Origin: Spirochaetes bacterium ADurb.Bin133
GTDB taxonomy: Bacteria > Spirochaetota > GWE2-31-10 > MWDO01
Assembly: GCA_002070605.1 (NCBI GenBank)
Contig: MWDO01000009.1
Coordinates: forward strand, 1-64,000
Length of the DNA: 64,000 nucleotides
Reading direction: 5' to 3'
In this document: positions 1-64,000 of the stretch, piece by piece
How positions within the stretch are numbered: the stretch's first letter is position 1
Layout: every line of letters starts with the position of its first letter
Translations under genes and position numbers: made by a program
The notes under the pieces: model-generated
Database searches by the model: none
The model's input: only the letters and a program-made list of their open reading frames with translations
What the model was told of the DNA's origin: nothing

Positions 1-167
1 CCGATTATTCTCTTCATTTTTGAGATTTTTTTGTCAATAAGGCGAAACATAGTTTCAAATAACTCGCTGAACGTATTAATTTTGAACTCTTTTAGTAGAA
101 AATCTATGACGTTCTTATTCATAGACTCTGATACTATAAAGTGAAATAGATGTTTTTTGTTTTTCAT
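1..167 (-). CDS. Partial element-borne double-RHH-like protein (N-terminal part)
   Basis: The reading frame runs from ATG at 165-167 leftwards off the window, giving 55 codons. The predicted protein begins MKNKKHLFHFIVSESMNKN and is nearly identical to the start of the 171-residue protein at 27854-28369; the DNA of the two copies matches at roughly nine bases in ten by eye, so they are recent duplicates. A ribosome-binding site (AGGAGAAAAC) lies just upstream. The upstream DNA, including the block at 191-217, is shared with the other copy. The gene sits inside a repeat element whose right end is at 309-330. The rest of the protein is outside the window. The ribbon-helix-helix assignment is inferred from its full-length relatives. 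Confidence 0.75.
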   Translation of the reverse strand, partial: MKNKKHLFHFIVSESMNKNVIDFLLKEFKINTFSELFETMFRLIDKKISKMKRII

Positions 168-190
168 AAAGTTTTCTCCTTTTTCTTTTA

Positions 191-217
191 TATATATAAC
201 AACTAAAAGTAGAAAAC
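191..217 (-). promoter_or_regulatory. Conserved upstream block of the RHH-like gene (copy 1)
   Basis: On the minus strand this reads as TTTTCTACTTTTAGTTGTTA followed by TATATAT. It is repeated almost exactly before the gene at 27854-28369 and, with small changes, before the gene at 3376-3951. Its conservation in all three copies suggests a promoter with an operator, but no function is demonstrated. Confidence 0.5.
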
Positions 218-380
218 TCTTTACAAAAATTTGTATAAATTTTTAATAAATGACAAATAATTTACCAATCAAAAACATCTGTTCCATATGTGTCAATTTT
301 CTTCCACCTCTAAAAAACTAACGGGGCGCCCAATCTTATTATACCAAACTTGCCCGCTATTCTATCAAAGAAAAGAATAA

Positions 381-1058
381 TCAATATATTATATAGTCGT
401 CGTCTTTTGGAAAAAACATCTTTTGAATGGGATTTATCTTAAATATAATTAGAAGATATAAAAATGCAAACAAAAATCCGAAGAGGTGCGTTATATGAGC
501 AATACCGTTAACGGTATTGGTAATTTCGAAAGCCAACTCGACGACGGCGAAAATAAGAATAGCCCATTTTACTTTTAGAGGTATAAAGAAAAACAATAAT
601 ACTCTGACATTAGGAAAATATCCTCCAAAGGCGAGCAGTACTCCGAATATCGCTCCCGACGCTCCGATCAGACTTACCTTCGAATCCGTTATTACATAAA
701 AAATAGCGCTGGCGACGTTCGCTAATACACCCGTTGTCAGATAAAAGAAAGTAAAACGTGCGCTACCCCATTTCTGTTCCAGGGGTTTGCCAAATATATA
801 AAGCCCGTACATATTAAATATAAGATGTCCCAGCCCGCCGTGTATAAACATAGCTGTTAGAAGTTGCCATACCGCTCCGTCGTTTATAGATAGGTAGCCG
901 TTAGGATTATTAATATTTAAATTTAGAAAAAAAGATTCTAAATACAAGAGATGAGGTATTCGCGCTAAAAAATATACCATCCACGGGATAAAAAAAATAA
1001 CGTTGATAATAATAATAATTTCTATAGCGCCAAACCGGCGTCTGCTTTGATTGTACAT
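381..1058 (-). CDS. Rhomboid-family intramembrane serine protease
   Basis: This is a 225-residue polytopic membrane protein of the rhomboid family, which cuts transmembrane segments of other membrane proteins. The hallmarks are visible: an HGGLGHLIFN stretch (His73, His78, Asn82), the nucleophile motif GASG with Ser134, and THLFGFLFA with the likely catalytic His191. Length is normal for a compact bacterial rhomboid with six membrane helices. It is the last gene of a minus-strand run with the HU-LysM membrane protein (31 bp upstream) and a small HU protein, so co-transcription is likely. Its substrate is unknown; the neighbouring single-pass HU-LysM protein is an obvious candidate, which is inference. 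Confidence 0.93.
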   Translation of the reverse strand: MYNQSRRRFGAIEIIIIINVIFFIPWMVYFLARIPHLLYLESFFLNLNINNPNGYLSINDGAVWQLLTAMFIHGGLGHLIFNMYGLYIFGKPLEQKWGSARFTFFYLTTGVLANVASAIFYVITDSKVSLIGASGAIFGVLLAFGGYFPNVRVLLFFFIPLKVKWAILIFAVVELAFEITNTVNGIAHITHLFGFLFAFLYLLIIFKINPIQKMFFPKDDDYIIY

Positions 1059-1089
1059 ATCGAATTAATAATAAAACGTTAATTAAAAG

Positions 1090-1896
1090 TCAAGATTTAT
1101 TCTCAACATATATCGTCAACGGATCGCCGGGCTCTATAACGTCAGGATCGATTATATATTTATTAATATTATGCAAAAAAGGCCATCTAAATGCATCATC
1201 TAAAAACTTGGCAGATATATCCCACAGAGTGTCCCCTTTTTTTATAGTATATTTAAACTTCTTATAAATTTTACCGTTGTATTCAATCAATTCCTCTTTA
1301 TACTCCCCCTCTTTCAGTTCGGGGTCTTTATCGCCGCGAATCTTTATAACCAGATCCTCCTCTTTTGTAGCGTAGACGTTTTCATCTTCCATATCAATAT
1401 TTTCTTTAGTAACAATATCGTTAGTCGTATCGGCGTCTCCGGAGAGGTCGTTATTATGCTGTTTCCTCATCTCATTTTTTGATTTTTGATTGTCAATGAA
1501 ACTTTTAATATCGTTTCTGCAAAAAGTAAATAATATTCCAAATAAAATAAAAAGAGCCGACAATATCCCCAAAATAATAAAAATCATCTTTAGATTTTTT
1601 TTTATAGAAAATTGTCCCTCCTTTTTTGATACGTACCGACCGGTTATAGATTTCTGTAACGCTTCGTTTGGGATAAACTCGACGTTTTTGACGTTACGCC
1701 CCGATACGTATGCCGACGTTTTTCTGAATACGCCAAAATTTGAAAGAGGATGCTCGTTCTCTTTTTTTAAAGACTCGATTATACCTTTTGTTACCAAGCT
1801 TTCGAGGTCTTTTCCTTTTTTTATGTTATCCTTTGAAATTATTTTATTTTTATACAAATATTCTATAAATTTATGATTGAGATTTTTAGCCGCCAT
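1090..1896 (-). CDS. HU/IHF-like DNA-binding domain, single membrane helix, C-terminal LysM
   Basis: The 268-residue protein has three parts. Residues 1-90 resemble an HU/IHF fold (FGVFRKTSAYVSGRNVKNVE, FIPNEALQKSI). Residues 104-126 are one strongly hydrophobic helix (IFIILGILSALFILFGILF) preceded by a lysine-rich stretch, which predicts a cytoplasmic N-terminus. After an acidic linker, residues 214-264 are a LysM domain (KYTIKKGDTLWDISAKF), usually a peptidoglycan binder. The start is supported by AAGGAGG 7 bases upstream. The build predicts a link from chromosome to cell wall across the inner membrane. HU-type domains joined to wall-binding SPOR domains are known in Bacteroidetes; a LysM version is less familiar to me. 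DNA binding is inferred. Confidence 0.82.
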   Translation of the reverse strand: MAAKNLNHKFIEYLYKNKIISKDNIKKGKDLESLVTKGIIESLKKENEHPLSNFGVFRKTSAYVSGRNVKNVEFIPNEALQKSITGRYVSKKEGQFSIKKNLKMIFIILGILSALFILFGILFTFCRNDIKSFIDNQKSKNEMRKQHNNDLSGDADTTNDIVTKENIDMEDENVYATKEEDLVIKIRGDKDPELKEGEYKEELIEYNGKIYKKFKYTIKKGDTLWDISAKFLDDAFRWPFLHNINKYIIDPDVIEPGDPLTIYVENKS

Positions 1897-1908
1897 TACA
1901 ACCTCCTT

Positions 1909-2163
1909 CTATATTCCAACGCCAATTTCAGATTTGAAAGCGGCGCTAGGCGTAAAAATTATTTTGCTTTCAGCCTTGGATTTATCGTCCTTCGGCTCGG
2001 TTTTTACAATAGAAAAAACGCCTATTCCGTTTATTTCAACGCTCCCATCTTCAGCTAAGGTTTTTGCAATATATTTCCAGAAAGAATCGTATAATTTGGC
2101 TCCCGATTTTTCATTTATCTGCAATTCCTCAATTAAAATAGCTATAGATTTGCTCAAACTCAT
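1909..2163 (-). CDS. Small HU/IHF-like DNA-binding protein
   Basis: The 84-residue protein matches the HU fold: a helical N-terminus (residues 1-40), the strand pair VEINGIGVFSIVKTEP, and FTPSAAFKSEIG at the end. It ends soon after this motif, slightly short of a typical 90-residue HU. The start has a good ribosome-binding site (GGAGGCG). It lies 12 bp upstream of the HU-LysM gene and is probably first in that operon. HU proteins bend and compact DNA as dimers; this one could pair with the membrane-anchored HU domain of its neighbour, which is inference. Confidence 0.85.
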   Translation of the reverse strand: MSLSKSIAILIEELQINEKSGAKLYDSFWKYIAKTLAEDGSVEINGIGVFSIVKTEPKDDKSKAESKIIFTPSAAFKSEIGVGI

Positions 2164-2247
2164 AACTCGCCTCCATATAGATAGTATACAAATATTTGAG
2201 ATATTGCAAATTAAAATTTTATTTTATTAAATTTAAATTAATTTTAC

Positions 2248-2277
2248 TTGATTTTTTATAGTATTTTATTTTATACT
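2248..2277 (+). promoter_or_regulatory. Putative sigma-70 promoter
   Basis: TTGATT at 2248-2253 and TATACT at 2272-2277 are separated by 18 bp in an AT-rich region just before the response-regulator gene. The leader to the ATG would be very short. Seen by eye only. Confidence 0.35.
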
Positions 2278-2293
2278 CTCTTAAGAGAATATT

Positions 2294-3046
2294 ATGGATA
2301 ATAAAGTTAAAAAAATAGTTATCGTCGAGGACGAATCTCTTGTCGCCGAAGAACTTAAAAGTATGTTATTGTCGTTAAAATATCAAGTAGAAGGAATTTT
2401 TTCTACCGGAGAGGAGTTGATAAACTTTCTTAAAGGCAATATTCCGGATATAATTTTGATGGATGTAAAGATTAAAGGGGATATCGACGGCATTAAAACG
2501 GCGGATATGATTATGCATCTGAATATTCCCGTTTTATTTATGACAGCTTATTGCGACGAAGAGACTTTACATAGAGCGAAACTGACCGAGCCGTACGGAT
2601 ACATTTTTAAGCCCTTTACTGAAAGAGAACTTTTTACAAATATCGAGATAGCTCTCTATAAAAATAAAATGGAAAAACAACTTGAAAACAGCGAAAGATG
2701 GATATCCGCAATATTGAATAGCATTGGAGACGCTATTATCGCTACAGACTCCAAAGGTTTTATAAAATTTATGAATCCCACCGCCGAAAAATTGACCGGC
2801 TGGAAGCAAGACGAGTCCAAAGGTAAAAAGATGAATACCCTATTTCAGATAATAGAAGATAAAGAAAGCGTAAAAACTAAAGTTGTCAGCGCTGTTGAGA
2901 ATATTGAGTTATCGGACAATCTTACATTAATATCAAGAAACGGCGATAAAATAAAAATTCACGAAAATGCGACTCCGATAAAAGACGGTTTGGGAAACAT
3001 TATAGGAATCGTACTGGTTTTTCATGAAGTGAAAAAACGAAAATAA
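2294..3046 (+). CDS. Response regulator with C-terminal PAS domain
   Basis: The 250-residue protein starts with a CheY-like receiver: acidic pair in VIVEDES, phosphoacceptor Asp57 in LMDVK, Thr in MTAY and the conserved Lys in GYIFKPF. From about residue 130 a PAS domain follows (SIGDAIIATDSKGFIKFMN, GWKQDESKGKKMN). There is no kinase, GGDEF or DNA-binding domain, so the output is probably protein-protein interaction or ligand sensing. RR-PAS proteins of this type often work with orphan histidine kinases. It is transcribed alone, divergent from the HU operon. Confidence 0.9.
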   Translation: MDNKVKKIVIVEDESLVAEELKSMLLSLKYQVEGIFSTGEELINFLKGNIPDIILMDVKIKGDIDGIKTADMIMHLNIPVLFMTAYCDEETLHRAKLTEPYGYIFKPFTERELFTNIEIALYKNKMEKQLENSERWISAILNSIGDAIIATDSKGFIKFMNPTAEKLTGWKQDESKGKKMNTLFQIIEDKESVKTKVVSAVENIELSDNLTLISRNGDKIKIHENATPIKDGLGNIIGIVLVFHEVKKRK

Positions 3047-3366
3047 ATATTTAGAATTCAAAATCAAAAAATTTGGAACTGCTCGACGAAAGATCTACCG
3101 AACCAACCGCAATTCCGGCGAGCGCGTAGTTTCTTTTCCATACTATTTCTACGACGACAAAACCGGAATTGGCGGAAAGTCAATTGATTATTATAATTAT
3201 TAAAAGCCTAAAGACAAGCCATGCGCGTTTATTTGCATATTCTAAACGGGAATTCCCAATTTATTAGCGCTATTTTCTAAAATTTTTTCTTCTTTTTGTA
3301 AATCGTTTTCATCTTTTAGTTGTTAATTATATATGAGAGTTTTTTGCTTTCTAATACTTTTCGAGG
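3047..3366. other. Intergenic region with an inverted repeat and a GGGAATTCCC repeat
   Basis: No gene is visible here. CCGCAATTCCGG (3107-3118) and CCGGAATTGGCGG (3163-3175) form an inverted repeat with a one-base bulge and a 44-base loop. GGGAATTCCC at 3248-3257 is a copy of the palindromic repeat found at 53 and 61.6 kb. The conserved upstream block of the RHH-like gene lies at 3304-3334. A left terminal repeat of the element family was not found here. Confidence 0.55.
3304..3334 (+). promoter_or_regulatory. Conserved upstream block of the RHH-like gene (copy 2)
   Basis: The sequence CGTTTTCATCTTTTAGTTGT, then TAATTATATAT, closely matches the blocks upstream of the related genes at 1-167 and 27854-28369, although the coding sequences have diverged strongly. 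This suggests selection on a promoter or operator. Confidence 0.5.
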
Positions 3367-3375
3367 ATGGATAAA

Positions 3376-3951
3376 ATGAAATACGATTTTTCTTTAACAA
3401 TTAATAACGATATTAGGGATTCGATCCATAATGTTCAAAAATTCTTTGATACAAATCGAACGTCTACAACTATTACTAAGATTATTAACCTTATGTACCC
3501 CTATATCAAACGTTACCTTTTAGTAACGGAAGAATATATCCCGATTTATGAAAATATTTCATGGGATCAAAAAATTCACATTTGCATTGACTATAAGGTT
3601 TATCTTCTATTAAAAAAAATACACGACGATACTAATTCTTATAGCATAGCCTTTATTATTAGAAGAATTCTCGATTTTTTCATAGATAATATATCTAAAC
3701 ATCAAAATATAGAGTCTTTTCTCTCCTATTTAGTAATTTTATGTAAGAAAAATGAAACTTCTACTAAAAAGGAACAGTTTGACGTATGGGAATTTATGAG
3801 AATTCATGGATTGAAGAAGATGGGGAGATTGATCTTGGATAAAGAAAAACGGGAATTCCCGTTAGACTCCCCCCACTTATCGATCACACACAACAAATAC
3901 TACCGCTCGATAGGGATTTCATTCGTCTCGAGCGGCTTTTCGGGCTGGTAA
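3376..3951 (+). CDS. Divergent double-RHH-like protein with altered C-terminus
   Basis: The start at 3376 (MKYDFSLTINNDI) is preferred over the in-frame ATG at 3367 because GAGG at 3362-3365 is well spaced for it and it aligns with the start of the related proteins. Two segments of about 36 residues look like ribbon-helix-helix units: one at the N-terminus, and one at about residues 67-105 with strand IHICID, helices around YLLLKKIHDD and IAFIIRRILDFFI. The same plan, with SFLSYL matching GFLEFV, is seen in the protein at 27854-28369. The last 33 residues are encoded by a GGGAATTCCC repeat and a small inverted repeat (CCGCTCGA/TCGAGCGG), so the original C-terminus was probably replaced. A DNA-binding role is inference. 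Confidence 0.65.
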   Translation: MKYDFSLTINNDIRDSIHNVQKFFDTNRTSTTITKIINLMYPYIKRYLLVTEEYIPIYENISWDQKIHICIDYKVYLLLKKIHDDTNSYSIAFIIRRILDFFIDNISKHQNIESFLSYLVILCKKNETSTKKEQFDVWEFMRIHGLKKMGRLILDKEKREFPLDSPHLSITHNKYYRSIGISFVSSGFSGW

Positions 3952-4002
3952 ATATAGAATTATCGTCGGACGAGATGAAAAATGAATTACCAAAAGCGCT
4001 TT

Positions 4003-4071
4003 TTATTTTCAATTAAAAATATTTGTTCCATAATGCGTTAATTTCTCTTACCTCAAAAAACCGACGGGGCA
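4003..4071. repeat. Repeat element E2, right end only
   Basis: The terminal sequence CTCAAAAAACCGACGGGGC (4052-4070) matches the right end of the family. It is preceded by the subterminal module AATTAAAAATATTTGTTCC and a degenerate core (CATAATGCGTTAATTT). No left end was recognised upstream of the RHH-like gene, so this is either a truncated copy or the end of a decayed gene-bearing element. Confidence 0.65.
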
Positions 4072-4147
4072 AAAAAAGATTTTTATTCATTGACAATTGG
4101 GGCGTTATTAATTATAATTTGCGTAATTCTTTGGGAGAGGAAAAATA

Positions 4148-5947
4148 ATGTCTATTCCGTTACACAATTACGATGAGGAAAAGATTAAAACTCTAAGTTC
4201 CCTTGAACACATTAGACTTCGTAGCGGTATGTATATTGGCAGGATAGGGGACGGCTCAAACTACGACGACGGCATATACGTCCTTTTAAAAGAGGCTGTA
4301 GATAACTCTGTAGACGAGTATATTATGGGGTACGGAGATAGGATAATTGTCGAGATTAAAGATAAAACTTTCGCCGTTAGAGATTACGGCCGCGGTATTC
4401 CTCTGGGCAAGTTAATCGAGTGCGTGTCGACTATTAATACCGGCGCGAAATACAACGACGATGTGTTCCAATTTTCCGTCGGGCTCAACGGAGTCGGTAC
4501 GAAAGCGGTCAACGCTTTATCAAAAAAATTTATAGCGGCAAGTTATAGGAACGGCGAATGTCGTATGGTAACGTTTGAACGGGGCGTTTTAAAGAGCGAC
4601 AAGACTATTAAAGATAACAAGCCCGACGGGACGTTGATACAATTTATTCCCGACGACGAGATATTTGGCGATTTTCAGGTTGTAGACGATATTATTAAAA
4701 AAAGAATGTATCATTACGCTTATTTGAATTCCGGGCTAAAATTATTTTATAATAAAAGGGCTTTTGAGAGCTCAAACGGATTAAAGGATTTGCTGGAAAG
4801 CGAAGTCGGTTCTGATAAAATATACGATATAGTCCGTTTTAAAGATAAATATTTGGAGTATTCTTTTTGTCATACCAATAATTATGGCGAGACATATTTC
4901 TCTTTTGTCAACGGACAACATACCGGCGACGGCGGTACGCATCAATCTGCGTTTAGGGAGGGGGTTCTAAAAGCGATTAATGAATATTCCGACAAAAGTT
5001 TTAACAGCGTCGACGTTAGAGAGGGATTTGTGGGCGCCGTCGCGATTAAGTTGAAAGACCCTATATTTGAGTCGCAAACAAAAAACAAACTTGGCAATAC
5101 CGATATTAAATCTAAGATAATAAACGAAGTTAAAGATTCTCTTCTTGTTTATCTTCATAGGAATAAAGTTGTCGGCGATAAGATTATTGAAAAGATAAAA
5201 TTCAACGAAAATTTACGAAGCGATCTTCAACAAGTTCAAAAAGAGGCGAGAGAAAAAGCCAAAAAGATTCAGTTAAATATCCCCAAATTGAAAGATTGTA
5301 AAAAGCATTTTTGCGATAACGATAAGCTGGGAGAAAACTCTACGATTTTTATAACGGAGGGGCAATCTGCGTCGGGGAGCATAGTGTCCAGTAGAGACGT
5401 TTATACTCAGGCGGTTTATTCGCTGCGCGGTAAACCTTTAAATGTTTTTGGTATGAGAAAGGACGCCATTTACAAGAATGAAGAGTTGTATAATTTGATG
5501 AGGGCTCTGGGGATAGAAGATGGAATCGAGGGGCTAAGATATAATAAAATAGTTATAGCTACCGACGCAGACGTCGACGGATTTCATATCAGGAATTTAT
5601 TGTTAACATATTTTCTCGTATATTTTGAGTTTGTCGTTCTTGCCGGTCATCTTTATATACTTGAGACTCCGTTGTTTCGAGTTAGAAACAAAAAAGAGAC
5701 TATTTATTGTTTTTCCGAAGAGGAAAAACTAAACGCTATAAAAAAACTCGGGAAGAATCCGGAGATAACGCGGTTCAAGGGGTTGGGAGAGATATCCCCG
5801 AAAGAATTCGGGCAATTTATCGGAAAAGATATCAAACTACAAAATGTTAAAGTAGAACAGACGACCGAAGTTAAGAAGTCGTTAAATTTCTTTATGGGTA
5901 AAAACAGTCCCGAAAGAAAAGAATACATTATGACAAATTTGGTTTAA
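4148..5947 (+). CDS. Type IIA DNA topoisomerase B subunit (ParE/GyrB-like)
   Basis: The 599-residue protein has the GHKL ATPase region (EAVDNSVDEY, VRDYGRGIPLG, GLNGVGTKAVNALS), the transducer domain, and a TOPRIM domain with ITEGQSASGSI, SLRGKPLNV and ATDADVDGFHIR, ending with ITRFKGLGE. These are the ATP-binding and metal-binding features of GyrB/ParE. The EGQSASG and VYSLRGKPLN wording resembles the ParE-like subunit common in Bacteroidetes and some spirochaetes rather than classical GyrB. AGAGG precedes the ATG. No ParC/GyrA partner gene follows; the next gene is convergent. It presumably supplies the ATPase half of a second topoisomerase whose cleavage subunit is elsewhere. Confidence 0.93.
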   Translation: MSIPLHNYDEEKIKTLSSLEHIRLRSGMYIGRIGDGSNYDDGIYVLLKEAVDNSVDEYIMGYGDRIIVEIKDKTFAVRDYGRGIPLGKLIECVSTINTGAKYNDDVFQFSVGLNGVGTKAVNALSKKFIAASYRNGECRMVTFERGVLKSDKTIKDNKPDGTLIQFIPDDEIFGDFQVVDDIIKKRMYHYAYLNSGLKLFYNKRAFESSNGLKDLLESEVGSDKIYDIVRFKDKYLEYSFCHTNNYGETYFSFVNGQHTGDGGTHQSAFREGVLKAINEYSDKSFNSVDVREGFVGAVAIKLKDPIFESQTKNKLGNTDIKSKIINEVKDSLLVYLHRNKVVGDKIIEKIKFNENLRSDLQQVQKEAREKAKKIQLNIPKLKDCKKHFCDNDKLGENSTIFITEGQSASGSIVSSRDVYTQAVYSLRGKPLNVFGMRKDAIYKNEELYNLMRALGIEDGIEGLRYNKIVIATDADVDGFHIRNLLLTYFLVYFEFVVLAGHLYILETPLFRVRNKKETIYCFSEEEKLNAIKKLGKNPEITRFKGLGEISPKEFGQFIGKDIKLQNVKVEQTTEVKKSLNFFMGKNSPERKEYIMTNLV

Positions 5948-5949
5948 TT

Positions 5950-6840
5950 TTAAAACTCAATATTCGGCTTAATATTCCCGTCGGATAGTATCTCGTCGAG
6001 CGTATATTTAAAAACTATAACTCTTTTATCGTCAGATATGCTTTCAACGGCGGATTGTTTCCATTTTGGATCGATAATAATCGCTTTAGGGAGAACGTAC
6101 TTAAATTTCATAGGTAGGTTTTGAGAATAATTTTTTATCGTTTGCAAACCAGGATGTTTGAAGTCAATTTTTTTTAATATTTTGATAACTCTCTCTTTTT
6201 CTTCGATTTTTAATTTTTGGTCCTTTTCGAAATCGCTATAAAGACTTGTAAAAAAATAATTGTCTTTTGATTGAGACATTTTATATACGGATAATAAAAA
6301 ATCGCGATCTTTATCAGAGCGTTTTAGCTTTGCCAGTATTTCTTTGTCGAACGTATCGACTTTAATAACGGCGGGGAGGTATGCGTCGTAAAAATTTTTA
6401 CCGGCAAAATACGAGCCTAGAAATCCCGACGATATAAAAGTTTCAATTTTTGTCGATTTTTTATTTTCAGTAATTATGAAGGGAAAAAATACCGAGATAT
6501 ATTTTTGCGTATTCTCGACCGGATATTTGAACGATAAAGAAAACTTTACGTTGGCGCCGTTTTGATATCCGGATTTTTTGTAGTTAATTAAAGAGAATTC
6601 GACGTTTTTATCAAAATATTTCTTCAATTCCTCTTCGTCTAAAATTATAGTCAATAGTCTATCTACAGTAGAGAGTTCGTCGATATTTGTTATCAAGGAA
6701 AAGAAGTCGTCGTAGTAAGAGATGTCGAAGTTTATTGTTCCGGCGCGGCTTTGATTGTCGAGTATTATCTCCTGAGTATAACAGTTGGCAAACAGAAAAC
6801 AGACGGCGATTAGGAAAAATGTTTTATGAAACGGTTTCAT
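5950..6840 (-). CDS. Putative lipoprotein of unknown function
   Basis: The 296-residue protein starts with a lipoprotein signal: KPFHKTF, a hydrophobic core, and a lipobox ending LFANC with Cys20. The mature part is rich in Lys, Asp and Phe with alternating strands and no recognised domain. Its start overlaps the end of the upstream histidine-kinase gene by 17 bp, so the two are probably translated together. It ends 2 bp from the stop of the convergent topoisomerase gene. It may be a periplasmic or outer-membrane partner of the kinase, but that rests on linkage only. Confidence 0.8.
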   Translation of the reverse strand: MKPFHKTFFLIAVCFLFANCYTQEIILDNQSRAGTINFDISYYDDFFSLITNIDELSTVDRLLTIILDEEELKKYFDKNVEFSLINYKKSGYQNGANVKFSLSFKYPVENTQKYISVFFPFIITENKKSTKIETFISSGFLGSYFAGKNFYDAYLPAVIKVDTFDKEILAKLKRSDKDRDFLLSVYKMSQSKDNYFFTSLYSDFEKDQKLKIEEKERVIKILKKIDFKHPGLQTIKNYSQNLPMKFKYVLPKAIIIDPKWKQSAVESISDDKRVIVFKYTLDEILSDGNIKPNIEF

Positions 6841-8185
6841 CTAAGTTTATCGGAATTTTAATAATTATGGTAGTTCCTTTGTCTTTGGCGCTTTCTATCC
6901 CGATCTCTCCTTTGTGATTTAGAATAATTTTCTTAGAAATTGCCATACCCAACCCCGTTCCGTTAGGTTTACCGTAAGTTACAAACGGCTCGAACAATTT
7001 ACTTTTGATATTATCCTCAATTCCGCATCCGGTGTCGGTCAGGGAGAAAACGACAAAATCGCCGTCCAGTCGCGAGCTTATCGAAAAAGCGCCCCCATTC
7101 GGCATAGCGTCTCTTGCGTTAGTAGCAATATTCATAAATACTCTTGTCAATTTTTCAGAGTCGCAAACTATATCTCCTTCGTATTGTAAGTTTGAAGAGA
7201 TGGAAATATTATTTTCTCTAAACAAAGGATAAATAAACTCTATAAAATTGAGAGTAAAAGCGTTTATGTTTGTCTTTTTGAAATTTAAGTTGGATTCGCC
7301 TCGAGAGAAGTCCAAAAGTTCCTGCGCCATACTGACTAGTCTGTTAATCGATTCTGTAATTTTTTTGACATACCCCATATTTTCCGGGGATTTATACCCT
7401 ATAAGCTCCGCATACCCTTTTATAACCGCCATAGGGTTTTTGATATCGTGTATAATGCCGTTAGCCATAGATCCGATAGTGGTAAGACGTTCGCTATCTT
7501 GTATCTCTTTCAGCAAGCGAGTAGTCTCGATAGCCTTTGCCGTCTGATTTGCGATGATAGTAAGAACGCGAAGATCGTCGGTTTCAAATATTTCATCGTC
7601 GTCGAGTTTGTTGATTACCTCGATAGCGCCGATTATTTTATCGTTAAAAATCATTGGAGCGCACATAATCGCATTTGTCGGAAAATTTGCGTCTTTAGAA
7701 AATTTATCGTTCCATCTCGGTTCGTTTTTCAAATCGTTGGCTATAATCGGTTTGCCTGTCTGGACTACCCATCCGACGATTCCTTCGCCGACTTTTAGGC
7801 GTATTTTTATAACTTCGTCAATTTTATCCGATTGAGTTTTTTTCACGTAAAGTTCGTCGGATTCGTAATTTTGTTTTAAGAATATCGTGCAATCCTTAGC
7901 GTGAATGATATTCGCCGTTTCATGGATGATAACCGACAGGAGTTCGTCAAGATTGTAAAGAGCGCTGGTTGATTTCTCCAGTTCGTAAACTACGGACAAC
8001 TCTCTTTCTCTCTCTTTTAAAAGCCCCTTGGTTTTTGCGAGTTCTTTCTCATTTTCTTCAAAAATATTTTTTAAATAATTAATGTTATTTTTTATATTAG
8101 CGCAAAACGACGGCGCATTTTCGGTTTTTAAATCGTCGATATCTTTTAGTATGTCGTTGAAAACAGTATCCGCTTTATTCGTCAT
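6824..8185 (-). CDS. Soluble GAF-domain sensor histidine kinase
   Basis: The 453-residue protein lacks membrane helices. A coiled-coil region (residues 35-75) leads into a GAF domain (about 79-222; VGEGIVGWVVQTGKPIIAND, NKLDDDEIFE). The kinase core has the H-box IIHDIKNPM with His246, N-box MNIATNARDAMP, G1 DTGCGIED and G2 NGTGLGMAIS, all intact. It should autophosphorylate in the cytoplasm in response to a GAF ligand. It starts a two-gene unit with the downstream lipoprotein. No cognate regulator is adjacent on the same strand; the divergent RR-kinase hybrid at 8544 is the nearest candidate. Confidence 0.93.
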   Translation of the reverse strand: MTNKADTVFNDILKDIDDLKTENAPSFCANIKNNINYLKNIFEENEKELAKTKGLLKERERELSVVYELEKSTSALYNLDELLSVIIHETANIIHAKDCTIFLKQNYESDELYVKKTQSDKIDEVIKIRLKVGEGIVGWVVQTGKPIIANDLKNEPRWNDKFSKDANFPTNAIMCAPMIFNDKIIGAIEVINKLDDDEIFETDDLRVLTIIANQTAKAIETTRLLKEIQDSERLTTIGSMANGIIHDIKNPMAVIKGYAELIGYKSPENMGYVKKITESINRLVSMAQELLDFSRGESNLNFKKTNINAFTLNFIEFIYPLFRENNISISSNLQYEGDIVCDSEKLTRVFMNIATNARDAMPNGGAFSISSRLDGDFVVFSLTDTGCGIEDNIKSKLFEPFVTYGKPNGTGLGMAISKKIILNHKGEIGIESAKDKGTTIIIKIPINLDETVS

Positions 8186-8266
8186 AAATTGAAAATCCCT
8201 ATAATAATATCGTCAAGATTATAATAAAATATTGCGCTTTTTGCAAGAAATAAAATATTTTATATT

Positions 8267-8444
8267 GTAACTCGTCGGTTTTTTGGGGTTTAATAGTTAA
8301 AAATATCTGACACATATGCGTCGAATTTATTTATCAAGGAGCGGCGCGGCGCATATGCGTCGAATTTTTTCATCAAGGAGCGGCGCGGCGGCTATGCAGC
8401 TCCATATGTGTCAATTTCCTCTCCACAAAAAAACCGACGGGCGT
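8267..8444. mobile_element. Repeat element E3, both ends, three CATATG sites
   Basis: The left end is GTAACTCGTCGGTTTTTTGG and the right end CACAAAAAAACCGACGGGCG. Inside are CATATG cores at 8313, 8352 and 8403, separated by GC-rich units that include GGAGCGGCGCGGCG. A direct repeat TTTTATATT lies at 8258-8266 and 8445-8453, a possible 9-bp target duplication, though the AT-rich sequence makes chance matches more likely. The element sits between two divergent signalling genes and fills most of this gap. Confidence 0.75.
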
Positions 8445-8543
8445 TTTTATATTTACAAAATATCGTTTCATTTAAAATCTTTTATATGGAAATTTTGTTT
8501 TTAATGTATTATAATAGTATGTTGAGAGATTAAAGCAAATACT

Positions 8544-9812
8544 ATGGATAATAATAAAAAAAGCATTTTATATATTGAAGACGAATCTACAAACAGGCTT
8601 TTGGTTCGTAAAATTCTTGAACTGGAAGGATATACCGTTTTTGAAGCGGAGGACGGTATAACAGGTATAGAAATTGCCGAAAGGGAAAACATAGACCTGA
8701 TAATTTTAGACATTAATATGGCCGGTATGAACGGGTACGAGATTGCGACTAGAATTAAAGCGATGGACAACCTTAAAAACATTCCGTTGATAGCTTTCAC
8801 CGCAAACATTATGAAACGCGCGAGAGGAAGAGCGTTGATAGCGGGATGCGACGGGTATATGACAAAACCTATTGCAAGAGGCGTATTTGTCCAAAATATA
8901 AACGAATATCTTAATGGAAAAAGGGATTTCATTGAAAGCGAAAAGATACCTGAGATAATAAAAGAGTATAACGTAGAGTTGGTTAAGCATTTAGAAAAAG
9001 AGGTTAGAGAACTAAAAAGAGTAAACGAAGAGATGAGGGAGTTAGATAAAATGAAGTCGGATTTTATCTCGATAGCTTCTCATGAATTGCGCACGCCGTT
9101 AGTTACTATAGTCGGCTATTTGGGTTTGGCTCTTTCAGATAGGCTTGGCGATTTAACTCAACAACAGCGCAAAGCGCTTAGCGTGGTAGAAAGAAACGCC
9201 AAAAAACTTGAAAGGATAGTAAAAGATCTGTTTACTTTATCGCAATTCGAAAAGCGGTCGTCTATTATTTTGACGGAAATGTCAAATCCTATACAGATAG
9301 TCGAGGCGGTTTTGGAAGATCAAGCGTTAATACTCGCCGATAGAGAACTGGAAGCTAAACTTATAATCGACGGAGTTATTCCGGAAATCGAGTGCGATCC
9401 GGATAGAATAAGTCAGGTAGTGTCTAATATTCTCAATAATTCTATAAAATATACGGAAAACGGCGGTTCTATATATTTAACTATCAAATACCCTTCCGAC
9501 AGTATATCAAGAATATCGCAACTTGATCATAATCAATATCTGGATATTATTATTGAAGATACCGGTATCGGAATCCCCGAATCCAAGTTTATTAAAGTAT
9601 TTGAAAAATTTGTAGAGCTATCGGATATTGAAAAGCATCACTCCTCCGATACCGAATTTATGGGGGGAGGTACGGGATTGGGTCTGCCGATTTGTAAAGC
9701 GATTATTGAACAGCACAAAGGGTATATCTGGGCGGAGAAAAGAGAAGAACGCGGAACAAGGTTAACGGTAATACTTCCTATATGCCAAAAAGAGGTGCGC
9801 CCGATTATTTAG
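8544..9812 (+). CDS. Response regulator-histidine kinase hybrid (receiver first)
   Basis: The 422-residue protein begins with a receiver (acidic pair in YIEDES, phosphoacceptor Asp56 in ILDINMAGMNGYE, Lys108 in MTKPI). A coiled-coil linker (about 140-172) leads to a HisKA H-box with His180 (SIASHELRTPL) and a complete HATPase (ISNN-type N-box NILNNSIKYTENGG, DTGIGIPE, GGGTGLGLPI). There are no membrane helices. Proteins with the receiver in front take their input from another kinase and pass phosphate on. Its 3' end overlaps the convergent degenerate-kinase gene by 4 bp. Confidence 0.93.
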   Translation: MDNNKKSILYIEDESTNRLLVRKILELEGYTVFEAEDGITGIEIAERENIDLIILDINMAGMNGYEIATRIKAMDNLKNIPLIAFTANIMKRARGRALIAGCDGYMTKPIARGVFVQNINEYLNGKRDFIESEKIPEIIKEYNVELVKHLEKEVRELKRVNEEMRELDKMKSDFISIASHELRTPLVTIVGYLGLALSDRLGDLTQQQRKALSVVERNAKKLERIVKDLFTLSQFEKRSSIILTEMSNPIQIVEAVLEDQALILADRELEAKLIIDGVIPEIECDPDRISQVVSNILNNSIKYTENGGSIYLTIKYPSDSISRISQLDHNQYLDIIIEDTGIGIPESKFIKVFEKFVELSDIEKHHSSDTEFMGGGTGLGLPICKAIIEQHKGYIWAEKREERGTRLTVILPICQKEVRPII

Positions 9813-10516
9813 TCTAGCGCTATAGGCAGCGAGATGCAAAATCCATGGTTGGTTTTTATTCGGGCGTCTTTATTAATTTCATACCAGTCTTTAAGATAAT
9901 AATATTTTGTATTTCCGTTAAAAATTTCGACAAATTTTTCTACAAATATTGGCCCTAACCCTCTTCGAATTTTAATAGTCTCGTCTACTGAAAAATAATC
10001 TCCTTTTATATGAACCGGTTCCGACGAATCCGAATAGCGTAAAAGCAAATTGTTATTCTCTTTTTTGATAGATATAAAAATATCTTTGGAACTAATCGAT
10101 TTGAATCCTTTTAAGGAAAATTGAAAAAGATTTTCAAGAATTTTGTTTAATATCTCTAAGGAGTGACGAACCGTGATTTCGTTTTCAGAAAAAATATTTA
10201 AAGATATCTTTTTATCGGTTATAGTTTCATTTTTTGTTTTAAAAAAGTTTTGAATCGCTTGCGTCACTTCAAACTCGCTCTCGTCTAAGTCGATTTTTTC
10301 CATAGAAAAATAGTCGATGTTCGACAACATCTCCTCTATGAACATTCCGGAATGAAAAATATTTCTTAGATAACCTCTTACTTCGTCGTTAACCGTTTCG
10401 TCTATTTGTATTATCGAAGAAAACCCTATGATAATATTTAACGGATTACGAATATCGTGAATTAATTGAGGCATCGCTTTTCCGAATAATTCATCGTATT
10501 TTGATTTATCGCCCAT
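9809..10516 (-). CDS. Small histidine-kinase-like protein with degenerate ATPase domain
   Basis: The 235-residue soluble protein has a clear H-box near its start (QLIHDIRNPLNIIIGF, His20) and a dimerisation helix pair. The following domain follows the HATPase plan but the nucleotide motifs are weak: the N-box region reads ENLFQFSLKGF, the usual DxGxG is replaced by SDSSEPV, and only RRGLGP recalls the G2 box. It may accept phosphate or scaffold rather than phosphorylate itself. The 3' end overlaps the convergent hybrid kinase gene by 4 bp. Confidence 0.8.
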   Translation of the reverse strand: MGDKSKYDELFGKAMPQLIHDIRNPLNIIIGFSSIIQIDETVNDEVRGYLRNIFHSGMFIEEMLSNIDYFSMEKIDLDESEFEVTQAIQNFFKTKNETITDKKISLNIFSENEITVRHSLEILNKILENLFQFSLKGFKSISSKDIFISIKKENNNLLLRYSDSSEPVHIKGDYFSVDETIKIRRGLGPIFVEKFVEIFNGNTKYYYLKDWYEINKDARIKTNHGFCISLPIALD

Positions 10517-10594
10517 GAGTCTATATTATATAATTTTATTTTATTAGTCAATATTTCTATAACGAATTATAAAATATTTACCGGAAAGAGTACT

Positions 10595-11695
10595 TTATTT
10601 ATAAGGTAAACATATTGCCGTAAGTTTTACCTTATTTCGTTTGAGCGCCGCGACGGCGTCGTCCTGAGAAATTTTACCTCTCGGTTTGGGATGAGCCGGC
10701 GCGTCCGCTATCAAAAACGCAAGCCGGGTATTGGATTGAAAATCCAGCTCGTTTATTTTATAAATCGCTTCGTAGACCGCTTCGGGGATATCGTCCCCGC
10801 CGGCAACCGCGATAGAATTTATGAAAATATCGTATTCAGAGCCTACGGACGTAAATGGATAAATTTTATTGAGATAGGCGTCGCCGTAATCTCTATACAA
10901 AATAAGCGCTATTCGCAAATGCGAATTTCTTTCCAGCGCGGTTTGTTTTAATTTTTGAAAAGATTGTTTGAAAACGGGAATTTCTTCTTTCATCGATAGA
11001 GTGGCGTCTACGATGAATACGACGTCGATCGTTTCGTCTGAATTTATTTTATCAACAAAAGCGTCGGTGAAAACATCGCTAAGATTGTCCTCTTCTGTTT
11101 TGACGACTAACTCGCCGTCGCTTTTATCGGCAATATTTTGAAAGTTGTCCGGCATATTAGTCGCGAATTTGCCGGCGTTGAATTTCAATTTAAGCGTTAT
11201 CCATTGATCTTTAAATTCTCCCGAATAATCGGCAAAATGTTTCTCAAAAATTCTTAGATTTATTTTTACGCCGGGAGCTATACGCAGTTCCCCTTTTCTT
11301 TGCCAATCGTATCCGAAGATTACTTTTTTCGGAAGAAAAAAATGAAAAGCTTCTTTTAAAACTTTATGCGGTTCGGGGGTAGAATCTACCAAAAAAAAAA
11401 CGTCGTATTGAGTTTGAAGAACTTTGTCGTCTAAAATTCGCAGTTCGTTGCCGTTGCAATGATGGAAAATCTCGGTCCTAAGTCCGTAATTTGTTTTTTT
11501 TAGAGAAGGGTCTTTTTGAGATTCGGTTAGCAGTATGGAGTTAAAACCGGGCTTTTTTTTAACGTAAAGATCGTAACCGCCGTCGGCTTTTTCAAATATA
11601 TATTCGTCGTCTTTGATAAAACCAATTTCCGGGTATAGATATAAGTTGAATAAAGTAAAAAAAAATACTATCATTAAAAAATATTTTTTTGACAC
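10595..11695 (-). CDS. Exported von Willebrand factor A domain protein
   Basis: The 366-residue protein has a signal-peptide-like start (YFLMIVFFFTLFNLYLYPE). The C-terminal half, from about residue 225, is a vWA domain: VVFIVDATLSM is a MIDAS-like DxTxS motif, followed by ALILYRDYGD and IAVAGGDDIPEAV. Such domains bind protein ligands through a divalent metal. The N-terminal half is unrecognised. The longest frame starts at a GTG lying inside a CATATGTGTC repeat motif (11691-11700), with no clear ribosome-binding site; an ATG seven codons later is an alternative. It is divergent from the CPBP protease gene with only 25 bp between them. Confidence 0.85.
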   Translation of the reverse strand: MSKKYFLMIVFFFTLFNLYLYPEIGFIKDDEYIFEKADGGYDLYVKKKPGFNSILLTESQKDPSLKKTNYGLRTEIFHHCNGNELRILDDKVLQTQYDVFFLVDSTPEPHKVLKEAFHFFLPKKVIFGYDWQRKGELRIAPGVKINLRIFEKHFADYSGEFKDQWITLKLKFNAGKFATNMPDNFQNIADKSDGELVVKTEEDNLSDVFTDAFVDKINSDETIDVVFIVDATLSMKEEIPVFKQSFQKLKQTALERNSHLRIALILYRDYGDAYLNKIYPFTSVGSEYDIFINSIAVAGGDDIPEAVYEAIYKINELDFQSNTRLAFLIADAPAHPKPRGKISQDDAVAALKRNKVKLTAICLPYK

Positions 11696-11700
11696 ATATG
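11691..11700 (-). repeat. Single CATATGTGTC motif overlapping a start codon
   Basis: GACACATATG here is identical to the core of the intergenic repeat family, but there are no terminal repeats or further copies nearby. The GTG start of the vWA protein lies within it. A chance match or remnant cannot be separated from a functional site. Confidence 0.4.
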
Positions 11701-11720
11701 TATAATCGGAATAAATCTCT

Positions 11721-12368
11721 ATGATAATGAGCTCTTACGCTAAGAAAAACATCGTTCTTTCATCTATAATTTTTATCTATTTGTCGTTATCTATAATTTT
11801 CGTCTTACCGATTATAATTTATATTCTGTTTTTTCCCGGGAAGGAGGTCGTTTTTTTAACGCCTTTAGCCGCGACGTTTAATTTTAATTTCAATATTCCA
11901 AGTTTAGTCTTCTTAACCGTCTCTATCTCTTTAGTTATGGTTGTTGATATAATATTTATTCAGGATTCGGAAAACCTAAAAAAAAACAGGATTATAAACG
12001 AGGTTTTTCCGGATGAAACAAAATTATATTCAAAATTTATCGTAAGTTTTTTAAGCGGTTTTTTTGAAGAGATTTTTTTTAGGGGATATTTGTTTTACCT
12101 TCCGTCTCTGTTTTTAGGAGAATTATTTTATAATAAAGCAGTTTATATCGTCGTAATAGTCTTGATATCGGTTATATTTGGAATGTTGCACATTAATCAG
12201 GGAAAGAAGGCCGCGGCGTTAAGCGGAGCGGTATCGATAATATTTTTTATATCTATAAAACTTTCCTCTTCTATATGGCTTCCGATCATTTACCATTTTT
12301 TATTTAATTTTATACAACTCTCCGTCGTATTGCCTTATAATAGAAAGAAGAGCCGCGTTAGTATATAA
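11721..12368 (+). CDS. CPBP-family (CAAX/Abi-type) intramembrane metalloprotease
   Basis: The 215-residue protein is mostly hydrophobic with about six membrane helices. It carries the family motifs: EEIFFRGY (the paired glutamates and Arg), FGMLHI (His) and YHFLFNF (His/Asn). These residues form the metal-dependent active site in CPBP proteases. Substrate is unknown. The 3' end overlaps the convergent Memo-like gene by 11 bp. Confidence 0.9.
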   Translation: MIMSSYAKKNIVLSSIIFIYLSLSIIFVLPIIIYILFFPGKEVVFLTPLAATFNFNFNIPSLVFLTVSISLVMVVDIIFIQDSENLKKNRIINEVFPDETKLYSKFIVSFLSGFFEEIFFRGYLFYLPSLFLGELFYNKAVYIVVIVLISVIFGMLHINQGKKAAALSGAVSIIFFISIKLSSSIWLPIIYHFLFNFIQLSVVLPYNRKKSRVSI

Positions 12369-13188
12369 TCCCGGTATAACCGACAAAACTGCTGTCTTCG
12401 CTAACGTCGTAACTTGTACTGTATCCGATTAATTGTCCTTTTGACGCGTTTTTCTTTTGAGCGGCTACTATTGAAGCGAACGCGGCTCCCGCCGAACAGG
12501 CGGAATTGTTTTCTAAGGCGTATTTTAACGATTCTTCGCCCTGCAAATCGAGAAGCAAATCGATATATTTTTTATCGTTAACGTTTCTTACCCAATCAAT
12601 GCCTTTCATCGATTTATCGCGATGATAGAAATTATATCTTGGTCCGTAATGAGTCAAATCGGTCGATCCGATGAAAATAGCCCTATAATTGAATTTTTCA
12701 TACAACTTTTCAACGATCTCCCTCGCTTTCCGGTTTGGAGGGAGGTAAATAGCCGTTATAGTAGGGTTCCCAAAAAAATATTTAATTATGGGTAATAAAA
12801 TCTCAATCGTATTATCTTCGTAATAAGGCAACGGATGAATGTTGAAATTCTCAAGAACGAAGGCTAGAATTTCTTTGTTGTTCTCAAGCGTTCCGAAGGG
12901 GGTCTCGGCAAAGTCAAAAGTTTCTACGACGGGAAGGTTCATCTCTCCTAAGTGCCCGCCGAAAATAAAGATATGAGCAATATCGCCGTTTTTCTCTTTC
13001 ATCAGTCTGATTGTATTTACGGCCAAATTACCGCAAAAATACCATCCGGCGTGCGGAACTATCGCCGAAATAGGAGTTATTCCTTCCAAAAAAATATCGT
13101 TATTGATATGACGCTGAATATCGTTTTTGCAACTATTTTTTGAAGAAGAGTACCAGCCGCTCATAGATAATAACATAGGCCTATTCAT
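12358..13188 (-). CDS. Memo-like protein (AmmeMemoRadiSam system protein B)
   Basis: The frame stays open to 13284 but the start at 13188 (MNRPMLLSMSGWYSS) is chosen because CTCCTT (AAGGAG on the coding strand) lies 6 bases upstream and Memo proteins usually begin near the GxWY motif; this gives 276 residues. The Memo fold is supported by SGWYSS, IVPHAGWYFCGNLA, FGGHL, FIGSTDLTHYGPRY, SACSAGAAFA and SYDVSEDSSFVGY. The family is related to extradiol dioxygenases and is often linked to a radical SAM partner. Here the AmmeMemoRadiSam partners are not adjacent. Confidence 0.92.
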   Translation of the reverse strand: MNRPMLLSMSGWYSSSKNSCKNDIQRHINNDIFLEGITPISAIVPHAGWYFCGNLAVNTIRLMKEKNGDIAHIFIFGGHLGEMNLPVVETFDFAETPFGTLENNKEILAFVLENFNIHPLPYYEDNTIEILLPIIKYFFGNPTITAIYLPPNRKAREIVEKLYEKFNYRAIFIGSTDLTHYGPRYNFYHRDKSMKGIDWVRNVNDKKYIDLLLDLQGEESLKYALENNSACSAGAAFASIVAAQKKNASKGQLIGYSTSYDVSEDSSFVGYTGIIY

Positions 13189-13392
13189 AAAAAACTCCTT
13201 AGTTGTTATTTTTTTATACGACTCTCTTATAACGGTCGCCGCGCTTTTTCGAAAATAGCGAAAAAGAAATTTCTTACCGTCCATTATAGTATAATAAACG
13301 AAATAATTAAAGTAAAATATTTTTTAAAAAAAACTCAATATTTCAAGATTATAAAACAATATGCCGAGACTTTACAGTCGATTGGAGATGAA

Positions 13393-14016
13393 ATGAGATT
13401 CTATTTGTTAATTTCGGTATTATTTGTTTTTTCTTTAGACGTTTTTTCTACTACCGAATCTTATAAATATCACACCTTAAAAGAGGGGGAGACGCTTTGG
13501 AGAATCAGTAAAAATTACAAGGTCTCTCTAGATAGGCTATGTAAATTAAACAATATCAAGGACGTTACAAAAGTCCGAAAGGGATTTGTGATAAAAATTC
13601 CAACCGGCGCCGTAACAAGCGACAAAAAAAAGGTTCGTGAATATTTTAATTTTACTTCTCCTTTGAAAGGGGACGTCAAGCCGTTTGTTACGCCGAATTT
13701 TAAAGGGGTGATAATATTTGGAAATAAGCCGCAAGAGCCGGTAAAAAGCGTTTCAGAAGGAACGGTAGGATTTATCGACAATTTAGACGGCTACGGCTTG
13801 AGCGTAATAATAAAAAATAAAAGCAACGTTTTGACGATCTATTCCGGATTTTCGGTCGTATATGTAAAAAACGGCGAAAATATCAAGAAAGATCAAATTA
13901 TAGGTAAAATCGGAATATTACCGCGATACGGCAAAAATGGGATATTCTTTGCGATGAAAAAAGATAATAAATATTTAAGATATGAAACTAGTAAAGCTCA
14001 ATTTTTTTACGAATAA
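13393..14016 (+). CDS. Exported LysM plus degenerate LytM/M23-like protein
   Basis: The 207-residue protein has a signal peptide (residues 1-20), a LysM domain (about 25-70; YHTLKEGETLWRISKNYKV) and a C-terminal region with the M23/LytM fold (PVKSVSEGTVGFIDNLDGYG, NGENIKKDQIIGKIG). The zinc ligands expected in active M23 enzymes are not evident: the HxxxD position reads GVIIFGNKP and the HxH position reads IFFAMKK. It is therefore probably a non-catalytic LytM factor, like EnvC or NlpD types that activate amidases during division. It ends 9 bp from the convergent lipoprotein gene. Confidence 0.85.
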   Translation: MRFYLLISVLFVFSLDVFSTTESYKYHTLKEGETLWRISKNYKVSLDRLCKLNNIKDVTKVRKGFVIKIPTGAVTSDKKKVREYFNFTSPLKGDVKPFVTPNFKGVIIFGNKPQEPVKSVSEGTVGFIDNLDGYGLSVIIKNKSNVLTIYSGFSVVYVKNGENIKKDQIIGKIGILPRYGKNGIFFAMKKDNKYLRYETSKAQFFYE

Positions 14017-14025
14017 TTCCGCATA

Positions 14026-14631
14026 TTATTTAGCGGTAGAGGTTGAAAATTTAGCTTCTATAGAATAGATATCGAGCTTTATATCTCCGGATAAGTCTGC
14101 CGTGAATTTGTCCAAACCAAAATCGCTCGCCTTGATGTAAAGCTCCAAATCGTCGTTTGTCGACATAGGCCAATAGTTTATTAAAGTTTTACCGTTATGC
14201 CATAAAGATACCGGGGCGGAGGGATCGGAAGGCGCTTCCGGCATAGTTAGGATTATCGAATTATTAAAACTATCTACCTCCCAATACCCCGGATTTTCTT
14301 TGCTTACTATATCTATGGCGACGTCGCCGCTTGCGTCGTAACCTTTAATATAGAATTTATCCTTTCCCGTACGGTTATCTTCGAAAGTCAAACTGATATT
14401 TTTAAGCCGAACGCCGAATAAATCGCCGAATATTGGGCTATAGACGTCGGGGCTAAGATCGTTTGTTCCTATCCATTTCTTGTAACTATCGTAGAGTTCG
14501 TTGTATTGATAGAAAATAACCTCGCTGAGAGGCCACGACTTTTGTATCTTTAACGGATCAAGTATTACTCCGCAAGAGATAAATAAAGCCGTAATAACTA
14601 ACGTCTGCAAAATCGCTATAATTTTCTTCAT
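14026..14631 (-). CDS. Putative lipoprotein of unknown function
   Basis: The 201-residue protein has a lipoprotein signal (MKKIIAILQTLVITALFISC, lipobox Cys20). The rest is strand-rich with no recognised domain; phrases such as SLTFEDN and LYIKASDFGLDKFTADLSGD suggest a beta-sandwich. Its upstream region is a truncated repeat element. Function unknown. Confidence 0.8.
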   Translation of the reverse strand: MKKIIAILQTLVITALFISCGVILDPLKIQKSWPLSEVIFYQYNELYDSYKKWIGTNDLSPDVYSPIFGDLFGVRLKNISLTFEDNRTGKDKFYIKGYDASGDVAIDIVSKENPGYWEVDSFNNSIILTMPEAPSDPSAPVSLWHNGKTLINYWPMSTNDDLELYIKASDFGLDKFTADLSGDIKLDIYSIEAKFSTSTAK

Positions 14632-14644
14632 CTGAATAACCTTA

Positions 14645-14730
14645 GTATCATATGCGTCATTTTATCCTTAACATCATATGTGTCAATTCTATCCCCCATA
14701 TGCGTCAATTTCCAAAAAACCGACGGGCGC
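14645..14730. repeat. Repeat element E4, right end, three CATATG sites
   Basis: CATATG cores occur at 14649, 14675 and 14697, each followed by YGTCA-type half sites. The right end is CCAAAAAACCGACGGGCGC (14712-14730) and touches the stop codon of lysS. No left end was recognised; the neighbouring lipoprotein starts 14 bp away. Confidence 0.7.
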
Positions 14731-14731
14731 T

Positions 14732-16891
14732 CTAGAGACCGATTTGATCGGCGACCTCCTTCATGGAATCTACGCCTATTTCGACAAATTCCTCCAAAGT
14801 CAGTCCAATTTTTTCGCAAAGTAAAATATTTTCGCGGCTAACGTTTGCGGCGAAAAGTTTCTCCTTCATCCGTTTAACTACCGATTTTGGTTTAACGCCG
14901 GCTACTTTTTTATCGGGGTAGACTTTAGCCGTCGCCGCTATAAGCCCGGTCAGACTCTCGGCTGCCGTCAGCGCAAAATCGATAAAGTTAGTTCTTACCG
15001 TTCCGTTGCCCTCTTCGTTATGAGATTTGATCGCTTGGACTACAAGTTCGTTAACGCCAAGTTTGGAAAGCCAATCTCCCCCTATTAATCCGTGTTTGTC
15101 CATAACGGGTCCAATCTCGTCGAGGTCTATATCGTGCAGAAGCCCCGTATAGTAATAATTTTGCTCGTTAAGACCAAATTTCTTAGCGATACCTTTCATA
15201 ACGGCTCCGCTCGATATGGAATGCGATATCAGACTCTCTTTTTTAATTTTTTCGGCAAATAACTTATCTAACTTATCGTATTCGACTCCCAAATCGTCTA
15301 TGTCTATAGGGGGGAGCTTTGTAGAATCGCCGCTCTTTTTTGAATCGACCTTTGGGAAATTACAATTATCGTTTTTAGAAGCGGCGTTATCTAACGGCTC
15401 ATCCTTTTTGTCCGTTTCGCATTCTGAATCTATCGGTCTCATCAAAGGAAATAAAACGACTTCTCTTAAATTTTCTTGATTAGTCAAAAGAGCTACAAAT
15501 CTATCTATACCCATTCCAAAACCTGAGATAGGGGGCATTCCGTATTCCATACAGATTATAAAGTCCTCTTCCATAATCATAGCTTCTTCGTCCCCTTTTT
15601 CTCGTTCGGCTGCCTGTTTTAGCAATCTCTCTCTTTGATCGATAGGATCTATAAGCTCTGAATATGCGTTGACTACTTCCCAACCGTTCACAACCAGTTG
15701 AAATCTATCGGCGATTAGGGGCTCGTTATCGTTTCTTCTGGCTAGAGGAGAGAGGTCGATCGGATGATGAATCAGAAATTGAGGATTAATCATCTTAGGT
15801 CTCGCCACTTTTTTGTAAAGTTGATCAATAAGATTGCCTCTGCCTATTCTATTGAAATCAACCCCCTCAAGAATAATCTTTTTCTCTTTGATAATTTTCA
15901 CGAGATCGTCTTTCTCGGGATATTGGTCGATATCTATATCGGCGTGGCGCAATATCAGATCGCGAAAACTTGTTCTGGGCCATTCGCCGTCGAAATCTAT
16001 CTTCGTCCCCATATAATCAAGCTGTAAACCGCCGTGAACTTCTAAAAGTATCTGTTTAATTAACTTTTCAGTAAAATTCATATTGTCTATATAATTCCAA
16101 TAAGCGGCGTAGTATTCGACCATTGTGAATTCCTGCAGATGACTCGGATCTATACCTTCGTTTCTAAAACATCTGCCCATATCGTAAACCCGGTCAAAAC
16201 CGCCGGCTATCAGACGTTTTAAGTAAGTTTCGGGAGCTATACGAAGATACATATCAATATCTAACGTGTTATGGTGAGTTTTGAATGGTTTGGCAAGAGC
16301 TCCCGAAGGTTTGACCTGTAACATCGGGGTTTCAACCTCTACAAAGTCGTTATCGTTAAGAAATTTTCTAATAACGTTTATAAGTTTGGTTCTTTTTAAA
16401 AATCTGCTTCTGGTCTCGGGATTCATAATAAGATCGAGATATCTTTGTCTTGAACGGGACTCAAGATCCGTAATTCCGTGAAATTTCTCGGGAAGAGGTC
16501 TGATAGACTTTGATAAAAGTTCGTATTTATCGACTCTTAGCGTAAGCTCCCCCTTTTCAGTGCGGTATATCTCTCCGTAAACCGATATAAAGTCTCCAAC
16601 GTCTATCATTTTTTCAAAAAACTTAAAGTTTTCTTCATCAAGATTTTTTTTATTTAAAGATATTTGTATCCGATCGTAAAAATCTTGAATAGTCGCGAAA
16701 ATTAATTTCCCAAACGATCTTTTCAACACAAGTCTTCCGGCTAGATTAATATTGTTTGCGCCGACGTTTAATTTACGCGCTTCGGCAATATTGCAGGTTC
16801 TTTCGCATCTGTCTAGATATGGATTCCTTCCCGCCTCTCTGATTTTTTCGACCTTTTGGATTCTTACGTCTCTTTCGTCGCTTGGATTCAT
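14732..16891 (-). CDS. lysS: Lysyl-tRNA synthetase (class II) fused to an HD-domain
   Basis: The 719-residue protein is much longer than a normal class II LysRS (about 490-510). Residues up to about 490 are the synthetase: OB-fold anticodon domain, motif 2 (YDMGRCFRNEGIDPSHLQEF), and motif 3 (FGMGIDRFVALL). A Ser/Lys/Asp-rich linker (about 490-530) leads to a C-terminal HD domain: HSISSGAVMKGIAKKFGL, then LLHDIDLDEIGP with the His-Asp pair near residue 588, and AIKSHNEEG. The tail (LTLEEFVEIGVDSMKEVA) is also found in free-standing HD proteins of this type. The frame is continuous, so it appears to be a true fusion. The HD part could hydrolyse a phosphoester such as a nucleotide; its substrate is unknown. 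Confidence 0.93.
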   Translation of the reverse strand: MNPSDERDVRIQKVEKIREAGRNPYLDRCERTCNIAEARKLNVGANNINLAGRLVLKRSFGKLIFATIQDFYDRIQISLNKKNLDEENFKFFEKMIDVGDFISVYGEIYRTEKGELTLRVDKYELLSKSIRPLPEKFHGITDLESRSRQRYLDLIMNPETRSRFLKRTKLINVIRKFLNDNDFVEVETPMLQVKPSGALAKPFKTHHNTLDIDMYLRIAPETYLKRLIAGGFDRVYDMGRCFRNEGIDPSHLQEFTMVEYYAAYWNYIDNMNFTEKLIKQILLEVHGGLQLDYMGTKIDFDGEWPRTSFRDLILRHADIDIDQYPEKDDLVKIIKEKKIILEGVDFNRIGRGNLIDQLYKKVARPKMINPQFLIHHPIDLSPLARRNDNEPLIADRFQLVVNGWEVVNAYSELIDPIDQRERLLKQAAEREKGDEEAMIMEEDFIICMEYGMPPISGFGMGIDRFVALLTNQENLREVVLFPLMRPIDSECETDKKDEPLDNAASKNDNCNFPKVDSKKSGDSTKLPPIDIDDLGVEYDKLDKLFAEKIKKESLISHSISSGAVMKGIAKKFGLNEQNYYYTGLLHDIDLDEIGPVMDKHGLIGGDWLSKLGVNELVVQAIKSHNEEGNGTVRTNFIDFALTAAESLTGLIAATAKVYPDKKVAGVKPKSVVKRMKEKLFAANVSRENILLCEKIGLTLEEFVEIGVDSMKEVADQIGL

Positions 16892-17044
16892 ATATATTCC
16901 TTATAAAATAGTATTTTTTTATATTTCTAAAAACTTAAGTTTATCTTTAAAAATAGCGATCTACTCTCGATAGCCGCCTGAAGAAACGGCGCCGTATTTT
17001 TATCATAATTTTAATAAAAAGTCTATAATTCAATTTAAAAATCT

Positions 17045-17480
17045 GGCGCCCGTCGGTCTTTTGGGGTAAGGAAATGGATAACGCGAGTCTGTCTCAAAAA
17101 AAAATTGACACATATGGAGCTATACCCGCCGCGGCGCGTCCCGATAGAAATTGACACATATGGAGCTATACGCGCCGACAAAATTTGACACATATGGGTC
17201 TCATAACCGCCGCGGGCGTTCTCCGATGAAAATTGACACATATGCGTCGCTATGTTCCCTGCTGAAAAATTGACACATATGGAGCTACATACGCCACGGC
17301 TACTCCCCGATGAATAAATTGACACATATGGAGCTATACTCGCCGCGCCGCTCCCCGATGAATAAATTGACACATATGGGTCTCATAACCGCCGCGGGCG
17401 TTCTCCGATGAAAATTGACACATATGGAGCTATACTCGCCGCGCCGCTTCCTGATGAAAATTTGACACATATGAAACGCT
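17045..17480. repeat. Repeat element E5: nine-copy CATATG array with left end
   Basis: The left end is GGCGCCCGTCGGTCTTTTGG (from 17045). Nine CATATG cores follow at 17111, 17157, 17191, 17239, 17276, 17325, 17373, 17421 and 17468; most spacings are 46-49 bp, two are shorter (34, 37). Each unit reads TTGACACATATG plus GAGCTATA or GGTCTCATAA, a GC-rich segment (CGCCGCGCCGCTCC), and CCGATGAA. The segments between cores are themselves repeats, so this is not a CRISPR array. No right end is visible; the array stops just before the GNAT gene. It fills the 602-bp gap between lysS and the GNAT gene. Confidence 0.8.
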
Positions 17481-17493
17481 GAAAAGCCGTACT

Positions 17494-18423
17494 TCAAAAA
17501 TAAATCAGAGCGGCGTCGTATAGGATCGTAAATCCGAGAGATTTGTAAACGGATATAGCGGGGATGTTCTCTTTTTTGACGTATAGATATACGGAATCTT
17601 TTTTATCCAGAAGTTTGCCGGTTAGGGAGGATACGCATATTTTTGATAATCCCCGATTTCTGAAATTCTTTAGCGTATAGACGCCGCCGATTTGATACGA
17701 ATTTTGCGATTCGGCGTTGACGTTTGCTTTCGATACCGCTAAACCTCCTTCGTTGAAGACGGCGTAATTTATTCTCTTAGATAACAACTTTTTGTACGCC
17801 GTCATTTCATAATCGTAGGGGTAGTAAGAATCGTCGTTGTAGACCTCTTCCAGATGGTAATTGTAATGAAGATTTTTTAAGCTTTCAAAATCTTTATCGG
17901 AGCATTTGACGCAGTCGTACGGATATTTTATCGGCTTATCCGGTATAAAGGAATGTATGTCGGTTTTCATAAAATGATATTTTATTATGTTTCTCGGCTT
18001 TGACGATAAATTTTTCAGAATTAGGTTCAGAAATTTTTCTTCTATGTACATAGAATGTAAATTTACCGGACTTTTTTTGATTATATCGACAATTTTTGTC
18101 ATATCTTCGGGGTTTTTTATATAAAAGTTTCCCGAATTTGTATACGCCGCCATTGAATATATCAAATTATTTTGATATAAAGGGTTCAGATGCGTTCCGT
18201 TCGGGATTTTATGGTAATTTCCGTTAAATTTATCAAGAATTTGAATAAAAAAATTGTCGTTTTTTAGGAGATAATCTATAATCTCTTTTGTTTCTTGAGA
18301 TTTAATAGGCGTTACCCGACAGCTCGTCGACGTATTCCATGGCGAACTTCGCCGCTTTTGCTCCGTCCCCGCAAGCGCAGACGATCTGTCTGTACGCGTC
18401 GGCTCGAACGTCTCCGGCGGCAT
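17494..18423 (-). CDS. GNAT-family acetyltransferase-like protein
   Basis: The C-terminal part (about residues 175-305) has the GNAT pattern: YQIGGVYTLKNFRNRGLS includes the acetyl-CoA loop, followed by VYLYVKKENIPAISVYKSLG. The N-terminal region is less recognisable. The first ATG lies 122 bp inside trxB, and the first ~40 codons are just the other frame of trxB, so the true start is probably near 18306, at a non-ATG codon right after the trxB stop. Translation is likely coupled to trxB. The acceptor substrate is unknown. Confidence 0.75.
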   Translation of the reverse strand: MPPETFEPTRTDRSSALAGTEQKRRSSPWNTSTSCRVTPIKSQETKEIIDYLLKNDNFFIQILDKFNGNYHKIPNGTHLNPLYQNNLIYSMAAYTNSGNFYIKNPEDMTKIVDIIKKSPVNLHSMYIEEKFLNLILKNLSSKPRNIIKYHFMKTDIHSFIPDKPIKYPYDCVKCSDKDFESLKNLHYNYHLEEVYNDDSYYPYDYEMTAYKKLLSKRINYAVFNEGGLAVSKANVNAESQNSYQIGGVYTLKNFRNRGLSKICVSSLTGKLLDKKDSVYLYVKKENIPAISVYKSLGFTILYDAALIYF

Positions 18424-19225
18424 AAAACCCTTTGATCGCCGTTTTCATATCTTTATCGATAACGACGTAGCCTTTTTCGTCCTTTATGCTCTTATCCAAA
18501 AAATTAGTATTTGGATCGAGACCAACGAATATAAAAACGCCGTCGACGTTAATTTCTTGAATATTATTTGTCAAAGTATTTTTCAATACGACCGATTTGA
18601 CCGACGCGTCCCCTTTGATCTCCTCTAAGGTTGAGTTATAAATAAACGAAATATTTGAAATAGACTCGGCTTGTTTTATGAGAGATTCGACCGCTCTAAA
18701 TCTATCTCTTCTGTGAACTACCGCTACCGACTTCGCCAATCGCGCTAGAAATATCGCCTCCGTTAGCGCCGTATCGCCGCCGCCGACGATAACTACGTTT
18801 TTATCTCTAAAAAACGGTCCGTCGCAAGTCCCGCAATAACTGACCCCTTTTGAACTGAATTCTTTTTCTCCTTTTACGCCTAACTTTCTATGACTTGCGC
18901 CGGTTGTAATAATGGCCGCTTTTGTTTCATACTTTTTTCCTTCGCAAGTTATCGTTAATATATCTCCGGTTTTATCGATCTTGCTCGCTTCGCCGTAAAC
19001 GAACTCCGCTCCGAATTTGTCAGCCTGCTTTTTTAGTCTATCTTGAAGCTCAAATCCCGTAATCCCTTCGGGAAATCCCGGATAATTATCGATTGCGTCC
19101 GTCAACATCATCTGACCGCCGGCGTTAAGTTTTTCAACGATCAACGTTTTGTATCCCGCTCTACAGGAGTATATGCCGGCCGTTAGCCCCGCCGGTCCGG
19201 CTCCAATAATAATTATATCGTACAT
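18302..19225 (-). CDS. trxB: Thioredoxin reductase
   Basis: The 307-residue protein is a standard low-Mr thioredoxin reductase: FAD motif IIGAGPAGLTAGIYSCRAG, the redox pair in YCGTCDGPFF, NADPH motif VVGGGDTALTEAIFLARL with HRRDRFRA, and the second FAD motif KGFYAAGDVRADAYRQI. It reduces thioredoxin with NADPH. AGGAGG precedes the ATG. The downstream GNAT gene overlaps it and is probably co-transcribed. Confidence 0.96.
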   Translation of the reverse strand: MYDIIIIGAGPAGLTAGIYSCRAGYKTLIVEKLNAGGQMMLTDAIDNYPGFPEGITGFELQDRLKKQADKFGAEFVYGEASKIDKTGDILTITCEGKKYETKAAIITTGASHRKLGVKGEKEFSSKGVSYCGTCDGPFFRDKNVVIVGGGDTALTEAIFLARLAKSVAVVHRRDRFRAVESLIKQAESISNISFIYNSTLEEIKGDASVKSVVLKNTLTNNIQEINVDGVFIFVGLDPNTNFLDKSIKDEKGYVVIDKDMKTAIKGFYAAGDVRADAYRQIVCACGDGAKAAKFAMEYVDELSGNAY

Positions 19226-19266
19226 AACTCCTCCTCAGTTGTAATATTACATAAGAATGTAAATAT

Positions 19267-19675
19267 TTAAATATGATTTATCGACTTGATATTAAGCTGA
19301 TTTGCAATTTTATTTACCAATTCTATCTGATCAAACGGCTTGGTTATATAATCGTCGCATCCGGCTTGCAGACATTTATCTCTGTCGCTTAGTTCGGAAG
19401 CGGTTGAGTTCATCGCTTGCGCCGTGACCGCCCATATAACGGTATTTTTATATTGCGGATCATTTTTTATTTCGCTCGCTATGCGCAAACCGGCGTCGTC
19501 AGTTTCAAGACGTATATCAAGCAGAACCAGATCCGGTCTTTGTTCTTTTATTAACTTTATAGTCGATACGCTGTCTTGAGCTTCAATTATCTCAATATTT
19601 GCCGTTTTAACTAAAAAAATTTCTCAAAACAAATAAATTTTGCTCTTTGTCGTCTACTATTAGTATTTTTGCCAC
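19267..19675 (-). pseudogene. Response regulator receiver, frameshifted at an A7 tract
   Basis: Translation from GTG at 19673-19675 (ribosome-binding site GAGGAGAG) gives MAKILIVDDKEQNLFVLRNF and then a stop after four more codons. Moving frame by one base at the run of seven A on the plus strand (19613-19619) restores a full single-domain receiver: EIIEAQDSVST, DLVLLDIRLE with the phosphoacceptor Asp, WAVTAQAM with Thr, and DDYITKPFD with Lys. The region is 409 bases, one more than a multiple of three, as expected for a one-base insertion. It is the last gene of an operon with the kinase at 19694-21652. Sequencing error, slippage-based switching and true decay are all possible. Confidence 0.85.
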
Positions 19676-19693
19676 TTTCTCTCCTCGTAATAA

Positions 19694-21652
19694 TTATAAT
19701 TTTAAAGGTATTTCAAACCAAAATTCGCTTCCTTTTCCATAAACGCTCTCAAAACCTATACGACCGTTAAGCAACTCGACAACTTTCTTTGTTTCGACCA
19801 GCTCGAGTCCCAGCGCCAAACTGTTGGCGGGCTCGTCGGCTTTACCGAATTCGGTAAAAATCTTATCTTTATCTTCGTCTTTTATTCCTCGTCCTTCGTC
19901 TGTTACTCTAGTCGATAGGTATCCGTTTTTTATGTCGATATCTAATGAAATATGACCTTTATCGCTGAATTTTATAGCGTTTGTTATTAAACTAAATAAC
20001 ACGCATTTATATTTATTTTGGTCCAGTATAATTTTCTGAATATCTTTATTTACGTTAAAAGAAATAGTCAGCGCCTCCTCTTTGTTTTTGATTTTCAGAA
20101 AATTTTCCGAGTCAATTTTGACGGAATTTACGACTTCGGGGAAATCGACAATTCTATCTTCTACGTCAATTTTTCCCGAGTCCAACAACGAAATATTCAT
20201 GATCATATCGACTATTTTTAACAAATGATCGCCGGATTCTTTTATATATTTATACGCTTTAAATTTTTCATTATATTCGTCGGCGCATATTGTTTTAATT
20301 TTATCAAAAGACTCTTGTAATTTGTTATTAAGGATGTATTCTTTGAAGTTTTGCTCTAACATATCAAAGATCAATAATTTTATATTACTTCCGTCTTTCA
20401 GAATTTTTTTTACTTGAGATAATTGACTTTCGAAGGCGGCGTTTGATCCGGTATCGATAGCATTAATAATTCTTATTATTTCATAATTCTTTTCAAATCC
20501 TCCGCAATAAAGCAGACCCGATATTCCGTTTATGGAGTTTAGAGGAGTTCTCAATTCATGGCTCATATTGCTTAGAAGGTTTGTTTTATTTTTACTGATT
20601 TTCTCGGCTATCATCTTTGCTTTTTCAAGTTCAGAAGTTCGTTCTTTGACTTTTTTTTCCAACAATTTAGTATAATTAAGTTTATTAACCATAATATTTA
20701 TGTTATCCGCCAGATTGGCTATCTCGTCGTTAGAATTTATTTTTAATTGGTAAGAAAAATCGCCGTCGGCGACTCTATTTGAGAAGAGCTCTATTTTGCG
20801 TATAGGATTAACCAATATTCTTGAAATCAGAAAAGTAGATAACATCGCCAATATAACTTCGATAAATATCAAAAACAGCACGTTGAGCTTCATGGAAGAA
20901 ATTATGCTACTCATTTCCATTTTTTGAATGCCTACCATATAAACGCCGATTATATTATTTTCATTACGCAAAGGGAAGTAAATTATATCGTATTCAGTAT
21001 GCGATATGATTTTATTTTTTTCAAAATAATATTGTTTGTTATCTAAAACTTTTTTCATTATATTGTTATCGCCTAGATTTGTTACAATGTTGTTGTTATA
21101 AGAATCGTAGAATTCGCTTTTTATCAATCTAAAATTATCTTCGTCCCCGTTATCCAAACTATTTTTTACTTCGTATATGGCGAATTTTTCGCTAACGTCG
21201 GCGTAGTAGTTTTTCAGCAGAGCGTCCTGAGAAATATTTTTAGACAATTCAATATAAGAAATAATATTTTTATTTTTATAACCGTAAGGCATTTTTATTA
21301 GGATTTCAACGCCGTCGTCCGTTAAAATTATATCGTTAGTAGAACTGAAATTTGACGCGCCCCGCTTGTCGTTTTCTACAATATCCGGAATATCGATAAT
21401 TCTAACGTAATCAAAATAACGGTATAAACCATCCAAGTCGTTTGAATTTATCGATTTGGTTATCTTTAGAGCCAAAGAATCCTTAATTGAATCAAAAAAG
21501 AGTTTTATGTTCAAATATCTTCTATACAACCTGTGTTCAATAAATTTATCGCCGTTGCGTTCGATATTATTTGTAAAGTGAAATATGAAAAATATCGACG
21601 GTACGATCATTAAACTTATCGTTATTGTCAGTATTTTTGGGTATATTTTCAT
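19694..21652 (-). CDS. Membrane sensor histidine kinase (HAMP, interrupted HisKA)
   Basis: The 652-residue protein has an N-terminal membrane helix, an extracytoplasmic region of about 230 residues (cache-like), a second helix near residue 260, a HAMP segment (NPIRKIELFSNRVADGDFSY), a coiled coil, and a kinase core. The H-box is intact (LLSNMSHELRTPLNSINGIS), but about 90 residues separate it from the second dimerisation helix (ESGDHLLKIVDMIMNISLL), far more than usual. The HATPase has NAIKFSDKGH, DEGRGIKDED and LALGLELVE. It lies 13 bp downstream of a PhnD-like binding-protein gene and 18 bp upstream of the frameshifted receiver, so the three form an operon. Confidence 0.92.
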   Translation of the reverse strand: MKIYPKILTITISLMIVPSIFFIFHFTNNIERNGDKFIEHRLYRRYLNIKLFFDSIKDSLALKITKSINSNDLDGLYRYFDYVRIIDIPDIVENDKRGASNFSSTNDIILTDDGVEILIKMPYGYKNKNIISYIELSKNISQDALLKNYYADVSEKFAIYEVKNSLDNGDEDNFRLIKSEFYDSYNNNIVTNLGDNNIMKKVLDNKQYYFEKNKIISHTEYDIIYFPLRNENNIIGVYMVGIQKMEMSSIISSMKLNVLFLIFIEVILAMLSTFLISRILVNPIRKIELFSNRVADGDFSYQLKINSNDEIANLADNINIMVNKLNYTKLLEKKVKERTSELEKAKMIAEKISKNKTNLLSNMSHELRTPLNSINGISGLLYCGGFEKNYEIIRIINAIDTGSNAAFESQLSQVKKILKDGSNIKLLIFDMLEQNFKEYILNNKLQESFDKIKTICADEYNEKFKAYKYIKESGDHLLKIVDMIMNISLLDSGKIDVEDRIVDFPEVVNSVKIDSENFLKIKNKEEALTISFNVNKDIQKIILDQNKYKCVLFSLITNAIKFSDKGHISLDIDIKNGYLSTRVTDEGRGIKDEDKDKIFTEFGKADEPANSLALGLELVETKKVVELLNGRIGFESVYGKGSEFWFEIPLKL

Positions 21653-21665
21653 AAAATTATCTTAA

Positions 21666-22511
21666 CTACTCGTTAAATTCCTTCAACATATCTCTGACAA
21701 CGTTGTAAAAAGAGTTACTTTTCTCTACAAAGCCTTGAAAGTATAATTTACTAAGTATTAACTCGTTATTCGCGTTTTTAGAATTCGGATTGACGGATAA
21801 AAAGAGTTTTTTTATTTTTTTTATCAAGTTGCCGTCGAGACTCTTATTAACGACGACGGCGTCTAAAGGTATCGGAGGAGTCTTATCGAGAGCTCTAAGC
21901 TCGTCCTTGTGAATGTAATTTTCAAAAGCTCCCGAAACCGCTCCGGCGTCGACTATTCCTTTACGCACCGCTTCAAGCGAGTCGTCGTGCGATTTAACAA
22001 AAATTATCTCTTTAAAAAACTTCTCCGGATTTATCTTTTTTTTCTTAAACAAAAGCATAGGATATTTGTAACCGGAAGTAGAACTTTTATCCGTAAAGCA
22101 AAAAGTTTTCCCTTTTAACTTTTTAATAGACTTTATTTTAGAATCAGCGCGCGTTATAATGTAACCGTAATAATACGGAGCGCCGTTTTTTACCGAAGTA
22201 GCGAGGTATTTCAACTCCGAATACGTATCTTGCGCCTGAACGTAAGCGGTCGGAGAAAAAATACCGATATGTACGGAGCCGTCCGCTAATTCCGCTCCAA
22301 GTTCGTTGTAGCTTTTCGCTATATAAAGAGAAACCGGAATCCCGAGCTCTTCTGAAATGTAGTCTATAAAAGGCTTGTAAGAGGCGGCCATCTCTATTCT
22401 GTCCCCCCAAGGAGTAACTCCGATTACCAAAAGTTTCGGTTCCTCTCCGTACAAAAAGAGCGCAAAAGCCGCCATCATTAAGAATGATAAAATATATTTT
22501 TTAATTGACAT
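21666..22511 (-). CDS. PhnD-like periplasmic binding protein
   Basis: The frame is open to 22571, but the start at 22511 (MSIKKYILSFLMMAAFALFLYG) gives a proper signal peptide and has GAGG upstream; the product is 281 residues. The mature part follows the phosphate/phosphonate-binding family: LVIGVTPWGDRIEMAASYKP, GSVHIGIFSPTAYVQA, TSGYKYPMLLFKKK, and HDDSLEAVRKGIVDAGAVSG. No ABC permease or ATPase gene is near. Instead it leads an operon with a membrane histidine kinase, so it probably serves as the ligand-sensing partner rather than in import. Confidence 0.9.
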   Translation of the reverse strand: MSIKKYILSFLMMAAFALFLYGEEPKLLVIGVTPWGDRIEMAASYKPFIDYISEELGIPVSLYIAKSYNELGAELADGSVHIGIFSPTAYVQAQDTYSELKYLATSVKNGAPYYYGYIITRADSKIKSIKKLKGKTFCFTDKSSTSGYKYPMLLFKKKKINPEKFFKEIIFVKSHDDSLEAVRKGIVDAGAVSGAFENYIHKDELRALDKTPPIPLDAVVVNKSLDGNLIKKIKKLFLSVNPNSKNANNELILSKLYFQGFVEKSNSFYNVVRDMLKEFNE

Positions 22512-23020
22512 ACTAACCTCCCCTATCAATCGCCGCGCGTCAAATATTATAGCATTATTTTTAATATACACAATAATATTAAAATAAATTTATAAAAAAA
22601 TCTAACTTTTTTATCTACCATTCATTCATTTAATTCTCTAGTCGGAACCTAACTTGAAATCTCGATTTCTCCGGGAAGAAGAAATTGACACATATGAAAC
22701 AGATATTTTCGGATAAGGTAAATTCATTACCTTCAACGTTTTAGAAAGTAGAACAAAATAACTATTTATATTCCTTTTTAATATCATATTATTATCCCCA
22801 AAAGATTTTTTGTTTTTTTGAATAATATTATGTTTAAAAAAAACGTCAAGTCTCATTTTTTGAAATAAGTGTAAACTTTCATTTTTTGAATGACGTCCGG
22901 GGTAAAGAATAAATCATTTTTATTGACATAACGAATAAAAATGATATAATAATCTAAAACTGTATAGAAAAATATACTTTTTATACGTTAAATTCGTTTT
23001 ATTGCTACGGATCGTAAATA
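22512..23020. other. Intergenic region with one repeat motif and a promoter
   Basis: This 509-bp gap holds a single TTGACACATATG motif (CATATG at 22691-22696) without family ends, a short direct repeat (TCATTTTTTGAA, twice near 22850-22890), and a good sigma-70 promoter for the TPR gene. A 72-codon minus-strand frame (22638-22856) has no convincing coding features. Confidence 0.55.
22923..22950 (+). promoter_or_regulatory. Sigma-70-type promoter upstream of the TPR-greA operon
   Basis: A perfect TTGACA (22923-22928) and a perfect TATAAT (22945-22950) are separated by 16 bp, about 70 bases before the ATG of the TPR gene. Confidence 0.7.
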
Positions 23021-23998
23021 ATGAATAGAAGGACGTCAGTCGGGACAGTTGATTCTGATCTTATGAAATTCGTTAATCGTTCGTTAGAATTACTTAAAAG
23101 CGGGGAGTTGCAAGAGGCGGAGGAGTTATTTAACAAAATATTGAAGATAGATTACAAAAGCGATATTGCCGATACAGGGATTAAATGTTGTAAATATTGG
23201 GCGTTAAGAATGGGGAAGTTCTCTTCAATGAAAGAGAACTTTGAAAGTTCCAAGTATTTATTTGACGAGTGGAAGAAATTTGAACTATTTTATAAGTCGT
23301 TTTCAAATTTTAACGGTAAAGTAGTCCACAATATAATGTATTACATCTATCATAAAGCTTTGGACGTTTTCAATAAGGATTTGCGGTCTAATATTATCCT
23401 TGACGCGCAATTTTCATTTATGATTGCGCGGGCGTACAAAGAGATCGGCGATTATAAAAACGCATTAGCAAAGTTTGAGGAGACTTTAAAAGTCGATCAG
23501 AAGAATTCAAACGTTTTAGCTCAGATAGCGGACGTTTATTCTCTTATCGACGACGACGCAAAGGCGAAGTTGATTTTTCGCGAGGCGTTTTTTGTAGAGC
23601 CGGAAGCCGTCGACATAGATCTTTTGGATTCAAACTTAATTAATGCGATTATATCTAGATTGAAGGCGGATAAAATTGCCGACGAGGAGCTGAAGTATTG
23701 GATACCGGTTTATGGGCGGGTATATAATATTTTTAACGTTTTTAGGGAGATACTGCCGGTAGAATTTGGGAAATTGAGTCAGGAGATATTTTTTTTAGAG
23801 GGGAAGATCGGAGATTTTCGCAAGAATAAAAACATTATAACCGCCAGATTGTTGAATTGCTATTTTTGGTTGTACGATTATTATAGGAATAAAAACTCCG
23901 GCTTAGAATATACGTCGGATTTGGAGCATAAAATAAAAAGGGCGTCGGAAAAGATTTACAAGGACTTTATAAATAACAGGCAAAAGGAGTTATTATGA
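23021..23998 (+). CDS. TPR-repeat protein upstream of greA
   Basis: The 325-residue soluble protein contains tetratricopeptide-like repeats, clearest at the N-terminus (LELLKSGELQEAEELFNKIL) and at residues 135-195 (ARAYKEIGDYKNALAKFEET, IADVYSLIDDDAKAKLIF). No signal peptide or enzyme motif is seen. Its stop overlaps the greA start by 4 bp (ATGA), implying translational coupling. It probably acts as an interaction scaffold; a link to transcription elongation is suggested only by the tight coupling. Confidence 0.88.
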   Translation: MNRRTSVGTVDSDLMKFVNRSLELLKSGELQEAEELFNKILKIDYKSDIADTGIKCCKYWALRMGKFSSMKENFESSKYLFDEWKKFELFYKSFSNFNGKVVHNIMYYIYHKALDVFNKDLRSNIILDAQFSFMIARAYKEIGDYKNALAKFEETLKVDQKNSNVLAQIADVYSLIDDDAKAKLIFREAFFVEPEAVDIDLLDSNLINAIISRLKADKIADEELKYWIPVYGRVYNIFNVFREILPVEFGKLSQEIFFLEGKIGDFRKNKNIITARLLNCYFWLYDYYRNKNSGLEYTSDLEHKIKRASEKIYKDFINNRQKELL

Positions 23999-26691
23999 GC
24001 GCTGCGATATTAGAAAGTTTAGAAAATTTATTAAAAGAGGAGAAATGGACCAGAACTACGATCAATAATTATACGATTAAGAATTTTGAAGACCTTAACG
24101 ATTTGATAGATCAAGTTAAAGCGGAAAATATTACCTCCGAAGTTATAGATAAAACAGACGAATATTTAAAAAACAATAAAAATTCTATTATAGCGCTATA
24201 TTTAAATTCCATTTTACAATTTGATACGGGGAATTTTGACGATTCGTACATTCTTAGTTTGATTAAGATATTTGTCGACAATTTAAAATGGAATATTGTC
24301 GAATATTTGTGTAAAAAAGGGCTTTTATACTCAGAAAATAAGTATATGTTAAGAATATTGATTGATTCTTATTCAAATACAAATAAAAAAGACGAATTGC
24401 CAGATCTGTGGGAGCGTTTAATCAGAGTTGATTTTGAAGAAGCGGATATGGTCGTTAAACTTGCGGTTGTCAAAGAGGAAGCGAAAGAACTTGACGAAGC
24501 GAAGAGTCTATATAAAAAAGCGTTAAACAGGTATATTTTAAACAAAAACTTTACTCAGGTTGAAGAATTATGGAAAAAACTGCTAAGTTACGAAGATACC
24601 GGATACGAATATTTTCTAAACATTGACAAGAAGATTTCAAAACATTTTTCAGACGAAAGATCTATAGAGTTGCTCAAATATCTCTACGAGGTTTACGTGG
24701 AGAAGGACGAGTACGATATATGTCTGAAGGTGTTAAAAATTATACTTGAAAAAGATCCGACGGACGATTTTGGCAGAAAAGAGATCGTTAGTATATATAG
24801 AAAGAAATACAAAGAACATACGTACCTCGAAGAGTATATTAAAAGGAACAATCTCGAAGGAAGCTGGAGAAATATTAACGACGCTATATTTAACTTTGAA
24901 AAGCATATAGCTTTTGATAAAGGGAATTTTGTTTATCATAGGACTTGGGGGATTGGAAGGATCGTCGACGTAAACAGAGATATTTTTACGATAGATTTTA
25001 CCAAGAAAAAAGGGCATCAGATGTCTTTAAATATGGCTTTGGATTCTCTCAGGATTTTACCTAAAAATCATATCTGGATATTGAAAATGAGAGATAAAGA
25101 TAGACTTAAGTCGAAGATAAAAGAGGATATTCCATGGGGATTGAAGATTTTGATAAACAGTTACGATAACAAAGCCACTATGAAAAATTTCAAAGAGGAG
25201 CTTGTTCCGGATATTCTCAAACTATCCGAATGGAATACGTGGTGGAATAACGCTAAAAAGATATTGAAAACCGATCCGAAATTTGGCGCAATCGACGAGT
25301 TGAAAGACACTTACGAGATGAGAGACAAACCTTTGAGTTTTGAAGAGAAGACTTATAATACCTTCAAAGCGATGAAAGATTTTACTCAAAGATTTAGTCT
25401 AATAATTGATTTTATTGAGCACGCCGAGCCTGATTCGGAATATCTTGAAGATATGGCTCAATACTTTTTAACGTTTTTAAATACGACAAATAACGTTACC
25501 GAGCAGACTATATGCAGTTATTTACTGGTTACGAAATTGCAACAGCAATTCAAATTTCTAAACATTAATCTAAACTATTCGTTTAAGGATTATTTTAATA
25601 ATGTCGAAGATCCGATTGCGATTTATGAGAATATCGCTTTTTCAGATTATAAAAAAGATTATCTCTTAAATATTAAAAAAAGTTATTCAAAATGGGATGA
25701 GATATTTTTAAATATTTTTTATAAGTATCCGAATAAATTTATTTTTGACGAATTGTTAGTAAAAAACAAATCGTATTTTGAAAAAATATTAAAAGAGATA
25801 ACCTCAGTTTATAAAGAGTATAGAGAGGCGTTTTTCTGGATTATAGTCAACGTCCTAACCGAAGAGAAGGTCAAAGAGTATCAGATTGATTTTGACTCAA
25901 TTTTGTTTAGCCTTATTCATCTGATAGAGTTGACGGCTAAAGATATAAATAACAAAAAAGACGTTACCAAAAATAAAAAAATATCTAACCAGATAAAAGA
26001 TTTTCTATTTAAAAATGAATTTCTAATTAAATATATAGAAAAATCGAGCAAGGATTTCTGTAAGCGTTTATATACGATCATTATCGAGCTATATGTGCTT
26101 GAAGGGGACTATATCGCCGCGATAAGAAACAGTATATCTCAAAAGTATCCCGATATCAGCACCGAGGACGAGAGTTTGAAATTTGAAGATAGTAAATCTA
26201 AAGACTCGATTATGGATAAATTGCTTACTACCGAAGCAAGTTTTATAAAAGTTCAGAAGGAGATCCAACAGATCAAAGACGTCGAGATACCGGAAAACTC
26301 AAAAGAGATCGGTTGGGCTATGGAGAAAGGGGACTTGAAAGAGAACGCGGAGTTTAAAGTCGCTAAAGAGAAGCAAGTTTTCTTGCAGAATAAATTAGCC
26401 AGACTTATGAACGATTTGAGCCGAGCGACAATAGTTAAAAAAGAAGATATAACAAACGATTTTATTACGTTTGGCACGGTTGTAGATCTTGCCGACGTTA
26501 TTAATAAAGTTAACAGCAAATTAACTATAATGGGACCTTGGGAGTCCGATACCGAGAAGAATATTATCTCTTATCAATCGCCGTTTGGATCGAAATTTCT
26601 TGATAAAAAAGTCAACGAAGAGGTTAAATTTACGCTTAATGAAAAAGAGCATAGTTATGTGATTAAAAAGATAACGGTAGCTAAATTTTAA
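23995..26691 (+). CDS. greA: Long-form GreA-type transcription elongation factor
   Basis: The 898-residue protein has a long N-terminal region (about 1-740) rich in helical, TPR-like segments (AKSLYKKALNRYI, YEVYVEKDEYDICLKVL) and a separate segment near residue 310 (NFVYHRTWGIGRIVDVNRDIF) resembling a small CarD/KOW-like beta fold. The C-terminal ~155 residues are GreA: coiled coil with GDLKENAEFKVAKEKQ, whose acidic tip residues stimulate RNA cleavage, and the FKBP-like domain (ISYQSPFGSKFLDKKVNEEV). Ordinary GreA is about 160 residues; this oversized form is known in spirochaetes such as Borrelia. It follows the TPR gene with a 4-bp overlap. Confidence 0.9.
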   Translation: MSAAILESLENLLKEEKWTRTTINNYTIKNFEDLNDLIDQVKAENITSEVIDKTDEYLKNNKNSIIALYLNSILQFDTGNFDDSYILSLIKIFVDNLKWNIVEYLCKKGLLYSENKYMLRILIDSYSNTNKKDELPDLWERLIRVDFEEADMVVKLAVVKEEAKELDEAKSLYKKALNRYILNKNFTQVEELWKKLLSYEDTGYEYFLNIDKKISKHFSDERSIELLKYLYEVYVEKDEYDICLKVLKIILEKDPTDDFGRKEIVSIYRKKYKEHTYLEEYIKRNNLEGSWRNINDAIFNFEKHIAFDKGNFVYHRTWGIGRIVDVNRDIFTIDFTKKKGHQMSLNMALDSLRILPKNHIWILKMRDKDRLKSKIKEDIPWGLKILINSYDNKATMKNFKEELVPDILKLSEWNTWWNNAKKILKTDPKFGAIDELKDTYEMRDKPLSFEEKTYNTFKAMKDFTQRFSLIIDFIEHAEPDSEYLEDMAQYFLTFLNTTNNVTEQTICSYLLVTKLQQQFKFLNINLNYSFKDYFNNVEDPIAIYENIAFSDYKKDYLLNIKKSYSKWDEIFLNIFYKYPNKFIFDELLVKNKSYFEKILKEITSVYKEYREAFFWIIVNVLTEEKVKEYQIDFDSILFSLIHLIELTAKDINNKKDVTKNKKISNQIKDFLFKNEFLIKYIEKSSKDFCKRLYTIIIELYVLEGDYIAAIRNSISQKYPDISTEDESLKFEDSKSKDSIMDKLLTTEASFIKVQKEIQQIKDVEIPENSKEIGWAMEKGDLKENAEFKVAKEKQVFLQNKLARLMNDLSRATIVKKEDITNDFITFGTVVDLADVINKVNSKLTIMGPWESDTEKNIISYQSPFGSKFLDKKVNEEVKFTLNEKEHSYVIKKITVAKF

Positions 26692-26731
26692 ATCGACGCT
26701 AGATAGAATATAGTAACCGGAGCCTTCCCTA

Positions 26732-26875
26732 GTAACTTGTCAGTTTTTTGGGAAATTAAAAGTATTTGTTTCATATGTGTCAATTTTATTTGTCTCATAT
26801 GCGTCGAATTTTTCATCAAAGAGCGCTTGCGGCGCATATGCGTCATTTCCCCACCCAAAAAAACTGACGGATTAC
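26732..26875. mobile_element. Repeat element E7 with perfect 9-bp target duplication
   Basis: The ends are GTAACTTGTCAGTTTTTTGG and, read inward on the other strand, GTAATCCGTCAGTTTTTTTG. The 9-bp sequence CCTTCCCTA stands directly outside both ends (26723-26731 and 26876-26884), the mark left by transposition. Inside are the subterminal module (ATTAAAAGTATTTGTTTC) and CATATG cores at 26772, 26796 and 26835. At 144 bp it has no coding capacity. The right-hand duplication contains the stop codon of the glycosyltransferase gene. Confidence 0.9.
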
Positions 26876-26881
26876 CCTTCC

Positions 26882-27694
26882 CTATGCAATCGGGAAAGTT
26901 TTTTTATTTAATAATATTTTTAATACGCGGTTAAAGCGGTTGAAGATATATAAATAAAGATTCTTAAAGTAAAAATAAATTGAATAGTGTTTTTTAATAA
27001 TTTTTAGTCTATCGCTCCAACATCCTCTGAAATTTGCCCCTGAGAAACCGTCTGCGAGGTATTTTGACAAAATATAATCCGTATTAAAATTATATCCGCT
27101 CTTTTTCAAGATTTTAATAATCCAATCGTGGTCGGATACGTAACGGTAGCTCAAATCGTAATATTCGGTCAATTCTTTTTTGACAATTAAACTCTGATGC
27201 GAAACAACCATTCCGTTTGAGAACGAGTATCTATCCAATCTTTTAGGAACGGAAGTAATCTTTATAAGCCCGCCGGCTTTGTCGTAAAGGGCGGTTTTAC
27301 CGTAGATAACGTCGGGATAAAGGCTTCCGTCGAGCGCGTTAAAAACGTTCGACGCCGTATTTTCGTCGTATATTTCGTCGCCCGAGTTTATAAACCATAC
27401 GTAGTCGCCGGTTGCGAGTTTTAGCCCCTTATTCATAGCGTCGTATATACCGGCATCCTTTTCGCTCATAATTATTGATATTCTATCTCTATATCCGGCG
27501 ACTATATCCATCGTTCTATCGGTAGAAGCGCCGTCAATAATAATATACTCAATATTATCGTAGCGCTGGTTTATAACGCTTAATATAGTTTGTTCTATGT
27601 AATTTTCCGAGTTATATACTACGGTTATAACTGAAATCTTTGGATTCCTGCTTTTTTCTATATCTTCCATAATTTTTCTATTATCGCAAAACAA
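26882..27694 (-). CDS. Family 2 glycosyltransferase
   Basis: The 270-residue protein has a GT-A fold: PKISVITVVYNSENYIEQTI at the start, IIIDGASTDRT, DAGIYDAMNKGLKLATGDYV with the NSGDE metal-binding region after it, and a C-terminal basic region. It should transfer a sugar from a nucleotide donor to a surface polysaccharide or lipid. ATG codons at 27694 and eight codons later are both possible starts. It is alone between two repeat elements, and its last codons lie in the target duplication of element E7. Confidence 0.92.
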   Translation of the reverse strand: MFCDNRKIMEDIEKSRNPKISVITVVYNSENYIEQTILSVINQRYDNIEYIIIDGASTDRTMDIVAGYRDRISIIMSEKDAGIYDAMNKGLKLATGDYVWFINSGDEIYDENTASNVFNALDGSLYPDVIYGKTALYDKAGGLIKITSVPKRLDRYSFSNGMVVSHQSLIVKKELTEYYDLSYRYVSDHDWIIKILKKSGYNFNTDYILSKYLADGFSGANFRGCWSDRLKIIKKHYSIYFYFKNLYLYIFNRFNRVLKILLNKKTFPIA

Positions 27695-27853
27695 CTTTTA
27701 GTAACTAATATACGGGCGATCTCAGCGATTCAAAAAAGTCGCTAAGCGCCTTCTTAAAACATACTAAATCTGAAATAACGTTTCCAGATTGTCGAGTATC
27801 ATATTAAATAAGCCTAATTAAGTCAATTTTTTTTTAAGGCGCCCCGTCGGTTT

Positions 27854-28369
27854 CTACGTATAATAGACGTATTTGGGATAATTTTTGATTACAAGCTCGT
27901 ATAATAGCTGTTTTCGAGCGGCGATATTTAACAGTTGTGTCATTTTATCCAAAAAGTCGTTTTGCAACTTATCAATCCTTAATTTTTTACCAACAAACTC
28001 AAGAAATCCTTCCAACCCGTATTTCACGACGCCGTTATAGAAAAACAAGATAATATCTCGAACCGTCGAAGCCATACCGAATTCGTTATACAAAGAATGC
28101 CATCTTTTAATTTGAAGATAGTCCGCTTCGCTAATCCTGAGGTATTTATCCAGCCTTTTATCGTCGGTATTGTCTATAACGGCGTATTCGGAGCGATAAT
28201 TCCCGATTATTCCTTTCATCTTTGGTATTTTTTTGTTAACAAGACGAAACATAGTTTCAAATAACTCGCTGAATGTATTAATTTTGAACTCTTTTAGTAA
28301 AAAATCTATGACGTTGTTATTCATAGATTCGGATACTATAAAATGAAATAGATGCTTTTTGTTTTTCAT
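27854..28369 (-). CDS. Element-borne double-RHH-like protein
   Basis: The 171-residue protein starts after AAGGAG and has no membrane helix. Two segments look like ribbon-helix-helix units: residues 6-45 (LFHFIVSESM, then helices ending FSELFETMFRLV) and residues 76-112 (strand YLRISEADYLQIKRW, then GMASTVRDIILFFY). The second fits the RHH pattern of a short strand followed by two helices well. The C-terminal third is helical and basic. A near-identical copy begins at 167, and a divergent relative is at 3376-3951. It has no transposase motif. As an RHH protein it would bind palindromic DNA as a dimer; the CATATG palindromes upstream of its own gene are natural candidates. Both points are inference. 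Confidence 0.75.
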   Translation of the reverse strand: MKNKKHLFHFIVSESMNNNVIDFLLKEFKINTFSELFETMFRLVNKKIPKMKGIIGNYRSEYAVIDNTDDKRLDKYLRISEADYLQIKRWHSLYNEFGMASTVRDIILFFYNGVVKYGLEGFLEFVGKKLRIDKLQNDFLDKMTQLLNIAARKQLLYELVIKNYPKYVYYT

Positions 28370-28390
28370 AAAATTTTCTCCTTTTTTTTA

Positions 28391-28418
28391 TATATATAAC
28401 AACTAAAAGTAGAAAACG
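28391..28418 (-). promoter_or_regulatory. Conserved upstream block of the RHH-like gene (copy 3)
   Basis: This is the same TTTTCTACTTTTAGTTGTTA plus TATATAT block as at 191-217, with the variant at 3304-3334. It is 22-49 bp upstream of the start codon. A CATATG palindrome half-site lies about 100 bp upstream of the gene. Confidence 0.5.
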
Positions 28419-28722
28419 TTATACAAAAATTTGGATAAATTTTTAATAAACGACAAATATTTATCTCATATGTGTCAATTTCTCCTACTTTCCAAAACGC
28501 TGAAAGTAATGAAGGCGTCTTAGCTGAAAATATTTGTCCCATATGTGTCAATTTATTCCTAAGATCATATGTGTCAATACCAAAAAACCGAAGGGACGCT
28601 TTTTAACAAAAAATAATATTGACACTAATTTTAAATATGGTAAAAAGTCATACAAGTATAGACGCATATTTTTACGCTTTTATTATAGCGGAAATATTTG
28701 CGCAACGTTATAGGATGTATAG

Positions 28723-29958
28723 ATGAGGAACGAAGTATTAATTGAATTGAAAGAGCGGGGATTTTTCCAACAATGCACAAATATTGAAAATTTAGATAAT
28801 TTGCTTAGCTCAAAAAAAATAACCTATTATTCGGGATTTGATCCTACTAATTCAAGTTTTCATATAGGGCATATTGTGCCGATGTTTGCCATGGCGCATC
28901 TTCAACGCTACGGTCATAGAGCTATAGCGTTAATCGGCGGAGGGACGGCGATGATAGGAGATCCTTCCGGAAAAACCGAAGCGCGAAAAATGCTTACTAT
29001 CGAACAGATTGACTCCAACGTTGCGCAGTTGAAAAAGCAGATAGAACGGTTTATCGTAATCGACGGAAAGGAGAAGGGATTATTGGTAAACAACGCCGAT
29101 TGGCTTAGAGGGATAAATTATTTGGATTTTTTAAGGGATATAGGTAAGCATTTTAGCGTAAACAGAATGTTAACTTTTGAAACTTATAAAGAAAAAATGA
29201 AAACCGGGCTTTCTTTTCTTGAATTCAACTATATTCTGCTTCAATCTTACGATTTTCTTCATTTATTTAGGGATTACAGGTGTTTGTTGCAATGCGGCGG
29301 CGACGATCAATGGGCAAATATGGTATCAGGCGTCGAATTGATAAGAAGGGTTTCCGCGTCCACGGAAGTAGAATGTTTGACTTTTCCGCTGATATTAACT
29401 TCAGACGGCAAGAAAATGGGCAAATCTGAAAAGGGGGCGGTATTTCTTTCAGAAGAGTTGACGTCTGTTTATGATTTTTATCAATATTGGATAAATGTTA
29501 CCGATTCGGATACCATAAGATTTTTGAAATTGTACACATTCTTGCCTCTTGAAGAGATAAAGAGATATGAAGGCTTAAAAGGCGAGGAGTTGCGCGATAT
29601 AAAGAGAATTCTTGCTTATGAAGTAACAAAAATAGCGCATGGGGAGGAAAAAGCTCAAAACGCGCAAAAAGGCGCTTTAGCGGCTTTTTCCGGAGAGGGT
29701 AATATAGAGCTTATCCCTTCGATTGAGATTGAAAAATCCAGAATAACAAACGGAATAAACGTACTCGATATTTTTGTCGAAAGCGGGCTTTGCTCTTCAA
29801 AGGGGGAGGCGAGGCGTCTTATTCAACAAGGCGGAATTAGGATAAACGACGATAAAATAGACGATGAAAAGACCGTCGTCGGCGAATCTGCTATTACCGA
29901 AAAAGGAATTTTACTGAAAAGCGGAAAGAAAAAAATTATAAGAGTTATAATAAAATAA
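28723..29958 (+). CDS. tyrS: Tyrosyl-tRNA synthetase
   Basis: The 411-residue class I synthetase has the HIGH motif (SSFHIGHIVPMFAMAHLQRYG), GGGTAMIGDPSGKTE, the tyrosine-binding QSYDFLHLF and QCGGDDQW, KMGKSEKGAVFL as KMSKS, and a C-terminal S4 RNA-binding domain (CSSKGEARRLIQQGGIRIND). It charges tRNA-Tyr. The aldolase gene follows after 19 bp with its own strong ribosome-binding site, so co-transcription is likely. Confidence 0.97.
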   Translation: MRNEVLIELKERGFFQQCTNIENLDNLLSSKKITYYSGFDPTNSSFHIGHIVPMFAMAHLQRYGHRAIALIGGGTAMIGDPSGKTEARKMLTIEQIDSNVAQLKKQIERFIVIDGKEKGLLVNNADWLRGINYLDFLRDIGKHFSVNRMLTFETYKEKMKTGLSFLEFNYILLQSYDFLHLFRDYRCLLQCGGDDQWANMVSGVELIRRVSASTEVECLTFPLILTSDGKKMGKSEKGAVFLSEELTSVYDFYQYWINVTDSDTIRFLKLYTFLPLEEIKRYEGLKGEELRDIKRILAYEVTKIAHGEEKAQNAQKGALAAFSGEGNIELIPSIEIEKSRITNGINVLDIFVESGLCSSKGEARRLIQQGGIRINDDKIDDEKTVVGESAITEKGILLKSGKKKIIRVIIK

Positions 29959-29977
29959 AATCGCTTAGGAGGTGTTT

Positions 29978-30784
29978 ATGATCAATATTGGAAAATCTAT
30001 CAGAATGGAAAGGATAATGAATAGAGAGACCGGTAAAACGGTTATCGTTCCAATGGATCACGGGGTATCGGTAGGACCAATAGAGGGGTTGATAGATATG
30101 GCGAAGACCGTCGATATGATAGCGGACGGCGGAGCAAACGCAGTTTTGGGTCATATCGGACTGCCAAAATACGGTCATCGTCGTAGCGGGAAAGATATAG
30201 GTTTGATACTGCATCTTTCAGCTTCTACTTCTCTATCGCCATATCCGAACAAAAAAGTTCTGGTTAATACGGTTGAGAATGCGTTAAGGTTGGGAGCCGA
30301 CGGTATCTCTATTCATATTAATATTGGAGACGAATGCGAGTCGGATATGTTAAGAGATTTTGGTAATATAGCCATAGAGTGTTCTTATTGGGGGATTCCT
30401 CTAGTCGCTATGCTGTATCCCAGAGGACCGAATATTAAAAATGAAAAGGATATTGAATGCGTAAAAATTGCGGCTAGAGTAGGAGCTGAATTGGGCGCGG
30501 ATTTTATCAAAACAAACTATACCGGTTCTCCCGAGACTTTTAGAAAAGTAGTCGAGGGGTGTCCGGCTCCCGTGTTGATTGCGGGGGGAAGCAGGTTGAC
30601 CGACGAGGAGACTTTCAAAATGATCGAGGGAGCTATGCAGGCTGGGGCGAAAGGTTTATCGATAGGGAGAAACGTATTCCAACACAAAAATCCCACCGCG
30701 TTTGTTAAAGCGGCTTGTATGGTAGTTCATAGCAACGCGTCTGCAAAAGAGGCTATGGATTATCTGAAAGATAGCGGCGAATAA
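29978..30784 (+). CDS. Class I aldolase, DhnA/ADH-synthase family
   Basis: ATG at 29978 is chosen because AGGAGG (29967-29972) is ideally spaced; the GTG two codons earlier overlaps it. The 268-residue protein fits the DeoC/LacD-type aldolases related to fructose-bisphosphate aldolase class I and 2-amino-3,7-dideoxy-heptulosonate synthase: VPMDHGVSVGPIEGL, GADGISIHINIGDE, VAMLYPRG, GADFIKTNYTG with the Schiff-base Lys, PVLIAGGSR and AGAKGLSIGRNVFQ. The precise substrate (sugar phosphate or an alternative aromatic route) cannot be told from sequence. Confidence 0.9.
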   Translation: MINIGKSIRMERIMNRETGKTVIVPMDHGVSVGPIEGLIDMAKTVDMIADGGANAVLGHIGLPKYGHRRSGKDIGLILHLSASTSLSPYPNKKVLVNTVENALRLGADGISIHINIGDECESDMLRDFGNIAIECSYWGIPLVAMLYPRGPNIKNEKDIECVKIAARVGAELGADFIKTNYTGSPETFRKVVEGCPAPVLIAGGSRLTDEETFKMIEGAMQAGAKGLSIGRNVFQHKNPTAFVKAACMVVHSNASAKEAMDYLKDSGE

Positions 30785-30804
30785 GATAAAAAACATAAAA
30801 AAAG

Positions 30805-30836
30805 AGGCGGTTCTGTTTAAACCGCCTTTTTTTTGT
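30805..30836. terminator. Rho-independent terminator after the aldolase gene
   Basis: AGGCGGTT and AACCGCCT form an 8-bp stem with a short loop, followed by a run of T. A-rich sequence on the other side lets it serve the convergent gene as well. Confidence 0.85.
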
Positions 30837-30837
30837 A

Positions 30838-31242
30838 TTACCATTCAAAAATCAGTTCTTCCGTTTTAAACTTCTCTTTTTGTTCTTCCGAGAGAACGTC
30901 GATTACTTTATATCTTCCGCCGAAGGCGTTTTTTGGAACGTATAATTTTATTTTAAAAGCTTTGCCGTTTTTAAAAATAACGTTGGCTTGCGGGGTAGTA
31001 GAGCGATCCTCGTCTATTACTTGCTTGGCTTTTCCGTTAATAAAAAAAGCGTTGGGCAGATACGTCTCTCTTGGTTTATTATCGATATAGTAATTTAATA
31101 TAATTCCTCTATTTGTATAAATAACGGTAGCGATCATAATGTTTCTAGTAAAAAAAGTATCGATAGGAATGCTCTCTTCTGAGAAAACAGAAAATCGACA
31201 AACCGATAGTAACAAAATTGGCAATATAAATAATTTTTTCAT
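30838..31242 (-). CDS. Small exported protein of unknown function
   Basis: The 134-residue protein has a signal peptide (MKKLFILPILLLSVCRFSVFS) and a soluble, strand-rich mature part of about 110 residues (IATVIYTNRGIILNYYI, YVPKNAFGGRYKVID). No domain was recognised. The Cys in the signal is not placed like a good lipobox. AGGAGG precedes the start. Confidence 0.8.
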   Translation of the reverse strand: MKKLFILPILLLSVCRFSVFSEESIPIDTFFTRNIMIATVIYTNRGIILNYYIDNKPRETYLPNAFFINGKAKQVIDEDRSTTPQANVIFKNGKAFKIKLYVPKNAFGGRYKVIDVLSEEQKEKFKTEELIFEW

Positions 31243-31350
31243 AAAAAATCCTCCTAAAAACTTATCGTAAAAACCGGACCAATATCTTTAATATTATAAC
31301 TATATTTAATTAAAATCAATAAATTTATTCAAAAAATAAATTAAAAATAA

Positions 31351-32328
31351 TTATTCTATTCCGATAGCTTTTAAAACCTCTTTCATAGTTTTCAGAGCCG
31401 TCGCGTTTGCCTTTTCGGCCCCATTTTTCAATACGGATACTACGTAATCTCTGTTGTTTTTTAATTCGAAATATTTTTTTCGTATGTCTTTAAAATAAAA
31501 TAATATCTTATCTAAAAGTTCTTTTTTAGCGTCGCCGTAGCCGTACCCGCCGGATAAAAATTTTTTTCTCATTTCTTCTATCTCGTTTTTAGATGAAACC
31601 AAGCAATATAGAGCAAAAATCGTCGAATTATCAGGGTTTTTAGGTTCTTCGAGCGGAGCGGCGTCGGTTACAATCTTCATTACCTGTTTTTTGATTGTTT
31701 TTTCGTCGTCAAACGGCGATATGGCGTTATCGTAAGATTTGCTCATTTTTTGTCCGTCTATTCCCGGAACTATAGCGGTATCGCTTTGTATAACCGGCTC
31801 GGGAAGTTTAAGTACGTCGCCGTAAAGATTGTTGAATTTTATCGCGATATCCCGGGCGACTTCGACGTGTTGCTTTTGATCCTTACCCACAGGCACAATA
31901 TCCGACTTATAGATAAGAATATCCGCCGCCATTAAAACCGGATACGCAAAAAGCCCGTGATCCGGGGCAATTCCTTTGGCAATTTTATCTTTAAAAGAGT
32001 GGCATCGCTCAAGAAGTCCCATAGGAGTGAGAGTCGAAAGTATCCAGGTTAGTTCGCAGACGCTTTTTACGTCGGATTGCTTGAAGAGATTCACCTTTTC
32101 GGGATTAAGCCCTATAGATAGGTATATATTAGCGACTTCGATAGTATTTTCAAGCAATAGTTTGGGATCTTTAATAGTAGTCATAGCGTGATAATTTGCT
32201 ATAAATACGTAAGATTCGTAATCGTTTTGAAGTTCGACAAATTGTTTCATAGCTCCAAAATAGTTGCCTAGATGAAGTATTCCCGAAGGCTGTATTCCTG
32301 ATAACAATCTTTTTTTTTCATTCGCCAT
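31351..32328 (-). CDS. trpS: Tryptophanyl-tRNA synthetase
   Basis: The 325-residue class I synthetase has GIQPSGILHLGNYFGAMKQF (HIGH-type), MAADILIYKSDIVPVGKDQK, and KMSKSYDNAI as KMSKS. Length is normal. It charges tRNA-Trp. It is transcribed alone; repeat element E9 lies upstream. Confidence 0.97.
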   Translation of the reverse strand: MANEKKRLLSGIQPSGILHLGNYFGAMKQFVELQNDYESYVFIANYHAMTTIKDPKLLLENTIEVANIYLSIGLNPEKVNLFKQSDVKSVCELTWILSTLTPMGLLERCHSFKDKIAKGIAPDHGLFAYPVLMAADILIYKSDIVPVGKDQKQHVEVARDIAIKFNNLYGDVLKLPEPVIQSDTAIVPGIDGQKMSKSYDNAISPFDDEKTIKKQVMKIVTDAAPLEEPKNPDNSTIFALYCLVSSKNEIEEMRKKFLSGGYGYGDAKKELLDKILFYFKDIRKKYFELKNNRDYVVSVLKNGAEKANATALKTMKEVLKAIGIE

Positions 32329-32373
32329 TTATTAATCCTTTTTATGAATAATTTCGAAATTTGCTTGTCTACG

Positions 32374-32472
32374 TAGCCCTGTCGGTTTTTTGGGGAATGA
32401 AAAATAATTTACTAATTAAAAATATCTGTTTCATATGTGTCATTTTCTCACCCCAAAAAACCGAAGAGCGCT
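32374..32472. mobile_element. Repeat element E9, both ends, one CATATG site
   Basis: The left end contains CTGTCGGTTTTTTGGGG and the right end CCCCAAAAAACCGAAGAGCG, so the two pair over about 14 bp. Inside are the module AATTAAAAATATCTGTTTC and one CATATG core at 32432. Flanks TTGTCTACG and TTGTTTATT agree at 6 of 9 positions, possibly a decayed duplication. This is the simplest complete form of the family. Confidence 0.75.
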
Positions 32473-32482
32473 TTGTTTATTA

Positions 32483-33793
32483 CTATTTCAACAAAAATAG
32501 TATAACGTAACCGGTAGATATAATAAGCGTCGTTATCATAATAAAAAAGCCGTATTTTGTAAACTCAAAAAACGATATTTTATAACCGCTTTTACCGGCC
32601 AGCCCGGCGCTGACTACGTTAGCCGAAGCTCCTATAAGCGTCCCGTTGCCGCCGAGACACGCTCCAAGAGACAAAGACCACCATAACGGCAGTACTTCAA
32701 CGGCCGCTTCGCTCAACGGAATATTCAGATTCTGAGAAATTTGACCGGTCATATCCTGAATTAATGGGATCATAGTCGCAACGTAAGGTATGTTATCGAC
32801 AAACGCCGAGAAGAATCCGGAAAACCAGATCATAACGATAGAAGTAACTTTTATATCTCCTCCCGTCAAACTCAATAAAAATTCGGCTAGTTTTTTTATT
32901 AGTCCCATTTCTACAAGTCCGCCGACTAAAATAAAAAGTCCTACGAAGAAAAATATTGTCCCCCATTCGACTTCGTGAAAAAATTTTTCTACCTCCTCTT
33001 TACCGGCAAGTATCATTAAAAGAGACGCTCCGAACAGGGCTATTGTCGCCGCTTCGAGATGAAACAAGCTGTGAAATAAAAATCCGACTATTACCATTCC
33101 GAGTATAATTAACGACTTAATCAGTAGAGCTTTATCCTCTATAGATCGGGATTCGTCGAAGTCCATAATTCTCGCTTTTTTTTCGGAAGAAACTACGAGT
33201 TTTTTCCTAAATATAAAGTAAGCTATAACAAGAAATACGGCAAGGATAACTAAAATTACCGGTCCTATATTGACTATAAAATCCATAAAACTCAAATTCG
33301 CCGCGCTGCCGATCATAATATTCGGCGGATCTCCGATCAGCGTAGCCGTGCCGCCGATATTAGATGCGATGGCTTCGCAAATTACAAACGGAATGGGGGA
33401 TACGCCGAGTTCTACCGCGATCAATATGCTAACAGGAGTCAGTATTAATACGGTAGTAACGTTGTCCAAAAATGCCGAAAATACCGCCGTAATAACGGAT
33501 AACATCAGTAGTATCTTGATCGGATCGCCTTTTACGGCTTTTGCCGCTTTAATTGCAACATATTGAAATAATCCCGTTCTTTTTGTGATTCCTACAATTA
33601 TCATCATACCGATTAGAAGAAATATAACATTCCAGTCGATCCCTTCAAACGCCTTTTCTTGAGGGATTATACCCAGAATAATAAACAGCGAAGCGCCCAA
33701 TAAAACTGCGACGGTTTTATTGAATATTTCGGTCGTCATTATCGCATATACTATAAAAAATATAGTTAAAGCTATTATAACTTGAATACCCAT
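32483..33793 (-). CDS. ArsB/NhaD-type membrane ion transporter
   Basis: The 436-residue protein is almost entirely hydrophobic with about 11-12 helices and the inverted-repeat layout of the ion transporter (IT) superfamily: SAFLDNVTTVLILTPVSILI in one half and SAFVDNIPYVATMIPLIQDM in the other, plus NIGGTATLIGDPPNIMIGSA and LGGNGTLIGASANVVSAG. These paired DN motifs and GT(A/L)IG loops are typical of ArsB, NhaD and related anion or Na+/H+ carriers. The substrate is uncertain. It lies 2 bp after the PTS-IIA/CBS gene, which may regulate it. Confidence 0.9.
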   Translation of the reverse strand: MGIQVIIALTIFFIVYAIMTTEIFNKTVAVLLGASLFIILGIIPQEKAFEGIDWNVIFLLIGMMIIVGITKRTGLFQYVAIKAAKAVKGDPIKILLMLSVITAVFSAFLDNVTTVLILTPVSILIAVELGVSPIPFVICEAIASNIGGTATLIGDPPNIMIGSAANLSFMDFIVNIGPVILVILAVFLVIAYFIFRKKLVVSSEKKARIMDFDESRSIEDKALLIKSLIILGMVIVGFLFHSLFHLEAATIALFGASLLMILAGKEEVEKFFHEVEWGTIFFFVGLFILVGGLVEMGLIKKLAEFLLSLTGGDIKVTSIVMIWFSGFFSAFVDNIPYVATMIPLIQDMTGQISQNLNIPLSEAAVEVLPLWWSLSLGACLGGNGTLIGASANVVSAGLAGKSGYKISFFEFTKYGFFIMITTLIISTGYVILFLLK

Positions 33794-33795
33794 AA

Positions 33796-34689
33796 TTATA
33801 CCCTCAACACTTTTTTTAATAAATCCATATAACTCACGATACCAATAATTTTATCGCCTTCCACTACGGGAAGTTGCCTTTTATTATTTTGAGTAATTTC
33901 CAGAGCGACCTCAATAATTGAAGAATTTTCCGGAAGTTTAAAAGAAGGTTTCCTCATTATCTCTTTTACTTTTATCTTATCCTCATTTTTAAGAAGCTCT
34001 TCAAACGGCTCGAAAGAGCTTAGGAATTTGAGATTTCCTATCATTAACGCGTAATTTGGTATGCCGACTTTTAGAACCTCGGTAATCGTTACCTCGCCGA
34101 TAAAATCGTCGTTATCGTCGACTACGGGGATATAACTGATATTATGCTTGTAAAAAATATCGCATAACTCTTTCAACGTAGTCTCCGGAGATACTTTGAG
34201 AACGTCCTTTGACATTATATCCCCGACGGTGAGCTCCTGCTTAATTTTTATATTTTCAATCGCCGAAAAAAAATCAGAATGACTTTTACTCGAAGCAACC
34301 TTTTCAAAGAGTTCTTTGTTTTGAGATATCTGAGCGAAAGCCGATAGCGTTCGTAAATAAGTGTTGGACGCCGATTTAGATATAATAGACAGGACGACAA
34401 ATTTTATCGGAATGCCGCTTTCGATAATAGGATTCGATAAGATCGCTATGCCGATGAACAAATCGTTGAAGTTCTCTAAACGAGCGTGCGGAATAGCCAT
34501 TCCGTTTTCAAATATCGTTCCTCCCAGTTTTTCTCTCTCATTAATTAGAGAAAAAACCTCCTCTTTATTAAGATGAATTTGGCGGTTTTTAAAAATAGAG
34601 TCTAATAAAATAGAAATAACTTCGTTTTTGGAATTCGCTTTATCTAATATTTTAACGTGGTTTTCTTGCAAAATACTTGAAAGTTTCAT
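33796..34689 (-). CDS. PTS EIIA (fructose/Ntr type) domain fused to a CBS pair
   Basis: The frame opens at 34746, but the start at 34689 (MKLSSILQENHVKIL) fits the family and has a G-rich Shine-Dalgarno just upstream, giving 297 residues. Residues 1-150 are an EIIA domain with the phosphorylated His in GMAIPHARLE. Two CBS motifs follow (VGDIMSKDVLKVSPETT; VKEIMRKPSFKLPENSS), which usually bind adenine nucleotides. The gene is coupled to an ion transporter, suggesting control of transport by PTS phosphorylation and nucleotide level. HPr is encoded at 43076-43339; no sugar-transporting EII is in the window. Confidence 0.9.
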   Translation of the reverse strand: MKLSSILQENHVKILDKANSKNEVISILLDSIFKNRQIHLNKEEVFSLINEREKLGGTIFENGMAIPHARLENFNDLFIGIAILSNPIIESGIPIKFVVLSIISKSASNTYLRTLSAFAQISQNKELFEKVASSKSHSDFFSAIENIKIKQELTVGDIMSKDVLKVSPETTLKELCDIFYKHNISYIPVVDDNDDFIGEVTITEVLKVGIPNYALMIGNLKFLSSFEPFEELLKNEDKIKVKEIMRKPSFKLPENSSIIEVALEITQNNKRQLPVVEGDKIIGIVSYMDLLKKVLRV

Positions 34690-34764
34690 ACCTGCCCCCC
34701 CAAAAAATATGATCTGAATTCTAAATAAATAATTTAAAAAAATCAATATAAATATAAAGATTGT

Positions 34765-35077
34765 CGCGCCCGTCGGTTTCTTGAAATTGACGCATATGTG
34801 TCAAAAATAAAAATGACACATATGGAGCTACATACGCGCGACAATTGACACATATGGCGCTGTATACGCCGCGCCGTTCCCCGATATAAATTCGACGCAT
34901 ATGGGATATTTTGTTTCTAACGGCGCAAGCCCCGATAAGGTCGCGGCATGAACATTTTTTAGTATTTTAGTATATTCAAAACGGGAATTCCCACTTTTAT
35001 CGGGGCGCAACAATTGTCGCATAAAAAATTGACGCATATGGAACGCCGGAGAATCCCTAAAAAAGCCGGCGGGTTAC
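34765..35077. mobile_element. Repeat element E10, both ends, with a nested GGGAATTCCC repeat
   Basis: The left end is CGCGCCCGTCGGTTTCTTG and the right end CCTAAAAAAGCCGGCGGGTT. CATATG cores are at 34793, 34819, 34851, 34898 and 35035. A partial copy of the second repeat family (TATATTCAAAACGGGAATTC) lies at about 34971-34992, so one repeat has been inserted in or recombined with the other. A diverged left arm and no clear target duplication suggest an old copy. Confidence 0.75.
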
Positions 35078-35154
35078 CGTAAATAGAAAACTTTATATTG
35101 TTTTTTCAATTTTGATATGGTAGTATAAACGAAAAAACTGCGGAGAAGAAAAAA

Positions 35155-35571
35155 ATGGATCTTGGCGATCTTCCGGAGCTGGACGATTTTTTTAACTCGA
35201 CTCCCCATGTAGTAAAACATACTGAAGAGATAGTATCCGGTTCGATATTTATACAATTTTCAAAAGAAAAGGACTCGTGGATAGACGCTAGGTTTATTAA
35301 CATAGCTATAGCCGGGGTTGGCATTCATTTAGGATTGCCTCTTAAATCGGAATTAAACTCCCTTGAACTTAGGAATTCGCGGATAAAATTCTTGAGGAAA
35401 GAGGACGATCTCGATATAGTTTTGAAAGAAGTTCCCGTATTGGTAAGATGGCAAGAGAGGGATAGTATAACCGGAACCTTGAAAGTAGGGCTACACTTTG
35501 ATCGCGAAACTATGAGCGATTCTATTTTTATTAACATTTTGAAAGAACTGAAAGGAAAAGGCGTTAAATAG
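35155..35571 (+). CDS. PilZ-like domain protein
   Basis: The 138-residue soluble protein ends with features of the PilZ fold: WIDARFINIAIAGVGIHLGL resembles the (D/N)xSxxG strand-turn, and VLVRWQERDS...LKVGLHFD resembles the last strands. The RxxxR motif that binds cyclic di-GMP is not visible, so it may be a non-binding relative. AGAAG precedes the ATG. Classification rests on pattern recognition and is moderate. Confidence 0.6.
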   Translation: MDLGDLPELDDFFNSTPHVVKHTEEIVSGSIFIQFSKEKDSWIDARFINIAIAGVGIHLGLPLKSELNSLELRNSRIKFLRKEDDLDIVLKEVPVLVRWQERDSITGTLKVGLHFDRETMSDSIFINILKELKGKGVK

Positions 35572-35949
35572 TTTGTCCTGGGCGCGTATGAATATTTTTG
35601 GTTACGGCAAAAACTATCATAAATTTTGCGTTAATAGCGTTTCTTTATAACAGAGCTCTGTTTCCAAAATAGACCGCAAACAGGTTTAAAGCTTGCCCCC
35701 AATTCTGTATGGGCGTCGTCAGCTTTTTTGACGCTTTTATCAATGCAAGATACAGCGTTCTATGTAACCCGTCGGTTTCTTGAGGAGAGTAAATGACACA
35801 TATGGAACGACGCATGTGAATTGACACATATGGAACAAATATTTTTAATTCCCCAAAAAAACCGACGGGCGTAAAGTATAACTTTTTTTATTGATTTTAA
35901 GTCAAATTTATGTTTTAATCTGGTAAAAAATAATATAAGGACATATTTT
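35572..35949. other. Intergenic region with repeat element E11
   Basis: Between the PilZ-like gene and the ligase gene, no coding sequence was recognised. The first ~190 bp holds nothing clear, element E11 occupies 35764-35872, and the rest is AT-rich promoter-like DNA. Confidence 0.6.
35764..35872. mobile_element. Repeat element E11, both ends, two CATATG sites
   Basis: The left end is GTAACCCGTCGGTTTCTTGA and the right end CCCCAAAAAAACCGACGGGC. CATATG cores are at 35799 and 35827, and the subterminal module appears inverted (GGAACAAATATTTTTAATT). Size is 109 bp. Confidence 0.78.
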
Positions 35950-38145
35950 ATGGATTATCAAAAAAATATTTTTAAAAATATATCAATTTCTATAATACCG
36001 TTTGTTTTTTTACTATCTATCGGACTTATTGCGGGGGATATTACTTTACACCAAAAAGTTTTTAAAACTTTGATGATAGCGCTGTTTGATTGCGCTTTGT
36101 TGGTAATATTGCTAATAAATTTTCTTGGAAGTAAAGAAGGGCTTGAAAAACAGAGAAAATATTTTATTTACTTTATCGCGTATTTTGTTTTCGTTTTTAT
36201 CCAGTTTGTCGTCGCTCTGTTTTCGAAAGAGATATGCTACGATAAGGAGTATTACATTGGCAATTACATACTGCTTATTATATTTTCAATGTGTTTCTTT
36301 ATTTTTTTGAATAAACTTGAAGACGTTAAAATCGGATTATTGTTAGTCAACGTTTACGTGTTGATCGTTTGTATCTGGTCTATTATCGAATTTATAAATG
36401 TGGATTTTAAAATTGCTAATTTTCGACCAAAATTATCCTTCGGCAACACCGACTATTTTTCGGGATATCATATAGGGTTATTGCCGTTAGCTTTTATTTC
36501 GGCTTTTGTATGGTTTGATAGAAAAGCGAAACTTTCTAAGAATTGGTTCCCGTTGGTTTTGGGGATCGTTAGTATTTTAGGAATAATACCGCTATATTTC
36601 TCTCAAACCAGAGCGGCGCTGTTTGGGTTTTATATCGGGACGTTTGCGATGTTTATCCCTTCGTTGATTATTATGAGCGAGCGTATTTCGTCAAAGATCA
36701 AAGTTCCTTTGGCGATTCTAGTCGTATTGGTTTTCCTTGCGACGCCGATATTACTCCTAAAATTTCCGCCGCCGATAATCGAGAAATCGTTAGGAAGATT
36801 AGTTAAGACGATGGCTAATCCGGAGTTTTTTCTTAACGACAGATATAACGGTTGGGAAGGGGGGCTTAGGTTATTTCGTCAATATCCGATATTCGGCGCC
36901 GGACTCGGATCGGTTTACGCCTCTTCCTTCAAGATGAATAATTTATTTTATATATATTCAGATAGCAACTCTTTCAAACATTCGCATTGCGAGTATGTCG
37001 AAGTTTTAGGAGAAGCCGGCATATTCGGGATAATATTTTTTATAGCTCTATTTGGCTTTATCGTCGTATATTTGATGAGTATCGCTTATTCAAAAAAATA
37101 TAACAAGGATTTTAGGTATATATCGATGGCTTTAGCGGTCGGCATAGTATCGATGTTGATTCATCAACTGTTCAGTCTCTCGTTTAGAATGAGCGTAACG
37201 CAAACGGCTTATTTTTCGCTGTTGGGACTTGGCGTATTTTTGATTTCATTGAGAAAATCCATGGTTATTGACGGTTTTACCTTAAAAAAATCAATATTTC
37301 CAGACTTTCTCAATAAATCTATCTCTTTTAGAGGCAAATACATATTGCTTGGAATAATGACGGTTTTTACGATATTAGGTATAATCGGTTTTTCTATGAC
37401 TTTTCGATCCGAATACAATATCAGGAAAGCTCTTGGTTCGCGTTCGATAAACGAAGCGAGATATTATTTTAACAGGGCTGTTACGGTAATGCCGGGCAAT
37501 CCCTACGCTTGGACGCAGAAATACTCGGTTGATTTTAATTATTATCAACAGTTGTTAAAAAGTTTTCAGAATTCTCAGGACTATTTCAAGAACGTCGAGC
37601 AGGAATTTAACGTAGTTAAAACCGATTTAGATAAACTTAACGGTATTATACCCGGATATCAAGACGTCTATTCCAAATATGCCAATTTATATCTCGCTAC
37701 TTACGACTATAAGATCAGGAAATATAGCGTTACTTCAAATTTATCGGATTATAAGGACGGGATAAAATATCTTTACGAAGCTAATAATCATCTGACAAGC
37801 AGTCTTAATATGAATTTTTTAAACGAGAATAATCATATTATAAGACTTTTATTGCAGAATATTTTGAATATCGAGTCGCAATACAAAGATTACGTTAAAG
37901 ATTACGCTATGGCTAGAGTATATCTTGATCTGGGCAGGGGCAGGAAAGTAGTAAAGGAGAAGATAAAAATAAATTTTACCGACGCCGATAAAACCTCTAT
38001 CGTTAAAGAGAATGAAATATACAATATAAATATAAGCGAAAACGATATACAAAATATTACGAATTCGACAAAAGGGATAAAAAATATTTCAGAACTAAAA
38101 ACGAAGTTAGATTCGGAATTGAAAGCAATTTTTATTTATGAGTAA
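35950..38145 (+). CDS. O-antigen ligase family membrane protein with TPR-like C-terminus
   Basis: The 731-residue protein has about 12 membrane helices over the first ~480 residues and the Wzy_C/O-antigen ligase pattern: FGNTDYFSGYHIGLLPLAFI, SQTRAALFGFYIG, and a large loop with NDRYNGWEGGLRLFRQYPIF followed by GAGLGSVYASSF and HSHCEYVEVLGEAG. The C-terminal ~240 residues are hydrophilic and begin with TPR-like text (GSRSINEARYYFNRAVTVMPG). Such proteins join or polymerise surface glycans. The gene overlaps the following ttcA-like gene by 8 bp. Confidence 0.9.
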   Translation: MDYQKNIFKNISISIIPFVFLLSIGLIAGDITLHQKVFKTLMIALFDCALLVILLINFLGSKEGLEKQRKYFIYFIAYFVFVFIQFVVALFSKEICYDKEYYIGNYILLIIFSMCFFIFLNKLEDVKIGLLLVNVYVLIVCIWSIIEFINVDFKIANFRPKLSFGNTDYFSGYHIGLLPLAFISAFVWFDRKAKLSKNWFPLVLGIVSILGIIPLYFSQTRAALFGFYIGTFAMFIPSLIIMSERISSKIKVPLAILVVLVFLATPILLLKFPPPIIEKSLGRLVKTMANPEFFLNDRYNGWEGGLRLFRQYPIFGAGLGSVYASSFKMNNLFYIYSDSNSFKHSHCEYVEVLGEAGIFGIIFFIALFGFIVVYLMSIAYSKKYNKDFRYISMALAVGIVSMLIHQLFSLSFRMSVTQTAYFSLLGLGVFLISLRKSMVIDGFTLKKSIFPDFLNKSISFRGKYILLGIMTVFTILGIIGFSMTFRSEYNIRKALGSRSINEARYYFNRAVTVMPGNPYAWTQKYSVDFNYYQQLLKSFQNSQDYFKNVEQEFNVVKTDLDKLNGIIPGYQDVYSKYANLYLATYDYKIRKYSVTSNLSDYKDGIKYLYEANNHLTSSLNMNFLNENNHIIRLLLQNILNIESQYKDYVKDYAMARVYLDLGRGRKVVKEKIKINFTDADKTSIVKENEIYNINISENDIQNITNSTKGIKNISELKTKLDSELKAIFIYE

Positions 38146-38857
38146 ATTTGAGGAGAAGATCTCAAAAAGAATCGGCAAAACTATTTTCGATCATAAAATG
38201 ATAGAAAATAACGACAAGATACTTATAGGCGCGTCGGGGGGGAAAGATTCCTTCCTGCTTCTATACGATCTATATAGGAGAGCGAAAGTTATTCCGGTAA
38301 AATACGAAATTATCGTCGCGCATATAGTATCCGATTTTGCCGACGACTCGTATCTCCCCGGATTGGAAAGTCTTTTTAAAGAATACGGCGTCGAATATAA
38401 AATAATTCGTCTTGCTATAGACGGTCGTCTTAAAGAAGGGAAAAAACTAAATTGCTATTGGTGCTCTATGCAGAGAAGAATCGAGTTGATGAAATTAGCC
38501 AAATCGCTTGGATGTTCGAAGTTAGCTCTGGGACATAATTTAGACGACGTCGTCGAGACTTTTTTAATGAACCTATTTAACAAATCTGAAATAGCGACAA
38601 TGTTGCCGGTTATGAAATATAAGAAATTTGATCTGACTATAATCAGACCCTTAGCCGATATAAAAGAGAAGGATATCGAGAGATTCGCTAAAGAAAAATC
38701 ATATCAAAATTTGGGTCAGATTTGCCCTCTAAGCGCTCTTAACCAAAGAAAGTCGATAAAAAAAATTATCGACGACTTATCAAAAACAAATCCGAATATT
38801 AGGGAAAATATAGCAAATTCCACAAAAAATATCAATTTAGACTATATTCTGAATTAA
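38138..38857 (+). CDS. ttcA: TtcA-like tRNA 2-thiocytidine synthetase
   Basis: The 239-residue protein is a PP-loop ATPase: GASGGKDSFLLLYDLY, the cysteine pair in NCYWCSMQRR, GHNLDDVVETFLMNLF, and a further Cys in GQICPLSALNQ. TtcA uses the PP-loop and an iron-sulfur cluster to thiolate C32 of some tRNAs. The cysteine layout fits the family, though substrate base is inferred. It overlaps the O-antigen ligase gene by 8 bp. Confidence 0.88.
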   Translation: MSKFEEKISKRIGKTIFDHKMIENNDKILIGASGGKDSFLLLYDLYRRAKVIPVKYEIIVAHIVSDFADDSYLPGLESLFKEYGVEYKIIRLAIDGRLKEGKKLNCYWCSMQRRIELMKLAKSLGCSKLALGHNLDDVVETFLMNLFNKSEIATMLPVMKYKKFDLTIIRPLADIKEKDIERFAKEKSYQNLGQICPLSALNQRKSIKKIIDDLSKTNPNIRENIANSTKNINLDYILN

Positions 38858-38878
38858 TTAAATCAAGCGAAGTATTAT

Positions 38879-39298
38879 GTATCCCGTCGGTTTTTTGAAA
38901 TTCGACGCATATGATGTCTGTCATTTCGACGAGCGTAGCGAGGAGAAATCCTTCTATATGCCGGAGATAAAACTATTCGCTACGCTCGCGCGCGCCCCTT
39001 AAGGCGAAATGACACATATGGAGCTATATGCGCCGCGGCGCCGCTTCCCGATAGAAATTCGACGCATATGGAGCTATATGCCGCGGCGCGCTCCCCGACG
39101 AATAAATTGACACATATAAGACGCAGCGCTCTTCAATAAAAAAAATGACACATATGCGAGGCGTCGATAACGCGCGACAATTGTCGTATAAGAAAATTCG
39201 ACGCATATGATGTTAAGAATAAAATTGGAGCATATGTGTCAATTTAAAAGAACTGTTTAAAAAGTTGTCATTTCCCCCAAAAAAAACCGACGGCGCGC
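38879..39298. mobile_element. Repeat element E12 with near-perfect 9-bp target duplication and nested hairpin
   Basis: The left end is GTATCCCGTCGGTTTTTTGA and the right end, read inward, GCGCGCCGTCGGTTTTTTTT. The flanks AAGTATTAT (38870-38878) and AAGCATTAT (39299-39307) differ at one base, a likely target duplication. CATATG cores are at 38908, 39015, 39065, 39151, 39203 and 39231. A separate hairpin repeat is nested at about 38918-39014. The right flank contains the stop codon of the ntrX-like gene. It fills the gap between ttcA and ntrX. Confidence 0.85.
38918..39014. repeat. Nested TGTCATTTCGACGAGCG hairpin repeat
   Basis: TGTCATTTCGACGAGCGTAG at the left and CGCTACGCTCG...CGAAATGACA at the right form a long imperfect hairpin. 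Closely similar TGTCATTTCGA...GAAATC repeats are scattered in many bacterial genomes (established knowledge, recalled rather than searched). Its right arm runs into the next GACACATATG core. Confidence 0.65.
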
Positions 39299-39303
39299 AA
39301 GCA

Positions 39304-40671
39304 TTATTTCTTTTTTGCTTCGTCAATTTTGATATTTAATTTATTTATTTTGGAATATAGATTACTGGGGTAAACTCCAAGCGATTTTGCCGTTTGAGTT
39401 ATATTAAAGTTGTTTTCGCGTAGTTTTCTCTCAATAAAGTCTTTCTCAAATTCTTCTCTGGCGGTATTAAGATTGTAGTCGTCGTATTTATTATTAGGCG
39501 AATCTTTTTTTATCGCGCTTTTGTCGTCGAGATGTATTTTGACGTCGTCGAGGTCTATCGTTTCGCCGTCTATAATAACCATTAGACGTTCGACGATATT
39601 TCGGAGTTGCCTGATATTTCCGGGCCAATAATAATTTTTAAGATAATCAACCGCCTCGCCGGTTAATTTTTTTAAGGTTATCTTTTTTTCTGTTGAGATG
39701 CTTTTCAGAAAGTAATCGAGCAGTAAGGGTATATCGTCTTTTCTTTCTCTTAACGGCGGAACCGTTATCGGTATAACGTTGAGGCGGTAGTACAAATCTT
39801 CTCTAAAATTACCCTTTTTGATCTCTTCTTTTAAGTCCTTATTAGTCGCGGCGATTATTCTCACGTCGATAGGTCTTATTTCAGAAGAGCCTATTCTAGT
39901 TAGTTTCATCTCTTGTAAAACTCTCAACACTTTTGCTTGAGTCGATAAAGACATATCGCCTATTTCGTCTAAAAACAGCGTTCCTGTATCGGCTAACTCA
40001 AACTTCCCCATTCTATCGGAGTTGGCTCCGGTAAACGCCCCTTTTACGTAGCCAAAAAGTTCGGATTCTATTAAATTTTCAGGTATAGCGGCGCAGTTTA
40101 CGCCGATGAAAGGTTTGAGTCTTCTGGCGGATTTGTCGTGAATTTCAAGCGCGATAAGTTCTTTACCGGCGCCATTTTCGCCTAATATTAATATTCTGGC
40201 GTCGCTTTTTGCCGAATTATCAATCAAGTTTTTTATGGCTCTCATTTGTTCAGATTCGCCGATAATCTCGCGCCGCGCCGTTTCGGTTTTCTTTATGGCT
40301 TTCGGATCGGATTTGCGGCGGTTTTCTAAAGTTTTGACTATTCCTATAATTTTTTCTAAAGTCAGAGGTTTTTCTATAAAATCAAAAGCGCCTAGTTTTG
40401 TCGCGCTAACGGCGAGGTCTATTTTGGCGTGTCCGGATATCATAACGACGTCGGTATCGGGATTATCCTCCTTTATTTTCTTCAACACGTCTATACCGCC
40501 CATTTTAGGCATCCACACGTCCAGAAAGCAGACGTCAATTTTTTCTTTATTGAAAAACTCAAGACCGGTCGGACCGTCCGGGGCGGTAAAGACGGTATGA
40601 TTTTCGTCTGTCAAAATATCAGAAATAATCTCTCTGATATTCTCTTCGTCGTCGATAATTAAAATATTCAT
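39304..40671 (-). CDS. ntrX: NtrX-like sigma-54-dependent response regulator
   Basis: The 455-residue protein has a receiver (IIDDEENIREI, phosphoacceptor Asp in FLDVWMP, Lys in IEKPL), an AAA+ domain of the sigma-54 activator type (GENGAGKELIALEIH Walker A, GAFTGA loop for sigma-54 contact, LFLDEIGDMS Walker B, sensor regions to YYWPGNIRQL), and a Fis-type helix-turn-helix (NITQTAKSLGVYPSNLYSKI). It activates transcription with the sigma-54 encoded at 44222-45625. It follows its probable kinase NtrY by 49 bp. The stop codon lies in the target duplication of element E12. Confidence 0.95.
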   Translation of the reverse strand: MNILIIDDEENIREIISDILTDENHTVFTAPDGPTGLEFFNKEKIDVCFLDVWMPKMGGIDVLKKIKEDNPDTDVVMISGHAKIDLAVSATKLGAFDFIEKPLTLEKIIGIVKTLENRRKSDPKAIKKTETARREIIGESEQMRAIKNLIDNSAKSDARILILGENGAGKELIALEIHDKSARRLKPFIGVNCAAIPENLIESELFGYVKGAFTGANSDRMGKFELADTGTLFLDEIGDMSLSTQAKVLRVLQEMKLTRIGSSEIRPIDVRIIAATNKDLKEEIKKGNFREDLYYRLNVIPITVPPLRERKDDIPLLLDYFLKSISTEKKITLKKLTGEAVDYLKNYYWPGNIRQLRNIVERLMVIIDGETIDLDDVKIHLDDKSAIKKDSPNNKYDDYNLNTAREEFEKDFIERKLRENNFNITQTAKSLGVYPSNLYSKINKLNIKIDEAKKK

Positions 40672-40720
40672 ATCACTCCTCTTAAAAAAATATACTCAAA
40701 CGATACATCTACGTAAAATA

Positions 40721-42565
40721 TTATTCCGCCGTCGACGCGATAGGAAGTTCGATAAAGAATGAAGTTCCAACCGTCGGTTTTGTTTCATAGTAAATTCGTC
40801 CTTCGTGCTCTTGAACAATTCTTTGAACAATAGCTAATCCAAGTCCGATTCCGTTTTCTTTGGTAGAATAATACGGCTCGAAAATATCGGCGTCCGATTC
40901 CGTAACGACTCCCTCTCCTTGATCCGTTATTTTGATTACGGCGTATTCGGTAAAGCCGATGATTTTTTTAAAAACGTCGATAGTTATAACTCCGTCGTTC
41001 TTCATTGAGTCCAGAGCGTTTTGAATTATATTCATAAAGACGCTTTTTAACTGCAGACTATCGCGATTAATCAAAAAGTCGTTATTTATATCAAAATTAA
41101 GGATTATCTTTATATTTTTACTGTTAGACGCCATCAAATCTGTTAAATCCTTTAGAATATCGTAAATGCCGCCTAATTCTTTGTTTGTATTTGGAAGTTT
41201 GGCGATATTTGAAAATTCTCTTAGAAGTCTATCCATTCTATCTACTTCGCCCAAAATAATTTTAGTTCCTTTGGTTAAAATTTCGGCAAAATCGTCGCGG
41301 TTCTCGGTATATCTCTTCAACACTCTTTCAGAACTTAGCCTTATTGGAGTAAGCGGATTCTTTATTTCATGAGCCATTCTACGAGCGATTTCCTGCCAGG
41401 TCGCAATTTTCTCCTTTTGGCTTAATTTTTTTCTGGAAAACTCGATCTCTCCTATCATTGAGTTGAAGGAGTCCACTAATATTTTGAATTCGTCGGTATA
41501 GTCGCGCTCTATTATAAAATTGTAGTCGCCTTTGGCTATACGTTTGGTTGCGTCGGACAGGTTCGCGATTGGTTCGACAAATTCTTTGGTTAGAAATATA
41601 GATATAACAAGGACTATTAGAATTATCGGAAAAATTACCGCTACAAAAAGTATGCTAAATCCGCCGATAAAAAATTTTTTGTAGAGGGAAACTATGTTGT
41701 AACTTCTTAGGGAGTCTTCTATTTTTGTAAAAACATTTTTAAAATTGGGGTTTACTTTCGAAGCGATATTTAAAAATCCTATCGTATCTCCGGAGTCTTC
41801 AATTATTATTTTTGAAGGAATTATCAAATAGAGATCTTCCGATTTTTCCTGAAAGAAAATACCGCTATAATTATCAAATAGATATATTGGAGCCGAAGAA
41901 GAGGAATCGTAAGGAAATTTATCTTCCGACGATACATCGAATAATTTATCGCCCGCTTGACCGATTATCCGCCCGTTTTTATCCCACAATGTTATGTTAT
42001 TTGCGTTTGTTAATTTGATAAAGGCTTCTAACGATCCGGCAATATTGCCCGATACGATACTGTTTTTTTTGATATATTCGTCGACGGCTTTTACGCGCTC
42101 TATCAGTATAAGTTTTTTCTCATCGTAATACTCTTTTATAACCTCTTCCGATAGGTCCAGAGACGCTCCAATGTCTTCGGAAAACCATACGTTCATCGAC
42201 GATTCGATAAATTTTGTTCCAATTTGAATAAAAGGGATTATTGGAAGAGCCGTCAAAAAAATAAACACAAGAGTCATACGCAGGCGCATTTTAGAACCGA
42301 ATTCGTTACGTATTACCGAGATAATTAGCTTAATAATATAAACAATAATAAAAACCAGCAATACGGTTGATAATACCGACAAAAAAAGCAGTAGAATTTT
42401 TTCGTTTTTAATAACTTTCTCTTCGTTTGAGCTGAATATATGATTAACAAATCTTACCAGAAAAAATGATATAAATAACCAAAATATAACAGAAATTACG
42501 AGAGGTAAGTTTTTTAATAGATAAGAGGCAAATTTATTTTTTATAGAAAAAATATTATTTCGCAT
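40721..42565 (-). CDS. ntrY: NtrY-like membrane sensor histidine kinase
   Basis: The 614-residue protein has three N-terminal membrane helices, an extracytoplasmic sensor loop (about residues 115-290), a fourth helix, a HAMP domain (EPIANLSDATKRIAKGDYNF), and a kinase core with H-box RRMAHEIKNPLTPIRLS, N-box MNIIQNALDSMKNDG, DQGEGV and NGIGLGLAIVQR. The EIKNPLTPIRLS wording is typical of NtrY. It precedes the NtrX-like regulator. Its start overlaps the upstream DUF4390-like gene by 11 bp. Confidence 0.95.
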   Translation of the reverse strand: MRNNIFSIKNKFASYLLKNLPLVISVIFWLFISFFLVRFVNHIFSSNEEKVIKNEKILLLFLSVLSTVLLVFIIVYIIKLIISVIRNEFGSKMRLRMTLVFIFLTALPIIPFIQIGTKFIESSMNVWFSEDIGASLDLSEEVIKEYYDEKKLILIERVKAVDEYIKKNSIVSGNIAGSLEAFIKLTNANNITLWDKNGRIIGQAGDKLFDVSSEDKFPYDSSSSAPIYLFDNYSGIFFQEKSEDLYLIIPSKIIIEDSGDTIGFLNIASKVNPNFKNVFTKIEDSLRSYNIVSLYKKFFIGGFSILFVAVIFPIILIVLVISIFLTKEFVEPIANLSDATKRIAKGDYNFIIERDYTDEFKILVDSFNSMIGEIEFSRKKLSQKEKIATWQEIARRMAHEIKNPLTPIRLSSERVLKRYTENRDDFAEILTKGTKIILGEVDRMDRLLREFSNIAKLPNTNKELGGIYDILKDLTDLMASNSKNIKIILNFDINNDFLINRDSLQLKSVFMNIIQNALDSMKNDGVITIDVFKKIIGFTEYAVIKITDQGEGVVTESDADIFEPYYSTKENGIGLGLAIVQRIVQEHEGRIYYETKPTVGTSFFIELPIASTAE

Positions 42566-43079
42566 ATAACAAAAACTTTAAGTTCCTTTTTTTAATATTG
42601 CCAAACCGTTTGTCGAACTCTAAAATTTTTAACGGCGCCGGAAAATATGTAGATAACAGAGTGAAGTCTATATCTACTTCATATTTGTTTTCAGAGGAAT
42701 CGGGGCGTTTGAATCGAAGGTCTTCGAATAAAGTCAACTTCTTAACCATTGTTTTATAGTTAGAAAAGCGCGAGTCAAATAAAGTATTGGAATTTTGTAT
42801 AATAAACATATCGTTCCACCTGTCGTAACGAATCGTCCTCTCTACCAAAATATTGTCTATTTTTTTTTTATTTTGAAAAAAACTCGCGTTAAGATTAATT
42901 TTTGCATATGAGAATTTCACAAGATTATTTTTCAACTCATGCGGTATCTCTATATCTAAATTTAGATCTAAATCAAAAGTAACGGCGCCGTTAACGTTAT
43001 TTCCGATCAATTCGTCTATGTAATGCGTTTTTTGACAGGAAAATAACGCAATAATAAAAATAAGAAGCGCTATTCTCAT
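42555..43079 (-). CDS. Exported DUF4390-like protein
   Basis: The 174-residue protein has a lipoprotein-like signal (MRIALLIFIIALFSCQ, Cys15). The mature part has strands typical of DUF4390-type proteins found next to NtrY-like kinases (VERTIRYDRWNDMFII, KPLTLFEDLRF-like text). It overlaps ptsH by 4 bp and ntrY by 11 bp, so all are translated together. It may act in the periplasm with the NtrY sensor loop; this is inferred from linkage. The family match is from memory and moderate. Confidence 0.65.
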   Translation of the reverse strand: MRIALLIFIIALFSCQKTHYIDELIGNNVNGAVTFDLDLNLDIEIPHELKNNLVKFSYAKINLNASFFQNKKKIDNILVERTIRYDRWNDMFIIQNSNTLFDSRFSNYKTMVKKLTLFEDLRFKRPDSSENKYEVDIDFTLLSTYFPAPLKILEFDKRFGNIKKRNLKFLLYAK

Positions 43080-43339
43080 TCTTTTAATTCGTTTTTAAAA
43101 ATTTCGACAATAGATAATACGGCGTTTTGTTCGTCGTCTCCATCCGCTATTATGATTAACTCTGTTTTGTATACCGCTCCTAACATCATAATACCCAAAA
43201 TAGACTTAGCGTCCACCTCCATATTGCCTTTTTTAATTGAAATTTTAGACTTGAATTTGCTTGCCGTATTTACGATAAGGGACGCCGGTCTTCCATGCAG
43301 CCCGGCTCTCCAGCCGACCGTAACTTTCTCATTTTTCAT
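43076..43339 (-). CDS. ptsH: HPr phosphocarrier protein
   Basis: The 87-residue protein has the active-site His in GLHGRPASLIVNTASKF and the regulatory serine in AKSILGIMMLGA at the equivalent of Ser46. Length is standard. With no sugar EII nearby it probably acts in regulation, for example on the EIIA-CBS protein at 33796. It lies between hpf and the DUF4390-like gene; a possible HPr-kinase remnant is just upstream. Confidence 0.95.
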   Translation of the reverse strand: MKNEKVTVGWRAGLHGRPASLIVNTASKFKSKISIKKGNMEVDAKSILGIMMLGAVYKTELIIIADGDDEQNAVLSIVEIFKNELKE

Positions 43340-43342
43340 CTA

Positions 43343-43429
43343 TTAATTTTTGCTCCAAATTAAATTCAGTTTTAAGCGGATATTTTTAGCTTCTATTTCA
43401 AGGAGATCTAACGCCGCGAATTTTTTCAT
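43343..43429 (-). pseudogene. Possible N-terminal remnant of HPr kinase, 28 codons
   Basis: Between hpf and ptsH a short frame from ATG (43427-43429) to TAA reads KKFAALDLLEIEAKN and then IRLKLNLIW. This resembles the start of HPr kinase/phosphorylase (a VxDLLxL...L-type opening), and HprK is encoded beside HPr in many genomes. It is far too short to be functional. It could equally be a chance frame; evidence is a short pattern plus location. Confidence 0.3.
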
Positions 43430-43447
43430 TAAACTAACGCCTCTTTT

Positions 43448-44200
43448 TTAGTGAATTAATTTCCATCTGCCGTTTCCTTCTTTAAATAAAAAGGATACTC
43501 TATTGTTAGTCGTCTCTACAAAAACGTCGCTGTCCTCGTCTTGCGAAAGAATATCTTTTTGAGCGTCGACAAGCGACATAGTCGAGAGCGCAATATTTCT
43601 CACCTCGTTTCCGATAGAAATATTTTCATCGTCGGTTATTAACAAATATTCTTTGTAATTTGTATCGTCGCTTTTTTTAATGAGATACACGACGTCGTCG
43701 TCAAGTTTTCTCAAAAAAGCCGGAGCCGCCTCTTCTTTATCGCTTATTAGGTTAAAACCAAAATAATCGTTCTGATTTTGTTTCATAAGAAGGTAGGCGT
43801 CTTGTAAAGCGGTAGGTTTTTTGTTCATAACGACATATTCGGTCGGCTCCGGATTGTTTTCTTCCAACTGATTATAAAACTCGACAAAATCTTCTACTCC
43901 CGGTTTTGAATATGATTGTATTTTGCCTTTTTCTCTATTAATCTTAACGTCCATTTTATGAACTATCTTATCGATAGCGTTGTACATTTCCTTGTCCGTA
44001 ACCTCAAATTTTTGAATACCAAGTCTCTTTAGCGATAGCGTTACGTTGACTTTGTAAATATATTTTTCCGAATCAAGATGAAAATTGATCTCCATAATAT
44101 GATTTTTGAAATAACTTAACTTTTCAATCCTTTTCTTTATGTAGGATTTCATCCTTTCAGACACCGTAAAATTACTTGAACCTTGAATAATTAAATTCAT
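43448..44200 (-). CDS. hpf: Ribosome hibernation factor HPF-like, extended form
   Basis: The start at 44200 (MNLIIQGSSNFTVSERM) follows GGAGGAG and is preferred over the upstream ATG. The 250-residue product has the HPF/YfiA domain (residues 1-100; LIIQGSSNFTVSERMKSYI, DMYNAIDKIVHKMDVKI-type ending) and a long C-terminal part, where KKPTALQDAYLLMKQNQNDY resembles the dimerisation domain of long HPF but is followed by about 90 further residues. HPF binds and inactivates ribosomes in starvation. It lies 21 bp after rpoN. Confidence 0.88.
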   Translation of the reverse strand: MNLIIQGSSNFTVSERMKSYIKKRIEKLSYFKNHIMEINFHLDSEKYIYKVNVTLSLKRLGIQKFEVTDKEMYNAIDKIVHKMDVKINREKGKIQSYSKPGVEDFVEFYNQLEENNPEPTEYVVMNKKPTALQDAYLLMKQNQNDYFGFNLISDKEEAAPAFLRKLDDDVVYLIKKSDDTNYKEYLLITDDENISIGNEVRNIALSTMSLVDAQKDILSQDEDSDVFVETTNNRVSFLFKEGNGRWKLIH

Positions 44201-44221
44201 TTTTCTCTCCTCCAATAATAT

Positions 44222-45625
44222 TTATAATTTTCTATAATGAGAAGGAAGAATATCTAACTTCTTCCTGTATTTAGCCACCGTTCTTCTTGCAATTTTTATA
44301 CCTTTATTTTCCAGAATTTGCGATATTTTTTGATCGGTAATTTTTTTATCTTTTTCGTTAAGAATTATCTCTTTAATTAATTCTCTAACGCTTTCGCTTG
44401 ATTTTTCATTATCTCCGCTTTTTCCGATGGAATTCGTAAAAAAATATTTAATCTCATGCAGTCCCCAATCGGTTTGAATATATTTTGACGACGCAAGACG
44501 CGATATAGTAGACTCGGAAAGCCCGATCTCTTCCGCTATAACTTTCATTGTAAGCGGCTTTAGGGCTTTAGGTCCGGAATAAAAGAAATCTCTCTGATAT
44601 TTTGACAACGCCATAGCCAATCTAAATAGCGAGTCGTTTCTGTGTCTGAGGGCGTATATAAATCTTTTCGCCAGACTTACTTTATCAAGAACGTAGCGAT
44701 CTTCTTCGTCAAGATTTCGGCGGTTTTTTACCATATTTGATATCTTATCCATATAACCGCTAACCGTTAACGGGGGGATCGTCTCTTTATTTATTTCAAC
44801 AATTATCTCCTCGTCGCGCTTATAAATATATACGTCCGGAATAATATATTTTATCTCTTCCGTATCAAACTTCCTTCCCGGATAAGGATTAAATTTTGAT
44901 AAAAAATCAAAAGCGCTCCTAACTTCTTCGAGCTTTATACCTAAATTTTTGGCGATTAAAGAATCTTTTCTGTTTATCATCAGATCAAAATATTCATTCA
45001 CAATTATATAGGCGTTTCTATCTAACTTCCCTTCCGGAACCGTTTCAAGTTGATAGAGAAGAGCCGATCTCACGTCTTTTGAGGCGACGCCGACCGGATC
45101 AAAAAGTTGTATGCTTTCGAGTATGTCGCGGGCTTTCTCTATCTCTTTCGGGGAAAAAATCTCGTCAAGTTCGTATTTGAAAAAGCCGTCGCTATCTATT
45201 AAGCTGATTATCGTTTTGCCCAAAATTATCTCTTTTTCATTAAGATTTAGCCCTCTAAGTTGCCATAAAAGATGATCGCTCAAAGTTTCTTTAACAGAAA
45301 TAACCCCTTCGAGAAATTGTCTCTTTGTATCGAGTTTACCGGAGTCTGGAGAAACTCCCGTACTTATATCGGCGCTAGACGAATCGAGAAATTTAACGTT
45401 GTCGTCGGATAAAGAGTTTTCTATGTTATAGAGACTCTGATCCTCCTCTTTTTTTTTATTTTTTGTATAGTCGATCTCTAAAGCGGGATTTTCTAAAAGT
45501 TCTTTGTTTATTTTTTCAAGCAAATCGATAGACGAAAGCTGCATAATTTCAAGAGATTGCAGCATCTCGGGGGATAACGATAGTTTTTGACTTAACTGCG
45601 TCTCGATTTTTTGATACAAATTCAC
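44222..45625 (-). CDS. rpoN: RNA polymerase sigma-54 factor
   Basis: The 467-residue protein has all regions of sigma-54: the Gln/Leu-rich activator-binding region I (TQLSQKLSLSPEMLQSLEIM), the core-binding region, the helix-turn-helix (TMKVIAEEIGLSESTISRLA), and the C-terminal RpoN box (ARRTVAKYRKKLDILPS) that reads the -24 element. It begins a minus-strand cluster with hpf, ptsH, the DUF4390-like gene, ntrY and ntrX. The NtrX-like protein should be one of its activators. Confidence 0.97.
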   Translation of the reverse strand: MNLYQKIETQLSQKLSLSPEMLQSLEIMQLSSIDLLEKINKELLENPALEIDYTKNKKKEEDQSLYNIENSLSDDNVKFLDSSSADISTGVSPDSGKLDTKRQFLEGVISVKETLSDHLLWQLRGLNLNEKEIILGKTIISLIDSDGFFKYELDEIFSPKEIEKARDILESIQLFDPVGVASKDVRSALLYQLETVPEGKLDRNAYIIVNEYFDLMINRKDSLIAKNLGIKLEEVRSAFDFLSKFNPYPGRKFDTEEIKYIIPDVYIYKRDEEIIVEINKETIPPLTVSGYMDKISNMVKNRRNLDEEDRYVLDKVSLAKRFIYALRHRNDSLFRLAMALSKYQRDFFYSGPKALKPLTMKVIAEEIGLSESTISRLASSKYIQTDWGLHEIKYFFTNSIGKSGDNEKSSESVRELIKEIILNEKDKKITDQKISQILENKGIKIARRTVAKYRKKLDILPSHYRKL

Positions 45626-46090
45626 CTTTTCACCTTAGAAATATTGTCTACCCATTCTAAAATATTTTTAGAAAAAAAGGAAATATTTTTTAAATTTACT
45701 TACAAAAAACAAAAAAAAACAACTATTTTAACTTTTTTTTGACGTCGCTGAAAATAATCAATTATAAAGTAAAACTCTATAAATATCAATAGAATGTTGC
45801 AACTATATGCGTCCCGTCGGTTTTTTGGGGATTTGCCGGCGTCGCATATGCGTCAAATTTTATCGGGGAGCGCGACGCATATAGGGCTTTTTTTATATCG
45901 CAGGGCAAATTGACACATATGCGTCGAATTTCTATCGAGGAATAGCCGCGGCGGCTATGCGACCCATATGTGTCAATTTTTATCGAGGAGCGGCGCGGCG
46001 CGTATAGCTCCATATGCGTCGAATTTAAGAGACTATTTCAACACATTGCATATGTGTCAAATTATTTTTAATCCCATATGCGTCGAATTT
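45626..46090. other. Gap between rpoN and vapC, mostly repeat element E13
   Basis: From 45626 to 45808 the DNA is very AT-rich and should include the rpoN promoter; nothing else was recognised. From 45809 on it is the repeat element. Confidence 0.55.
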
Positions 46091-46095
46091 TTATG
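45809..46095. repeat. Repeat element E13, left end, six CATATG sites
   Basis: The left end is GCGTCCCGTCGGTTTTTTGG. CATATG cores are at 45845, 45916, 45965, 46011, 46049 and 46075, with a degenerate one near 45879; GC-rich GGAGCGGCGCGGCG units lie between. There is no right end: the array runs straight into the vapC stop codon (46091-46093), whose last codons lie in a GCATAAAAATTCGACGCATA stretch of repeat. Confidence 0.75.
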
Positions 46096-46492
46096 CGTTA
46101 ATTATTTTTATTTCGGTCATATTTTCAAAATCTGATTTGTTTACAGTTCCAATTGTATCAATCCCGCTTGATAACATTATGGACGCTATCTCAATATCAA
46201 ATATTTTATTTCCAACGGGCTTATATTTGATAACAAAATCTTTAAATATTTCTAAACTATTTTTATTAGTATATAGTACTGTGAAATTATTATATAAACT
46301 TAAAAATTTTTTTTCAATAAAACTATACTCTATATTTTTGTTTTTTGACAATACATTCACAAACTCTGTAATATTTTTTGAAGTAATAAAGCAGTCATAA
46401 GAATTAATTAATTTATTAGAAAATTCATAATAGATCGAATTTCTATCTATCGAATATATTAATATGTTTGTATCTAAAACAATTTTATTCAT
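46091..46492 (-). CDS. vapC: PIN-domain toxin (VapC-like)
   Basis: The 133-residue protein has PIN features: VLDTNILIYSID with the first acidic residue, a conserved Glu in TEFVNVL, and FDIEIASIMLSSGIDTIGTVNKSDF with the last acidic positions. PIN toxins cut RNA. Its start overlaps the antitoxin gene by 8 bp. The codon composition is more AT-rich than in neighbouring core genes, consistent with acquisition. The 3' end is fused to repeat element E13. Confidence 0.9.
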   Translation of the reverse strand: MNKIVLDTNILIYSIDRNSIYYEFSNKLINSYDCFITSKNITEFVNVLSKNKNIEYSFIEKKFLSLYNNFTVLYTNKNSLEIFKDFVIKYKPVGNKIFDIEIASIMLSSGIDTIGTVNKSDFENMTEIKIINA

Positions 46493-46718
46493 AAGCTATT
46501 TCTCTAACATTTTTATCGTCATAAAATCCCTTCAAATCCAAAGTATCTTTATCCCAGCCGTTTTTAGAATTATTATTAATTATTTCTTGATAATTCTTTA
46601 AGATTAAATAACCAATAAGATTATTTATATTACGGTTTTGTTCTTTACAAAGATATTTTAATTTTGCTTCAATTTCTCTATCAAGATATATTGTTGTAAC
46701 ATATTTTTCTTTTTTCAT
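46485..46718 (-). CDS. vapB: Antitoxin with RHH-like N-terminus (VapB-like)
   Basis: The 77-residue protein begins with a strand plus helix that fits ribbon-helix-helix antitoxins (KYVTTIYLDREIEAKLKYLC, then NINNLIGYLILKNYQE). The C-terminal ~30 residues would bind the toxin. The pair would repress its own promoter, which lies in the 75 bp before element E14. AAAG-rich sequence rather than a strong ribosome-binding site precedes the ATG. Confidence 0.82.
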   Translation of the reverse strand: MKKEKYVTTIYLDREIEAKLKYLCKEQNRNINNLIGYLILKNYQEIINNNSKNGWDKDTLDLKGFYDDKNVREIAYE

Positions 46719-46786
46719 TTTTTTGCCTCTTTATTTAAATGTAATATAGTTTTTATTAATTATCAATATTATTTTAATATTATTTT

Positions 46787-46916
46787 GTAATTCGTCGGCT
46801 TTTTGGGTGGGGAATTTGACACATATGCGTCGAATTTTTGTCGGGGAGCGGCGCGGCGGTATGCAGCTCCATATGTGTCAATTTATTTTCCCTCCCCAAA
46901 AAACCGACGGGATACT
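46787..46916. mobile_element. Repeat element E14, both ends, two CATATG sites
   Basis: The left end is GTAATTCGTCGGCTTTTTGG and the right end CCCCAAAAAACCGACGGGAT. CATATG cores at 46822 and 46870 are separated by one GC-rich unit (GGAGCGGCGCGGCGGTATGC). It lies between the antitoxin and pcm genes. The flanks show no 9-bp duplication. Confidence 0.78.
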
Positions 46917-46970
46917 AATTAACGACAAATTATTATTGAAAACTTTACGCAATTTTATTATCTTTTAGTT

Positions 46971-47615
46971 ATGAGCAATAAAAATTTGGTAGACTTAATC
47001 AGAACGAGGTCTGTATATTATCTTGAAAAAAAACCTAGAGACGAGAGGGTTCTTGAAGCGATGTCGAGAGTCGATAGAAAAGATTTCTTGCCGGAACTGT
47101 CCAAGAATTTTGCCTATAAAGACTCCCCTATTCCTATTGGATTTAATCAGACGTGTTCGCAACCGAGCATGGTAGCTTTTTATATGGATATTTTAAATAT
47201 CAAACCGGGCAATAAAATTCTTGAGATCGGCTCCGGATGCGGCTACGCAAGCGCCGTCGCCTCGTTATTATGCAGACCCGGAGGAGAGGTGTATGCCGTC
47301 GAAATTGTTAAAGAACTTGCCGAATTGTCGCGAACAAATCTCAGCCCTTATATGGAGAATATCGCTATCTTTGAAAAAGACGGTTCGGTAGGACTAAAAA
47401 AACATTCCCCTTATGATAGAATATTTTTATCGGCGGGAGTTAATTTATCCAGATTTAACGAAAATATTTTACTGGAGCAACTAAACGTCGACGGAATACT
47501 CGTTTATCCCGAATGTTACGGCAACTTATTCAAAATTACTAAAAGAAAAGGAAGATTAGAAAAAGAAACATTTTACGGAGTGAGCTTCGTTCCATTAAAA
47601 GGCGAAAACGCCTGA
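46971..47615 (+). CDS. pcm: Protein-L-isoaspartate O-methyltransferase
   Basis: The 214-residue protein has the PCMT pattern: MSRVDRKDFLPE, the substrate-recognition part PIPIGFNQTCSQPSMVAFYM, the SAM motif ILEIGSGCGYASAVASLL and VYAVEIVKELAELS. It repairs isoaspartyl residues in damaged proteins. A weak ribosome-binding site precedes the ATG. A strong bidirectional terminator follows. Confidence 0.94.
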   Translation: MSNKNLVDLIRTRSVYYLEKKPRDERVLEAMSRVDRKDFLPELSKNFAYKDSPIPIGFNQTCSQPSMVAFYMDILNIKPGNKILEIGSGCGYASAVASLLCRPGGEVYAVEIVKELAELSRTNLSPYMENIAIFEKDGSVGLKKHSPYDRIFLSAGVNLSRFNENILLEQLNVDGILVYPECYGNLFKITKRKGRLEKETFYGVSFVPLKGENA

Positions 47616-47630
47616 TACCATTACAAAAAA

Positions 47631-47656
47631 ACAAGGGGACTACGAAGTCCCCTTGT
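47631..47656. terminator. Bidirectional rho-independent terminator
   Basis: ACAAGGGGACT and AGTCCCCTTGT form a perfect 11-bp stem with a 4-base loop (ACGA). A-rich sequence precedes and T-rich follows, so it can end both pcm and the convergent FG-GAP gene. Confidence 0.9.
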
Positions 47657-47671
47657 TTCATTTAATCAAAA

Positions 47672-49501
47672 TTATTGAATTTTTACGCCAAGGCTTTCAA
47701 CCGTTTCATAAGTTAATCCGCCGATAGCCAAGTTTTTATCCGTTTGATATTTCTCAATAGCGGCAAGAGTTTCTGCCGATAATTTTCCGTCGATAGCTCC
47801 GGGATTATACCCTTTTGCTTTTAAAGCGTTTTGTACTTCTTTAATTTTTGCTTCCGACGAATTAGCTTCGCATAATACTCGTCTCCAATCAATAAAACCT
47901 TCAGATATTTTTACTTTTTTAGAGATGGTTTTGTATTCCTCAGGAATAACAACTACTTTGTAAGATCCGTGTTGTTTAGCTCTGCTAACTTTAACGGTTT
48001 GATATTCGGCCGGAATTACCTCCTCTTTTGCTTCCGGAGGTTTAACCATAATCTTTTTCTCTAAAGTAACATATTCCGCCGGCTCTTCAACTCTACATAA
48101 AGTTTCGGCTCCCGACTCGTCTTTTATTAGTTTCCAGATAGTCTGAGCTTCTTTTACGAGAACTTTTACCTGTTCGGTCTTATATTCTGCCGGTACCTCG
48201 ACAATTTTAACAGACGCCTCTTTTATAAGAATCTTCTCTTCAACTTCTTCATAAACGGGATCTACAATCTCTAATTTCTCGGATCTTTCCGCTACAATAA
48301 TTTGTTCGGTTACTTCCTGATATTTCGGCGGAATATATACCTTTACGTAACACTCGCCCGGTTGAACGTTATAAGGAACTTGTCCATAATCTTTTAAAGC
48401 CGGTCCGCTAAAAACGTGTATCGCGGCGTCCTTTTTGCCATAGTCATAAAACAGAGCCGCTTCGTCGGAACCGTCGCCATTAAAATCCCCCATAACTTCT
48501 CTATCCTGAACAGACGAAAGATTATAATTGCCTTTACCTGAATTCCACGCTCTATTAAGAGTAAAAGCGGTTCCGTCGGATAAAAATGCATGAAGTTCGG
48601 CCGTACTGGATAAATAGTCGTAAAACGCTACCACGTCGTCGAATCCGTCCCCGTTTATGTCGCCGGCTTCTAAACGATCGCCTAAACTCAAAGCCGTATA
48701 ACCGGAGTCGGTTCCCCACCACTCTTTACTTTCAAAAGCCGTTCCGTTTGAAATAAAAGCGTGAATTTTAGCTTTATTTAAACCGTAGTCATATAACGCC
48801 GCCAAATCGTCCTTACCGTCGTTATTGAAATCGCCAGCGACAAATCTGTTGCCGACGTTATCCAAGTCGTAATTTCCTTCGCCTGAATCCGACCACGGAC
48901 TCATAGTAAAAGAAGAACCGGTTGATAGAAATACGTGTATCTTGGTCTGTTTATTAGGATATGCGTAAGCTACCGCTAAATCGTCCTTACCGTCGCCGTT
49001 AAAATCTCCCGCGACAAATCTATTTTTGACGGACGCAACGTCAAATTCGTTTTCTTTAGATTCGTACCAAGTCGCCATAGTAAAAGACGAACCGTTTGAT
49101 AGAAACACGTGAATGCTCGCTTTCTTTGAACCATAGTCGTATAAGGTCGCTATGTCGTCTTTACCGTCGCCGTTAAAATCTCCAGCCGCAATCCTTCCCG
49201 CTACTTTAGAGGGATCGTAATTCCCCTTACCCGAATCGTACCATGAAGATTCTTGAGTAAACTTAGAACCTTCCGATTTGAAAACATGAATTTGGGTCTG
49301 TAAAAACAAATAATCATACATAACGGCGGTATCTTCAAGTTTATCGCCGTCAAAATCCCCGGCTACCACTCTGCCGCCGACTCTTGACAATTCGTAATTA
49401 CCCTCTCCTGATCTCCACCAATCTTTCATCGTATAATCTTCGGCGCATAATAAAATAACGCTTAAAGATAATACCCCCGCAATTAATAGTATTTTTTTCA
49501 T
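47672..49501 (-). CDS. Exported FG-GAP repeat protein with peptidoglycan-binding C-terminus
   Basis: The 609-residue protein has a signal peptide (KKILLIAGVLSLSVILLCAE) and about six FG-GAP/VCBS-type repeats over residues 25-370, each with a calcium-binding-like loop (GDFNGDGKDDIATLYDYG) and a spacing of about 55 residues. A second region (about 375-545) has five or six repeats around PAEYKT/PEEYKT. The C-terminal ~60 residues are a peptidoglycan-binding type 1 domain (IKEVQNALKAKGYNPGAIDG). It is probably an adhesive or structural envelope protein. AGGAGG precedes the start. Confidence 0.9.
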   Translation of the reverse strand: MKKILLIAGVLSLSVILLCAEDYTMKDWWRSGEGNYELSRVGGRVVAGDFDGDKLEDTAVMYDYLFLQTQIHVFKSEGSKFTQESSWYDSGKGNYDPSKVAGRIAAGDFNGDGKDDIATLYDYGSKKASIHVFLSNGSSFTMATWYESKENEFDVASVKNRFVAGDFNGDGKDDLAVAYAYPNKQTKIHVFLSTGSSFTMSPWSDSGEGNYDLDNVGNRFVAGDFNNDGKDDLAALYDYGLNKAKIHAFISNGTAFESKEWWGTDSGYTALSLGDRLEAGDINGDGFDDVVAFYDYLSSTAELHAFLSDGTAFTLNRAWNSGKGNYNLSSVQDREVMGDFNGDGSDEAALFYDYGKKDAAIHVFSGPALKDYGQVPYNVQPGECYVKVYIPPKYQEVTEQIIVAERSEKLEIVDPVYEEVEEKILIKEASVKIVEVPAEYKTEQVKVLVKEAQTIWKLIKDESGAETLCRVEEPAEYVTLEKKIMVKPPEAKEEVIPAEYQTVKVSRAKQHGSYKVVVIPEEYKTISKKVKISEGFIDWRRVLCEANSSEAKIKEVQNALKAKGYNPGAIDGKLSAETLAAIEKYQTDKNLAIGGLTYETVESLGVKIQ

Positions 49502-49581
49502 ACTATCTCCTCCTATAAAAAATTATTATAACAGTTATATTAAAAATATGCCGTCATGTCAAGAATTTAATTATCCATCTT

Positions 49582-49836
49582 TTAACCCGTCGGTTTTTTG
49601 AAATTCGACGCATATGGAACAACTTTTTTTAATTAGTAAATTATTCGTCTCAATCCAACGCATATGCGTCGAATTTTATTCTTGACGCCATATGTGTCAT
49701 TTTATAGCAAGGAGCGGCGCGGCGGTATGTAGCCCATATGTGTCAATTTGTTTTTGACACATATGGGCTTTTTTATTTATTAGGGCGCATTGCATATGCG
49801 TCATTTTTTTTCTCTCCAAAAAAACTGACGGGATAC
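49582..49836. mobile_element. Repeat element E15, both ends, six CATATG sites
   Basis: The left end is TTAACCCGTCGGTTTTTTGA and the right end CCAAAAAAACTGACGGGATA. CATATG cores are at 49611, 49661, 49689, 49735, 49760 and 49793. The two ends differ at one place where the change leaves a G-T pair (CGG against CTG). No 9-bp duplication is seen. Confidence 0.77.
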
Positions 49837-49856
49837 ACAACAATAAAATTTTATTG

Positions 49857-49885
49857 TTGATTTTTAAAATTTATTGATTTATAAT
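49857..49885 (+). promoter_or_regulatory. Putative sigma-70 promoter
   Basis: TTGATT (49857-49862) and TATAAT (49880-49885) with a 17-bp spacer lie about 100 bases before the start at 49985. Confidence 0.5.
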
Positions 49886-49984
49886 CAGTTTTAGTTATCT
49901 TTACTAATAAAGTTAGACTGCGGGGTAAAAAAATATTTATAATTTTATCGTACCGTTTTTTTTAATCGACTAAGGAGGATATAT

Positions 49985-50461
49985 ATGGATGAAAAATTAA
50001 AAGAGAAATTGGAAGACGCTTTGAAAAGCGGAAAAGCGACTATAGCCGATATTGGCGAGATTGTTAAAAACATTACAAGAGAGGTCGTCGCCAAATCTAA
50101 AGCGGAAGGGGCGGATTTGAAGAAGACCGTCGGCGAATTGTTTAAAGAGATAATAAATATGTTAGGCGAAGTCGGGAAAGGTTCTTTTGAATTTTTAAAA
50201 GCCGCCGGCGCCGGCTTTATGGAGGGACTTAAAGAGTCCGGAAAGGAGGAAAACAATCTTATAAAACATGCCGGTCAGTCGATTTTAAACGGATTAAAGT
50301 CTCTTGGAGGCGCGGGGTTGTATGTAACTAGAGAAACCGCAAAAAATCTTAAAGAAACGGCCGATTCGATGATACAAAAAGCTAAAGAAAAGAAGACCGA
50401 AAAAAAACAGAATAAAGAATCGGGCGTTCCTCAAGACGACGAGGCTGATAGAAAAATCTAG
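49985..50461 (+). CDS. Helical protein of unknown function
   Basis: The 158-residue protein is strongly helical and charged at both ends, with repeated Lys/Glu patterns (KLKEKLEDALKSGKATIADI, ETADSMIQKAKEKKTEKKQN) and a Gly/Ala-rich middle (FLKAAGAGFMEGLKESG). It has no signal peptide. AAGGAGG precedes the start. The next gene begins 21 bp downstream, so the two probably form an operon. Function unknown. Confidence 0.82.
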   Translation: MDEKLKEKLEDALKSGKATIADIGEIVKNITREVVAKSKAEGADLKKTVGELFKEIINMLGEVGKGSFEFLKAAGAGFMEGLKESGKEENNLIKHAGQSILNGLKSLGGAGLYVTRETAKNLKETADSMIQKAKEKKTEKKQNKESGVPQDDEADRKI

Positions 50462-50482
50462 AGCGGATTATCGGATTATTTA

Positions 50483-51340
50483 ATGGAAACAAACGAACCC
50501 GCTTCCGTCGTCGATAGGGACGAAAAGTTTAAGAGAGATTACGACGCTATTGAGCGTTATTTTTCTCGAAAGAAAAATATTTTGTCGAATTTTAACGCCG
50601 TTTCTGCGGAAGAGATAGTGGCTAATTCTCCAAAGTACTATTCGATTATCAGGATTATAGAACAGATAAACGGTTTTATTAATAAAGACTCTAATTGGCT
50701 AAAAAATTTTATTGACAAAAACAGAATACCGTTTGACTGGGGACTTTATGAAAAATGGAAATCGGGCGTAGATTTTTTTAAAATTTCGTACGACGATACT
50801 TATTCTCCTTCAAAATGGATCGCCGCGACGTTAGACAAGTTAATAGAGCTTTTAAAAGAGCTTCAACTTTTATTATATGTAGAGAGATACGTAGACGAAG
50901 AGGATTTTAAGAGATTTTTAAAAAAACATCCCGATATCAGCTATAAAATTCGGGCTAACTATATGGTTAAGTCCGCGCCTTCAGAAAATATTGAATTATT
51001 ATTTAAAGTAATCGATTTTTTATTAAAAACGACTTTTGAAAACGACGTATTGTCAAAATATGTGATTGATACCAAGGTTTGTATGAACGCTTATCGTTTT
51101 ATAGACGAATCGGGCGTATTTGAGTTGCTAAAAAGAAAAGAGTTTTATCTCAAATATAGACTGCAGTACCTTAAATTGGTTTCTGAGAATAACAGGACAA
51201 AAATTCCATGCGAATCTGACATTATCTCCGTCGGCGAAAGTTTTTTAGAAAATTATCAGGATTTGATTTATTGCTATAAAGAATACAAAGGGAGACTTTT
51301 GGATAAGTATAAAAAAATAAAAAACAAACTTATTTCTTGA
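50483..51340 (+). CDS. Conserved-looking soluble protein of unknown function
   Basis: The 285-residue protein is acidic/basic mixed and helical throughout, without signal peptide, membrane helix or recognised catalytic motif. Segments include RYFSRKKNILSNFNAVSAEE and VERYVDEEDFKRFLKKHPD. Codon use matches its neighbours. It follows the gene at 49985 and precedes trpB2 by 51 bp. Function unknown. Confidence 0.8.
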   Translation: METNEPASVVDRDEKFKRDYDAIERYFSRKKNILSNFNAVSAEEIVANSPKYYSIIRIIEQINGFINKDSNWLKNFIDKNRIPFDWGLYEKWKSGVDFFKISYDDTYSPSKWIAATLDKLIELLKELQLLLYVERYVDEEDFKRFLKKHPDISYKIRANYMVKSAPSENIELLFKVIDFLLKTTFENDVLSKYVIDTKVCMNAYRFIDESGVFELLKRKEFYLKYRLQYLKLVSENNRTKIPCESDIISVGESFLENYQDLIYCYKEYKGRLLDKYKKIKNKLIS

Positions 51341-51391
51341 CAAAAAACTAATATATTTTTATTCTTATTTATATTATTTAAGGAGACCTGT

Positions 51392-52771
51392 ATGTCGCAA
51401 AATAGAATCTTTACGCTCAAAGGGAGTAAATCTCCCAACAAATGGATTAATATTCTATACAATATACCCGAAGCTTTGACTCCGTTGGTAAATCCCGAAA
51501 CAAGCGAACCGATACCCTTGGAGATGTTGTATAAGATATTTGCCAAAGAACTTGTCGATCAAGAAATTAATACAAAAGACGAATTTATCAAAATACCCGA
51601 CGAAGTTAGAGATATTTACTCGCTTTATAGGCCGACGCCTCTTATTCGGGCTACTTTCTTGGAAAAGGCGTTGGATACGCCCGCCAAAATATATTACAAA
51701 TGGGAAGGGGTAAGTCCGTCCGGAAGTCATAAGCCAAATACGGCTATTCCTCAAGCGTATTACAACAAAAAAGAGGGGATATTAAAGTTGACGACCGAGA
51801 CCGGAGCGGGACAGTGGGGATCGGCGCTAAGTTTTGCTTGCAATCAGATAGGGATCGAGTGTCTGGTGTTTATGGTTAGAGCCAGTTACGAGCAGAAACC
51901 GTATAGAAAACTTATGATGCAAACATACGGCGGCAAGGTTATACCGAGTCCGTCGGATCAAACTAAAATCGGAAGAGAATTATTAAAAGACAAAAATAAT
52001 TACAAAGGATCTCTCGGAATGGCTATTAGCGAGGCGGTAGAGTTGGCTATGGAGAGAGACGATACTCACTATACTCTCGGATCGGTTTTAAATCACGTTC
52101 TTTTGCATCAGACTATCGTTGGAGAAGAATCAAGATTAGTTATGGAAGAAATAGGGGATTATCCCGATATAGTTATAGGTTGCGTAGGCGGCGGAAGTAA
52201 TTTTGGAGGAATGATAATTCCTTTCATAAAAGAAAATTTGACGAAAGGTAAAAAAACAAGATTCATAGCGGTTGAGCCTAAAGCGTGTCCGACCTTAACT
52301 AAAGGTAAATACGCATGGGACTACGGCGATACCGGTAAGTTAATACCGCCGGCTCTAATGTACACTCTTGGGCATTCGTTCGTTCCGCCTCCGGTTCACG
52401 CCGGCGGGTTGAGGTATCATGGAGCGTCTCCGTTATTGAGCTATATGCGTCATAAGGGTATGGTTGAATCGGTCGGACTTTTTCAGAACGAAGTTTTTGA
52501 GAAAGCCGTACTTTTTGCTAAAACGGAGAGTCTCATAGTAGCGCCGGAGTCTGCTCACGCCGTAACAGTGGCGATAAACGAAGCTCTCAAATGCAAGGAG
52601 ACGAAGGAAGAGAAAACTATACTTTTTAATTGTTCCGGACACGGGCATTTTGATATGGCGGCGTACGAGCAATTTTTTAACGGCGCTCTGGAAGATTACG
52701 ATTATCCGAAGGAAAATATTGAGGAAGCGTTAAAAGATCTTCCAAAAATCAACTTTCCGCCAAAAAAATAA
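51392..52771 (+). CDS. trpB: TrpB2-type tryptophan synthase beta-like protein
   Basis: The 459-residue PLP enzyme has RPTPLIRATFLEKAL, the PLP lysine in SGSHKPNTAIPQAYY, ETGAGQWGSALSFA, and the phosphate-binding CVGGGSNFGGM. It is longer than classical TrpB1 (about 400) and the wording matches the TrpB2 branch, which often occurs without trpA. No other trp gene is adjacent. It may make tryptophan from indole or salvage indole. AAGGAG precedes the start. Confidence 0.93.
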   Translation: MSQNRIFTLKGSKSPNKWINILYNIPEALTPLVNPETSEPIPLEMLYKIFAKELVDQEINTKDEFIKIPDEVRDIYSLYRPTPLIRATFLEKALDTPAKIYYKWEGVSPSGSHKPNTAIPQAYYNKKEGILKLTTETGAGQWGSALSFACNQIGIECLVFMVRASYEQKPYRKLMMQTYGGKVIPSPSDQTKIGRELLKDKNNYKGSLGMAISEAVELAMERDDTHYTLGSVLNHVLLHQTIVGEESRLVMEEIGDYPDIVIGCVGGGSNFGGMIIPFIKENLTKGKKTRFIAVEPKACPTLTKGKYAWDYGDTGKLIPPALMYTLGHSFVPPPVHAGGLRYHGASPLLSYMRHKGMVESVGLFQNEVFEKAVLFAKTESLIVAPESAHAVTVAINEALKCKETKEEKTILFNCSGHGHFDMAAYEQFFNGALEDYDYPKENIEEALKDLPKINFPPKK

Positions 52772-52792
52772 ATTTGTCTCAGATTAATAAAA

Positions 52793-52826
52793 AATAACCT
52801 CGTCTCGCGGCGAGGTTATTTTTTAT
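52793..52826. terminator. Rho-independent terminator after trpB
   Basis: AATAACCTCG and CGAGGTTATT form a 10-bp stem with an 8-base loop followed by a T run; flanking A and T runs extend the stem. Confidence 0.88.
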
Positions 52827-52829
52827 TGC

Positions 52830-52849
52830 TCAAAAAACTGACGGATTAC
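52830..52849. repeat. Solo right end of the repeat family (E16)
   Basis: TCAAAAAACTGACGGATTAC matches the right end of element E7 almost exactly but has no left end or CATATG core. It stands directly after the trpB terminator, a remnant of a deleted copy. Confidence 0.6.
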
Positions 52850-52868
52850 ACTTTTTACTTATATTTCT

Positions 52869-52897
52869 TTGAAAAATTTTAAATTACGATATATAAT
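52869..52897 (+). promoter_or_regulatory. Putative sigma-70 promoter
   Basis: TTGAAA (52869-52874) and TATAAT (52892-52897) with a 17-bp spacer precede the small gene at 52988. A small inverted repeat (CCGCGG...CCGCGG, about 52920-52941) lies in the presumed leader. Confidence 0.5.
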
Positions 52898-52987
52898 GTA
52901 TTGTAGAATATCTATTATCCGCGGCGTTTGTTAACCGCGGGAGCCGATATTTTTATAAAGATATTATAAAATCTTGGAGCGATATTT

Positions 52988-53278
52988 ATGCAAGACGCCT
53001 CGATTAAGAAAGTATGCGATTTAGTCGTTTTGTCGTTGAAAAAAGCGTATTCTTATTTGAAGCAACCGATTATCAAAAATAGAGAATACCCCGACGCCGA
53101 AGAGAGTTTCTTTGAGTATTTAGAATATTGCGAAATCGAACAGGCGTTGGACGCTTTAGAAGCGCTTGGCGAAGCGAACGAAGCCCCGAATGAATTCTGG
53201 CTAAATTTACTCGAATCGGCTAAAGAAATGAAGTTTGAGCGGCATATAGAATATATCAATTCTCAAATCAAAATTTAG
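52988..53278 (+). CDS. Small acidic protein of unknown function
   Basis: The 96-residue protein is helical and acidic (PDAEESFFEYLEYCEIEQAL, LEALGEANEAPNEFWLNLLE). A GGAG ribosome-binding site and a fair promoter are present. No domain was recognised. A GGGAATTCCC palindrome lies between it and the convergent FetB-like gene. Confidence 0.72.
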   Translation: MQDASIKKVCDLVVLSLKKAYSYLKQPIIKNREYPDAEESFFEYLEYCEIEQALDALEALGEANEAPNEFWLNLLESAKEMKFERHIEYINSQIKI

Positions 53279-53316
53279 CGGCTGTTTTCTATCAAAAAAA
53301 CGTAAACGGGATTCGT

Positions 53317-53350
53317 TATATCCAAAACGGGAATTCCCGTTTTGAATATA
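53317..53350. repeat. GGGAATTCCC palindrome (copy with one mismatch)
   Basis: A 34-bp palindrome centred at 53333/53334 (CAAAACGGGAATTCCCGTTT core) has a single mismatched pair. A partial extra copy (AAACGGGATTCG) is just upstream. It sits between two convergent genes and could act as a terminator, though it lacks a clear T run. Confidence 0.75.
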
Positions 53351-53359
53351 CTAATACAC

Positions 53360-54142
53360 TCATATTTTATCTGTAATCAGATCGTTTTTATCGATTATCG
53401 CTCTTTTTAAGAACTTAAGAGAGAGTAGCGCCGATATAGAAGTCGAGCTAAATATCGCTATCATTATTATGATCTGATATTTTATAGCCACCGTCGGTTC
53501 GGAGCCGCCTAATATTTGTCCGGTCATCATACCCGGAAGCGATACCAATCCCAAAGTCGCCATATTTGATATTGTGGGTATCAAAGCGGCTCTATACGCC
53601 TCTTTGCAAAAACGGGCGGTCCCTTCGTCAGAGTTGGCGCCCATCGATATATAAGAGTAGTATTCCTTTTTATTCTTCGTTAGGGCGCTATAAAATCTTT
53701 CTAGCGCAAGCGATATGCCGTTCATACTATTTCCGAGAATCATACCGCCCAAAGGGATAAGATGTTTAGCGTCGTATAAGGGAGTCGGTCGTATAACGAC
53801 AATTATTAAAAAAGCCAAAATCGACGTTACGGAAATAGTTATCGAGATAAAGATAAAAAACGGCATTTTTTTTATTTTTATTTTGGTTTTTTTTAGTATA
53901 TTAAAATCGGCGACTCCGATCATAAATATAAACCATATAGAAGTCAGCCATAAATAGTTCCATTTGAAAAGATACTGCAATACTATGCCGACTAACGCCA
54001 ATTGGACGGTCATTCGCGCGACCGAAACGGCTATCTCTCGCGTAATATTTATCTTATAAATTAGCGAGAGAGTTATCGGAATAGCCAGCGTCAAAAAACC
54101 GATAAGCATAAAAGGTAATTTTATATCCGTAGCGCCGTTCAT
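53360..54142 (-). CDS. fetB: FetB-like ABC transporter permease (UPF0014)
   Basis: The 260-residue protein has about seven membrane helices and the FetB/UPF0014 wording: ARMTVQLALVGIVLQYLF, LIPLGGMILGNSMNGISLAL, ALIPTISNMATLGLVSLPGM and GGSEPTVAIKYQI. FetAB was described as an iron exporter in E. coli; other family members differ. The gene follows the ATPase gene by 3 bp. Confidence 0.92.
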   Translation of the reverse strand: MNGATDIKLPFMLIGFLTLAIPITLSLIYKINITREIAVSVARMTVQLALVGIVLQYLFKWNYLWLTSIWFIFMIGVADFNILKKTKIKIKKMPFFIFISITISVTSILAFLIIVVIRPTPLYDAKHLIPLGGMILGNSMNGISLALERFYSALTKNKKEYYSYISMGANSDEGTARFCKEAYRAALIPTISNMATLGLVSLPGMMTGQILGGSEPTVAIKYQIIIMIAIFSSTSISALLSLKFLKRAIIDKNDLITDKI

Positions 54143-54145
54143 TAT

Positions 54146-54811
54146 TTATCTCAATCTCTCTATTTTTCCGTTTCTTATCTCGATAACTCCGGAGCAGTTT
54201 TTTGTCCACTCCTTTGAGTGAGAAACGCTAATTATTGTTTCAATAGGTTTTTTTTTCAAAATATTTTCGATAATTATATCGATAGTCTCTCCGTCCAAAG
54301 CCGAAGTCGGCTCGTCTAGCAGTAGTACTTCGGGTTGCAAAAGAACCGCTCTGATTATGGCTATCCGTTGCTTCTCGCCGCCGGATAATGTGTCGATTTT
54401 CCTATCAAAAGTTATATTATCAATCTTGTAATCTTTAAACGACTCCAAAGTCGCCCGCTCGTCGAACTTTTTATCTTTATGAACGTTAAAATTAAACGGC
54501 ATATATAGCGCGTCTAATACCGTCCCAGATCCGAGAAACGGCTCCTGATCAACCGGGATTATTTTACTTCTGAGTTGAGAAAGATTTTTCCACGGATACG
54601 AAACCCCTTTATATCTGACGATCCCTTTATTAGGCGCGACTAAAGAGTTAAATAACTTCAAAAAAGTAGATTTGCCGGAACCGGAAGGTCCGACTACGGC
54701 TAAGGTTTCGCCGGATCGCGCCGAGATATGATCAAAAGCGAGTACTTGTTTGTTCTCTATGCGTACTTCGATATTTTCCATATCGAATAAAACGTTGTCG
54801 TCAAATTTCAA
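54146..54811 (-). CDS. fetA: FetA-like ABC transporter ATPase
   Basis: The 221-residue protein has Walker A (VGPSGSGKSTFLKLF), signature (LSGGEKQRIAIIRAVLL), Walker B (LLLDEPTSALD) and the switch His (VSHSKEW). It pairs with the FetB-like permease directly downstream. Its start overlaps fabH by 11 bp, coupling transport and fatty-acid genes in one transcript. Confidence 0.93.
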   Translation of the reverse strand: MKFDDNVLFDMENIEVRIENKQVLAFDHISARSGETLAVVGPSGSGKSTFLKLFNSLVAPNKGIVRYKGVSYPWKNLSQLRSKIIPVDQEPFLGSGTVLDALYMPFNFNVHKDKKFDERATLESFKDYKIDNITFDRKIDTLSGGEKQRIAIIRAVLLQPEVLLLDEPTSALDGETIDIIIENILKKKPIETIISVSHSKEWTKNCSGVIEIRNGKIERLR

Positions 54812-55784
54812 TTACCGCCGCTCCGTACGTTAAGCCCCCTCCGAACGCGGTAACGCCCAAAATATCGCCCGTTTTCAGTTTTTTCTCTTTTATCGCTTCG
54901 TCTAGAGCTACGGGGATAGTCGCGGCGGAAGTGTTTCCGGTTTTATGAAGATTAACGTAAACTTGTTCCTCCTTTAACTTCGCGAACTCCCTTACCATCT
55001 CGATGATTCTCAAATTCGCCTGATGCGGTATGATCATATCGAGGTCTTCCAATTTTTTACCGGCTTTATCTAACGCGAAGCCAAGCGACGACGTCATTCT
55101 TTGTACGGCGGTTTTGAATATCGCTTTACCGTCCATATACAGATAGAGCTTGGCATAGTCGAAAGGACCCATTTTATTATACGGAAGTCGGGAGCCGCCC
55201 CCTTCGCGTTTCAGCAGTTCTCTTTTAGAGCCGTCCGAACCCGCATAAGACCCAAGAATTCCTTGCGACGTATCCGACGAGGTAAGAACGACCGCTCCGG
55301 CGGCGTCGCCAAACAAAACGCAGGTATTTCTGTCGGTATAGTCCGTTATGCTTGATAATTTTTCGGAAGCTACAAGTAATATATTTTTTGCCTGCTCGGT
55401 CGCAATCAAGCTGTTAGCCAAATGAAGACCGTAGATGAAACCGGTACATGCCGCCGAAAAATCCAGAGCTATACAATTTTGCGTTTGCAACTTATCCTGT
55501 AATATGCAAGCGCCGTTTGGAAAATTCATATCCGGCGTAACGGTAGCAAATAATATGCAATCAATATCGTCCGACGATACGCCGGAACTGTCTATCGCTC
55601 TTTCGGCGGCTATCAACGCCATATCGGTAGTCGATTCGTTATCGTCGGCAATATGCCGCTCCTTTATTCCGGTCCGCGTCGTAATCCACTCGTCGCTGGT
55701 ATCGACAATTTTCTCAAAATCTTTGTTTGTTAGGATTTTTTTTGGCAAATAAGACCCGGTTCCGGCGATTCGCGCTCTCAACAA
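54801..55784 (-). CDS. fabH: Beta-ketoacyl-ACP synthase III
   Basis: The 327-residue protein has the FabH triad: Cys in DFSAACTGFIYGL, His in IIPHQANLRIIEM, Asn in HKTGNTSAATIP. It condenses acetyl-CoA with malonyl-ACP to begin fatty-acid synthesis. Length is normal. No other fab genes flank it; it heads the operon with fetAB. Confidence 0.96.
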   Translation of the reverse strand: MLRARIAGTGSYLPKKILTNKDFEKIVDTSDEWITTRTGIKERHIADDNESTTDMALIAAERAIDSSGVSSDDIDCILFATVTPDMNFPNGACILQDKLQTQNCIALDFSAACTGFIYGLHLANSLIATEQAKNILLVASEKLSSITDYTDRNTCVLFGDAAGAVVLTSSDTSQGILGSYAGSDGSKRELLKREGGGSRLPYNKMGPFDYAKLYLYMDGKAIFKTAVQRMTSSLGFALDKAGKKLEDLDMIIPHQANLRIIEMVREFAKLKEEQVYVNLHKTGNTSAATIPVALDEAIKEKKLKTGDILGVTAFGGGLTYGAAVIEI

Positions 55785-55860
55785 ATAACGCCCCCAATTT
55801 TTTTATAATTAATATAATTTTATTTATAAAAAAAGTCTATATATTAATATAAAAAATTTT

Positions 55861-56012
55861 GTAATTCGTCGGTTTTTTGGGGAGGGAAAATAAATTGACA
55901 CATATGGAGCTGCATAGCCGCCGCTCCTCGATAAAAAAATGACACATATGTGTCAAAAAATAAATTGACACATATGGGACGCCGGCAAATCCCCAAAAAA
56001 CCGACGGGGCGC
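55861..56012. mobile_element. Repeat element E17, both ends, three CATATG sites
   Basis: The left end is GTAATTCGTCGGTTTTTTGG and the right end CCCCAAAAAACCGACGGGGC, which pair over about 18 bp. CATATG cores are at 55901, 55945 and 55971; the middle one is a complete palindrome (GACACATATGTGTC). No 9-bp duplication was found. Confidence 0.8.
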
Positions 56013-56019
56013 GTTTGTT

Positions 56020-57090
56020 TCATATAGTTTTTTTGGGTTTAGTAATAAACTCGGCAATATACGATATAATATAGCTACCGATAAAAAGAGAAACGAGCAG
56101 AGTTAGGAATTGATATTTTCCCAACGAGTTAAATCCCGACGTTTGCGTCAATATAGCCAATATTGCCAGATGATAAAAATAATTTATAAAGGCGTATTTT
56201 CCGGGAATAAATATTTTTTTTGGAAGATATTTCTTAAAAAAGGGCTCCATAAAATATAGCGAGCCTATCAAAAAAAAAGTCGATCCTAACGCGGCAAAAA
56301 ACGAATTTGTTCTGAAATTCCATATTAAAGCCTGAAAATCGGAATATTCGCGACCGCCATAAAACAACGAACTAAAAAGATATTTCTCGGAAAATATTCT
56401 TTCAACCGTATATCTCCCGAATTCAGTAAAAAACACCTTTAGAAAGCCGTATTTGAATGAAAATGCAAGATGGATAACGACGCCTACAAGCGCCGCGCAA
56501 AAGTAAAACGCCTTCTCAAGTTTGGATTTTTCTTCAATGCGATCGGCGAAAAGACCGAAAGTAATACCGACAAATCCAAATAGAATAGTGGGAAATATCG
56601 GTTCGTATCCGTAATTAAACGGAACAAAGTATGTCTCTTTAAGATCAAAATAAACGTAGACAATTGTCGCGCTTATTGTGAAAATTGTAAAGAATATCCT
56701 TCTATATGGAATAAATAAAAATACGGACGATATTATTATGAATATTCCGATAGTATTGAGGATTCCCGACGTTAAAAATATATCCGGAGTCTGAAATCCG
56801 TTTTCAATAAAAAAAAGAACCGACGACGCGGCGCATAAAACTACTCCCCGTTTAATAAGATGAGTAAAATTATGCAAATTATACGAAGAAACGCCGTTTT
56901 TTTTTAGCGATAAAACTATCGAGTATCCGGCAAGAAACAAAAACAGGGCGGAACAAAACGGAACAATTTCGTTTAAAAAAAATATAACTCCGGCGTTTTC
57001 GCTTTGCTTTAATACGGTCAATACCCCGTGTTGAAAAAACATATAGAAGAGAGCTATTTCGCGCGCAAAATCGACATATTTTTTTCTCAT
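56020..57090 (-). CDS. Multi-pass membrane acyltransferase-like protein
   Basis: The 356-residue protein has about ten membrane helices and starts with KKYVDFAREIALFYMFFQHG, resembling the R-D-hydrophobic-H opening of DUF1624/heparan-glucosaminide acetyltransferase and acyltransferase 3 families. A short GKYAFINYFYHLAI motif occurs near the end, also typical. It probably transfers acyl groups to envelope glycans. Donor and acceptor are unknown. Confidence 0.8.
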   Translation of the reverse strand: MRKKYVDFAREIALFYMFFQHGVLTVLKQSENAGVIFFLNEIVPFCSALFLFLAGYSIVLSLKKNGVSSYNLHNFTHLIKRGVVLCAASSVLFFIENGFQTPDIFLTSGILNTIGIFIIISSVFLFIPYRRIFFTIFTISATIVYVYFDLKETYFVPFNYGYEPIFPTILFGFVGITFGLFADRIEEKSKLEKAFYFCAALVGVVIHLAFSFKYGFLKVFFTEFGRYTVERIFSEKYLFSSLFYGGREYSDFQALIWNFRTNSFFAALGSTFFLIGSLYFMEPFFKKYLPKKIFIPGKYAFINYFYHLAILAILTQTSGFNSLGKYQFLTLLVSLFIGSYIISYIAEFITKPKKTI

Positions 57091-57156
57091 AACGTATATT
57101 ACGAAATATTTTTCATTTTGTCTTTACTTTTTAAATATAAAAGCATAATATTAATT

Positions 57157-57516
57157 ATGGAAAACGACGAATTAGATCTAATTTACAAGATAAAAAGAAA
57201 AAAGGAACAGTCAAACTTATTTAGAGGCAATATTCGCTTATCGGATATTCACAACAAAGTTATCGACAATCTTCGTTCGCATTCTACTATTCAGTCCGAT
57301 AACAATAAAAACTCTACCGACCGATATTCTTCCGATAATAAAGGAAATCTTATGGAAATTAAAGCGCAACGGGTAATAGCGGCGGATAAAATATTCAGAG
57401 AAGCTCTCCAAGAACTTGCCGTATCTCTAATGGATTTGGGAGATAAAGATATTGGAGTGAAACTTATAGGCGAACATATTATGATGTTAAACGACGTTTT
57501 CAAAGAGTTTGAATAG
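57157..57516 (+). CDS. Small protein of unknown function upstream of ruvX
   Basis: The frame opens at 57028 but the first part overlaps the divergent acyltransferase gene; ATG at 57157 (MENDELDLIYKIKRKKEQSN) is the likely start and gives 119 residues. The C-terminal half is helical (IFREALQELAVSLMDLGDKD). No domain was recognised. It is 12 bp before ruvX and probably co-transcribed with it. Confidence 0.7.
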   Translation: MENDELDLIYKIKRKKEQSNLFRGNIRLSDIHNKVIDNLRSHSTIQSDNNKNSTDRYSSDNKGNLMEIKAQRVIAADKIFREALQELAVSLMDLGDKDIGVKLIGEHIMMLNDVFKEFE

Positions 57517-57528
57517 TCGGGGCGCATT

Positions 57529-58005
57529 TTGGCTAGAATAATGTCTATAGATTACGGAGACGCCAGAGTCGGAATAGCTCTTACGGATCCTTTGCAAATA
57601 ATCGCTTCGGGTTTTAAGACAATCCCGAATAATATCGAATTATACAGAGAGATCTATGATATTTATGTAGAGAAAGAGGTCGAATCAATCGTTATAGGCG
57701 TACCTTACGCCGAGCGATCTGAAATAGGATTTGCCGCAAAAAAAGTCGTTGACTTTACGTTAAATCTATTCGATTTTTTTAAGAAGAACGGTATCGATCC
57801 TATATTTTTTGAGATGGACGAAAGATATTCGACAAGTTCCGCTCAGTCCAGTATGAAAGAGATAAAAGTAAAGAACAAAAGAAAAAAAGAGATAGTCGAT
57901 CAAATTGCGGCGGCGAATATTCTAAAAGATTATTTATCTCAAAAAAAGAAATATTTGATCGATATAGAGAAATTCAGAAAAATCAATGAAGAACGGCTAA
58001 AATAG
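57529..58005 (+). CDS. ruvX: RuvX/YqgF-type Holliday junction resolvase-like nuclease
   Basis: The TTG start at 57529 is chosen because it gives the usual N-terminus (ARIMSIDYGDARVGIALTDP) with a GGGG ribosome-binding site. The 158-residue protein has the RNase H-like fold: first Asp in SIDYG, IVIGVPYAERSEIG, and FFEMDERYSTSSAQSSM with the Glu, and Asp in EIVDQIAAANIL. The family acts in recombination or in 16S rRNA processing. Confidence 0.9.
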   Translation: MARIMSIDYGDARVGIALTDPLQIIASGFKTIPNNIELYREIYDIYVEKEVESIVIGVPYAERSEIGFAAKKVVDFTLNLFDFFKKNGIDPIFFEMDERYSTSSAQSSMKEIKVKNKRKKEIVDQIAAANILKDYLSQKKKYLIDIEKFRKINEERLK

Positions 58006-58017
58006 TACGCATTATAG

Positions 58018-58049
58018 ATTTTTTGGGGAGAGAGAAATTGACGCATATG
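58018..58049. repeat. Repeat-family fragment E18 supplying a start codon
   Basis: ATTTTTTGGGGAGAGAGAAA followed by TTGACGCATATG combines the inner part of a left terminal repeat with one CATATG core. The ATG of the core is the start codon of the phosphoribosyltransferase-like gene, and the GGGGAGAGAG lies where a ribosome-binding site would be. Confidence 0.65.
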
Positions 58050-59237
58050 AATTTAAAGTATATAGAACCAAACGAACTTTTATTGGATTCTTTTAAATTA
58101 GGAAAAAAAATATACGAAAGCGGCTTTATACCGACAAGGGCTATAAGTTTATGGCGCGGCGGAACTCCTATCGGTTTAGGAGTGGGAGAATATTTCAGAC
58201 TTAAAGGGCGCTTGATCAATCATACTACTGTAGCGACGGCAAGCTACTCGGGGATTAATGCTTCAGGCGAGGTGATAATCAAGGGACTCGAACATTTAAT
58301 TGAAGTTGTAGCGTCGGAGGATAATTTATTGATTATCGACGATATTTACGACTCCAGTTCGACCGTTAACGCTATTATTGAGACTATTAAAAAGTCCGCC
58401 AGAATGAATACGCCGGGAAATATTGTCGTAGGTTGCATTCATTATAAAAAACGTAAAAGAAATTTTGAGCATAACGTCGTTTACATTGAGGAAATCGACG
58501 ATAACGTATGGCTAAGTTATCCGCACGAAATATCGGATCTAGTCGATCCAAAAGATAAAGACGATAAAAATATTTATAATAAATCGCCTGAAATTCACTC
58601 TATCGTAACGCAAAATAATATATATGAAACTGAGAATATCTCTATCAATTCCAACTATTTTTACTGCTCGCTAGAGTCGATACTTATAGATTCTTTAAAA
58701 TTAGCGTCAAATATATATCATAGCGGCTATAGACCGGATTTTCTTATCGCGCTTTGGCCGGGGGGGATTTCTAGCGGAATTTCAATACACGAGTTTTTTA
58801 AGTACAAAGAGAAAAAAGGGGAAGCCGGTTTTAAAGCCCCGGATCATATATCGATTAACACAAGTTTATCCGATTTTTCATACAAATCAAATATTATCGG
58901 GATTAAGTACCTTGAGGACAATATCAACTTCGACGACAAAATATTAATTGTTAATACCGAATTTGCTTCAGGCAGGCTGGTTAATCAAACTATAGATAAA
59001 TTGAAAGAAATTTTAAAGCGAAATATAACTCTTGAAAATATAAAAGTCGCTTCCATATACTACTATCCAAACGAAGACGCGACTCGCGCGACGAATCCGA
59101 CTTTTAACTCGCCGCACTACTTCCTAAAAAAGACAAACGCTACGGCTATATTTCCTCAACAGATACACAGATTGCTCAATCCTGAAAGAGAGTTAGAAAC
59201 GCTGTTTCCCCAGCTGAAAAAAATTATTTACGGTTAA
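58047..59237 (+). CDS. Tandem phosphoribosyltransferase-like protein
   Basis: The start at 58047 (MNLKYIEPNELLLDSFKLGK) is preferred to the one at 58023; it gives 396 residues. Two related halves are visible. The first (1-175) has the PRTase features SLWRGGTPIGLGVGEYF and the PRPP loop LLIIDDIYDSSSTVNAI. The second (about 210-396) has ALWPGGISSGISIHEFF but its loop reads ILIVNTEFASGRLVNQ, without the paired acidic residues. The first half resembles purine PRTases; the second is probably inactive. The start codon lies in a repeat-family motif. Confidence 0.82.
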   Translation: MNLKYIEPNELLLDSFKLGKKIYESGFIPTRAISLWRGGTPIGLGVGEYFRLKGRLINHTTVATASYSGINASGEVIIKGLEHLIEVVASEDNLLIIDDIYDSSSTVNAIIETIKKSARMNTPGNIVVGCIHYKKRKRNFEHNVVYIEEIDDNVWLSYPHEISDLVDPKDKDDKNIYNKSPEIHSIVTQNNIYETENISINSNYFYCSLESILIDSLKLASNIYHSGYRPDFLIALWPGGISSGISIHEFFKYKEKKGEAGFKAPDHISINTSLSDFSYKSNIIGIKYLEDNINFDDKILIVNTEFASGRLVNQTIDKLKEILKRNITLENIKVASIYYYPNEDATRATNPTFNSPHYFLKKTNATAIFPQQIHRLLNPERELETLFPQLKKIIYG

Positions 59238-59264
59238 CTCGACTACTTCGCATAAAATAAAGAA

Positions 59265-60197
59265 TTATTTAGTATTTATACCTTGATAAATTTTCAATTC
59301 TTTTAATCGTTTGTCGATACCGTTCAATACGGATATTTTTTCTCTCGACCATTTTGGCTCTATTAAACTCTCTTCGGAAGCGTCCGCCATAATTCTGTGA
59401 ATTACTATACTTTCGTCGAGCGCTCCTATGGCTTTAACGACCAGATCTGAGTAGTAATCTTTTGACACATATGCGAATTTTCCATCCAGATAGAGCCGCT
59501 CCATCTTTGTCCCTTTTAAAATAAGAAGTTGATGAATTTTTATACCAAAAGGTTTTTTATCCGAGATATAGGCAATTGATTTCATCATGCTATCTTCGAA
59601 TTCTCCGGGAAGTCCGAATATAATATGCGGAACTGTTTTGATATTTCTTATTTTTAGATTGTTTAACGCGTTGTCGAATGTTTTAAGATCATACCCTCTA
59701 TTTATTTTCCGCCCTATATCGTCGTTAGCAGTTTGAAGCCCTAATTCTATCCACAAGAAAGTTTTTTCGTTATAATACGATAGAACGTCCAAAATCTCTG
59801 AAGATAAGCAATCCGGGCGGGTGGCTATAGCCAGACCTACGACCCCTTTATACGACAACGCTTCGTCGTATTTGGCTTTGAGAATATCGATCGGCGCGTA
59901 GGTTCCGCTAAACGCTTGAAAATACGCGATATACTCGTTTATATTCCATTTTGATTTAATTATCGGAATAGTATCTTTGATTTGGCGGGTTATTGACGAG
60001 ACGTTTTTGGAACAGAAATCCCCGGAACCTCTCGGCGAACAAAAAGAGCATCCGTCGTAACTTATAGTTCCGTCTCTATTTGGACAACTAAAGCCGCCGT
60101 CGATATTTATTTTTCCGACTTTTTTGCCGAAATTTTGCTTGAGAAAAAAATCGAGCGCATAATATCGCTTGTTACCCCAGAATTTCATCCGAGACAT
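59265..60197 (-). CDS. yhcC: YhcC-like radical SAM protein (TIGR01212 type)
   Basis: The 310-residue protein has the unusual radical SAM cysteine spacing of this family (CPNRDGTISYDGCSFCS), then ELGLQTANDDIGRKINRGYD and HIIFGLPGEFEDSMM. Its substrate is unknown, though the family is linked to tRNA or quorum-related genes in some bacteria. A TTGACACATATGCG sequence, identical to the repeat core, lies within the coding region (59463-59476) and encodes FAYVSK. The start overlaps the upstream MATE gene by 26 bp. Confidence 0.9.
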   Translation of the reverse strand: MSRMKFWGNKRYYALDFFLKQNFGKKVGKINIDGGFSCPNRDGTISYDGCSFCSPRGSGDFCSKNVSSITRQIKDTIPIIKSKWNINEYIAYFQAFSGTYAPIDILKAKYDEALSYKGVVGLAIATRPDCLSSEILDVLSYYNEKTFLWIELGLQTANDDIGRKINRGYDLKTFDNALNNLKIRNIKTVPHIIFGLPGEFEDSMMKSIAYISDKKPFGIKIHQLLILKGTKMERLYLDGKFAYVSKDYYSDLVVKAIGALDESIVIHRIMADASEESLIEPKWSREKISVLNGIDKRLKELKIYQGINTK

Positions 60198-61539
60198 AAC
60201 GCGAGCCTTTTGTTAGTACGTTTCTTTTCCATCTGCCCGACAAGTAATACAAATAGTCCAAACCGGTTCCTATTAACCATGCGATAGGTATGCCCCACCA
60301 AATGCCGGCCGTTCCAATTTTCATGGACAAAAAGGCGGATATAGGAATCCTTACTATCCATAAAGATAATAGGGTAATAAACATCGGTATCAGCGTATCC
60401 CCGGCGCCTCGCAATATGCCGTTAAATACAAACATTAATGAAAAAACCAAATAAAACGGACTTACTATATGAAGATATTGCATACCGACAGATACGACTT
60501 CGGAGTCTTTATTGAAAACAGTAATTAATTCTTTGCTGAAAACGACAAACGCAATAGAAATCGTTATAGCTATAGCGCTTGAAAATGCGATCGTCGATTT
60601 TACCCCTCTTTTAACCCTGTCGAGTTTGTTCGCTCCTAAATTTTGAGCGACAAAAGTAGAGATTGCCATGCTAAAATTCATCGCAGGCATTAGCGCAAAC
60701 GAATCAAGTCTCCCCGCGGCGGTATATGCGGCGATAGTCGTAGTTCCAAATGAATTCACTATTCTTGATAACGCTATCATTCCAAGCGATACTAAGATTT
60801 GCTGTACGGCGGTCGGAAAACCTATGCGAATACTTTTTAAAAATATAGCGAAATCAAATTTCATTTTAACAAATCTTAATCTTAAAACTTCATGATTTGA
60901 AAGTTCCATATAGATCAGCCCTAAGATAAACGATACGCCTTGAGATATTATGGTAGCCCAAGCGACCCCCGATACCCCCATTTTGAAATAAGTAACAAAC
61001 AATATGTCTAGAACAACATTTAATATAGAAGAAAAAATTAAAAAAAACAGCGGGGTTAACGAATCCCCCAAACCGCGAAGTATGGCGCCGATCGTATTGT
61101 ATCCGACCGAAAAGACCGTTCCGTAAAATATAACATCGATATATTTTTTTGCTTCGACGATTATTTCATCGGGGGTTTTTAGCAATAAAAGTATATTTTT
61201 ACTAAAGATTAACCCAAGAATAGTTACGGGAATCGAAATTACAAATAAAGATATTAGAGTCGTATCGATCGTAGTTTTGACCTCTTCTATTTTCTTTGCT
61301 CCGAAAAAGTTGCCTATTACTACGGTAAACCCCATGGACAATCCCATTATAATCGCTATCATAAAGAAAATTACAGGAAAACACGCCCCGACCGACGCTA
61401 ACGCCTCTTTTCCGACAAATCTACCGACAATTATACTATCCGTCATATTGTACATTTGCTGAAATACGTTTCCAATTAACATAGGAAGTGAAAATATTAA
61501 TATATGTTTAGCTTCAGATCCTACGGTCATATCTTTCAT
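60172..61539 (-). CDS. MATE-family efflux transporter
   Basis: The 455-residue protein has 12 membrane helices and the MATE pattern: LPMLIGNVFQQMYNMTDSII, GALASVGACFPVI-type text, GLGDSLTPLFFLIFSSILNV, and GAGDTLIPMFITLLSLWIVR. It exports cationic or other drugs using an ion gradient. The downstream YhcC-like gene overlaps it by 26 bp, so translation is coupled. Confidence 0.93.
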   Translation of the reverse strand: MKDMTVGSEAKHILIFSLPMLIGNVFQQMYNMTDSIIVGRFVGKEALASVGACFPVIFFMIAIIMGLSMGFTVVIGNFFGAKKIEEVKTTIDTTLISLFVISIPVTILGLIFSKNILLLLKTPDEIIVEAKKYIDVIFYGTVFSVGYNTIGAILRGLGDSLTPLFFLIFSSILNVVLDILFVTYFKMGVSGVAWATIISQGVSFILGLIYMELSNHEVLRLRFVKMKFDFAIFLKSIRIGFPTAVQQILVSLGMIALSRIVNSFGTTTIAAYTAAGRLDSFALMPAMNFSMAISTFVAQNLGANKLDRVKRGVKSTIAFSSAIAITISIAFVVFSKELITVFNKDSEVVSVGMQYLHIVSPFYLVFSLMFVFNGILRGAGDTLIPMFITLLSLWIVRIPISAFLSMKIGTAGIWWGIPIAWLIGTGLDYLYYLSGRWKRNVLTKGSRYVSDEILG

Positions 61540-61617
61540 AACGGCTCCGTCGATACTATAACATTTTTAGCGTAAAATTGATAGGATTTTTTTTGTTTGA
61601 AAATTTAGTTAGCGGCA

Positions 61618-61661
61618 TATTAGTATATTCAAAACGGGAATTCCCGTTTTGAATATACTAT
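61618..61661. repeat. Perfect 44-bp palindrome centred on GGGAATTCCC
   Basis: Reading outward from 61639/61640, 22 bases on each side are fully complementary (inner part CAAAACGGGAATTCCCGTTT, outer arms AGTATATTC/GAATATACT). Related copies are at 53317-53350, about 34971-34992, 3848-3862 and 3246-3259. It lacks a terminator T run. It might be a protein-binding site or a small mobile hairpin. Confidence 0.85.
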
Positions 61662-61689
61662 ACAAACACAAACCCGGCGAGTCTTAAGT

Positions 61690-61870
61690 CAAAAATTAAA
61701 AATATCTGTTTCATATGCGTCAAATTTTATTCCCAAGAATTCTATGCCCCATATACGTCAACTTTTCATCGAGGAGCGCCGCGTCGCATATGTGTCAATT
61801 TTATTCTTAACATCATATGTGTCAATTTTTTCCCCCGCCATAAAAAACCGCCGGACGGTTTTTTATGGCG
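61690..61870. repeat. Repeat element E19 with terminal hairpin
   Basis: The module AATTAAAAATATCTGTTTC begins it; CATATG cores are at 61712, 61787 and 61814 with a degenerate one near 61751, and a GAGGAGCGCCGCGTCG unit between. It ends in a perfect 15-bp hairpin (CGCCATAAAAAACCG, loop CCGGA, CGGTTTTTTATGGCG) that looks like a right end joined to an inverted copy of itself. No left end was found. Confidence 0.7.
61836..61870. terminator. Perfect 15-bp hairpin at the end of element E19
   Basis: CGCCATAAAAAACCG and CGGTTTTTTATGGCG pair fully around a 5-base loop. It could end transcription in either direction, although no long T run follows the stem; T runs are inside the stem. Confidence 0.4.
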
Positions 61871-62063
61871 CTTCCAAAAACGCTCCTCCTTTTGACGAGT
61901 CTATGAGATTTATAATTATTTAAGAAATTTTATAAAATAAATTATTAATATTTACTTTATCTTGCGCATCGAATATACTTAATGAACGCAATTATAAATT
62001 GATAAGGAATTATTTTTTACCGCAATATTCTTTATTAAGACTTATAGCCGTTAAGGAGCTCTT

Positions 62064-64000
62064 ATGAATGAAATTAGAACCGATTTTTCAATTAAATCTG
62101 TAACTATTTCTCCCGCGTTGTGCCGGATAAGCAGATTTGCAAAGATTAAATTGTTAAAAGGGAGTAACAATTTGATAATTAGTAATCTTCCCGGATATTT
62201 AACCGAGGATTCTATAAGAATAGAGCTGTCGGCAAACTCAAAAGCAAAAATTGAAAATATTTTTAGCGAGGAGAGACCGATCGAGAGTAGCGGCGAGAAT
62301 CGATATTCGGAAATTAAGAAAGAGACGGACTCGCTTGTAAAAATAAAGCGCTCGTTGGAATCAGAGTACTATAATTTAGCAAGCGAAGTTAATCTTTTTA
62401 TAAACAAGGTTAAGTTTAGGGACTATTTCAACGAGGAGCTTAAGCCGGTAATTAATTCGAAATCGTGGGATAATTTTTTATCGTTATTTAAAAACAGATT
62501 AACTCAAAATAGAGAGAAAACAAGAGATATTATATTTAAATTGATTGATAATGAGGAAAAAATCAGATCGGCGGCGGATAAACTCAATAAATACGCTTCG
62601 CAAGCAAATAAAAAGGAGAGACTTATCTCGATAATCCTCGACTCTGCCGCCGACTCTGAAGAGGAGATCGAGCTTCATTATTTACAGGATAAGGCGGGGT
62701 GGTATCCGTCCTATACTTTAAGAGCCGATTTGAGCGCTAGAAATATAGAAATATCGATGTTTGCCATGATAAAACAACTAACGGGCGAGAACTGGAAAAA
62801 TATTGAGATTTTACTTTCGACGGCTAATCCGTTATCAAACTGTTCGATCCCGGATATCAAATCAAAAATAATAAAAGAGAAGAGCGCTGAAATAATCGAA
62901 ACGCCTTCTCCCGGAATGATTTCTTCAACCGGGAAAATGGACGATTTTGCCGCGTCATATAGCGACGAGGAAATTTACCCCGTCGAAAAAAAAATCTCGC
63001 TTAAATCCGAGACGGCTAAGTTGACAAAAGGCGGCATGTTTCGTTCCGTTTCTATGCCGAGGTCTAAAGTTAATTTTGAAGAAAAAGTTAAATTTGAAAA
63101 ACCTCTCGCTTCGTTGAGACCCCCTACGGGCGTCGTCGGCGGAATGCCTTCGCAGTTATCGCAGATTTCCGATCAAAAACAAGAGCTTTCTCGTTACGAT
63201 AAAAACATACCGGAAGAACCCGAGCCGGTTGAAATAAATAAAGTTTTCTCGATAGATAGTTTGTCGCAAAGTTATAAAGAATATTATAATTATAATTACT
63301 CCGATTTTATGCCAGAGAGGCGGATCGATTCGACGCCGCAAATCAGGGTAAACGCCCATTTTCTAAACGGAACGCCTCCCGATAGATCTCTTGGAGGTTA
63401 CGATTATAGGTACAGAGTCGCGTCTCTTATAAACGAGATACCGTCGGTCGATATGCCCGTACAGATCGGCGTCGATATCAAGAATCTTGACCTAGATATA
63501 GTATATACGTCCATTCCGATAGAAAAGGAGAACGTTTATCTGAAAGGGAAATTTACAAATAACGGCGAGTCTCCGTTTCCGGCCGGACCGGCTCAAGTTT
63601 TTGTCGATAATCAATTCCTTGGAAATATTATGTTGCCGACGCTGGGTAATAATCAATCTGCGCAAATTTCTCTCGGAATAGAAAGGGATATCAAAGTTCT
63701 AAGAAAAGAGAGATCGAAGCGGAGGAATTCGGGGAAGCTTATCGGAAACGATATAGTTACAGACTATACTATCGAGATAGAGCTGCAGAGTTATAAAGAT
63801 AAACCGGTAAAAGTTGAAATAATAGACAGAATTCCCATTTCTACTAAAGAAAAAGAGATATATATTATCGACGAAAAGTTTGACGTCAAACCGATAAAAA
63901 AAACTAAAAGAAAAATCCTTGTCTGGGAGATTGAAATTCTTCCAAAGGAGAAAAAAGCTATAAAATTCGGATATTCTATAAAACATTCAGAAAATTATAG
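62064..64000 (+). CDS. MuiA-family protein (DUF4140/DUF4139), C-terminus outside window
   Basis: An uninterrupted frame runs from ATG at 62064 (AAGGAG 7 bases upstream) to the window end, at least 645 codons. The N-terminal part (SVTISPALCRISRFAKIKLL, NLIISNLPGYLTEDSIRIEL) fits DUF4140. A coiled-coil region follows (about 85-200), then the DUF4139 part: LHYLQDKAGWYPSYTLRADL, LTGENWKNIEILLSTANPL, a low-complexity insert, YRVASLINEIPSVDMPVQIG, NQFLGNIMLPTLGNNQSAQI, VEIIDRIPISTKEKEIYIID. No signal peptide is evident. The family was named for a mucoidy inhibitor; its action is unknown. Confidence 0.9.
   Translation, partial: MNEIRTDFSIKSVTISPALCRISRFAKIKLLKGSNNLIISNLPGYLTEDSIRIELSANSKAKIENIFSEERPIESSGENRYSEIKKETDSLVKIKRSLESEYYNLASEVNLFINKVKFRDYFNEELKPVINSKSWDNFLSLFKNRLTQNREKTRDIIFKLIDNEEKIRSAADKLNKYASQANKKERLISIILDSAADSEEEIELHYLQDKAGWYPSYTLRADLSARNIEISMFAMIKQLTGENWKNIEILLSTANPLSNCSIPDIKSKIIKEKSAEIIETPSPGMISSTGKMDDFAASYSDEEIYPVEKKISLKSETAKLTKGGMFRSVSMPRSKVNFEEKVKFEKPLASLRPPTGVVGGMPSQLSQISDQKQELSRYDKNIPEEPEPVEINKVFSIDSLSQSYKEYYNYNYSDFMPERRIDSTPQIRVNAHFLNGTPPDRSLGGYDYRYRVASLINEIPSVDMPVQIGVDIKNLDLDIVYTSIPIEKENVYLKGKFTNNGESPFPAGPAQVFVDNQFLGNIMLPTLGNNQSAQISLGIERDIKVLRKERSKRRNSGKLIGNDIVTDYTIEIELQSYKDKPVKVEIIDRIPISTKEKEIYIIDEKFDVKPIKKTKRKILVWEIEILPKEKKAIKFGYSIKHSENY

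Follow-up and report, generated by a model that had tools for sequence, protein, structure and literature searches.

The nine-core array located between lysS and a GNAT gene in the 64,000-nucleotide stretch of DNA analysed here (the window) is the inside of one copy among hundreds of small elements interspersed in the genome of an uncultured spirochaete-like bacterium. Inverted ends, target duplications, empty sites in a sister species, association with a gene, purifying selection, core conservation and modular reuse are observed in this family. We consider it likely that these elements form a genus-specific family of small transposable elements, that the array represents the internal sites of one copy, and that its core is the operator of the protein encoded by the full-length copies.

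The array between lysS and the GNAT gene

The array is real and non-random. CATATG motifs start at positions 17111, 17157, 17191, 17239, 17276, 17325, 17373, 17421 and 17468, exactly as claimed in the original prediction, and every one of them lies within TTGACACATATG. On the forward strand, these cores occupy positions 17101-17480 and are set between modules of 34-49 bp. Core-to-core spacings are 46, 34, 48, 37, 49, 48, 48 and 47 bp, so that the announced periodicity of about 48 bp holds for six of the eight intervals and fails for the other two (34 and 37 bp). The sequence following the core is GAGCTAYA in five cases out of nine, GGTCTC in two, CGTCGCTA in one and AAACGC in one. The core next to CGTCGCTA is the sole near-complete palindrome of the array (GACACATATGCGTC). 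Two module interiors, one starting at 17191 and the other at 17373, have the same 42-nt sequence, and their neighbours are unrelated. In the whole window, 66 GACRCATATG half-sites were counted, as compared to 0.05 expected from shuffles. They correspond to 60 distinct cores, each palindrome being counted once.

To its left, the array's element begins with an inverted end, GGCGCCCGTCGGTCTTTTGGGG, at 17045-17066 (forward strand), where a fuzzy scan for ends returned CCGTCGGTCTTTTGGGG at 17050. This end is followed by a left arm (TAAGGAAATGGATAACGCGAGTCTGTCTCAAAA...ATT; 17067-17106, forward strand) common to recent copies of about 100 bp elsewhere in the genome. The same arm is found in 100-bp elements such as that at positions 103165-103264 of contig C2, which is flanked by an exact 9-bp duplication. 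Alignment with the lysS region of the sister species (84% identity over 3.8 kb) ends at window position 17047, just as the left inverted end begins; beyond this position the sister species is no longer collinear. To the right, a possible degenerate end, AAAAGCCGTAC, was tentatively placed at 17484-17496 (forward strand) by comparison with the right ends seen at 35.04 and 55.99 kb.

The neighbouring lysyl-tRNA synthetase ORF (14732-16891, 719 aa) has an extra C-terminal segment of the HD type (HDIG/RNase Y-like) at residues 552-631. A lysyl-tRNA synthetase-HD fusion of the same length, with 90% identity, is present in the sister species. Two protein families of the window, a form of GreA and a sensor kinase of the Leptospira type, point to a spirochaete.

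The arrays are enclosed in transposable elements

Clusters of cores are enclosed by CCGTCRGTTTTTTGGGG at one side and by its reverse complement at the other, within inverted ends of about 22 bp (GTAAYCCGTCRGTTTTTTGGGG). In 1.55 Mb of the genome, we collected 90 end-to-end elements, from 73 bp upward, and 89 of them contained the core. When five further bases (of GTAAY or GCGCC type) were counted as part of the end, 12 of the 90 elements had exact 9-bp flanking duplications, as compared to 0.14 expected from shuffled pairings. For four further elements, the flanking 9-mers matched at 8 of 9 positions. The sister species, which belongs to the same genus, is empty at the orthologous place of a single-core copy (contig C8, 47.1 kb) as well as at the places of two array-bearing copies, one at 29.1 kb of contig C8, with the duplication TTACCGACT, and one at 28 kb of contig C6. 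Therefore, the arrays sit within DNA that was inserted as a unit. Overall, the mobility of the element family is well supported, as is its association with a gene, described below.

Other elements of the window have the same organization. A complete element with three half-sites (26732-26875) is flanked by the exact 9-bp duplication CCTTCCCTA at 26723-26731 and 26876-26884. A long element of about 420 bp with six half-sites (38879-39298) has a target duplication matching at 8 of 9 positions (AAGTATTAT/AAGCATTAT). Both ends were also recognized around an internal array (8272-8440), around two cores (35769-35868 and 46792-46910), around three cores (55866-56007) and around six cores of mixed orientation (49587-49831). 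A single-core element is found at 32379-32467, and the sister species does not have it at that place.

Some end-bounded regions contain other genes, which were named by eye. Between end-bounded core arrays, at window positions 45809-46915, lies a PIN-domain-like ORF (46091-46492, 133 aa). Elsewhere in the genome, end-bounded intervals at C1:147958-148769, C8:56955-58076 and C10:22270-23455 hold a HicA/HicB-like pair, an alpha/beta hydrolase-like ORF and an AT-rich GNAT-like ORF. These three intervals could represent cargo or two neighbouring elements.

An orphan gene is carried by the longer elements

Small ORFs repeatedly adjoin the sites in the sister species, and one of them was used as a search query. 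The corresponding protein of about 170 residues had 72 matches in the genome under study, one of them in the window, and 13 in the sister species. Elsewhere, weak matches only were obtained, in 2 of 29 other relatives. When 392 genomes of the phylum were searched with a profile, the only hits were in this genus and, as a distantly related family with several copies, in a single genome from another family of the same order; the viral contigs searched contained no relative of the protein.

The gene-carrying copies measure about 0.7-0.85 kb and successively contain the left end, a core or core array, a leader, the gene and the right end. Short elements share their ends with these copies, of which they are internal deletions as judged by correspondence. 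One gene-carrying copy is flanked by an exact 9-bp duplication (TCTCTATTA); in most others the duplications are decayed or absent. In the window, the gene-carrying element is on the reverse strand (27838-28599, with ends at about 27838-27855 and 28578-28599) and has three cores upstream of its gene, an ORF (27854-28369, reverse strand; 171 aa) encoding the orphan protein.

The core is found 112-185 bp upstream of the start codon in 11 of 11 gene copies of the sister species, and 102-139 bp upstream in all 38 copies of the genome under study for which upstream sequence is available. The sister copies show 51-77% protein identity and are mostly devoid of clear ends; all of them have the core. 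For 19 gene copies of the genome under study, the median dS was 0.44 and dN/dS was 0.13. The protein is therefore under strong purifying selection. Two homologous leaders of about 110 bp were also seen in the sister species (locus L138, 2328-2521 and 3330-3523), each with the palindrome at its end and each upstream of a different gene.

The orphan protein matches no transposase family and gave no confident match in Pfam, in NCBIfam or in the PDB, the latter being searched with the family profile. Ribbon-helix-helix hits obtained with distant homologues were below the Pfam threshold. When the family profile is split in two, its halves align with each other over 42 columns as beta-alpha-alpha (strand-helix-helix) repeats (P = 0.0008). 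Only a handful of polar positions never vary in the wider family (Y83, K87, H90 and R103), and no nuclease motif was recognized in it. A single-sequence AlphaFold model (pLDDT 47) was too poor for a fold search. The best reading of these data, which we hold with moderate confidence, is a predicted tandem ribbon-helix-helix DNA-binding protein. As the protein has this appearance, the core would most likely be its binding site.

Modules are reused as cassettes

Among 317 distinct modules, spacings cluster near 26, 38 and 48 bp. Because the modules are related by descent, the fractions lying within 1/8 turn of half-integer helical turns (54%) or near integer turns (11%) do not reflect independent events, and arrays of the sister species have spacings of 22 and 32 bp, near integer turns. 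Helical phasing is therefore not a general rule. The idea that bound proteins would alternate between faces of the helix is weakened by the near-integer spacing of the sister species.

Of 44 pairs of near-identical modules located at different places, 18 had no similar module on either side. Core-bounded modules thus behave as cassettes. Homologous recombination normally needs more length than the shared cores offer, so that a site-directed process is plausible.

A transposase associated with the element ends was not found in the part of the genome that was read. Larger end-to-end intervals, read by eye and only in part scanned against families, contained ordinary host genes or possible cargo and no recognized transposase. 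Serine resolvases/invertases (PF00239) are absent from the draft genomes of both species of the genus. IS4-type (DDE) transposases are absent, and both types were rejected as drivers. IS256-type transposases were discarded since only fragments, without element ends, were found. The only Y1 domain of the genome is embedded in a type IIG-like restriction-modification enzyme; this IS200-type domain lies in frame within the large protein (locus L148, C2:35627-35917). Because the repeats break the draft assembly, the missing transposase is weak evidence.

The core is conserved

The draft genome as a whole (2.99 Mb in 103 contigs) contains TTGACRCATATG 976 times, as compared to 0 for the reversed control. 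TTGACRCATATG occurs 43 times in the sister species and zero to three times in other relatives. The complete palindrome, GACRCATATGYGTC, was found at 187 places in the genome under study and at 35 in the sister species. A scan of a named genome collection with AATTGACACATATG gave only scattered, uninformative single matches, and in viral contigs the palindrome occurs once per contig, without arrays or ends.

In 1.22 Mb of the genome, only 20 of 514 sites are inside filtered ORFs as compared to about 455 expected. Conservation of the core was measured on modules anchored on their bodies and not on the core itself. Of 109 such modules, 80 have an intact core. With bodies that diverge at about 18% of positions, roughly 19 intact cores would be expected without constraint. 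Coding depletion and core conservation therefore speak against both refutations proposed for the array, namely an equal frequency of the motif in coding DNA and units evolving without conservation of the core.

DNA uptake sequences are dense in coding DNA too and are common to related species. Such a role was rejected because of the coding depletion; moreover, the 43 sites of the sister species are accompanied by about none in more distant relatives. A promoter role (TTGACA-like -35) was also rejected, the elements having no orientation or position preference relative to genes.

The 14-bp palindrome was also seen inside Thr-rich linkers of predicted surface proteins, always in the (D/T)(A/T)Y(V/A) frame and up to eight times per ORF. 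These linkers are encoded at loci L139 (5134-5531), L134 (2837-4717), L143 and L130 of the sister species and at L116 (11541-13457) of the genome under study.

Solo cores occupy matching positions in both species at five orthologous loci. One of these is the intergenic region at 34765-35081 of the window, which contains an array, as opposed to a single solo site (TTGACACATATGTGTT) in the sister species. At one orthologous locus, GACGCATATGCGTT in one species faces GACGCGCATGCGTC in the other, a symmetric change by which the palindrome is kept in both. As the five loci were picked for having a site in the sister species, and as about a quarter of the gaps of the genome under study hold one, it is the exact position, more than the presence of a site, that constitutes the evidence. 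Within some arrays, at 34890-35030 of the window and at loci L124 and L126, there is also another recurrent nested palindromic repeat (AAACGGGAATTCCCG... with GCGACAATTGTCGC).

These results bear on the role of the core. The family might consist of MITEs whose core serves structure or mechanism alone, for instance as a module-joining junction, and is not an operator bound by a protein; its association with the gene would then reflect the common ancestry of the left part of the elements. Transposition is proven by the target duplications, the core belongs to the element so that copies inherit it, and module breaks do fall at the core. However, the diverged gene copies of the sister species retain the core although most of them have no clear ends, solo cores are found at the same positions in both species, and the core is far better conserved than the adjoining module sequence. 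We therefore judge a purely structural core improbable.

The arrays might also be binding sites for a chromosome-organising or regulatory protein, selected for the host, with the element as a secondary passenger. The conserved positions of solo sites, the symmetric change and the intergenic location go in this direction. Against it, element ends and 9-bp duplications enclose the arrays, whole arrays are missing at the orthologous empty sites and copy number differs more than 20-fold between two species of one genus. In addition, no bias was found in the orientation of sites relative to neighbouring genes. This makes selection for the host very improbable. Slimmer still is the probability of RNA-level elements (REP-like hairpins or terminators) selected on the transcript: some modules contain inverted GGAGC/GCTCC segments, and pairing between the two inverted ends would be possible, but an Rfam scan of the window matched no family, divergent gaps, where a terminator is not expected, are nearly as dense in element loci as convergent ones (3.7 vs 4.3 per kb of site-free gap), and the conserved part is the core rather than a hairpin body.

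Overall, gene association, core conservation and the coincidence of solo cores indicate that the core most likely functions as an operator for the protein of the element itself. The expandable binding-site array put forward in the original prediction is borne out in part: the core is symmetric, conserved and coding-depleted, a candidate binding protein is associated with it, and array size varies from one site to about ten. What had been missed is the enclosing transposable element, with its inverted ends and 9-bp target duplications, and the fact that modules are common to several loci as cassettes.

Proposed model

In the model that we favour, an element would consist of an inverted end of about 22 bp, one or more AATTGACRCATATG cores and a second inverted end. 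Full-length copies (about 0.7-0.85 kb) would add the leader and one gene of about 170 codons. Insertion would duplicate 9 bp, and most copies would have lost the gene by internal deletion, giving MITE-like forms from about 73 bp. The core would most likely act as the operator bound by the predicted tandem ribbon-helix-helix protein, because it is located about 120 bp before the start codon in essentially every copy of the two species. Array growth would come from modules with a core on either side, which would be duplicated or would pass between elements as cassettes. The extra cores would probably be added binding sites for the protein, which may contribute to mobility; array growth may be adaptive for the element, by aiding its own propagation or control.

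A bolder version of this model, which we regard as unlikely, would make the family a new kind of mobile element. Its sole protein, a small tandem ribbon-helix-helix DNA-binding protein outside the known transposase classes, would drive or license transposition via the operator arrays and direct the exchange of cassettes at the cores.

Comparison with known systems

The family looks like an undescribed, highly amplified family of transposable elements with operator cassettes, in which selection preserves dozens of intact copies of a single orphan gene. The family offers a testable protein-site pair, and its arrays, with between one and about ten sites, form a natural series. Such a series is useful for studying the multiplication and shuffling of short sites, and the benefit that a transposon draws from amplifying its own operator. 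The family also provides, in an unrelated bacterium, a parallel to the poorly understood mosaic elements of Neisseria.

CGTC-tagged REPs are stem-loops of 20-40 bp, most of them with a CCA-like tail at the end (PMC3733652). As in the present family, CGTC occurs near the ends of a palindromic repeat and no dedicated transposase is known (PMC3733652). Here, in contrast, CGTC is found in a 22-bp transposon end and in a loopless core. REP/BIME sequences associated with RAYT resemble the present repeats in being clustered, short, palindromic, intergenic and of high copy number. They differ in that the genome studied here has no free-standing Y1 transposase, hence no RAYT association, and in that 9-bp duplications and long inverted ends are present.

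The family also resembles prokaryotic MITEs. Terminal inverted repeats (CCGTCRGTTTTTTGGGG at both ends of the 90 elements in 1.55 Mb) and target-site duplications (12 of 90 exact at 9 bp, with empty sites) were found, and the short copies, of 73-410 bp, are non-coding, without any ORF of the element gene. Like MITEs, they are internally deleted from a longer gene-carrying element. Unlike MITEs, this longer element encodes only an orphan protein of about 170 aa and no recognizable transposase, and variable arrays of an internal palindrome are carried.

The nearest known analogue is the mosaic element of Neisseria (dRS3/RS), which works alike without including the present family as a member. In Neisseria, dRS3 are 20-bp inverted-repeat sites, about 700 per genome, that separate modules of 30-160 bp in intergenic arrays, and integrase-mediated recombination between them has been suggested (PMC3898611). 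Both systems have short inverted-repeat sites between shuffled modules, in intergenic arrays. The separator is, however, GACRCATATGYGTC here and not the ATTCCC-N8-GGGAAT of dRS3. Moreover, unlike the Neisseria mosaics, the arrays described here are enclosed within transposon-like ends with 9-bp target duplications, and their site precedes a multi-copy gene that the element itself carries.

Follow-up and report, generated by a model that had tools for sequence, protein, structure and literature searches.

A multicopy transposase-less cassette with a predicted double ribbon-helix-helix protein and putative operator sites in an uncultured spirochaete

An uncultured spirochaete carries many copies of an element whose single gene takes the place of a transposase. 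We describe one complete copy, 761 bp long, and interpret it, with moderate confidence, as a cassette of the MIC/MITE type whose gene specifies a single-chain double ribbon-helix-helix (RHH) protein; this protein would bind CATATG sites, regulate its own gene, and coat or pair the ends of the elements. In bacterial transposable elements, selection normally preserves the transposase, and the rest is lost. This cassette has no transposase, yet more than 50 copies of its gene for a DNA-binding-type protein are intact, and every miniature derivative holds a presumed operator. If the proposed binding is true, a DNA-binding protein has naturally spread through a chromosome in company with hundreds of its sites, and one can then test how dispersed regulatory or architectural sites originate.

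The window is the whole stretch of DNA analyzed, 64,000 nt long, and corresponds to positions 1–64000 of contig C9 in the genome assembly G000 (2.99 Mb, 103 contigs, 95.6% complete). G001 is a sister species of the same genus ("Spirochaetes bacterium Go_SlDig_bin_318", JAGOCL01). Counts of sites and of pairs of terminal inverted repeats (TIRs) in G000 cover 1.55 Mb, about half its genome; the TIR core was counted genome-wide at up to 2 mismatches, with the reversed core as control.

The element and its gene-less derivatives

The complete element occupies 27839–28599. Its inverted ends read GCGCCCCGTCGGTTTC... on the left and ...CCAAAAAACCGAAGGGACGC on the right, with the core CCGTCGGTTTTTTGGG. 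The left TIR (27839–27859, plus strand; core 27844–27859) overlaps the stop codon of the gene, and the right TIR (28579–28599, minus strand; core 28579–28594) closes the unit. The sole open reading frame, on the minus strand at 27854–28369, encodes a protein of 171 amino acids, here called P0001. On the same strand, the gene is preceded by a ribosome-binding site and promoter block (28371–28440, consensus TTTTTGTAAAGAGTTTTCTACTTTTAGTTGTTATATATAT) and by 3 CATATG sites: a proximal site, the candidate operator, some 100 bp from the start codon (28463–28476, CATATG at 28467), a second site (28536–28549, CATATG at 28540), and a third (28562–28575, CATATG at 28566). Sequence inspection bears out the original prediction on the bounds, the single enclosed gene, the 3 sites, and the contact of the left end with the stop codon; its remark that no transposase motif is visible is right for this element. 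A second gene-bearing copy, described earlier as cut by the window start and about 90% identical in DNA, is real: it lies at 1–330 on the minus strand, is 91% identical to 28203–28398, and is incomplete because the window begins at base 1 of its contig, where the assembly breaks.

Two gene copies, the number known from one window, proved an undercount. In G000, tblastn places the gene at 83 positions, about 55 of them full-length and 84% to 100% identical. The others are 3 divergent copies (36% to 42%) and partial matches, mostly at contig ends, which points to assembly breaks. The TIR core gives 471 matches in G000 against 1 for the reversed control, 10 in G001, and control levels in the other genomes compared; the burst of TIR elements is confined to the species represented by G000. 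The sites likewise exceed chance: GACACATATGTGTC has 45 matches in the window at up to 3 mismatches, against 1.0 expected, and exact TTGACACATATG occurs 392 times in 1.55 Mb, against 0 for the reversed sequence, along with 187 close variants.

Most of the family is short. The filter kept 126 TIR pairs in 1.55 Mb, of which 101 measure 450 bp or less and form the gene-less class. Every one of the 101 holds at least one CATATG, and those shorter than 80 bp hold exactly one. In the window, these derivatives include 26732–26875, whose 9-bp target duplication (CCTTCCCTA) is perfect; 8267–8445, with 3 CATATG sites and the duplication TTTTATATT; the long 38879–39298, with 6 sites and the duplication AAGTATTAT/AAGCATTAT; 34765–35077, with 5 sites; 35764–35873 and 46787–46915, with 2 each; 49582–49836, with 6; and 55861–56012, which has the window's one perfect GACACATATGTGTC. 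The idea that the short elements are deleted forms of the gene-bearing one holds for some, such as 32374–32472, which keeps the gene's upstream block and a single CATATG as its putative operator; others are separate mosaics. As short, multicopy TIR units with target duplications and no coding capacity, placed between genes, the gene-less forms match MITEs and bacterial miniature elements. They differ in that the gene-bearing form is still abundant here and that the short forms have modular CATATG arrays.

The RHH gene, with its 55 or so copies, is the sole recurrent cargo gene found; other genes appear as isolated instances. A minority of TIR/CATATG elements carry toxin-antitoxin-type genes, as mobile cassettes do: C1:62765–64286 (L091) holds a ParE-type toxin and a nucleotidyltransferase gene, and C1:147958–148769 (L095) holds a HicA toxin and a HicB-like partner. 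The cargo of TIR elements is thus not exclusively the RHH gene. This setting raises the idea that a toxin-antitoxin module maintains the cassette and that P0001 is one of its two partners or descends from such a module, the more so as RHH is a common antitoxin fold. We consider this very unlikely: the cassette has no second open reading frame and hence no adjacent toxin gene, P0001 has no match to an antitoxin family in Pfam or NCBIfam, and tandem RHH units in one chain with extra C-terminal helices would be an unusual antitoxin layout.

Two further repeats were seen in the window. A separate palindromic repeat, TATATTCAAAACGGGAATTCCCGTTTTGAATATACTA, is found at 53317–53353 and 61624–61660, and also at 3236 and 34971; it is sometimes nested in, or adjoins, CATATG elements. 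The open reading frame 47672–49501 contains 4 imperfect repeats of about 110 nt at 48563–49191, spaced by 171 to 174 nt.

Insertion, target duplication, and origin

This gene-bearing element is absent at the orthologous site in the sister species. Window positions 27727–27834 align to 982–870 of G001 contig C409, and 28601–28681 align to 868–788, such that the flanks abut at an empty site; this supports the proposal that the gene-bearing element is a mobile unit. The motif TTTTTAA on both sides of the element (27831–27837 and 28600–28606) is consistent with a decayed target duplication. A short element, C8:47125–47224, is likewise absent from G001, and ATTTATTT is duplicated around the insertion. 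Among 74 elements, with the expectation taken from mismatched flanks, 8 have perfect 9-bp duplications against 0.08 expected and 5 more match at 8 of 9 positions against 0.77 expected, counts that are slightly inflated because the 74 include 2 pairs of overlapping, end-shifted calls of one element; the excess is unaffected in substance. Perfect duplications also flank 2 gene-bearing copies (L003 and L024). None of 120 elements lies inside an open reading frame of at least 100 amino acids, though 88% of the sequence codes. The family therefore inserts into intergenic DNA with 9-bp target duplications.

TIRs, a target duplication, and a passenger gene in place of the transposase gene are the features of MICs, transposase-less units that are moved in trans, as this one presumably is. 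The present family differs from MICs in having about 55 full-length copies in one genome with no parent insertion sequence found, and in having a DNA-binding-type passenger that is under selection in all copies examined and whose probable sites form part of both the element and its derivatives. The 9-bp duplications suggest a DDE transposase. In G000, which is 95.6% complete, no member of the DDE_Tnp_1, IS1595, or IS1 families (PF01609, PF12762, PF03400) was found, and the IS256 family (PF00872) is represented by 2 small remnants without matching terminal repeats and by no complete gene. As no transposase with matching ends was found, we infer supply in trans, by a DDE enzyme that would now be lost or unassembled. 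The IS256 remnants, both broken, are the sole transposase traces met (C3:99831–99959 and C36:17665–17832; L322, L323).

The REP/REPIN-RAYT systems also come to mind, since they too link one gene family with short palindromic repeats that lie between genes in their hundreds. A REPIN-like element would move as a single-stranded hairpin by means of a RAYT-type tyrosine transposase, an account that fits the short palindromic intergenic units, the strong folding of their transcript, and the very high copy number of the short forms. Yet target duplications are present and point to a DDE enzyme, the gene is itself multicopy and does not encode a Y1 transposase, and the ends vary independently, which leaves hairpin pairing without conservation; we regard this account as scarcely credible. 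The hairpin reading was rejected on covariation, as left and right ends covary at one position only, and that position separates subfamilies. A search of the element against Rfam returned nothing above the curated threshold.

Where the gene came from is indicated by the 3 divergent G000 copies, which are syntenic with G001 copies (C24/L041, C8/L045, and C12/L042). They have no TIRs of their own but do have an upstream CATATG site. The C24/L041 pair is collinear over 1.6 kb with dN/dS 0.12; the C12 copy is closest in protein to L043 rather than L042, and replacement or conversion may have occurred there. G001 also has one TIR-bounded gene copy, at 84% identity. Together, the syntenic TIR-less copies and the single bounded copy in G001 suggest that resident RHH genes probably came first and that a TIR-bounded version multiplied in the G000 species. 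The cassette would probably have arisen by capture of such a TIR-less chromosomal gene between repeats.

The encoded protein and selection on its copies

The original prediction guessed at a double RHH protein of a family that it did not recognize, and both parts agree with the follow-up. Searches of P0001 against Pfam, NCBIfam, PHROGs, and PDB sequences gave no match at a convincing E-value; tblastn against phages and plasmids gave nothing significant; and scans of viral contigs found no homologue. Matches to the TIR and CATATG patterns in viral contigs were scattered and single, and were taken as chance. On these profile and sequence searches, the family appears undescribed. An AlphaFold2 model from 11 sequences (pLDDT 81, pTM 0.78) predicts 2 strand-helix-helix units in one chain: strand 5–12 with helices 18–27 and 33–44, and strand 73–80 with helices 81–93 and 99–126, followed by C-terminal helices. 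The best PDB match in Foldseek is TraY of the F plasmid (probability 0.95, TM score on the target 0.64), with a weak E-value of 0.63, and VirC2 of the Ti plasmid is also among the matches. P0001 is thus predicted to consist of 2 RHH units.

F TraY, a monomer, takes the full fold of an RHH dimer, and its molecules bind along DNA as a train (PMC12117103). P0001 would share with TraY and VirC2 the 2 RHH units per polypeptide and the arrays of sites. It differs from them in having no detectable sequence similarity, in its extra C-terminal helices, and in that its gene sits in chromosomal intergenic cassettes rather than a relaxosome locus. The searches of PDB sequences (no convincing match) and of the plasmid collection (no match), together with the chromosomal-type intergenic setting, give no ground for counting P0001 among relaxosome proteins.

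Distant homologues, at about 21% to 28% identity, occur in 4 other genomes (G002, G004, G005, and G008) that have no CATATG repeats. They match Pfam RHH_1/RHH_3 only weakly, are multicopy in G004 and G005 without these TIRs, and extend the family across the order. The original prediction had set homologues in genomes lacking CATATG repeats against its own reading. Such homologues exist among the distant members, whereas all relatives of at least 36% identity lie in the 2 genomes that have CATATG sites (G000 and G001). The single RHH homologue of G002 (C133:140–827; L064, L110) has copies of a palindrome, AAGAATAGTCCTTATGGACTATTCTT, at its flanks. The palindrome flanking this homologue (AATAGTCCNNNNGGACTATT) was considered as parallel evidence and set aside, being found at only 9 places in that genome and looking like a terminator.

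Gene copies in G000 evolve under purifying selection. None of the 53 full-length copies analyzed has a premature stop, and their lengths fall between 168 and 172 amino acids. Over all pairs, the mean dS is 0.46 and the mean dN 0.055, for a dN/dS of 0.118. Sister pairs give 0.127, and constraint accordingly acts on recent branches too. A random change in the gene creates a stop in 5% of cases, such that hardly any neutral copy would still be open at this age. The gene-copy tree is star-like, with terminal branches accounting for 3.5 of a total length of 4.1 and few well-supported nodes; with synonymous sites saturated in such a set, the singleton N/S ratio of 0.42 was given no weight. Beyond 30 bp, linkage between polymorphic sites sits at the 1/n floor; at shorter distances it is raised (0 of 1,000 permutations), which makes short-tract conversion between copies, or homoplasy, likely. 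Either process blurs the histories of single copies but by itself does not hold reading frames open.

CATATG sites and the role of the protein

P0001 probably binds CATATG sites of the TTGACRCATATG type, its putative operators, as judged from their placement. CATATG recognition, as the original prediction proposed, is plausible, with the protein as a candidate regulator, nucleoid-type binder, or mobility accessory. In 47 of the 49 copies with enough upstream sequence, the nearest CATATG lies 100 to 135 bp before the start codon (mostly 120 to 125 bp), usually as TTGACACATATG or TCGACGCATATG oriented toward the gene. Across these copies, identity in the promoter block is mostly 95% to 100%, well above that at synonymous sites, and sequence farther upstream is without conservation. 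Nearly all G001 relatives, which are about 40% identical, have GACACATATG or a near variant before a promoter of similar sequence. As the 2 RHH units differ from each other, an asymmetric site would be expected for a single-chain protein of this kind. Binding to TTGACRCATATG-type sites would explain both the near-fixed upstream site, through self-regulation, and the presence of at least one site in each short derivative, although the latter could also mirror descent from few progenitors. On site arrays, the protein may serve the element family as an architectural or end-pairing factor, much as TraY forms trains on oriT.

A more ordinary account holds that the RHH gene is plain MIC cargo: repeats and a trans-acting transposase would suffice for movement, and CATATG would be the host operator of a host regulator. 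The TIR-less genes with upstream CATATG at syntenic loci in both species, the constraint on C24/L041, the toxin-antitoxin-type genes in other TIR elements, and the multicopy distant members of G004 and G005 without these repeats all speak for it. The site kept in every short gene-less element, the RHH gene as the one recurrent cargo, and selection on all copies, which is unusual for redundant cargo, speak against it, and we hold it to be possible but doubtful. The elements may also form a selfish operator-protein system, in which the RHH protein is needed, preferentially in cis, for spread or retention, and miniatures survive only with a site; element-level selection would then act on the gene of a DNA-binding protein instead of on a transposase. 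We consider this less likely than not, by a fair margin.

Alternatively, the protein may act as a nucleoid organizer that coats dispersed sites, about 1,100 by extrapolation, with many gene copies supplying dose and the host keeping them for chromosome structure or silencing. The exact and variant TTGACACATATG counts, the dispersed intergenic placement, and purifying selection on all copies are in keeping with this role. Still, 39 exact sites and one mobile copy suffice in the sister species, and the sites are located inside mobile elements, where element spread alone would put them; we judge this role improbable. Autoregulation, combined with array or end binding on behalf of the element family, is favored over coating of the host chromosome.

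A further operator-like motif lies inside the gene at codons 139–147 (27929–27955, minus strand; TTTTTGGNTAAAATGACACAACTG in the family). These codons have the lowest synonymous diversity in the gene, with permutation p of 0.005 to 0.07 in windows of 6 to 10 codons and no significance at 12 codons. G001 relatives encode (L/M)THM at this position, mostly with ACACATATG. The motif is suggestive only, because family members without CATATG sites also have the protein motif (T/S)HM.

Several observations in G001 concern the same motifs in other settings. The promoter block of the cassette gene (TTTTTGTA...TTGTTATATATAT; L328–L333) is found as well before ssb, before lipoprotein-like genes, and before one more divergent clade of RHH genes, and may represent a promoter of general use or a regulatory box that these genes share. 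In contigs C166 and C305 (L305, L320), CATATG-type sites apparently fall within repetitive threonine-rich coding sequence, an odd location for an operator. At C6:93–192 (L294), 5 tandem 22-bp units, each with TTGACACATATG, stand outside any TIR element.
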